Below the pieces are notes generated by a model that did not search any database, was not told the DNA's origin, and worked only from the letters and a program-made list of their open reading frames with translations. A program made the translations under genes and the position numbers. From the NCBI GenBank assembly GCA_013203845.1, contig JABMPE010000556.1:1-38650 (forward strand): a stretch of 38,650 nucleotides of DNA. Direction: 5' to 3'. Every line of letters begins with the position of its first letter. The stretch's first letter is position 1. Origin of the DNA: Rhodopirellula sp. Lineage in GTDB: Bacteria; Planctomycetota; Planctomycetia; Planctomycetales; Planctomycetaceae. Of the stretch, positions 1 to 38,650 are shown one piece after another.

Positions 1-107
1 CAATGATCAGACTGAGCATAAACAGATACTCAACCATCGTGTGGCCAGCTTCTTTTTCAAGAAACCGTCTCGCACTCAGCCAGACGCTCCACAGAATCTG
101 ATTCATC
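1..107 (-). CDS. Second, identical 5' portion of the Flp pilin-like gene (mirror copy, runs off the window)
   Basis: Inverted-repeat mirror of 311-417; start codon maps to position 107 on the minus strand. Confidence 0.6.
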
Positions 108-417
108 GCCTGCTCCTGCGGTCATCTGCCTCAACCGGTTGGTTCCGGTACGGAAGGTGCGTTAAAGGCGTAAGCATACTGAGTCGCAGGGGAATTGTTG
201 CAGCGATGCCACACCGGATTGCCGAATGGCCACCGTGTTGCGTGAAATCAACGTTGCCCGAAATCAGCTCAGTGGGCACACGGTTCAATCAATGACCGCA
301 GGAGCAGGCGATGAATCAGATTCTGTGGAGCGTCTGGCTGAGTGCGAGACGGTTTCTTGAAAAAGAAGCTGGCCACACGATGGTTGAGTATCTGTTTATG
401 CTCAGTCTGATCATTGT
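1..417. repeat. Exact inverted repeat: 1-125 is the reverse complement of 293-417, with a 167-bp spacer (126-292); left arm truncated by window edge
   Basis: Direct comparison: revcomp of 293-417 (atgaccgcaggagcaggcgatgaatcag...cagtctgatcattg) equals 1-125. The ORF track also shows the shared peptide ASFFFKKPSRTQPDAPQNLIHRLLLRS in ORFs 41..295 (+) and 269..607 (-). Confidence 0.97.
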
Positions 418-496
418 CGCCGCGATACTTGGCGTCAGAGTTGTCGGCGAAACGGCGCTGGACCTGTTCACCACGACAAGAAATGCGTTGCCGTAG
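311..496 (+). CDS. Flp-family type IVb pilin-like small protein
   Basis: 61 aa; EAGHTMVEYLFMLSLIIVAAILGV resembles the Flp/Fap prepilin hydrophobic segment (G-x-T-x-x-E-Y); SD-like ggagcagg 5' of ATG. Confidence 0.75.
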   Translation: MNQILWSVWLSARRFLEKEAGHTMVEYLFMLSLIIVAAILGVRVVGETALDLFTTTRNALP

Positions 497-560
497 TCCG
501 CGGCAGATCGTCCTTGCGGAGAAACGGAACGGCGACAGACAGAACGGCAACAGACCGATG

Positions 561-1928
561 TCAGACGAAAGATTGCAGGGCGTCGGTCTGGCACCGGGGT
601 TTCGCAAACTGCATCTGTACGGTGCCGACGAGGCGTTCCTGGAACGCGGCCTCGCAGTAGCTCAGGTAGAAGTCCCACAGCCGGATGAATGTTTCGGGAA
701 AGCCCTGCAGCCGCACTTTCTCGATCTGCTCGAAGAAGCGTTCTCTCCAGAGTCGCACTGTCTGGCCGTAGTGAGGAGCCATGTCTTCCACATGTAGAAG
801 TCGCATGTCTGTTGTGCGGGCGACGGAATCCAGCACGGATTTCGGAGTGATCAGGCAGCCGCCCGGAAAGATGTAACGCTGAATAAAGTCGACCGATTTC
901 AGATAATTCGGGTACCGCTGCTCGGACATCGTGATGCCCTGCATGGCCATCTGGCCGTCGGGTTTGAGCAACGAGCTGCACTTCGTGAAGAACGTGTCGA
1001 AGTATTCGTAGCCGACGGCTTCGATCATCTCGACCGAGACCAGCTTGTCGAACGATCCCCGCAGATCGCGATAGTCTTCCAGCAGCAGCGTGATGCGGTC
1101 TGACAGGCCGAGTTCAGCAACTCGCCGACAGGCAAAGTCGTGCTGCTCTTTTGAGATCGTCGTCGTTGTGACTCGGCAGCCGTAGTTTCTGGCGGCGTGA
1201 ATCGCCATGCCGCCCCATCCGGTACCGATTTCAACCAGATGATCTGACTGCTTCAGGTCCAGTTTGCGGCACAGGCGATCGATCTTGGCAACCTGAGCTT
1301 CGTGCAGCGTGCTTTCGGGAGTTTCGAACACGCCACTGGAATACGTCATCGTTTCGTCGAGAAACAACGCATAGAAGTCATTGCCCAGATCGTAATGCGC
1401 GTGGATATTGCGAACGCTGCCGTCCTTCGAGTTGTTCTGTCGCTCGTGCCACTTCCTGGCGAGCCGAGTCACCAGGCGAACGATTCCCTGGTTCGCTGAA
1501 TCCGTGACACTCAGGTTTCGGCAAAACATTCGCACAACGTCGGTCGGGTTGTCTGAAGTCCACTCGCCGAAGATGTAGGACTCGGCGAAGCCCAGGCTGC
1601 CGCCAAACGCGACGCGGCGAAAAAACTCGGAAGAATGAATCTGCATTCGTGCCACAATCGAGGTGTCGCCAGCGTCGTTTCCGAATCGGTGTTCGGTATC
1701 GCCCTCGTTGATCAACAGCAGTCCGTCCGACAACTGACTGAACTTGTTGAGCACGCCACGTCGCAGCAGACTCGCAGCGAAACCGAGCCGCCCTGTCTTC
1801 AATGCATCCGGTGTGTGCGCGACGTCAATCGATTTCAGATTCGCAATCGTATCGACGCGGTCGTCCGAGAGTTCGGAGGTTGTCGAAACAGATTTCTGAT
1901 TGTCAGCGAGTTGATTCAGTGGTTTCAT
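561..1928 (-). CDS. Cyclopropane-fatty-acyl-phospholipid synthase-like SAM methyltransferase
   Basis: Contains [38 protein letters not shown] and [18 protein letters not shown] motifs; ATG at 1928 overlaps the stop of the upstream gene (ATGA). Confidence 0.92.
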
Positions 1929-2944
1929 GAGCGAACGGTTTCCGTGACTCCTGGCAGATGGCCAGCCTGCGAGGCAGTGTCTTCGCTGGATGAATGGGCG
2001 ATTCCGGGGTGAGGAACGAACGGGCATTTTTTCCACCAGAGGCGCAGAGCCTGCCAGTAAATTCCCGCCGCGATCTTTCCCGTCATGAAGGGATAACGAA
2101 TGAGTGAGCCCGCAAGTTGCCCGCTGGAAATCGGTCGTCTTTTGAGATGGAGAGTGCAGTCAAACAGCCGGTTGTCGTCTCGCCAGTTCTCGATGTGTAC
2201 CGTCAACGTGTCGGCCGGAGCGACAATGCTCCAGCGATAATCCATGTTCATTTCCATGAACGGTGAGACATGAAAACGTTTGCCATGTCGAAAACGCAAG
2301 TGTCTGGCCACCGATGTTCGTTTTTCGGCCTCAGGTTCGACGATCTGCGAAGTGTAGGCAGACTGTGCGGGCTGATTCGAGCGATCCAGGATGTAACAGT
2401 GGCGTTCGTTCCAGGGCGTGTTGTTGACTTCAGCGACGATCGTCTGCACCTGCTGATCTTCAGAATCGAAGCAGTAGTAAAAGCTGACAGGGTTCATTGC
2501 GTAGCCGAAGTATCGTGGCTGAGTCAGCAGTCGAATCGGTCCGGCTGGACGTTCAACACCGCTGGCTGCGACGAGATCCCGCACGGCGACGTCGAGTGGT
2601 GGCAGCGGCTGGCCGTCGCGGTCGGGACACCGACCAAAGCTTCGCTCGGCAGGTCGCGGCCACTCTTTCGAGTCGAGTGCCGCGGGCAGGATGTCGTCCG
2701 GAAAGTTCAGGTGATCGGCCCGGTGGAATCTCGCGACTGCCACGCGATGAGTTGACCACAACCAGCGTCCGGCAAAGACCGTTTCCATCTCGCTGAGGTC
2801 GAGATACAGCCATGATCCCGAATAGGTAAAGTCATTTCTGATTGGCGTAAAGCGACGATGTCGCACGCGACCGACATACAAACAGCTTTTCAGCGAGTTG
2901 TGATCTACGGCTGCCACGGTGGCTCCACTCCGAGTTGTCGGCAC
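1925..2944 (-). CDS. DUF1365 family protein
   Basis: [29 protein letters not shown]..., [38 protein letters not shown] motifs. The ORF track start (2944) overlaps the upstream gene; the true start may be slightly downstream. Confidence 0.88.
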
Positions 2945-4197
2945 ACGGCCAGAGCGCTGTTGACGCCGTCTTCGTGAAAGCCGTTGCCCCAGTAGGCTCC
3001 GCAGAAGGACGTGCGGTTGTGGTTGATCAGGTCCGGATGCTTTCGTTGAGCGGCTCGCCGCTCGGTCGTGTAGACAGGATGGTGATATTCATATCGACCG
3101 ATGATTTTTGCCGGATCAATGGCGGCGTCCCGGTTGAGCGTGACGCAGTACGTTTTCTGTGCCTTCAGCCGCTGCAGGATGTTCATGTTGTAGGTGACTG
3201 TCGCACTTTGACCAGACGGTTCTGCTGACTGCTGATCGGTCTGCGAAGTCGGTCCGTCAATGTGGTAGTTCCAGCTTGCCCACGCGCGGCGACGTTGCGG
3301 CAGCACGGAATCGTCCCAGTGGAGCACTGCCGAATTCTTTTGATAAGGGAATTCGTTCAGCACGTTTCGCTCGGTTGTGGTTGCCGCACTGCCCAGAATG
3401 CTGAGTGCCTGATCGCTGTGACAGGCCAGGATCACGTGATCGAAGCTTTCGTCGTCGGATCCCTCTGCGTGAATCGTCACGGCACCTTCTTCGCGAGCGA
3501 TGGATTCAACGGGCGAGTTGAGACGGATGCGGTCCCGGACCGGAGCGATCAGTTTCTCAATATACCGCTGTGAGCCGCCGCTGATCACTCGCCATTGAGG
3601 TCGGTTTTTAATGCTGAGCAGTCCGTGATTCCGGTAGAACTCGACGATGAACCGAACTGGAAATTTCCCGAACGTTTCCGGTGGGCAGGACCAGATCGCC
3701 GCTCCCATCGGAATCAGATAATGATCGGAGAACTGCCGCGAGTAACCTCGCTGCGTGACGTACTCGTCGACGGTCAAGCTGTCATGGTCGGCTTCGAGCA
3801 ACTCCAGCGCCTCACGGTTGAAGCGAAGAATGTCCTGCAGCATTCGATGAAACCGCGGCTTCAACAGATTGCTTCGTTGAGCGAACAGGCCGTTCAGGTT
3901 CGAGCCGTTGTATTCGAGACGACTGCGTTCACAGCGAACGCTGAAACTCATCTCGGTCGCCAGCGAACTCACGCCGAGCCGTTCGAGCATCTGAATGAAA
4001 TTCGGATACGTCCAGTCGTTGTAGACAATGAAACCGGTGTCGATCGCCAGTTGTTCGCCATCAACGTTCACATCGATTGTGTGCGTGTGTCCGCCGATGT
4101 AGTCGTTGGCTTCGAAAACCGTGATCTCGTGCGACTGGTGCAACAGCCAGGCAGCGGTCAGGCCAGAGATTCCGGAGCCGATAATGGCGATTTTCAT
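2905..4197 (-). CDS. FAD-dependent amine-oxidase-like oxidoreductase (NAD/FAD-binding, COG2907-like)
   Basis: [42 protein letters not shown] Rossmann start; [20 protein letters not shown]-terminal motif. Confidence 0.9.
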
Positions 4198-4497
4198 CCG
4201 TGATTTCGATGTTCGAGATGGCATGGGCGGCGAACGTCTGTCTGGATTCCTGATCCGGACGCGGGCAAATGTTAGCGAATTCACATTCGATGTTCGCGTC
4301 TTAAAGCAACAGAACTTTCGCTCGGCAGCAGTTTTGCCATGACGTTTCCAGGGTCGTCGTTAAAGGCATTCGCTCCCCGCTCTTGACAATCTGAGGGAGA
4401 GACCGACATCCTCCCGCTGGCCGCATTTGATTGGCTGTTCCCTTCAGGATTCAAGCCTGAACCAACACGGACGAAGAGACCGGTTCGGAGAGCTGTT

Positions 4498-5655
4498 ATG
4501 AGAAACGCCGTAGTTATTGATGCTGTTCGCACGCCCGTCGCGAAGGCAAATTCTGCCATCGGAAACTATCGCGATGTTCGTGCTGATGAGCTATCCGCAG
4601 GACTGATGAAGGCTCTGGTCGAGCGAACCGGAATCGATCCGCAGCTCATCGAAGATATCCGCTGGGGCTGTGTGCAGCAGCAGGGCGAGCAGGGGTTCGA
4701 CGTGGCTCGCATCGCGTCCCTGATGGCAGGCCTGCCAATCGAAATCGGCGGAGTCACACTCAACCGAAACTGCGCGTCGAGTCTACAGGCAATTAACGAT
4801 TGCGCGATGAATATCGCTGCAAACTGTGAGGACATTCAGATAGCTGGCGGCATCGAGCACATGGGACACATTCCGGCCAGCAAGGATTACGACCCCGCGC
4901 CCGGTCTTTTCGTGCGGCACAGCGAAGCCATCATGAACATGGGGCTGACCGCCGAGTATCTGGCGATGAAATATCAGATCCCGCGAGAAGCTCAGGACGC
5001 GTTCGCCGCTCGCAGTCAGCAACTGGCGCTGGCAGCAACTGAAAAAGGTGAATTCGCCAGCGAAATCATACCGACGTGGGGGCGTTCGGAAGCCGGGCAG
5101 AAAGAGCTGATCACAATCGATCAAGGCATCCGCCCCGATACGACGGCTGAAGGGTTGGCGAAGTTGCCGCCCGCCTTCAATCCGGCTGGCGGAAGTGTGA
5201 CCGCCGGCAGCAGTTCGCAGCTCAGTGCGGGTTCAGCCGCCATGCTGATCATGTCCGAAGAGAAAGCCAGCGAACTCGGCCTGAAGCCGATGGCCAGAAT
5301 TCGAGCAATGGCTGTGGCGGGAGTGGCTCCCGAAGAAATGGGTATCGGACCAGTCCCCGCCGTTCACAAAGCCTTGAAGCGAGCCGGACTCACTCTCGAT
5401 CAGATGGATTGCCTGGAAATCAACGAAGCTTTCGCCGTGCAGGTTCTCTCCGTGATGAAACTGCTCGGGATCAACGAAGAAAAGGTCAACACTCGCGGTG
5501 GAGCTGTCGCACTCGGTCATCCGCTCGGAGCCAGTGGTGCTCGCATCGCTGTCACACTGCTCCACCGAATGCGGGATTCCGGTGCGAAGTACGGACTGGC
5601 AACTCTGTGCGTCGGCCAGGGACAGGGTGTCGCTACGATCTTTGAAAGTGTGTAA
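4498..5655 (+). CDS. fadA: Thiolase / acetyl-CoA C-acyltransferase
   Basis: VVIDAVRTPVAKANSAIGNYRDVRADEL, LNRNCASSLQAI, GGAVALGHPLGASGAR, TLCVGQGQGVATIFE thiolase motifs. Confidence 0.9.
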   Translation: MRNAVVIDAVRTPVAKANSAIGNYRDVRADELSAGLMKALVERTGIDPQLIEDIRWGCVQQQGEQGFDVARIASLMAGLPIEIGGVTLNRNCASSLQAINDCAMNIAANCEDIQIAGGIEHMGHIPASKDYDPAPGLFVRHSEAIMNMGLTAEYLAMKYQIPREAQDAFAARSQQLALAATEKGEFASEIIPTWGRSEAGQKELITIDQGIRPDTTAEGLAKLPPAFNPAGGSVTAGSSSQLSAGSAAMLIMSEEKASELGLKPMARIRAMAVAGVAPEEMGIGPVPAVHKALKRAGLTLDQMDCLEINEAFAVQVLSVMKLLGINEEKVNTRGGAVALGHPLGASGARIAVTLLHRMRDSGAKYGLATLCVGQGQGVATIFESV

Positions 5656-5789
5656 CCAGCCACAGAGCTCACCGAGAAAATGTTGCGACAGCTCAAACGC
5701 TTTCTTATCTCAAGGCAACAGGCCTGAAACGAGCTCTGCTCCTTCCTCAATTTCGGCGAGAAACGTCTCGTCGACGGTATCAAACGAAT

Positions 5790-5840
5790 CTCCCTGTGAA
5801 CTCTGTGTCCTCTGTGGCTTAAAATTGAATCCACGAAGGA
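5790..5840. repeat. Degenerate copy of a 'CTCTGTGTCCTCTGTGG'-type dispersed intergenic sequence
   Basis: ctctgtgtcctctgtggcttaaaa, with a 7-9 bp CTCTGTG periodicity; similar cgcagagg-type sequence at 11435-11520. Confidence 0.4.
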
Positions 5841-5861
5841 TGACACGGTTCGGAGCCCATC

Positions 5862-6824
5862 ATGTCGGAAGCTCGACTTGGCCTGCCCAATCTGGGATTT
5901 GGCGTCGGATTACGCACGGCCCACTACCCGCACATTCTGAAACACAAGCCGGACGTCGACTGGTTCGAGATCATCTCGGAAAACTACATGGACTCCGGTG
6001 GTCGACCGCGACACGTGCTGGAGCAGATTGTCGAGCAATACAAAGTTGTCATGCACGGCGTGTCGTTGTCGATTGGCTCGACCGATCCGCTTAATTTTGA
6101 ATATCTGGCAAAACTGAAAACGCTGGCCGAATGGACCCAGGCGGTCTGGATTTCCGACCACGTTTGCTGGACCGGAGTCAATGGTCTGAACGGTCACGAC
6201 CTGTTGCCTCTGCCGTACAACGAAGAAACGCTGCAGCATGCCGTGAGTCGGATCAAAGTCGTGCAGGACTTTCTGGAGCGACCACTCGTGCTGGAAAATC
6301 CCAGCACGTACGTCACGTTTACGGATTCGACGATGTCTGAATGGGACTTTGTCACGCGCATGGCCGAAGAGTCTGACTGCGGACTGCTGCTCGACGTCAA
6401 CAACGTTTATGTGAGTTGCTTCAATCACGATCTCGATCCGGAAGATTTCATCCGGTCGTTGCCGCATGAGCGGATCGTGCAGTTTCATCTTGCCGGACAC
6501 ACGGACTGCGGAACGCACATCATCGACACGCATGACAACTTTGTTGTTGACAAGGTGTGGGATCTATACCGGCTGGCTCACAAGTTGACAGGCGGAGTGT
6601 CGACACTGCTGGAATGGGATGCTCAGATTCCCGACTTCGATGTTGTACACGGTGAAGTTTTGAAGGCCCGCGATTTGGTTCGCGATGGCAGTACTGTTTT
6701 GCCGAAGACAGCAGGAAACGTCGGCGACGATGTCCTGGCAGATCATGGCGAGAGTTTCCACGAGGTTTCTCGATCGAGGGCCATTCCGCAGCCTGCGGTC
6801 TTCGTTGCGGCTGAGGTTGAGTGA
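5862..6824 (+). CDS. DUF692 family / multinuclear non-heme iron-dependent oxidase (MNIO)-like protein
   Basis: GFGVGLRTAHYPHILKHKPDVDWFEIISENYMD, HGVSLSIGSTDPLNFEYL, WISDHVCWTG, LENPSTYVTF, GLLLDVNNVYVSCFNH, FHLAGHTD motifs. Confidence 0.93.
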   Translation: MSEARLGLPNLGFGVGLRTAHYPHILKHKPDVDWFEIISENYMDSGGRPRHVLEQIVEQYKVVMHGVSLSIGSTDPLNFEYLAKLKTLAEWTQAVWISDHVCWTGVNGLNGHDLLPLPYNEETLQHAVSRIKVVQDFLERPLVLENPSTYVTFTDSTMSEWDFVTRMAEESDCGLLLDVNNVYVSCFNHDLDPEDFIRSLPHERIVQFHLAGHTDCGTHIIDTHDNFVVDKVWDLYRLAHKLTGGVSTLLEWDAQIPDFDVVHGEVLKARDLVRDGSTVLPKTAGNVGDDVLADHGESFHEVSRSRAIPQPAVFVAAEVE

Positions 6825-7718
6825 ATGGCCGATCCACGATCGCTCAGCAATCTGCAACGTTGGGTGCAGGAAGTCATTACCCACCCTGACGGGATCCAGG
6901 CGGGAGTCGAGTCTTCGTCGGCGCGACAGCAGATCGACATCGACGCGTCACAGATCGAGCAGATTGTCGAACGTTCCACTCGTCTGGGCAGTGCTGCGCG
7001 GCTGGCTGTTTACGGCAATGCTTACTTCGCTCGGCTGATCGAGTGTCTTGGCGAAGAATTTCCCGCGACGCGTTACGCGCTGGGTGAAGAAACATTCGAA
7101 AGCTTTGCTTTTGGATACATTCATGACTCGCCATCGACGAACTACTCGCTGGGATTCCTCGGCGAGCGTTTTGCGCAATACCTGATCGACACACGACCAA
7201 CCGATGTGCCGAAACCAGGCTGGCCCGACTTCCTGATCGACCTCGCCACACTGGAGCGAACGTACGCGGAAGTTTTTGACGGCCCCGGTCCAGAGAATCT
7301 CGACACGCTGAAGCCGGAAGACCTGCAGGCGGTGCCGCCTGATCGGATCAGTGAGATTCGGTTCGTTCCCGTGCCTTCTTTGCGATTGATCGCCGCGGAG
7401 TTTCCCGTTCACGAATACGTCACAGCCGTTCGCCGCGACCAGTCGCCCGAGATTCCAATGCCGGCCGAAACGCTGCTGGTCATCACTCGGCGGGATTACG
7501 TGGTTCGCCGTGGTGCTGTCTCACAGGCCGAGTTTCAACTGTTGCGAGCGATCATTGACGGCAACACTCTGGGACAGGCGATTGAACAGGCTGCTGCGAC
7601 GATGCCCGACGGAACCGACGATGAGTTGGCCACCAACCTGTCGAAATGGTTCCAGCATTGGGCCTCTGCCGGGTGGTTTCTGCGCGTGGAACTGCCGAGC
7701 GTGGCACCGTCTGATTGA
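6825..7718 (+). CDS. DUF2063 (HvfC/BufC-like, putative DNA-binding domain-containing) partner protein
   Basis: Starts immediately after the MNIO stop (TGA|ATG); RLAVYGNAYFARLIECLGEEFPATRYALGEETFESFAFGYI...SYSLGFLGERF-like pattern typical of DUF2063. Confidence 0.88.
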   Translation: MADPRSLSNLQRWVQEVITHPDGIQAGVESSSARQQIDIDASQIEQIVERSTRLGSAARLAVYGNAYFARLIECLGEEFPATRYALGEETFESFAFGYIHDSPSTNYSLGFLGERFAQYLIDTRPTDVPKPGWPDFLIDLATLERTYAEVFDGPGPENLDTLKPEDLQAVPPDRISEIRFVPVPSLRLIAAEFPVHEYVTAVRRDQSPEIPMPAETLLVITRRDYVVRRGAVSQAEFQLLRAIIDGNTLGQAIEQAAATMPDGTDDELATNLSKWFQHWASAGWFLRVELPSVAPSD

Positions 7719-7721
7719 CGT

Positions 7722-7747
7722 GTCATTCCCGCGGAGGCGGGAATGAC
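7722..7747. repeat. GTCATTCCCGC-GGAG-GCGGGAATGAC perfect hairpin (REP-like dispersed palindrome / possible terminator)
   Basis: 11-bp perfect inverted repeat with 4-nt loop, just 3' of the DUF2063 stop. Confidence 0.8.
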
Positions 7748-7796
7748 CAACATCGCCGTTCTCAACGCAATCGGGACGTTATTTCGGGACTGAGCT

Positions 7797-9161
7797 TTAG
7801 TGGACCAGCCGAGGCTGATCACCGCCTCGTCCGATTCCTCGATAGATTTCAAACAGTCCGGCAAAGTCACCGTCTTCGACGTGGTGATACTGACCGCCGG
7901 TTGCTCCGGCGGCATCTTCGATGGCTGCTGACAGCGCATCGCGTCCCAGCGTAATTCCGTGAATGATGATGTTATTCTGCCGGGCCAGTGCCGCGTAGTA
8001 GTAGATCGAGTCGATCGGGTCCGCTCCCGGAGGCTCGGTTTCATTGGCTTGGCCATCGGTCATCAGAACCATGACCTGTTCAACTTGATTGCCAAGTGAG
8101 TCGTATCTGGGATTGGCTAGAAACTCCTGAATGGCAACTCGCATGCCGCCGCCGATACATGTTGTGGATGCGTAAAGATTTGGAACCAATTGAGGAACTC
8201 TGGCGATCACTGGCTGGAAGGTGAAATTCAGTTGTCGTTCAAGACGCCCTGACAACCGTGTTTGGCTGCTGCCATTGTTGTTTCCGTTGTTGTTCCCGTT
8301 GTTGTTCCCGTTGTTGTTTCCGTGGTTGTTTCCGTGGTTGTTTCCGTGGTTGTTGCCGTTGCCAGATTTGGCGGAAACTCCGCTGTCGAAGTTCGGCAAA
8401 CTCGCGATCCTGGTGCCGGTCACTGAGGCATTGCTGTTGAGACTGGTAATGCTGCCGGCATTTCCTCGACCGGTATTGTTGCCGCTTCCATTGCCGTTCC
8501 CGGTGTTGATCAGGACGGGATAGCTGTAAACGGCCAAGCCAAGCCGGTCGTCCACTCCGAGTTCGTCAATCAGGACCAACGCTGCTGCACGGGTCATCGT
8601 CATCCGGTTGTACGATGACATCGACCCCGAGCAGTCGATTACCAGCATGACGTCACGCATTCTGGTTCGACCGATCACGGCGATCGCCTCGTCGTTTATC
8701 TGATGCGTCTTCTGGCCGAGTACCGGCGCGAAGAACAGGTTCATGGCATTCTGACGAGCATTGCTCAGCTCGCCTCTGACTCGTACGGCATTCGCCAGAG
8801 TGAGGTCAGCCCCATTGAACGGCGTGAACTGTCCCGTCAGCTCATCCCAGATACCGATCTCGACGTCTGAATCGCGTTGCAGTGTCAGGTTCTGACCGTT
8901 CACCGTATTCAGTGCCGCCAGATCGACCGCGGCGTCGACGATCTGATTCTGCCCGCCATCGGGATCAATCTGTAGTTCCTGAGCGGCCGCAAGCGCTGCC
9001 GCGTCCACCGCGGACTGCATTTCCTGATCGACCAGCATGATGTAGCCAAAGTCGATTGAGAATGACGCAAAGGCCAGAATCACGATCAGGAAAATCGCCG
9101 AAAGAACGGCGATTGCACCGCGTCGTGAGACTTCTTCGCGAAGTGCACGAAATGATTTCAT
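7797..9161 (-). CDS. TadG/TadE-like pilus assembly protein with von Willebrand factor A domain
   Basis: RRGAIAVLSAIFLIVILAFASFSIDFGYIMLVDQEMQSAVDAAALAAAQEL is a Tad-type N-terminus; VMLVIDCSGSMSSYNR is a vWA MIDAS motif. Confidence 0.88.
   Translation of the reverse strand: MKSFRALREEVSRRGAIAVLSAIFLIVILAFASFSIDFGYIMLVDQEMQSAVDAAALAAAQELQIDPDGGQNQIVDAAVDLAALNTVNGQNLTLQRDSDVEIGIWDELTGQFTPFNGADLTLANAVRVRGELSNARQNAMNLFFAPVLGQKTHQINDEAIAVIGRTRMRDVMLVIDCSGSMSSYNRMTMTRAAALVLIDELGVDDRLGLAVYSYPVLINTGNGNGSGNNTGRGNAGSITSLNSNASVTGTRIASLPNFDSGVSAKSGNGNNHGNNHGNNHGNNNGNNNGNNNGNNNGSSQTRLSGRLERQLNFTFQPVIARVPQLVPNLYASTTCIGGGMRVAIQEFLANPRYDSLGNQVEQVMVLMTDGQANETEPPGADPIDSIYYYAALARQNNIIIHGITLGRDALSAAIEDAAGATGGQYHHVEDGDFAGLFEIYRGIGRGGDQPRLVH
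8275..8358. repeat. Seven-unit 12-bp coding tandem repeat (minus strand: Asn-rich NNHG/NNNG repeats)
   Basis: Units ttgttgtttccg / ttgttgttcccg / tggttgtttccg repeated in register from 8275 to 8358. Confidence 0.95.
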
Positions 9162-9536
9162 CGTGTGTGTCTCCGGCCAGGAAGCTGGCTTCAAGCAGGT
9201 ACGGAAATTTCCATCTGTTTATCAGTAGGTCGCGTTCAGCGGTCCGGCCCCGGGTTTGCGGCAGAAACTCGTCAGACAAGGGGGATTCCGTACGCCTGAA
9301 ACCGGGCATGTCTGGTAGGCAACGTGCTGACGGATTGTCTGCACCGAGGGAATAGTCAGCAAAAAAGCTCTTGTCCCATAAACTGGATTGATTGACTCTG
9401 ACAACTCGCGAAACCTTCTGTGGCTGCATTGAGTAAGCAAACCTATGATGGTTCTCGTGGGCAAACGTTCGGGAGAGCCTGACGAGACTCGTTATCGCTC
9501 TGCCGGAACCATCGACAACTCAATGGCCAGTCTCTG

Positions 9537-11369
9537 ATGACCAGCTCCGGCTCATCCCCCAATCAGCAGAATCCAGTTCCACGTGACAACTCGTCACCTG
9601 CGCCGGGCTTGCCGGAAGCTGAGGCGGCAGTTCCGAACGACGATCTGGCACATACAGACGAACTGTCGCCGGCGGCGCTGCAGGAAATGCACGATCGCGC
9701 GATGCTCCAGCAGGTAGAACGAGCTGCGGCTCAGCAGGAAACATCATCGCCACCGAATCTCACGATCACTCAGTCACAGCTGGCAGCCGGCTCCGGAACG
9801 CAGACACGGCTTGAGGCCAACGCATCAATGGTCGGCGATCACACGCTCGCTGAGACTCTTGTTCCCGCTGAATCGGACAACCGGGCGCTCGACCTGACTG
9901 ACTGCACGCTGGGTGAATTTCGAATCCTGAGAAGACTCGGAGCCGGCGGGATGGCTCAGGTCTATCTGGCTGAGCAGATCTCGCTCAAACGAAACGTGGC
10001 GATCAAGGTCATGCGTTCTGACTTCGGCAGCGACGAGACTCACCGCAAGCGATTTGAGCATGAAGCCAGAGCGGCTGCCGGACTCAACCATCCCAACATT
10101 GTGCAGGTCTTCGCGGTTGGTGAAGAAGAACACATTCAGTACATCGCACAGGAGTACGTTCAGGGAACGAACCTGCGGCAGTACCTTCAGAAGAAAAAGC
10201 CGCCGACCGCTCACGTCGCCATGCACCTGATGAAGCAGGTCTGTTCCGCACTGCACGCGGCTCATCAGGCCGGGATCGTTCATCGGGATATCAAGCCCGA
10301 AAATATCATGGTGACTCGCCGAATGGTCGCGAAAGTCACGGACTTCGGCCTGGCCCAGCTGACACTCGGCGGAGAACGTGTCAACCTGACTCAGATGGGC
10401 GTCACGATGGGCACACCGCTCTACATGAGTCCCGAGCAGGTGAACGGCACCAGCGTCGACGCGCGAAGCGATCTGTATTCGATGGGCGTGACGTTTTATC
10501 ACCTGCTCTGCGGAAGCCCGCCGTTTCGAGCGGCTACCGCGTTCGCACTGGCCTACAAGCACTTGAACGAAGATGCACCGCCGCTGGGGGATCGGCGACC
10601 GGATCTGCCACCATCTCTGATTAAGGTTATTCATCGCCTGATGTCAAAAGATCCGGCAGAGCGATTTTCCGACGCTCGCGCGGTGCTGACCGAACTCAAG
10701 CGAATCGAAAAGTCCGGCGAGACCGGCGGCAGCTTCTCACAGACGGAGCCGTCCTCGCCGTCACCATCCTGGCGGGACGGGCTGCCAACCGGCAGGCAAC
10801 TCAGGAAGTACGGTCTGTGGTGCCTGGCAGTGTTCCTGATCGCTTCCGGGGCTGGTCGTGACCTGCGGAGACGCAACCCGCTCGACGCACCGATTGACTC
10901 CGTGACCTCTGTCGAGATTCTGTCGACGGCGAAAGCGCAGGTGGAAATGGCGTTGTCTCTGAAAAAGGGGCCGTCTCGTCCGGAACGACTTGAAGAGGCC
11001 TGGCAGGCCGTCATTGATCACTTTCCGAACGACCGAGGCGCGGTTCTGGAAGCGCATCGCGAACTCGGTCTGCTTCAATTGAAAGCGCGTCGGCACAAAG
11101 ACGCGTTGGCCCATTTCGACGAACTAGCGAGGGAGAACGACAACCGCTGGAAAGCTGACGGCGTGGCCGGTCAGGCCGTTCTCGCCATGCTGGCCGGCAA
11201 ACATGAAGATTCGCACGAACTGATTTCGATCCAACTGGCCGATCACCGTGACCTTGTCAGCCCTGAACTGAAAAAACTCGTCGCCGAAGCCGAAGAACGC
11301 AATCTTGCATTTCGCTCGCCCGAGAACATCGATTTTGAGTCACTGTTTGAATCACCGGCGGAAAACTGA
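9537..11369 (+). CDS. Serine/threonine protein kinase with one TM segment and TPR-like C-terminal region
   Basis: RRLGAGGMAQVYLAEQISLKRNVAIKVM, HRDIKPENIMV, DFGLAQL, GTPLYMSPEQ; TM YGLWCLAVFLIASGAG. Confidence 0.95.
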   Translation: MTSSGSSPNQQNPVPRDNSSPAPGLPEAEAAVPNDDLAHTDELSPAALQEMHDRAMLQQVERAAAQQETSSPPNLTITQSQLAAGSGTQTRLEANASMVGDHTLAETLVPAESDNRALDLTDCTLGEFRILRRLGAGGMAQVYLAEQISLKRNVAIKVMRSDFGSDETHRKRFEHEARAAAGLNHPNIVQVFAVGEEEHIQYIAQEYVQGTNLRQYLQKKKPPTAHVAMHLMKQVCSALHAAHQAGIVHRDIKPENIMVTRRMVAKVTDFGLAQLTLGGERVNLTQMGVTMGTPLYMSPEQVNGTSVDARSDLYSMGVTFYHLLCGSPPFRAATAFALAYKHLNEDAPPLGDRRPDLPPSLIKVIHRLMSKDPAERFSDARAVLTELKRIEKSGETGGSFSQTEPSSPSPSWRDGLPTGRQLRKYGLWCLAVFLIASGAGRDLRRRNPLDAPIDSVTSVEILSTAKAQVEMALSLKKGPSRPERLEEAWQAVIDHFPNDRGAVLEAHRELGLLQLKARRHKDALAHFDELARENDNRWKADGVAGQAVLAMLAGKHEDSHELISIQLADHRDLVSPELKKLVAEAEERNLAFRSPENIDFESLFESPAEN

Positions 11370-11434
11370 CACGATTGCGTAAGCGAGTGGTCGTTCGAGA
11401 ATGACCCCGTCAGTTCGATCAGGCTGATTTTTTG

Positions 11435-11520
11435 AACGCAGAGGCCCGAGAGAATTCGTAGAGAAAAAGGAGAACTCTCCAGTGTCTCTGCGTTTTTTCA
11501 CCTCAGCGAACTCCGCGTTC
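11435..11520. repeat. GCAGAGG-type intergenic repeat with nested inverted repeats (AACGCAGAG 11435-11443 / CTCTGCGTT 11486-11494)
   Basis: 9-bp perfect inverted repeat followed by a T run; internal gagagaattc/gaactctc arms. Confidence 0.55.
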
Positions 11521-11556
11521 CCCTTTCCAGAGCATTACGAACCACGAAAGCTGACA

Positions 11557-11946
11557 GTGTTAAAAGAGCACGAAATACAGATTCGAGTCCGTTACGTCGA
11601 AACCGACCCGATGGGATACCTGCACCATTCCAACTACTTCACGTACTTCGAGATGGGCCGGACGGAACTCTTCCGAGCGTCTGGCGGCAACTATCGCGAG
11701 ATTGAAGAAGCCGGATGTTTCTTCGTCGTAACGAAACTCGAATGCCGCTTCCTGGCTCCCGCCCGCTATGACGACGAACTGACACTCCGCACAAAAATCG
11801 CCCGCGCTACGATGGCCAAGCTGGAACACGAGTACGAACTCCGCCGAGGCAACACGATCCTGACAGCTGCGAAGTCTGTTCTCGCCTGCGTCGACAGTAC
11901 CGGTCGTGTTCAACGTATGCCCGACTCCGTGGTCGACAATGATTGA
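11557..11946 (+). CDS. Acyl-CoA thioesterase (4HBT/YbgC-like)
   Basis: IQIRVRYVETDPMGYLHHSNYFTYFEMGRTELFR is a YbgC/hotdog motif. A GTG start at 11557 is preferred because the ORF-track start (11482) lies inside the intergenic repeat. Confidence 0.87.
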   Translation: MLKEHEIQIRVRYVETDPMGYLHHSNYFTYFEMGRTELFRASGGNYREIEEAGCFFVVTKLECRFLAPARYDDELTLRTKIARATMAKLEHEYELRRGNTILTAAKSVLACVDSTGRVQRMPDSVVDND

Positions 11947-12289
11947 AGTGTGATTGCCCAATCAATGTGGACACCGGAAACAGGTTTTCAGACGCAACGG
12001 ATTCATTTCAATCCTTCTGGTGTCCACTGGTCATGGACTGCCGCATGTCTACTGTGAAAGTCGCCAGAGGACCGTTAGATTTCTCGCTCGTGTCGAAGTC
12101 ACTAGGCGGTTCAATGGATCAACCTCAGCTCAGGATCGGCCATGCACGATGCAGGGTCGGATCCCAGCGGTCGAGGTAGCATCACGTGGCCGGCAGAAAC
12201 CGGCTCGACGGGGATCACAGGATTTCTGAGCGTTACCTCGTCGGGAACCGCTCCGCGCACTCGTTAATTCAGTTGTCGGAAGTATTGTT

Positions 12290-14311
12290 ATGATCGTCAG
12301 TTGGGACTGGCTGCTGGAATATGTCAAGCCGACCGCATCAGCGGCGGAAGTGGCCAATAAGCTCATGATGACCGGGCTGAATCTCGAAGGAATCGAAGAG
12401 GTCGGTGACGACCTGGCGATCGATCTCGAAGTCACCAGTAACCGACCGGACTGTTTAGGGCACATCGGGATCGCTCGAGAAATCAGCGTCTGCTTTGGTG
12501 ACGAACTGACCATCTCGCCCGCTCAACCCGTCGAAAGCGGCGGTCCGGTTGACGCGGTGACTTCCGTGACGATCGAGTGTGAAGACGTGTGCCCTCGGTA
12601 CATCGCTCGCGTCATCAAAGGCGTCAAAGTCGGGCCGAGTCCTGCGTGGATGCAGAATCGGCTGGCCACGGTCGGCATTGCACCGATCAACAACATTGTC
12701 GACATTACTAACTACGTGCTGATGGAATGCGGACAGCCACTGCACGCATTCGACTTCGATAAGCTCGCTGGAAACCGCATCGTTGTTCGACGCGCGCAGG
12801 ACGGCGAGAAGATCAAAGCGATCGATCACAAGGATTACAAACTGACGTCGGATATGTGTGTCATCGCCGACGCTGAAAAACCCGTCGCGATCGGCGGCGT
12901 CATGGGCGGAGCCGCTACAGAAATCGGCGACGGCACGACGAACGTGCTGATCGAGGTGGCTGACTTCGCGGTGAAGTCGATTCGCGGAACCGCTCGCGAA
13001 CTGAATCTGCACAGCGATTCGTCGTTCCGTTTCGAGCGAGGAGTTGATCCCGAGCAACTCGACTGGGCCAGCCGACGCTGCTGCGAGCTGATTCTGGAAC
13101 TCGCTGGTGGCGAACTGCTGGAAGGTTCCATCTGGGCCGGTGAGCAACCTCCGGCCCCGCCGGAGCCAGCGACATTGCGTTTCGCTCGAACAAAGCAGGT
13201 GCTGGGGATCGACATTCCACGCGAAGAAACGCTGCGGATTCTGCAGTCACTGGGTATGGAACTGGTCGGCGAAGCCACGGAGGAAGAGGCTGCATTTATC
13301 GCTCCCAGCTGGCGACGTCGCGACGTTAGCCGCGAAGCCGATCTGCTGGAAGAAGTCGCCCGCATTTACGGCTACGAAAAGATTTCGGAAGACGCCATCG
13401 TTCCTTTGTCCGTCAGTCAGAAATCACTGCGTGATCGCGTGATTGATCGTCTCTGCGAAGTCCTGATTGCCAGCGGCTACTATGAAGCCGTCACGATGAC
13501 GTTTACCGACGAGAAACTGAACGGCCTCTTCACGCCGCGCAAAACCGAATCAACGCTGAGCGTCAATCATTCGTCGCGGCGTCACGAGAATGTTCTGCGG
13601 CAGAGCCTGATTCCCAGCCTGCTGCAGGCTCGGCGTGAAAACGAACGACACGGCAGCTTTAACGCTCAGCTTTTCGAAATCGCGTCGGTCTTCCTGGAAT
13701 CCGATCCTGGTAACCCGGCTGCCGAACCTAAGGTCATCGGGATGGTCAGCGGCTGTTCGCTGATTGAGATGAAAGGTCTGCTGCAGGCGATTGCCGAACG
13801 GGTGAATCCCGCATCGACAATTGCCGTTAAGCCGAGCGATGTTTCACAGTTTGTCGAAGGTCGCGGCGCGGAAATTCTTCTGAACGGTGACGCGTGGGGC
13901 TGGTTCGGAGAGCTGGACCGATCGGTGACCGATCAGCTTGATCTGCGTGACGCATGCGTCGTCGCGGAAATCGATCTGTCGTTACTGGAGCGGTCAGCCA
14001 ATCTGCGACCTGAGTTCGAAGAGCTGCCACGATTCCCGGCGTCAACCCGCGATTTGAATTTTGTACTTGACGAATCGGTGACGTGGAGCCAGCTCGAAGA
14101 CGCCGTCACTACGGTTGCCGGGCCGAACTTCGAATCGATTTCTTTCAGCGGGCAGTACCGAGGCAAACAGCTTCCCGCCGACAAGAAATCCTACCTGCTG
14201 ACGATCAGCTATCGGTCTGCCGAGAGGACACTGACTCACGAAGAAGTCGAAGAAGCTCAGCAGGCGGTGATCAAGTCGTGCGAGTCGGCTGTCGGCGCAC
14301 AACTTCGTTAA
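12290..14311 (+). CDS. pheT: Phenylalanine--tRNA ligase beta subunit (short form)
   Basis: MIVSWDWLLEYVKP, EVTSNRPDCLGHIGIAREI, INNIVDITNYVLMECGQPLHAFDFDKL, FERGVDPE, C-terminal FDX-ACB region LPRFPASTRDLNFVLDESV. Confidence 0.95.
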   Translation: MIVSWDWLLEYVKPTASAAEVANKLMMTGLNLEGIEEVGDDLAIDLEVTSNRPDCLGHIGIAREISVCFGDELTISPAQPVESGGPVDAVTSVTIECEDVCPRYIARVIKGVKVGPSPAWMQNRLATVGIAPINNIVDITNYVLMECGQPLHAFDFDKLAGNRIVVRRAQDGEKIKAIDHKDYKLTSDMCVIADAEKPVAIGGVMGGAATEIGDGTTNVLIEVADFAVKSIRGTARELNLHSDSSFRFERGVDPEQLDWASRRCCELILELAGGELLEGSIWAGEQPPAPPEPATLRFARTKQVLGIDIPREETLRILQSLGMELVGEATEEEAAFIAPSWRRRDVSREADLLEEVARIYGYEKISEDAIVPLSVSQKSLRDRVIDRLCEVLIASGYYEAVTMTFTDEKLNGLFTPRKTESTLSVNHSSRRHENVLRQSLIPSLLQARRENERHGSFNAQLFEIASVFLESDPGNPAAEPKVIGMVSGCSLIEMKGLLQAIAERVNPASTIAVKPSDVSQFVEGRGAEILLNGDAWGWFGELDRSVTDQLDLRDACVVAEIDLSLLERSANLRPEFEELPRFPASTRDLNFVLDESVTWSQLEDAVTTVAGPNFESISFSGQYRGKQLPADKKSYLLTISYRSAERTLTHEEVEEAQQAVIKSCESAVGAQLR

Positions 14312-14318
14312 GGACTTA

Positions 14319-14828
14319 ATGCGGATGTCCATTCGAATCGGTTGTGTGTTGTTGCTTGTCGTTACTGGTTGTCGAGGTGCGATCGATCAGCAGATTGACC
14401 GGCTCACCGCCGCCGGGATTACGGTGAAGCAGAACTCAGCTGGCGATGTCTTCCGGGTCGACACTGCTGGAGTAGTTTTGGACGAACACTTCTGGGAGTC
14501 ACTCAGCAACTTCGAACAACTCGAACAGCTGGCTTTAACCGGAAGCCCGGTGACGGATCGTGATCTGCCTCAACTGACTTCTTTACGAACTCTTCGCAGT
14601 CTCGATCTTTCCTACACTCGTGTCAGCTCTTCCGGCCTGAGCATCCTGTCACGCGTGGAAGACCTGCAGACTCTGTCTTTGAACGGCGTTTCCCTGGATG
14701 CGGCAGCTGTCGAACCACTCAGCCAGTTGACGCGGCTCCGATCGCTCAGTTTGATTGACAGTGATATTTCTGCGGAGGATGTTGAGTCGGTTAAACACGC
14801 GTTGCCACGTTGTCTTGTTGTGCAATAA
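14319..14828 (+). CDS. Leucine-rich-repeat lipoprotein-like protein
   Basis: Lipobox LLLVVTGC; LRR spacing LEQLALTGSPVTDRDLPQL / LRSLDLSYTRVSSSGL / LQTLSLNGVSLDAAAVEPL. Confidence 0.75.
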   Translation: MRMSIRIGCVLLLVVTGCRGAIDQQIDRLTAAGITVKQNSAGDVFRVDTAGVVLDEHFWESLSNFEQLEQLALTGSPVTDRDLPQLTSLRTLRSLDLSYTRVSSSGLSILSRVEDLQTLSLNGVSLDAAAVEPLSQLTRLRSLSLIDSDISAEDVESVKHALPRCLVVQ

Positions 14829-14983
14829 CCCGGATGCGCAACGAGGCAGCATTTCTGCAAGGCGCTTCATCGCTGCAATTTATTTCGGTAGGATGCCGCA
14901 CCGGAATTTCAGTGAGGGATCACCGATTGCTTTGGAACGCCGAAGCCTGAGAAACATAGGCCTGTCGAAAGAGGAATGTTCTG

Positions 14984-15541
14984 ATGCTCGATCATTTCGC
15001 GGCTGGCGAATCTGCCGGTGCGATAGCGCATCGAATTCTCGTCGTCGAGAACGACGTTGAGCGGGCTGCAGAACTTCGCAGCCTGCTGCAGGAGCACGGC
15101 TTCCAAGTACAAACGGCCAAGGACGGCGGTCAGGCCCACTCGGCCATGCTGATGTACAAACCCGACTTCGTCATCATGGAACTGCTGTTGCCTGGTGAAA
15201 CAGGTTTCGAAATCTGCGAACGATTCAAAGAGCGAAACCCACAAATTCCGGTTCTCGTTCTGACGGAGATCACGCTCGAAGATTCACGTAAGCTGGCCAC
15301 TCGCGTCGGCGCGGATGGTTACATGACCAGACCTTTCACCGCGTCTGTGCTGGTCAGTCAGATCTCTGAAATCGCACAGCAGGTCTGGGAACGCACTCAT
15401 CTGGGGAAAAACCAGTCAGAAGGTCGAGTACGCTTCAACTGCCGCTGCGGAAAAAGATTCAAGATGAGCGCCAAGCATCGAGGCCGGACATTGACCTGCC
15501 CCGAATGTGGCGAACCCATCATCGTCCCTCACCACGACTGA
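14984..15541 (+). CDS. Receiver-domain protein with C-terminal zinc ribbon (non-canonical phospho-acceptor site)
   Basis: HRILVVENDVERAAELRSLLQEHGFQV... receiver fold pattern; RVRFNCRCGKRFKM...LTCPECGEPIIVP zinc ribbon. Confidence 0.88.
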   Translation: MLDHFAAGESAGAIAHRILVVENDVERAAELRSLLQEHGFQVQTAKDGGQAHSAMLMYKPDFVIMELLLPGETGFEICERFKERNPQIPVLVLTEITLEDSRKLATRVGADGYMTRPFTASVLVSQISEIAQQVWERTHLGKNQSEGRVRFNCRCGKRFKMSAKHRGRTLTCPECGEPIIVPHHD

Positions 15542-15597
15542 CGGTTTCACCTCGGCGACTGATTTCGATTAAGCACTCGAAAGTAAAAGGGATCCGA

Positions 15598-16224
15598 ATG
15601 GCCGCCAGACTGATCATCATGACCGGAAAGCATCAGGGCAAAAAGATGGCTCTGGCGGAAGGCTGCAAGCTGGTGATCGGTCGTGACGAGGGAGTCGCCG
15701 TGCGGCTGGCCACCTCGGAAGTCAGCCGTCGCCACTGCGCAATTCGAGTTCGAGAAGGTGTGGTGTCGGTTGAAGATCTCGGCAGCCGAAACGGAACGCA
15801 GATCAACGACGTCACGATCATCAAACGAACGAAGTTAAGGCACGGTGATATTCTGCGTGTTGGGCCGATGCTGTTCGAGTTTCAGGATAAAGCGAAAGCG
15901 ATCGCCGCCAGCGGAACAAAGACCTCGCCCGAAATCGAATCGGAAACCGACGAGATCAACATCAGAGAGAGTTCCGAAGACAGCATCGTCAACTGGCTGA
16001 CGGAAGAAGAGCCGGCAGCATCCGATACGGATACCGTCGTCGGTAAAACCGCGCCGACCGCAGAACTCTCTGCTGCGGATTCAGGCATGACGTCCGATGA
16101 CGATGACAAACCGTCCGCCGCTGTTGAACCCGACATTCCGCCGCCAGCGAAAAAGGAGTTTCGTTCGATCGCCGAAGAGGCTCAGGACATCATCCGTCGC
16201 CACCTTGAAATGAAATCCCGTTAA
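15598..16224 (+). CDS. FHA domain protein with acidic C-terminal tail
   Basis: LVIGRDEGVAVRLATSEVSRRHCAIRVREGVVSVEDLGSRNGTQIND is a canonical FHA signature; ATG at 15598. Confidence 0.9.
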   Translation: MAARLIIMTGKHQGKKMALAEGCKLVIGRDEGVAVRLATSEVSRRHCAIRVREGVVSVEDLGSRNGTQINDVTIIKRTKLRHGDILRVGPMLFEFQDKAKAIAASGTKTSPEIESETDEINIRESSEDSIVNWLTEEEPAASDTDTVVGKTAPTAELSAADSGMTSDDDDKPSAAVEPDIPPPAKKEFRSIAEEAQDIIRRHLEMKSR

Positions 16225-16574
16225 GTACAAGTCCCAGGAAATGAGGATTGGTTTCGGTATTGGGTGGCTGGCGGTCGAGCCCTGGCGAGCCCCCAGTTGT
16301 CAGAGACTCGCAGAAGCTCGTCCACACGTAATTTCAGTCTTGAATTCGCGGGACCAATACTAAGTGTTCGTCAGTGCTGTGCGGGAACAGGTCTCAAGGA
16401 CGGAGCATCCTGTCAAACTGTCAACGCAGAGAAATTCAGCAAACGTCCGCCGAGTCCGATCTGAATACGCTCGCAAAGTACCTGCAACCTGAATGGCGAA
16501 GTCCAGGTTTGCAGCACACACTAACTTTGACAGGAACGCTCAACGTTCAGAACTGAAAACTGCGGGGAAGAGTC

Positions 16575-17069
16575 ATGCGACCGAAAACGCGAACGATTGC
16601 TGGCGGGCTTGTCATTGTCGGGGTGGTCCTGGGCAGTTTCATGAGTGGGCTGCTGCCCGGCTTCGGTTCGGGCAGCGGAGTCGGAGCACAGATTTCGGTA
16701 AGCGGCGACGCGACTTCAGCGTCGAAACCCAAGTCTGATGAAGAGATGCCATCTGAACCCGCTGCAATGGAAAAGCCTGCAATTGCCAGTGTCGAGCCAG
16801 CAGCTCCGCCGACCGTGCTGGAAACTCGAGTGGACAATCACGACTACCTGGTGCCCGATAACAGCGACGCTTCTGGTGTTCGAAAAGTTGATCTGGACGA
16901 AGTGGTCAAACTCGCGCAGGCAACGACAGGCAACGACGACGGAATTCGCGTCCGCATCATTAGAAGCCCATCGGCCAGACTGACGGCATGGATCACGCTG
17001 CACGACGCGCTGGCAAAAGCCGGCCTGGCCCCCGATTCCATCCGAATGCCGAAAGAACTGGTCGAGTGA
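16575..17069 (+). CDS. Hypothetical membrane-anchored protein
   Basis: 164 aa, N-terminal TM (IAGGLVIVGVVLGSFMSGLLPGFG), low-complexity linker, small C-terminal domain; in-line with flanking plus-strand genes. Confidence 0.6.
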   Translation: MRPKTRTIAGGLVIVGVVLGSFMSGLLPGFGSGSGVGAQISVSGDATSASKPKSDEEMPSEPAAMEKPAIASVEPAAPPTVLETRVDNHDYLVPDNSDASGVRKVDLDEVVKLAQATTGNDDGIRVRIIRSPSARLTAWITLHDALAKAGLAPDSIRMPKELVE

Positions 17070-17144
17070 TCGCGGTCGTTGATGATGGCCACAAGTCATC
17101 GACAGAAGCAAAGAGACATCACCTTAATTGCAGAGGGATCACGG

Positions 17145-18956
17145 ATGGTTCGATTAGTCATGTTGCTGGCTGCTTGCCAGTTTTTTTTCGCCTCTTTCTT
17201 CGCCGAAATTCGAGCCGATGAATCGGCCGCGTTCCGTGAAGCATTGAAAGAGCTTGCCGAATACTCGCCGGTCAGTACGTCAATTGGCGTCACTCGAAAA
17301 GGAGTTGCCATCCCGGCGTTCCTGACCAACGGGATGCTCGATGTCAGAAGTGACCGCACGCGAATTCTGATTGTTTCGAATTCTGCACCAGCTTCGGCAG
17401 TCACCAAACGGCTGGTTTCTGACTGGAGTGAATTCTGCTCCCGTCGCTCCCCGGCGGCAAACAAAAGCAAGATCGAGCTGGGGATCGTTCCGTTCGCGAA
17501 TCCGGATTCATTCGGCACAGCTTCGGACTCCGCCACTTCAATCAAAGATGCCTCCCATTGGAAGTCTGGATTTCCTCCAACCGGCTCGGCGTACAACGAC
17601 CAACAGAATTCCGAACGCCACTACCTTTGGCGATGGATCGGAATGCTCGCTCCGGACCTCGTAATCGTTGTTGGGGAAAACGATTTCCACGCGATCGAGA
17701 TTCCGAAGTCGTTCAAGAATCAACTCGGCATCAGTGCGAACTGGTCGATTCGAGAAGCGAAAGCCGGTTCACTTGCCGATGCTCTGACCGGTGGCAAACC
17801 GTCAGAGGTTGCCGGTGTACCTGCGGTTGAATTTCTGACGTCAGGCCGGGTCCCGATACTTCCCGGCTTTGTTCAGCCTGGCAATTCAGTTCGGTCGGCG
17901 GCTCGCCTGGAATTGCAGCGGCGTCGAAATCGTTCTCCTATCGAAGTCGCACAGGAACTCGCTCAGGTCTACGGACACAACCTGAATTCAGTGGCGTACA
18001 TTCCGGCTCTGGCCCTGATCGGACGAGTGCGACTTTCCGAACTGACCAGCGACGAAAGTCATCTCAAGGACGTTCTGAAAATTGTCGAACCGTACGCCAG
18101 CGGTCAGAAACCGGCGCTCGATCAGAAATCCAGCGGAAGCACGCTCTCCGGGCATCTGATCTTCGGCGAGCTGGCAACGAAAACGGGCGACACACGCTTC
18201 GTCAAACTGGCTCAGGCCGCCGCTGATCTCGGCTTCGACGACAACGGCGAACTGCGCCAGTCGATGCCCTTTCATAACGAAATGAGCGATGCCGTTTTCA
18301 TGGGAACGCCGATCCTCGTGCAGACCGGGCGGCTGACTGGCGACACGAAATACTTCGACATGGCCGACCGGCATGCGAAGTTCATGCTGAAACTGAATCT
18401 TCGGGAAGACGGTTTGCATCAGCACTCGCCGCTCGATCCGGAACACACCGCCTGGGGACGCGGCAATGGATTTCCGGCACTCGGTCTCGCCTTATCTCTT
18501 TCGGACATGCCCGTCGCAAGCCCGCATTTTCAGCCCATGCTCAAGGCTTATCGAGAACACCTGCTGGCCATGATCGACCACCAGGACGAAATGGGTATGT
18601 GGCATCAAATCGTCGATCGCCCGGAAAGTTATCGCGAGTTTACTGTCACCTGCATGACAACCTTCGCCATGGTGCGAGGTCTGCGAAACGGCTGGCTGAA
18701 ACGGGAAACGTTCGAGCCGTTTGTGCAGCGAGCCTGGGAATCGATCAAGTGTCGCATCGGTCCTGATGGAAAGCTGGTCGATGTCTGCACTGGAACCGGC
18801 AAACAGAAAAGCCGCCGCGAGTATTTCGATCGCCCGGCGATTCTCGGCAGGGACGACCGCGGCGGTGCAATGGCGTTGATGGTTTCGACTGAACTGGCTT
18901 TTGCCAAACGCGAAGGAGCGATTCAGTTGCAGACGGCCGAGTCCGCTTCCCGTTAG
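17145..18956 (+). CDS. Secreted protein: N-terminal M14-peptidase-like region plus C-terminal GH88/GH105-like (unsaturated glycuronyl hydrolase) region
   Basis: Signal peptide MVRLVMLLAACQFFFASFFAEIRA; C-terminal GRNGFPALGLALSLSD-like segment (TAWGRGNGFPALGLALSL), FMGTPILVQTGRLTGDTKYFDMA, MWHQIVDRPESYREFTVTCMTTFAM; N-terminal LGIVPFANPDSFG. Confidence 0.7.
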   Translation: MVRLVMLLAACQFFFASFFAEIRADESAAFREALKELAEYSPVSTSIGVTRKGVAIPAFLTNGMLDVRSDRTRILIVSNSAPASAVTKRLVSDWSEFCSRRSPAANKSKIELGIVPFANPDSFGTASDSATSIKDASHWKSGFPPTGSAYNDQQNSERHYLWRWIGMLAPDLVIVVGENDFHAIEIPKSFKNQLGISANWSIREAKAGSLADALTGGKPSEVAGVPAVEFLTSGRVPILPGFVQPGNSVRSAARLELQRRRNRSPIEVAQELAQVYGHNLNSVAYIPALALIGRVRLSELTSDESHLKDVLKIVEPYASGQKPALDQKSSGSTLSGHLIFGELATKTGDTRFVKLAQAAADLGFDDNGELRQSMPFHNEMSDAVFMGTPILVQTGRLTGDTKYFDMADRHAKFMLKLNLREDGLHQHSPLDPEHTAWGRGNGFPALGLALSLSDMPVASPHFQPMLKAYREHLLAMIDHQDEMGMWHQIVDRPESYREFTVTCMTTFAMVRGLRNGWLKRETFEPFVQRAWESIKCRIGPDGKLVDVCTGTGKQKSRREYFDRPAILGRDDRGGAMALMVSTELAFAKREGAIQLQTAESASR

Positions 18957-19000
18957 CTCAATACGATGGTGTTCATGTTCGTAGCCCGGAGGCAGCGTCT

Positions 19001-19927
19001 GTGATTTCTGTCGACGAACTGAGAATCGATTACGGCAACTTCTGCGCTGTTGAAGATCTGTCGTTTTCGGTCGCCGAGGGTGAAGTCTTTGGACTGATCG
19101 GTCCCAATGGAGCTGGTAAAACGAGCACGATGAGAGCCCTGGTCGGATTGCTGACGCCGACGTACGGAGCGATTCAAATTGCTGGTTTCGACATCCGCGA
19201 AGAGCCGCAGGCTGTCGGTCAGGTATTGGGTTTTATGCCAGACTTTCCGCCGGTCTATGAGGATCTGCTGGTGTGGGAGTTTCTCGACCTGTTTGCCGCC
19301 AGCTATTTCATCCCGAAGCCTCGCCGTTCTTCTGAAATTATCCACCGTCTGGATCAGGTTGGCCTCACCGAAAAAACCAATTCTCTGGTTGGCAGCCTTT
19401 CACGTGGCATGCGTCAGCGGTTGATGCTCGCCAAGACGTTACTGCCGGAACCTGAAGTTCTGCTGCTGGACGAACCCGCCAGCGGCATGGACCCGCACGG
19501 TCGCGCTCAGATGAAGCAGGTGATCCGCGACTTCGCGAGTGACGGCGGCACGGTGCTCGTCTCGTCGCACATCCTTTCTGAGATGGACGAGTTCTGCACC
19601 TCGATCGGCATCATGCAGCGCGGCAAGATGATCGTCTCGGGCATGGTCGATGACATCGCGGCGAAGGTGCTTGGACAGGCCATCATTGAGATCGAGATCG
19701 TCAGTGGAGTGGACCTGTTGAAAAAGGTCCTGGCCGAACGCCGAATCGCTCCAGAGTCCAACGTTTCCAAACGACAATTCGCGATCCCGTTTGATGGTGA
19801 TGACAACGCCGCCAGCGACCTGCTCGCCGAACTCGTGAAAGCTGGAGTCCGAGTTTCGTCGTTCACCAGAAAACGCGAGTCACTGGAAGACGTCTTCCTT
19901 CAGATTGGTGCGAAGGAGCTGTCCTGA
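19001..19927 (+). CDS. ABC transporter ATP-binding protein
   Basis: GLIGPNGAGKTSTMRALVGLLTPTYG Walker A; SLSRGMRQRLMLAKTLLPEPEVLLLDEPASGMDP signature and Walker B; GTG start. Confidence 0.95.
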   Translation: MISVDELRIDYGNFCAVEDLSFSVAEGEVFGLIGPNGAGKTSTMRALVGLLTPTYGAIQIAGFDIREEPQAVGQVLGFMPDFPPVYEDLLVWEFLDLFAASYFIPKPRRSSEIIHRLDQVGLTEKTNSLVGSLSRGMRQRLMLAKTLLPEPEVLLLDEPASGMDPHGRAQMKQVIRDFASDGGTVLVSSHILSEMDEFCTSIGIMQRGKMIVSGMVDDIAAKVLGQAIIEIEIVSGVDLLKKVLAERRIAPESNVSKRQFAIPFDGDDNAASDLLAELVKAGVRVSSFTRKRESLEDVFLQIGAKELS

Positions 19928-21450
19928 TGCTCAAGCAAATGCTCTTCGATAATCCGATACTCGTTCGCCATTTCCGGTCGGATCTGCGATCTCCGAAGCC
20001 CGCCTACATCACCTGCGTCGTCGTACTGCTGGGCAGCCTTGTCATGTTTGCCGGTTATCAAGCAGGAGGGCTCGGCAGTCCGGGATTCTATGGCTTTTTC
20101 TTTGGTTGCCAGGCACTGGCTTTGCATCTGGCCGGAACGTCTCAGGTGGCTTCGTCGATTAGTGCTGCGAACGATTCCGGCATTCTGGATTTCCACAGGA
20201 TCTCTCCCCTGTCTCCGACCGCCACGACGTTGGGATTCATGTTTGGCGGCGCTGTCCGTGAGTATCTGATCGCTCTGCTGCTGCTGCCATTCACTCTGGC
20301 CTGCGCACTTTTCAGTGACGTGGGAATTGTCGGCTTTCTGACATCAACGCTGGTCCTGATCTCGTCAACGCTATTGTTCCACGGGATCGCCATCACCACA
20401 GGACTGGTCGCGCGACCTGGAAAAACGCGAAACATCAATTCAGCGTTGGGATTCATCGTTCTGGGAGCAGGCGCGTGTACCGGATTGGCAGCAGTCGGCA
20501 TCCCCGTGCCTGGTATGTTGTCGGCCGGTCCCGCATTGATGGAAGCCATCAATGCCGCCGCTCCGCGAGGGGCGATACCCGCAACGTTCTTCGGCGTGGA
20601 ACTGCCGGTGTTTCTGCAGTCACTGTTTTATCAGATTCCGCTCACACTTTTTCTGGTTGTCGCCGCTACCAGACGGATGAGATCGGCTCATGCGATGTTC
20701 TTTTCAAAGTCAACGGCTGTCGGTTTTCTGGCGACCATTGCCACGTTGAGTCTCGGTGGCGTCATTGAACACCCGAATCTGAAAGCCTTCTGGCTGATAC
20801 CAATGCTGGCCTACGTCGAGTTTCTGATCGCGGTGTTGATGGTTCTGGCAATTTCACCCACGCAGGCGCAGTACCAGGGCGGCGCTCGCCGTGCCAAACG
20901 GACCGGGATGGGGCGACCGCCGCTATGGCAGGACGACAGTTCCAACCGCGCGGCGGTGTTCGTCATGGCAAGTCTGGTCGTCGCGACCGTGCAGGTCATC
21001 CAGGCTCTGGTGCCCGCATTGAAAATCGATTCGGGATTGTGGAGGGTTGCAGGAACGGCAGCAGCAGTTGTGGCGTATTTCGGATTCGCGGCGCAGTACT
21101 ACTCGTTGAAGTATCAGAAACGCGGAAAACTGGCGCTCATGATGCTGGTGTTTTTCTTCTGGCTGTTGCCACTGTTTGCTGCACTCTTACTCGCAACCGT
21201 CATGAGAGAAGAAGATTTCGCGTTTCACATAGCCAGCCTGTCGCCGTTATTTGGCATCGGAGCAGGTTCCTGGACCGCTCTGATCTTCTCCGGAACGATG
21301 GCCGCGATCTTCTTCGTCCTGCTGAGGCTTGAGGAGCGTCGCGTCTGGGAAACGTTGACTCAGCGAGCGATTCTCAAGGAAGACCGCCTGCTGGACGACG
21401 CCGACGACAACCCGTTTCTGTCGTCAGGTGTCGCGGCGTCCAGGAAGTAA
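19927..21450 (+). CDS. ABC transporter permease-like multi-TM protein
   Basis: 507 aa with many hydrophobic segments; start overlaps the ATPase stop (TGATG). Confidence 0.85.
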   Translation: MLKQMLFDNPILVRHFRSDLRSPKPAYITCVVVLLGSLVMFAGYQAGGLGSPGFYGFFFGCQALALHLAGTSQVASSISAANDSGILDFHRISPLSPTATTLGFMFGGAVREYLIALLLLPFTLACALFSDVGIVGFLTSTLVLISSTLLFHGIAITTGLVARPGKTRNINSALGFIVLGAGACTGLAAVGIPVPGMLSAGPALMEAINAAAPRGAIPATFFGVELPVFLQSLFYQIPLTLFLVVAATRRMRSAHAMFFSKSTAVGFLATIATLSLGGVIEHPNLKAFWLIPMLAYVEFLIAVLMVLAISPTQAQYQGGARRAKRTGMGRPPLWQDDSSNRAAVFVMASLVVATVQVIQALVPALKIDSGLWRVAGTAAAVVAYFGFAAQYYSLKYQKRGKLALMMLVFFFWLLPLFAALLLATVMREEDFAFHIASLSPLFGIGAGSWTALIFSGTMAAIFFVLLRLEERRVWETLTQRAILKEDRLLDDADDNPFLSSGVAASRK

Positions 21451-22419
21451 TCGTCGACGTCCAGCTCGACACAGACATGAAGTCAGCATTCGCAGTGCGT
21501 CGAACTTTGTGACGACAGGTCGCGTCTCCAGCACGCGATAGCCAATGCGTTCAATCCGATCGAGAATGCACAGCCCGCCGCGTGCAAAGAGTTCGATATC
21601 GATCTGCAGCGGTCCCGGCAGGACTTCGACCAGCGGCAGCCCGGCCACGAGCAGTTCACGCGCACGATCGACTTCGAACTTCATCAGTTCCAGGAATCCG
21701 TCGGTTGTGCGGCGAGCGAAGAGATCTTCACGCGTGATTCCGAAGCGGTCTCGATCTTCGCCCGGCAGATAGATGCGGTTGATGTCGAGATCGCGGCTCA
21801 GGTCCTGCCAGAAGTTTGCCAGTTGCAGTCCGGTACAGATGGAGTCGGACCAGGCGAACGTCTGAGTGCAAACCTGCCGACACAAATACAGAACGATTCT
21901 CCCGACCGGGTTCGCGCTGCGCGTGCAGTAGTCCAGAACCTGGTCATACTTGTAATATTCGAGAACGCTCTGATCCTGTTCGAAGGCTGAAATCAGATCG
22001 ACGAAGGGTTGCTCAGGAATTCCAAACATGTCGATTGTTGGCCGCAGGGCGACAAACACCGGATGCCGACATCGTCCTGTATAGCACTCGGAAAGTTCGT
22101 GCCGCCACCAGCCGAGCAGCTCCAGCGACCGCTCCGTGTCGCCAATTTCGTCGCCGAGATCGTCGGCCCAGCGGCAGAACGAGTACACATTGTAGAAATG
22201 CTGATGGAGCCCTTTCGGCAGCAGCCACGAAACCAGCGGGAAGTTTTCGTAGTGCCCTGTCGCCAGCGTCCGGCAATAAGCATTGGCATCTTCGAGCGAT
22301 GGCGTTTCGCGAAACGCCTCATCATTGGCCAGCGAGCCGTCGCTGGCGGGCTGCCAGTCAGCAACCTGTTCGGCCACCGGGCGCGCGGCTTCTTCCCGAA
22401 TCTTGCGGTTCACAGACAT
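21424..22419 (-). CDS. hpnC: Squalene/phytoene synthase family, HpnC-like
   Basis: HYENFPLVSWLLPKGLHQHFYNVYSFCRWADDLGDEIGD, NPVGRIVLYLC, LQLANFWQDLSRDLDINRIYLPGEDRDRFGI. Confidence 0.87.
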   Translation of the reverse strand: MSVNRKIREEAARPVAEQVADWQPASDGSLANDEAFRETPSLEDANAYCRTLATGHYENFPLVSWLLPKGLHQHFYNVYSFCRWADDLGDEIGDTERSLELLGWWRHELSECYTGRCRHPVFVALRPTIDMFGIPEQPFVDLISAFEQDQSVLEYYKYDQVLDYCTRSANPVGRIVLYLCRQVCTQTFAWSDSICTGLQLANFWQDLSRDLDINRIYLPGEDRDRFGITREDLFARRTTDGFLELMKFEVDRARELLVAGLPLVEVLPGPLQIDIELFARGGLCILDRIERIGYRVLETRPVVTKFDALRMLTSCLCRAGRRRLLPGRRDT

Positions 22420-22440
22420 GACTTTCGGCGGAAGCCGGGA

Positions 22441-22695
22441 TCAATAATGCGGCGGTTTGTCGTCTTCAAAAGTCGGTCGTTCTTCGGCAGAGAGAAGGCG
22501 TTCCATGCTCCCATTGACCTTGGCCAGGTTCGCATTCAGACGTCCGATTTCTTCCTGCTGAGCCAGAAGCACCTCATGCATCTGCTGCTGGTCATGCTGC
22601 AGGTGCATCAGTGATTCCTGCATCGTCAGCAGTTGTTGTTGCAGTGCAGTCAGCTGACTGGCCGTCGATTCTTCAGTGGTGTCTTGCTCAGTCAT
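22441..22695 (-). CDS. slyX: SlyX-like coiled-coil protein
   Basis: 84 aa; repeated LxxQQxLxxMQESL...QQEEIGRLNANL coiled coil and C-terminal DDKPPHY resembling SlyX tails. Confidence 0.7.
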   Translation of the reverse strand: MTEQDTTEESTASQLTALQQQLLTMQESLMHLQHDQQQMHEVLLAQQEEIGRLNANLAKVNGSMERLLSAEERPTFEDDKPPHY

Positions 22696-23849
22696 ACTTC
22701 AACTTCAGCTTCTGTAATTGGCTCGGTCTGTCCGCCTGCCGCAGATCGATAAACGGCATGGACGACGTCGACGACGTGAGCGGCCATTGTAGCGGGTACG
22801 TCACTTTGGTGATTACTTTCGAGACAGTCTAGAAACGCCGCCGCGTCCGACTTTGCCACCGCATTAACGGTGCGCCAATCCTGTTTCGGATTCACGCCGC
22901 CGGACTTCTGCGTGCTCGACCAGAAGCCCATTGGATCCTCCGGGTGCGCTGTCGCTGGTTGATACCAGGGCTCGGCGTCCGAGCAGACTTCCAGTCGCGG
23001 TCTTTGAGCGTCGATCGTGATGCTGCCGCGAGTTCCCACCAGCCGAATGTCGTGCACACCATAGTCGCGATGACTCATCCAGCCGCACCGACCAGCGGTG
23101 ATCGTGGTTTCAATTCCACCGCCCATTTTCAGCATCACGCTGGCAAAGTCTTCAACGTCGTTCTTCTGATGAGCCGCGAAAAAGTAGTTCGCCGTCGTTG
23201 CATCGACGGTCTCGAACCGCTGACCAGTCAGCCATTGAAAGAGGATCAGTGGGTAATACCCGACGCAAAGGAACTCGCGTTTGGAATCGGCGAACGTGAA
23301 CCGCGACGCTGTCGGACTTTCGTGACGGGGACGTGTCAGATCGGCCGTTCCGGGAATTCCTTTGGCGAAGGTCACGTCGCAATGCAGTCCGATCAGCTCA
23401 CCAAGCTCTCCGGAATCGACAACCTGCTTTGCCTGCTGACACGCTGGTAGTCTCACCAGACTGAAGGCTTGCGTAAGCAGACCTTTTGCATCCACCGCTC
23501 GAGCAATCTGCCAGGCAGCGTCGATCGTCGGCGCGGGATCCTTGTCGAGATACAGGTGCTTGCCGGCAGCGATACACGCCAGCGAAAGCGGCAACCGTCG
23601 CTCCGGTTCGGCACAGATTGAAACCAGATCGACATCGTCGCGAGAGATCGCTGCCGACAGGTCATCGAAGTACGGGATGCCAAGTTCGTCGGCGAGTTCC
23701 TGGTTCAGCTCGCGCCGACGCTGCGGAATGCTGTCTTCGTCCGTCAGGCCGATCAGCCGGCAGCGATCGTCTGCGGCGAATGCACGCGCGTAGTTTTCCT
23801 GGTGAGTCTGGTTTCCCGTAATCAGAAGCAGGCCGAACGGAGCAGGCAT
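22692..23849 (-). CDS. Gfo/Idh/MocA-like oxidoreductase
   Basis: MPAPFGLLLITGNQTHQENYARAFAADDRCRLIGLTDED..., DVDLVSICAEPERRLPLSLACIAAGKHLYLDKDPAPTIDAAWQIARAV. The upstream part of the ORF-track ORF is antisense extension over the PQQ gene. Confidence 0.87.
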   Translation of the reverse strand: MPAPFGLLLITGNQTHQENYARAFAADDRCRLIGLTDEDSIPQRRRELNQELADELGIPYFDDLSAAISRDDVDLVSICAEPERRLPLSLACIAAGKHLYLDKDPAPTIDAAWQIARAVDAKGLLTQAFSLVRLPACQQAKQVVDSGELGELIGLHCDVTFAKGIPGTADLTRPRHESPTASRFTFADSKREFLCVGYYPLILFQWLTGQRFETVDATTANYFFAAHQKNDVEDFASVMLKMGGGIETTITAGRCGWMSHRDYGVHDIRLVGTRGSITIDAQRPRLEVCSDAEPWYQPATAHPEDPMGFWSSTQKSGGVNPKQDWRTVNAVAKSDAAAFLDCLESNHQSDVPATMAAHVVDVVHAVYRSAAGGQTEPITEAEVEV

Positions 23850-23856
23850 CGGAACT

Positions 23857-25101
23857 CTATTTGTCTTGAGCTTCCAGGCAGGCCAGACGGTGGAACGAAC
23901 GCAGGAACAAACGCCCGTTGGCGACGGCTGGTGTCGAGTGGCTCGGGTCGCCCAGCGGCGTCCGTCCGAATTCTTTGAACTCAGGCGACGCGGCGACAAC
24001 AACGACTTCGCCATCTTCCGCGATGCAGTACAGCTTTCCGTCGATACAGATCGGCGAGCCGCTGTAGTTGCCTCCGAGCCGTTTGACCCAGACGTCTTTG
24101 CCGTCACTGAGGTTGACGCAGGCGACGATCCCTTCGTCGCTCCACTCGTAAAGGTGCTCGCCATAAACGACCGGAGTCGGCACGTAAGGGATGACTTTCT
24201 TTCGTTCCCAGACGATCTTCGCTCGACCATCCTCATCCAGGTCGCCGTTCAGACTGACGGCCATCTGCTGAACTCCGTATCGACCGCCCTGTCCACACGA
24301 CGCGATCAGCAGTCCATTTCCGAAGACCGGTGACGCAACGGTTCTCAGCGGAAACGATTGTCCCTGCCAGTTCATAACGCCGGTGTAGGGGTTGAGGCTG
24401 GTGATGCCCATGTTACCGCTGACACAAATGAGCTGCGGCTTTCCGTCTTTGTCAGGAGCAACAATCGGAGTCGCGTAGGACGTCTTGCGGTGATCGCGAA
24501 CGGTACTCCACCGGGTTCTGCCGGTTGCCGCGTCAAGAGCGACGATTCGGCTGGGGCCTTTCTGATCGTTCGGACAGATCAGCATGCCGTCGAAGAGGAA
24601 CAACGAAACACCGAGGTTATGCTGACTTTCGAACTCGCCGAGACTTCTTCGCCAGACGAGGTTTCCGTCGAAGTCGTAAGCACTGACGAGGTATCGTTCG
24701 ATGTCGGCGAAGGCGACGTAAACGAGTTTTCCATCAGTGACCGGCGTGCTGGACGCCCAGCTGCTTTTGCTGTGTTTGTGACTGTCGCTCATCGGAATCT
24801 CGCGAGTCCACTTTTCTTTTCCCGTCGCCGGATCAAGGCAAAGTAGACGTCTCACAAACCCGTGATCAGTCGCCGCAGTTACAAACAGGTTGTCTTCCCA
24901 CACGATCGGAGCCGCATGTCCGACGCCGGGCAGCTCGATGTTCCATTTGTAGTTGCCGTCGCTCCAGCTGGTCGGAATGCCCTTCTGATCGCTGACGCCC
25001 GTGCCGTTATCGCCTCGAAAACGCGACCAGTTTTCCGCCGAGGCGATGCTCGCACAGAGAACGAACCCAGTTACAACGTAGAGCATTACTGAACGCATCA
25101 T
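23857..25101 (-). CDS. PQQ-like beta-propeller repeat protein, exported
   Basis: Signal peptide MMRSVMLYVVTGFVLCASIASA; WSRFRGDNGTGVS, LLCLDPATGKEKWTREIP, IVALDAATGRTRWSTV repeats. Confidence 0.92.
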   Translation of the reverse strand: MMRSVMLYVVTGFVLCASIASAENWSRFRGDNGTGVSDQKGIPTSWSDGNYKWNIELPGVGHAAPIVWEDNLFVTAATDHGFVRRLLCLDPATGKEKWTREIPMSDSHKHSKSSWASSTPVTDGKLVYVAFADIERYLVSAYDFDGNLVWRRSLGEFESQHNLGVSLFLFDGMLICPNDQKGPSRIVALDAATGRTRWSTVRDHRKTSYATPIVAPDKDGKPQLICVSGNMGITSLNPYTGVMNWQGQSFPLRTVASPVFGNGLLIASCGQGGRYGVQQMAVSLNGDLDEDGRAKIVWERKKVIPYVPTPVVYGEHLYEWSDEGIVACVNLSDGKDVWVKRLGGNYSGSPICIDGKLYCIAEDGEVVVVAASPEFKEFGRTPLGDPSHSTPAVANGRLFLRSFHRLACLEAQDK

Positions 25102-25253
25102 GGTGCGGTTCCTGCTGCGGAAGAGTCTTTGGAAGGCGGATTCTCAAATCAAAGTCGGCAACGAATCGATGAACCGACATCCGCAGAATGGTGAAACCGC
25201 AGCGGCAGTTCAAGCAAGTAACAGTGTTGCTCGCGGAGCCCCAGCGCCGGACA

Positions 25254-26495
25254 TCACCGTGCAGCTGGACGCGACTCGCGTCGGAAGTCGGTCGGTCGCT
25301 GTTTCGTCTGTCGAACGAAGGCGTCACTGAAGTATTTCTCGTTCGAAAAACCGGCCTGTTCGGCGATGGCTGCCAGCCCGAGGTCCGTCTCCATCAGAAG
25401 CTGTCGCGCACGATCGATCTGAATTCGGAGCAACTCCGCCTTGGGAGTCCGTCCAAGGATCCGCTTGAACCGACGCTCGAAAACGCTCCGTGACATGGCG
25501 ACGTGACGGACCACAGCGTCGACACGCACTCCGTCACAGGCATGATCACGAATGAAGCGCACAGCTTTCGTGATATCCGGATCGTCGATGGCCAGCATGT
25601 CAGACGACCGGCGAGCGACCAGCCTCCTGGGCTCCAGCAGCATTGGTGCTGCTGAGTCTGGTTCGCCAATCATCATGTGATGCAGCCGGGACGCTGCTTC
25701 ATAACCGACGCGGATTCCGTCCGTGTCGATACTGGTCATCGGCGGGTTGGCCATCAGGCACAGCACCGGATCGTTATCGACGGCGACGATGGCCACCTGG
25801 TCGGGTACTAGAACCGACGCCCGTCGGCAGGCATCGACCAGCTGATAACCTCGCGGATCATGGCACGCCATAATGCCGACCGGTTTGGGCAATGACTCGA
25901 CCCAGCTGGCAAGGTCTGTCTGTTCCTCTTCCCAACTCCGATTTCCGAAGTCCGCCGCGGGAATTCCGGGCGTTCCCGATTCGGAATTCTGACGCAGTTC
26001 TTTGCGACGCTGCCTGGACGTGCCAACGGCTTCACCGGTGTAGGTGTCGCACGAAAAACCAGCAGCCTCGACATGTTGCTCGAAGTGTTTTCGTCGCAGA
26101 TCCAGCGTCCGCATCTGCCCCGCCGGAACACCGCAGAAGGCAAAGTTCACCAGTCCGCGATCCCGGAGGTGGTCAAAGGCCAACCATGTGATCGATTCGT
26201 TGTTACCTCCGATGAACGGCAGTTCGAGATCAGGTAAGCGGCCACGCAGGTCGATGGCCGGGAGTCCGGTTGCCAGCACCGCGTCGGCCATAACCTGATC
26301 GTCGATCCGAGCCAGGATCCCGTCACCGTCCCAGGTTGACAGCCACTCCGGCGGCGCGGCTCCGAGCCCTTGAGGTTCGAAGTACATCGACCAGGGACCG
26401 TGCAGGCGACTGTAGCTGGCGATGCCTTCGATCATTCCTCGTCCCAGCGCGCGGGAAGATTCGATCAGGACGGCAACTCGTAAGAGGCGGCTCAT
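25254..26495 (-). CDS. XylR-like transcriptional regulator (LacI-type sensor plus AraC DNA-binding domain)
   Basis: RVAVLIESSRALGRGMIEGIASYSRLHGPWSMYFEP; C-terminal AraC HTH SRSVFERRFKRILGRTPKAELLRIQIDRARQLLMETDLGLAAIAEQAGFSNEKYFSDAFVR. Confidence 0.92.
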   Translation of the reverse strand: MSRLLRVAVLIESSRALGRGMIEGIASYSRLHGPWSMYFEPQGLGAAPPEWLSTWDGDGILARIDDQVMADAVLATGLPAIDLRGRLPDLELPFIGGNNESITWLAFDHLRDRGLVNFAFCGVPAGQMRTLDLRRKHFEQHVEAAGFSCDTYTGEAVGTSRQRRKELRQNSESGTPGIPAADFGNRSWEEEQTDLASWVESLPKPVGIMACHDPRGYQLVDACRRASVLVPDQVAIVAVDNDPVLCLMANPPMTSIDTDGIRVGYEAASRLHHMMIGEPDSAAPMLLEPRRLVARRSSDMLAIDDPDITKAVRFIRDHACDGVRVDAVVRHVAMSRSVFERRFKRILGRTPKAELLRIQIDRARQLLMETDLGLAAIAEQAGFSNEKYFSDAFVRQTKQRPTDFRRESRPAAR

Positions 26496-26908
26496 ACTGG
26501 TGAAAAGTCTGGTAAAGAGTTGGCCATCGCCCCTAAACACGGGTTGAGACGAGGTTCGTGAATTCGTATTGAGATCCTGGGCGTGTGAATCCACCGTTGG
26601 TGGCGGCGATGCTGATCATAGTCGGACCATCACTGAAGAGTACCGAAATCTGCTGACGACTACTTTCAGACTTCCAGACTTCAGATCGCGCCCAGTTACA
26701 GGGGGAAGTTGGAACACATAGTCCGCGGAGCCGAAGAATCGCTGAGGTCTGGAATATTCTCCATTACCTCTGCGAGTCCTGAGTGAACCTGGCGTTCAAA
26801 ATCAGCCTGAGTGAACTCCAGTCAGACGATTACCGCTCCTTGCGTTGCGATCGTTGCGGCACAAGAATGGCTTCGATAGTCAGTATGAATCCCGCATGAG
26901 GTCCTGAG

Positions 26909-27181
26909 ATGGCTCAAGCAATCGTTGATCCCGCACAACTCCGGCAGTTTGCACAGACGCTGAAGCAATTCAATGAGGGACTACTGGAGCAGTCAACCGC
27001 TCTCGCTAACCAGCTGGCAACGGTCAGCAACACGTGGCGGGATCAGGAAAACAAGAAGTTCTGCGAGCAGTTCGAACAGCACATGCGCCTGCTGGCTCGT
27101 TTCGTCGAGTCGAATAACGACCACATCCCGTACCTCCTACGCAAAGCGGAACGCATCGAAGAGTATCTTCAGCAGCGGTAA
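26909..27181 (+). CDS. WXG100-like small helical protein
   Basis: 90 aa, two predicted helices separated by ...LATVSNTWRDQENKKFCEQFEQHM, a W-x-[GD]-like turn. Confidence 0.65.
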   Translation: MAQAIVDPAQLRQFAQTLKQFNEGLLEQSTALANQLATVSNTWRDQENKKFCEQFEQHMRLLARFVESNNDHIPYLLRKAERIEEYLQQR

Positions 27182-27238
27182 TGGTGCTCGCTCCGCCTGC
27201 TCGTCACCTGCCCGCATTCCTGTTGATCGATAACGCTC

Positions 27239-27739
27239 ATGTCGACTGCCAATGTCCGTTCCATCGAAGCCGTTCGCGATTTCCGCGTCGCGTTGATGAT
27301 GTTTCAGCAGAACGTCAGCGACGCGCTGACGTCGATGCAGGAGCAGGTTAACTCGGCCCTGGAGTGGATGGAGAACGATCGCCCGCGACACTGGCACCAG
27401 CAGGAACTCAAGGCGTTCGATCAGATTTCCGCGGCAAGAATCGCCCTCGAAGGCGCTCGGATGCGGAAATCGACGGACGACTACCGTCCGTCACTGATCG
27501 AGGAGAAGCAGGCACTCAAGGAAGCCAAAGATCGACTCGCGTTCTGCCAGGAAAAGATGCGACTTGTCAAAGCCATGTGTATTAAAGTCCGACATGAAGC
27601 GGACGAATTTCGCGGGCGGATGAGCCAGCTCGAACGACTGCTTGAAACAGACCTGCCCAAAATGATCGCGTTACTGGAGCGGATGCTGACTGCTCTGGAA
27701 TCTTACGCCGAAGTCGATACACGCAAACACGAGGACTGA
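27239..27739 (+). CDS. Hypothetical coiled-coil partner of the WXG100-like protein
   Basis: 166 aa, highly helical (IEEKQALKEAKDRLAFCQEKMRLVKAM..., MSQLERLLETDLPKMIALLERMLTAL); 57-bp gap from the WXG100-like gene. Confidence 0.65.
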   Translation: MSTANVRSIEAVRDFRVALMMFQQNVSDALTSMQEQVNSALEWMENDRPRHWHQQELKAFDQISAARIALEGARMRKSTDDYRPSLIEEKQALKEAKDRLAFCQEKMRLVKAMCIKVRHEADEFRGRMSQLERLLETDLPKMIALLERMLTALESYAEVDTRKHED

Positions 27740-27747
27740 GAACTTCG

Positions 27748-28377
27748 ATGACAACCGATTCCGTCACTGCCGATGTGTCAAACGCTGACGACAACCCACT
27801 CTACCTGGAAGCGATCAACGCCTTTCGCGAAAAGTTCGCACGGACGGCGGAACTCGGCGTGCGAGAACCGTCGGCCATGAGTCTGGCGACGGTCAATGCC
27901 AACGGGCAGCCGTCAGTTCGAACCGTCCTGCTCCGCGGCATCGATGCGCGAGGCTTCGTTTTTTTCACGAACTCACATAGCCGTAAAGGCACGCAGATCG
28001 CGGGCAACCCTCAAGTCGCCCTCACTTTTTACTGGGATGCGTGGGCCGAGCAGGTCCACGTTGAAGGCCGAGTCGAGATTATTCCGGACGTGGAGTCCGA
28101 CGAGTACTGGAAGACTCGCCGTCGTCTCAGCCAGATTGGAGCGTGGGCTTCGGACCAGTCCCGTCCACTTGCAGATCGCGGCGAATTCCTGGCAAAGGTT
28201 ACCGAAATCGAAAAACGTTTCGAAGGTCAGGACGTCCCGAGACCTCCGCACTGGTTCGGTTACCGGGTCGTTCCTCACCGAATCGAACTCTGGTCCGGTC
28301 GTGAAGGCCGCCTCCACGAACGTTACGTCTACGAAGATGCTGGCGACTCGTGGACAAAACAAATGCTTTATCCGTAG
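27748..28377 (+). CDS. pdxH: Pyridoxamine 5'-phosphate oxidase
   Basis: EPSAMSLATVNANGQPSVRTVLLRGIDARGFVFFTNSHSRKGTQIAGNPQVALTFYW; C-terminal RPPHWFGYRVVPHRIELWSGREGRLHERYVYE. Confidence 0.96.
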   Translation: MTTDSVTADVSNADDNPLYLEAINAFREKFARTAELGVREPSAMSLATVNANGQPSVRTVLLRGIDARGFVFFTNSHSRKGTQIAGNPQVALTFYWDAWAEQVHVEGRVEIIPDVESDEYWKTRRRLSQIGAWASDQSRPLADRGEFLAKVTEIEKRFEGQDVPRPPHWFGYRVVPHRIELWSGREGRLHERYVYEDAGDSWTKQMLYP

Positions 28378-28663
28378 GTGACCCGGCGAAGCTTATGAGT
28401 TCGTCGTAACATATTGCGAGACAATACCTTGCGATTCCGAATGCGAAGCGTTGAGTTCCCGACTTTCTCTTGCCAGCCAGTATTTGTTAAGAACGGAATC
28501 AGCGGTGTTCTCGCGATTCTATCGACCGCGGTCCTGGTGTTCGGTACTATCCAAGCCTTCTTTTCCGTAGGAAGCCCCGCCTTTCGAGCTGCTGCAGGGA
28601 CTGATTTTCCCCTGTTTCCCCTTTCGGCGACCCCTCACCGTACTCTGAACTGGCTACCCGTCT

Positions 28664-30466
<1,803 letters not shown>

Positions 30467-30628
30467 CCGCAGCGGCTCCGCCGTTTTCTTTGAGTTTTCA
30501 GCGTTTCGCTCTCCGATTGAACATCCGTCGGACTCATATAGACACGTTTCCGCTCACAGCTTTTAATCCGCAGACGTAATCGGCCTGGAAGGTTCGAGAT
30601 CTGCCTGCATGGATGCTGGAGCAACTGA

Positions 30629-32620
30629 GTGGAAACCGTAAGTCGCCTTTTTCCGTTTGTCTGGCCGTACCGACGTAAGGCCGTGCTGTCGATCCTCTGC
30701 GCAGTTTTCATTTCGATTCTGTGGGCGGGAAATCTTTCGACAGTGTTACCGATGGTTCGGGTGCTCTTCGAACAACGGAATCTGCATGAATATGTCGATG
30801 AGCAGATCGAACAGACTCGCGTTGATATCAATCGTCACAACGAAGATATCGCGCAGATAGAACTCGACGACCTGGAGCTGCGTGCCCGATCACAGCAACG
30901 CTTGAGTGACGCGACGCGTCAGCTCGCCCTCCTGACAACCACTCGGAACTATGTGCTGCCGTGGGTTCCCCAGGATCGATTCGACACGATTGCTCTGATA
31001 TTTGGTTGTTTTCTGATTGCGACATTCCTGAAGGGCGTCTTTGTCTACATACAGGAAGTACTTGTCGGCGACGTCGTCAATCGAGTGATTGTGGATATCC
31101 GGAAGAAGTGTTTCCGGCACATACTCTCGCTCGACTATCAGACAATTGCCGCTGCTGGCCCGGCAAATCTGATTTCTCGAATTACGAATGACGTCGAGAC
31201 TCTGGCGACCGGTCTGCGAACGGTGCTTGTTCGGCTTGTCCGTGAACCTCTGAAAGCAGGCGGTTGCATTGCCTTCGCGTTTGTTCTGAACTGGCGATTG
31301 ACGCTGCTCTCACTGCTCGTCGTGCCTTGCATCGCCCTCCTGTTCGCCAAGTTCGGGCGAAGCCTCAAACGAGCGTCCAAGGGCACCCTGCAAAGCATGT
31401 CCGGGATTTACAAAGGGCTGGCAGAAACGTTCGACTCGCTGAAAATTGTCATTGCCTTCGGAGCTGCTCGGCGACACCGTCGGCAGTTTCACCTGTCCAA
31501 CAAAGAATACCTCGACAAGTCGATGAAGGTTGTACGTCTCAGTGCCTTAGCCAGACCCACAACAGAGCTGATGGGTGCCATTGCTGTGCTCTGCGCCGTC
31601 ATCCCTGGCACCTATCTCGTTCTGCGTAGCACCGACGAAATCTGGGGGATCAAGCTTGCTCCTGGAGCAATGGACATCGCGCAACTTTCCGCGCTTTATG
31701 CGCTGCTGGCTGGAACGCTGGATTCGGTACGAAAGTTGTCGACCGTCTACGGAGATCTGAAGCGATCCGCCGCGGCGTCTGATCGAATCTTCGAAATACT
31801 CCACGAGAAAACGAAGGTTCCCGAGCCCAGAGAACCGCAGATCGTCAGTCGGCACAGCAGCGAAATCCGTTTTGAGAATATCTCCTTCAGTTACTCTCAG
31901 GAGCAGGCAGACGGCAATCCCCGCCCACCAGCTTTGCGGAATCTCAGCTTCACCGTTACCGCTGGGGAAGTCGTCGCTGTCATCGGCGAAAACGGATCCG
32001 GCAAATCAACACTCCTGAATCTGCTTCCCAGGTTCATGGATCCCGACCAGGGAGCCATCCTGATTGACGGCGTCGACGTGCGACAGATTCGCAGCAGTGA
32101 CCTGCGTAGTCAGATTGGAATTGTGACTCAGGAGACTCAACTCTTTGACGACACGATTGCCGAAAATATCCGATACAGTAAACCCGACGCGACATGGGAA
32201 GAGATTGAAGACGCAGCAAAGAAAGCTCACGTAATTCCGTTCGTCTCGCATCTCCCGGGTGGATTCAGCACTCAAATTGGAGAGAAGGGTCAGAAGCTTT
32301 CTGGTGGACAGCGTCAACGAATTGCGCTCGCCCGAGCAATCCTTCGCGATCCATCCATCCTGATTCTTGACGAAGCAACATCAGCACTCGACTCACAGAG
32401 CGAACACATCGTGCATAAGGTTCTGAAACAGTTCGTCCGAGGCCGCACCGTGTTTGTCATCACCCACGTGATCAACGACACGTTCCTTGATCTTGTCACG
32501 CGAATCGTCGTCATGGACGCAGGTCAAGTCGCGGCCATTGGCACTCACGAAGAGTTACTGCAAACCTGTTCGATCTACCGACGCCTTTACCAATCGAATA
32601 GCCATCAACGAGCTGCGTGA
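30629..32620 (+). CDS. ABC transporter, fused permease/ATPase (MsbA-like), GTG start
   Basis: VAVIGENGSGKSTLLNLLPRFMDPDQGAILIDGVDVRQI; KLSGGQRQRIALARAILRDPSILILDEATSALDSQSE; six-TM exporter N-terminus with a coiled-coil insert after TM1. Confidence 0.95.
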   Translation: METVSRLFPFVWPYRRKAVLSILCAVFISILWAGNLSTVLPMVRVLFEQRNLHEYVDEQIEQTRVDINRHNEDIAQIELDDLELRARSQQRLSDATRQLALLTTTRNYVLPWVPQDRFDTIALIFGCFLIATFLKGVFVYIQEVLVGDVVNRVIVDIRKKCFRHILSLDYQTIAAAGPANLISRITNDVETLATGLRTVLVRLVREPLKAGGCIAFAFVLNWRLTLLSLLVVPCIALLFAKFGRSLKRASKGTLQSMSGIYKGLAETFDSLKIVIAFGAARRHRRQFHLSNKEYLDKSMKVVRLSALARPTTELMGAIAVLCAVIPGTYLVLRSTDEIWGIKLAPGAMDIAQLSALYALLAGTLDSVRKLSTVYGDLKRSAAASDRIFEILHEKTKVPEPREPQIVSRHSSEIRFENISFSYSQEQADGNPRPPALRNLSFTVTAGEVVAVIGENGSGKSTLLNLLPRFMDPDQGAILIDGVDVRQIRSSDLRSQIGIVTQETQLFDDTIAENIRYSKPDATWEEIEDAAKKAHVIPFVSHLPGGFSTQIGEKGQKLSGGQRQRIALARAILRDPSILILDEATSALDSQSEHIVHKVLKQFVRGRTVFVITHVINDTFLDLVTRIVVMDAGQVAAIGTHEELLQTCSIYRRLYQSNSHQRAA

Positions 32621-32869
32621 CCGACTTCTCCTGCCAGATCCGTGTTTGTGTATCGCATTGTCCGTGTTTGAGGAACTCGATCGACGACAAGTGCGTCTCA
32701 GTGCGTGGCGTGGTTTCCCGCTGGCGACAAGTCGAATCAAATTCACCCTTGCATTATGACATGACAAACTGTCGCAAGCACAACCAGGCAGTTGAAATCA
32801 TACCCATTCGCCCTCTTCTCCCCTCCTTACGGTGAAGAGGTGTTGTACTTTTGATGAAGGCAGAATTGC

Positions 32870-32894
32870 CGTTGATTCCCTTGAGGAATCAACG
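32870..32894. terminator. Perfect 10-bp hairpin CGTTGATTCC-cttga-GGAATCAACG, followed by TTAGTTTT
   Basis: Inverted repeat read directly from sequence; weak T tract; about 250 bp 3' of the ABC exporter. Confidence 0.45.
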
Positions 32895-33010
32895 TTAGTT
32901 TTCACCCGTTGCACTCCGATTGGCTAGCCGCAGCTTGTTAACTGTGGCCGGGTTGCAACAGATTGAGTCGACTCACAGCGAGCGACACACGTATTCAGGG
33001 AGCAAGCACA

Positions 33011-33403
33011 GTGGCGAAAAAAGACGCAGATACAGCAGAAACTGTAGAAGACGCCAAGGCTTCAGACAGCGCAACGGCAACCGCCGCAGCACCGACAGCA
33101 CCTGCGCCAGCAGAAGCTCAGGCGCAGCAGACGTTGATCGTTGATGACTCACACGTCTCCGCTGGCTATGCCAACTTCTGTCGAGTTTCGAGCACACCAG
33201 AAGAACTGATTCTGGACCTCGGACTCAACCCGAACCCATACGCGACTGGCGAAGTCAGGGTTCCGGTCACGCAGCGCATCATCATGAACCACTTTACGGC
33301 CAAGCGACTGCTGAGCGCCCTGTCGATGGCTCTGCAGCGTCATGAGCAGGCTTTTGGTGTTCTGGAAACTGACGTTCGTCGTCGAGTACGCCGCCAGGCC
33401 TAG
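33011..33403 (+). CDS. DUF3467-like protein
   Basis: [70 protein letters not shown] start at 33011 ([11 protein letters not shown]). Confidence 0.82.
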
Positions 33404-33435
33404 TAAAACTGCAACGGGCAGTCATCTGAAAAATT

Positions 33436-33474
33436 CGGCCGGCCGATCGCTTGATTGGCCAGCCGTTTTTTTTT
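33436..33474 (+). terminator. Rho-independent terminator after the DUF3467 gene
   Basis: cggccggccga...ttggccagccg stem followed by nine T. Confidence 0.8.
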
Positions 33475-33523
33475 GCGCGTTGCTTCTGTTTGCTCGGCGG
33501 TTTTGGAGCTTCACCAGTGCTAC

Positions 33524-33562
33524 AAAAAACGCCACGACCCTACTCTGAGTCGCGGCGTTTTA
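33524..33562. terminator. Bidirectional terminator-like hairpin between convergent genes
   Basis: aaaaaacgccacgac...gtcgcggcgtttta: near-perfect stem with A tract and T tract on the two sides; lies 3' of the minus-strand HU gene. Confidence 0.7.
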
Positions 33563-33643
33563 GATTACTTCATCAGTTGCATTAACGATATTGCTGGAAC
33601 GAAGCCCGCATACCGATCTCTGCCAGGCAGCAACGAAATGGTT

Positions 33644-33985
33644 TTAGACCATGTCCTTCAAAGCCTTAAGCGGAGTGACTTTGACTGCCTTCGAAGCAGG
33701 CTTTGCCGGAATATCGCGATATTCCTGGACAAGCGGAACCCAGACATGCTTACGGGCAGGCTTGGCTGGCTTATCCTTGACGACGATCTTGCAGAGGCCT
33801 GGAATCGTAAAAGATCCAGGACCTTTCCTGCCGACGGATTCGCTGATCAGACCCGTAAGTCCATCAAGAACTGCCTGTACGTCCTTCTTCGCAACGCCAC
33901 TTGATTCAGCGAGGCTGTTGAGAATCTGGCTCTTTGTGAGTGCTTTCGCCGCTGTCGTTGCCGCTTTCTTTACCATCTGAGGCAT
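33644..33985 (-). CDS. HU-like DNA-binding protein (planctomycete-type, divergent arm)
   Basis: LTKSQILNSLAESSGVAKKDVQAVLDGLTGLISESVGRKGPGSFTIPGLCKIVVKDKPAKPARKH...AKPASKAVKVTPLKALKDMV. Confidence 0.88.
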   Translation of the reverse strand: MPQMVKKAATTAAKALTKSQILNSLAESSGVAKKDVQAVLDGLTGLISESVGRKGPGSFTIPGLCKIVVKDKPAKPARKHVWVPLVQEYRDIPAKPASKAVKVTPLKALKDMV

Positions 33986-34173
33986 CCTTTCAAAGATGTA
34001 GCCGGGTGGAAGCTGGAATACGCTGGTTTTCGTTTCTCGACGAAACCTGCAGAACGGCCGCAGCTGAAATGCAGGTTGTATTGCGAGTCCGGTGCCGTTT
34101 AGACAACGCGGATCGAGCGGGGATTATTAAGGTGTCGCCTCTCGTAAAGTCAACTAATATGCCCGAAAACATT

Positions 34174-34200
34174 GAAAAACAGCATTATTCGCTGTTTTTC
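34174..34200 (-). terminator. Perfect 10-bp hairpin GAAAAACAGC-attattc-GCTGTTTTTC, terminator-like for the redoxin/trpD direction
   Basis: Inverted repeat directly read; located 3' of the redoxin stop (34299, minus strand) and 5' of the HU gene. Confidence 0.6.
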
Positions 34201-34298
34201 CTGTCTGAATGGCGGCCAGACCTCATTCCTGTACGGCAAAACAACCTCGTCACCCGTCGATGAAACGGACGGGATTTGGCCCGATATCAGGCCCGATT

Positions 34299-34916
34299 TC
34301 ATTCGTAATCGATCGGGCAACCAACCGGCTTCGTCTCCTCAACGTCGATCGGCTTTCCTGCCAGGACCGCGTCTATCGCGTCCTCAAGGAACTCTCGCTC
34401 GACTTTTTCCCGGTACATGCTGTCGTCGATGCTGCCCATGTAAGCGATGCGTCGTTTACTGTCGAGCAGGAAGATACTCGGTGTCCATAGAGCGCCATAA
34501 CTCCGGCCGATTTCCTGAGTCGTGTCCTGAAGATAGGCGAACGGATATTTCAGCTCGGTCGATCGTTTCTTCATCGATTCAAAGTTGTCAGCTTCGTAAC
34601 GGCTCACGCTGATCGCCACTGTTTCCACGCCCTTTTTGCGACTCTCCATAGCCAGCTTGATCAACCGCTGCTCGTAGGCCTGAGCAACCGGACAATGGTT
34701 GCACGTGAAGACGACGACAACAGCCTTGGCTTTCTTCAAATCGTCGAGGCTGTGAGTCTTCCCATCGACGCCTCGCAGGTTTCGCCATACTGGCCCCGAA
34801 TCTCCGATGTTCACCACTCGGTTGAACTTCGCCGCTTCAACGTCGATCAACCCGACAGTCAACCACAGCAAAGCGGCTGACGCGAAAACAACAAACCTGA
34901 AGCGTTGACTGATCAT
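34299..34916 (-). CDS. Exported thioredoxin-like / redoxin (AhpC/TSA-type) domain protein
   Basis: Signal peptide; VVVFTCNHCPVAQAYEQRL (CxxC), GALWTPSIFLLDSKRRIAYMGSIDD. Confidence 0.9.
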   Translation of the reverse strand: MISQRFRFVVFASAALLWLTVGLIDVEAAKFNRVVNIGDSGPVWRNLRGVDGKTHSLDDLKKAKAVVVVFTCNHCPVAQAYEQRLIKLAMESRKKGVETVAISVSRYEADNFESMKKRSTELKYPFAYLQDTTQEIGRSYGALWTPSIFLLDSKRRIAYMGSIDDSMYREKVEREFLEDAIDAVLAGKPIDVEETKPVGCPIDYE

Positions 34917-34964
34917 CTACTTCGTCTCCTTCGAGTCCATCTCTTAACGTTCTGGTTCGCGCTC

Positions 34965-35987
34965 TCACATGTCGCTGGTCGCGGCGGCGAGTCGTTCGAG
35001 AATCCCCTTCGCGCGGCCACTGTCGATTGCTTCCGCGGCAAGTTTCGCAGCCGCAAGTGTTCCATCTGCCTGGCCGGCGACCACGAGTGACGCAGCAGCG
35101 TTGGCGACCACAATGTCTCGCGACGGTCCCGGCTCTCCATCAAGGACCTGACGAATACGATCGGCGCTTTCAGTCGAACCATTAACGACTAACTCGTCAA
35201 CACGGCACTCGGAAAGCCCGAAGTCACTGGCCGTCCACGAGCGTTCGACAACGCCGTCGCGCGAGACATCGAACACAGCTGTCTGCCCCCATAGACTGAC
35301 TTCGTCGAGTTCGTCGTTTCCGCAAACGATCAGTGCCCGGCTGCAACCGAGTTGAAACAACGACATCGCCAGCTTTTCCGCAAAGTGTTTGCGATTGGCA
35401 CCAAGCAACTGAAACTCGGCTCCCGCTGGATTTGTCAGCGGTCCGAGCAAATTAAAGATCGTGCGGAATCCCAGCGATTTACGAACGGGAACGACGTTTC
35501 TCATGGCGGAGTGCAGTAGCGGTGCAAAACAGAATCCGATACCAACTTCGTCGATGCATCGTCCGACCTGCTCGGGTGAAAGTTGCAGGTTGATTCCAAG
35601 AGCCTCCAGAACGTCTGCCGAACCGCTTGAACTCGACACACTGCGGTTGCCGTGTTTGGCGACGGGAACTCCGGCAGCGGCTGCCACGAACGCAGTTGCG
35701 GTGCTGATGTTGAAGGTGTGCAACCGGTCGCCACCCGTCCCACACGTGTCGAGCAATCCTTGAGACCGGCACTTAATTCGAGTCACTCGCTGCCTCATGA
35801 CCGCTGCCGCCCCGGCGATCTCTTCAACATCTTCTCCTCGAACAGCGAGTGCCGTCAGTAAGGCGGCAATGTCAATCTCCCCGCATTCACCGTCCATGAT
35901 TGCAGCAAACGCAGCCTCAGTGGCGGGACGAGGGATCGTCTGTCCGTCAAGAATACAGTTGAGTGCCTCGCGGATGGATTCGTGCAT
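34965..35987 (-). CDS. trpD: Anthranilate phosphoribosyltransferase
   Basis: [74 protein letters not shown]. Confidence 0.97.
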
Positions 35988-36251
35988 TGCGTCGCCTGAT
36001 CATTCAGAAAAAGTTACTCTGGAGAGATGTTGCAGCATTCGTCAGAGCAGGTTCCGCCTGCTTTAGGAAATCACTGTTCGGGCCAGTATTCCGCTTCGAG
36101 CGATGTCCGTCGAGTGTGCGAACGCTGGACGAAAAAAGTCTGCGGCTCTAGCGTTTCGTCACCGACATGTGCGCCGAGCGGACCTCGCCGCAAGTATTGA
36201 TGCGCCGCTCACTGATAACCAGCAGACCAGTCAACTTTCGGGAGCTTCACA

Positions 36252-37253
36252 ATGTCTCTGAATCGACGTCAGTTTCTGAAACAAAGCATTCCTGGAGCCG
36301 CCGCGGTTGGTGTCTCGAATTCCGTTGCGAACTATCTTTCGCAGCCAGACATCGCTGGCCGTTTCTCGATGCCCGGCTTGTATGCTGCCGACTCACCACC
36401 AAAGAAAGCGTCGAAGTACATCGACGTTCATACTCACATCGGCACCACCTGGAACGGTAACAAAGAGTTGACTGTCGACGGACTGTTGCGTTGGATGGAC
36501 GAGCACGATATCGAGAGGTCGGTCCTGCTTCCGCTGACGTCTCCAGAGTCGTCCAGTTTTCTGCTGCTTACAGAACCGGCTTTGGTGGCGGCAAAAGCTC
36601 ACCCGGATCGCTTTACTGCATTCTGTTCGATCGACCCTCGGACGTCGCTGCGTGGTGGTCGCAAGGGGTTTCTCGATGTCATCGGTCGGTATGTCGAACA
36701 GGGAGCACGCGGTTTCGGCGAGCACAAAGTCGGGCTCGATTTCGACGATCCGTTGATGATGCAGATTTATGACGTCTGTGAGGAGCTGCAGATTCCGCTG
36801 CTCTTTCACATGGATAATGAGCGAGGAAAGGATCAACCAGGGCTGCCTCGATTGGAACACGCACTGGCGACGTTTCCGAAACTGAACTTTCTCGGCCACG
36901 GTCCCGGTTGGTGGGCATCGATTTCCGGCGGTCTGACACAAGCCGAGCTGATGAGCTATCCCAAAGATAAAGTCCGTCCCGGAGGCGCGATCGATCGACT
37001 GATGGAAGCCTATCCGAATCTCTACGGCGATCTTTCCGCCGGTTCCGGAGCCAACTCGATCAGCCGCGACCGCGACTTCGGTCGCGAGTTCATGATTCGC
37101 CGACAGGACCGGCTGATGTTTGGAACGGATTACCTGCAGCCGGGACAGGCCGTTCCGCAGTTCGAACTGTTTGACAGTCTCGATCTGCCCGCAGCCGTCG
37201 CCACTAAAGTTTTCCGAGGCAACGCCGAACGAGTTCTGAAACTCAACTCATAA
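36252..37253 (+). CDS. Tat-exported amidohydrolase-family protein
   Basis: NRRQFLKQSIPGAAAVG Tat-type leader; YIDVHTHIGTTWNGNKELTVDGLLRWMDEHDIERSVLLPL; C-terminal RLMFGTDYLQPGQ. Confidence 0.88.
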   Translation: MSLNRRQFLKQSIPGAAAVGVSNSVANYLSQPDIAGRFSMPGLYAADSPPKKASKYIDVHTHIGTTWNGNKELTVDGLLRWMDEHDIERSVLLPLTSPESSSFLLLTEPALVAAKAHPDRFTAFCSIDPRTSLRGGRKGFLDVIGRYVEQGARGFGEHKVGLDFDDPLMMQIYDVCEELQIPLLFHMDNERGKDQPGLPRLEHALATFPKLNFLGHGPGWWASISGGLTQAELMSYPKDKVRPGGAIDRLMEAYPNLYGDLSAGSGANSISRDRDFGREFMIRRQDRLMFGTDYLQPGQAVPQFELFDSLDLPAAVATKVFRGNAERVLKLNS

Positions 37254-37805
37254 GAGATCATCAGAGAAAAGCCGCTTGACGCTTATTGGCCGCGTTTGTC
37301 CATTGAGGGATGCATTTCGTCCTCTGTGCAAACGACCTAACTCTGGTACGTAACCATGAGGGCCAACGCGCCCTGACCGTTTTGCCATCAGACGGGTCAG
37401 ACGCGTGCGTTGAGGCTTGTCACCTTTCCGCGGGTGGTGAGTTTTCACAGGGCGTGTGTCGGAGCTGGATCGGCATTCTGTCTCTTCGGTCTCAATAAGA
37501 ACCGAGTAGGGAATCGCTTCCTGACTTCTGCTGCCGACGCGCATCAGCGATCTGCATTGATCGCGTGCAGTCGTCTAATCAGTCGCAAATTCAGCACGAC
37601 CACCCCAACGCGAAACTGAACCACCGATGTCCATGCCGGATAGTGACGAACGACGAACACCTGAAAAAATGTAGATGTTGCCGTGGCACAAATGGTGAAA
37701 ATGCAAAAAAAACAGAAGTCGTAACCCGTTAATTAATAATGCGTTGCGAGTGATTGTGTACTGATGGGCACTTCTCGGACGTGACGTTCAATTATGACTA
37801 ATAGG

Positions 37806-37839
37806 TATAATAGGAACTGTAGGGACGGTTGTTCGTCCC
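37806..37839 (+). promoter_or_regulatory. Candidate -10 (TATAAT, 37806-37811) followed by a 5'UTR hairpin GGGACG-gttgtt-CGTCCC (37822-37839)
   Basis: Exact TATAAT in an AT-rich intergenic stretch about 125 bp upstream of the ATG at 37937; no convincing -35 seen. Confidence 0.35.
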
Positions 37840-37936
37840 CTGTTCAATCCTGACCAATTGCAATCTTCGTTTCAATTGCGGGCCAGGGAGAACCAGGCAC
37901 AAGAACACTTCAATTTTTACTCAGGGAGCACTGCAG

Positions 37937-38308
37937 ATGTTGTTTTCAAAAAAGAGCTTTCGTCAGTTGTTCGCAAGTCGCCCAACTCGTCGCGCCGCTG
38001 CCTGGTCGGTCCCGGCCCAGCTTGAAATTCTTCCAGAAAGAATCCTTTTGAGTGCGGCCACGATCCAGGAGATCAGTGTAATGGCTGAGCCATGGGCAAC
38101 GATGGTCGGTGGGACGATCAATTCCCCTGACGGAAATTACGATGGTCTCTATGTCTCATTTGGCGGCGTGTTCTCGGGGTCTGACGTCTCTATTGGTGGA
38201 ACGGGTTCATTTGTCACGATGTTCAGCCCAAATCTTTCCGGGGTTGGAACGGTCACGCTGTTCGATGCTAACGGAGTTCAGCTCGATCAGTACGTGACGA
38301 GCGTGTAA
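37937..38308 (+). CDS. Small secreted protein with LEPR-XLL-like N-terminal motif
   Basis: MLFSKKSFRQLFASRPTRRAAAWSVPAQLEILPERILLSAATI resembles the planctomycete LEPR-XLL region; SD-like cagggagcac upstream. Confidence 0.7.
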   Translation: MLFSKKSFRQLFASRPTRRAAAWSVPAQLEILPERILLSAATIQEISVMAEPWATMVGGTINSPDGNYDGLYVSFGGVFSGSDVSIGGTGSFVTMFSPNLSGVGTVTLFDANGVQLDQYVTSV

Positions 38309-38367
38309 AGGCCGGCAGGCTTCGGAACTTTGCCGTCATATCCAACATTTCATGTGAAAGATTTCCG

Positions 38368-38650
38368 ATGATTTCTTCTGATATCCGCGTTGAGTTCGAA
38401 CGTTTTCGAAACGCTGGTCTCAATGGGGACGACATGGCCGCCTCGCGTCTTGAATCACGTTTTGGCGATGGTTTGACTCGCTTCGTCCGTCGTATCGTTC
38501 GTGCAGGCCGAGGCACTGGCGCGCTGGCTGAATTTATTCTGAATGAGGCAAGCATCATTCGTGAACAACTCGGCCTGGAGCGTGATGAGCTTGTGGCAGA
38601 ACTGAACTGCCGTCTGTGCGCCGTGATCACTGGTCGCGGCTTCGCCGGGC
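38368..38650 (+). CDS. Hypothetical protein, N-terminal part only (runs off the window)
   Basis: Open from ATG 38368 (MISSDIRVEFERFRNAGLNGDDMAASRLESRFGDGLTRFVRRIVRAGRGTGALAEFILNEASIIREQLGLERDELVAELNCRLC...) to the window end. Confidence 0.6.
   Translation, partial: MISSDIRVEFERFRNAGLNGDDMAASRLESRFGDGLTRFVRRIVRAGRGTGALAEFILNEASIIREQLGLERDELVAELNCRLCAVITGRGFAG

Follow-up and report, generated by a model that had tools for sequence, protein, structure and literature searches.

Does the start of a pilin gene occur twice, in mirror image, in the genome of this organism, or only in its assembly? The question was raised by the left end of the window, by which we mean the whole stretch of DNA analysed, i.e., all 38,650 bases of contig C512. 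An exact inverted repeat was found at the window start, with arms at positions 1-125 and 292-416 (125 nt each, 100% complementary) and a gap of 166 nt between them. The source genome consisted of 758 contigs totalling 8.54 Mb, with a completeness of 100 and a contamination of 6.36.

The inverted repeat and the pilin gene

An earlier note on this DNA had described an exact inverted duplication. Its arm length of 125 nt and the full identity of the arms were correct; however, its coordinates were off by one, as the second arm lies at 292-416 and not 293-417 and the spacer is 166 nt and not 167 nt long. The repeat did cover the start region and part of the coding sequence of the pilin gene, as claimed, but it takes in 106 nt of coding sequence (not 107) and identity extends to 19 nt upstream of the ATG (not 18). 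The arms had also been given as at least 125 nt long, a wording that left room for growth to the left. No leftward extension is possible, because base 1 is the end of the contig and the left arm is flush with it. Nor does the sequence contain the two divergent Flp-like genes that had been proposed: there is one complete gene and a truncated mirror copy, the left arm coding for pilin residues 1-35 and then running off the contig.

The genuine Flp-like pilin gene (311-496, plus strand, 61 aa) was identified from its open reading frame, from Pfam and by comparison with congeners; besides this single locus, the genome contained only the chimeric arm and two distantly related paralogues. The protein scored 14.5 bits against Pfam Flp_Fap (PF04964), below the gathering cut-off of 32.2, so it is named Flp-like only. 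The pilin of one congener scored 20.0 bits against the same family, and the homologues in congeneric species were 55-75% identical to the window protein, the best at 75%. This low score, taken with the identity among congeners, indicates a divergent Flp-like protein within the genus.

Downstream, a gene of the cyclopropane-fatty-acid synthase family (CMAS; 561-2036, minus strand) converges on the pilin gene, and a CMAS-family gene also adjoined the pilin gene convergently in three of the four congeners in which the locus was found, within the stretch fetched. In the window, positions 561-5655 hold a gene group composed of the CMAS-family methyltransferase, a DUF1365 protein and an FAD amine oxidase, all on the minus strand, and a thiolase on the plus strand. 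An MbnB/TglH/ChrH-family enzyme (RiPP precursor modification) and, directly after it, a DUF2063 protein with an NGO1945 C-terminal domain occupy 5862-7718. A TadE/G-like protein with von Willebrand domains is encoded at 7797-9194 (minus strand), 7 kb from the pilin gene, and was the sole further pilus-related gene among the proteins scanned. At its right end (38599-38650) the window matched the end of contig C323 exactly over 52 nt. An overlap of this kind, left unmerged, is ordinary and makes C323 the probable right neighbour of the window.

The native left flank

When window positions 1-600 were searched against the same genome, window 113-198 proved to recur without mismatch, in reverse complement, as the first 86 bases of contig C629. 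Past the shared 86 nt, C629 departed from the window and reached the start codon of an oxidoreductase gene within 10 nt (C629:97-1581; 494 aa, Oxidored_FMN domain). Joined on this 86-nt overlap and on synteny, the two contigs place the oxidoreductase and pilin start codons 208 nt apart, of which C629 contributes 10 nt and window 113-310 the rest.

Of the five congeners, four (G001, G003, G004 and G005) showed the same arrangement, a single pilin gene with an oxidoreductase 87-92% identical to that on C629 upstream of it in divergent orientation, and none of the four carried an inverted pilin copy at the locus. The fifth congener, G002, was 59% complete and gave no match. When window 1-300 was compared with congener DNA, base 113 was the very first position of similarity in three species, and positions 113-252 were 76-85% identical to these three. 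By contrast, window 1-80 matched solely the single pilin gene of the congeners, on the opposite strand. The intergenic spacer (126-291) that separates the two divergent genes, oxidoreductase and pilin, was collinear in all four congeners and in unchanged orientation. The C629 flank and the edge of congener similarity at base 113 together show that the window is native from position 113 onwards and that positions 1-112 are foreign to their place. These 112 bases (minus strand, the exact reverse complement of 305-416) mirror the 5' end of the pilin gene at the point where the oxidoreductase should begin, and no annotation of them is warranted. Judged from sequence and gene order, the organism has an ordinary pair of divergent genes at this locus, with the oxidoreductase predicted leftwards, the pilin rightwards and the CMAS-family gene convergent behind the latter. 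The inverted repeat is thus present in the sequence and almost certainly absent from the organism.

Origin of the repeat

The native and chimeric sequences meet in a 13-nt stretch, CTCCTGCGGTCAT at window 113-125, that belongs to both. It is the left copy of a 13-nt inverted repeat and is identical in C512, in C629 and, on the other strand, in the source of the arm at 292-304; read in the other direction, the 13 nt common to chimera, native sequence and source are ATGACCGCAGGAG. The right copy (292-304) lies upstream of the pilin start codon. The two stretches stand just upstream of the two divergent start codons, where ribosome-binding sites are expected, and they happen to agree in the source species. 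This 13-nt inverted repeat was absent in the four congeners, in which the longest exact inverted pair at the locus was 7-8 nt.

Inverted repeats were further scanned in 118 readable contigs of the source genome (1.25 Mb, with 215 true contig ends). Exact inverted arms of at least 35 nt were found in only two cases, that of the window and one at the right end of contig C713 of the same genome (G000), with 104-nt arms at 9697-9800 and 10894-10997 and a loop of 1093 nt. Both repeats were flush with a contig end, and each had a second contig with the unchimeric continuation; for C713 this was C278, which shares 109 nt with it before carrying on without the mirror copy. The junction microhomology at C713 was 5 nt. 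Shorter exact inverted repeats, with 14-34 nt per arm, occurred here and there within contigs, and none of them was flush with an end. The length of the window arm is far above chance, as the next longest exact inverted arm in the 1.25 Mb, bar the case on C713, was 34 nt. For one given repeat, the chance that an outer edge falls on a contig end is about 3 in 10,000 (an estimate from 215 ends, 1.25 Mb and two edges), showing that the position of both long repeats at ends is not a product of chance under random placement.

We conclude with high confidence that the inverted pilin repeat is a foldback chimera, an artefact at the contig end. The segment is inverted and near (166 nt), the junction is complementary (13 nt), an unchimeric counterpart exists in C629 and the pattern recurs at C713. 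A foldback artefact at a contig end had been among the explanations offered in the earlier note, and it was borne out by the native flank on C629, congener synteny, the junction microhomology and the recurrence at C713. During library preparation, be it at whole-genome amplification, end repair or PCR, a strand running out of the spacer toward the oxidoreductase would have ended in ATGACCGCAGGAG-3'. This 3' end would then have folded back, paired with the complementary CTCCTGCGGTCAT that precedes the pilin gene on the same strand and been extended into a copy of the pilin 5' region, giving the order mirror pilin start, spacer, pilin. The assembler would have extended the end of C512 with such a chimeric read, so that the oxidoreductase gave way to 112 terminal bases that mirror the start of the pilin gene. 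Stretches common to contig starts in this assembly reached about 140 nt, and both foldback arms were shorter, a length that would suit extension by about one short read; the physical priming step and this extension are what we infer from the sequence pattern.

A pure assembler misjoin at the 13-nt repeat, with no chimeric molecule behind it, would also be an artefact and a variant of the foldback explanation. Overlaps between contig ends in the assembly were 20, 23, 34, 38, 52 and 88 nt, so there was no single fixed overlap length, which is compatible with such a misjoin. However, the C713 junction shares only 5 nt, too short to serve as an assembler overlap, indicating that a chimeric library molecule is the likelier source; the misjoin is improbable. 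We also rejected the idea that a fixed k-mer overlap alone produced the repeat, with a de Bruijn graph and a flipped spacer yielding an arm of length k, in view of the varying overlaps and of the 5 nt at C713. Several contigs of the assembly shared their first 100-140 nt and were unrelated beyond them (L102, L104 and L108, bases 1-140; L090, L122 and L123; L110, L117 and L145), which suggests at least three dispersed-repeat families whose edges break the assembly.

The earlier note had also considered an invertible promoter cassette. Applied to the 13-nt repeats, this would mean that some cells of the population carry the spacer flipped between them and that a junction of pilin and inverted spacer was assembled onto the contig. 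The arm boundary does coincide with the perfect 13-nt inverted repeat that flanks the spacer, and a mixed population would yield such a junction while leaving the oxidoreductase on another contig. However, the native flank on C629 and the collinear congeners contradict this reading, the 13-nt repeat was not conserved in these congeners and the spacer had one orientation in all four. The reciprocal junction, in which the pilin end of the spacer would abut the oxidoreductase, did not occur in the assembly even when 2 mismatches were allowed. No recombinase domain was detected among the 26 region proteins scanned with Pfam, a set that took in larger ORFs and part of C629, and the same type of contig-end foldback occurred at an unrelated locus with just 5 nt in common. 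The cassette is therefore a very improbable source of the repeat, and there is equally little reason to expect a minority of cells in which a real intergenic flip through the species-specific 13-nt inverted repeat switches pilin expression.

Short inverted repeats can also promote template switching in living cells, and the 13-nt length of the repeat makes a genuine, if rare, rearrangement conceivable at the locus. Even so, the remaining explanation of the earlier note, by which the pilin 5' region was recently duplicated in inverted orientation or copied by gene conversion, is hardly credible for this genome or for a minor strain of the population despite the exact identity over 125 nt, as the native flank is intact on C629 in the same genome bin, the locus is single-copy and collinear in four congeners, the arm stops at the contig end and both long inverted repeats in 1.25 Mb sit at such ends.

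With the foldback chimera recognized, the spurious inverted duplication of the pilin is removed and the true gene order is given. The case further provides a simple screen for fragmented assemblies: where a long exact inverted repeat is flush with a contig end, the native continuation should be sought on other contigs before a biological reading is made.

Comparison with known systems

Promoters of the fimS type, which serve in phase variation, are invertible. As in those systems, the intergenic region ahead of a pilin gene is here bordered by short inverted repeats. However, the repeat at the present locus is unconserved, the spacer orientation is fixed in congeners and the reciprocal junction is missing. 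Further, the arm copies the pilin gene itself, and a flip alone would not place that gene twice in the genome.

A closer counterpart is found in the foldback chimeras of multiple displacement amplification (MDA), in which 85% of 475 junctions were inverted, mostly between segments less than 10 kb apart, and complementarity of 2-21 nt was present at most junctions (Lasken and Stockwell 2007, PMC1855051). The two cases reported here likewise join near segments (166 and 1093 nt) in inverted orientation, at 13 and 5 nt of shared sequence; unlike the MDA chimeras, they are known from assembled contig ends and not from reads. Chimeric reads also arise at natural inverted repeats in sonicated libraries, as covered by the PDSM model of fragmentation (PMC10908179). 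That model was described for human hybrid-capture libraries; it too has chimeric reads arise where the template naturally contains a short inverted repeat. By this comparison, the junctions of the window and of C713 both fit the description of MDA chimeras well, and the window junction also fits that of the PDSM model.
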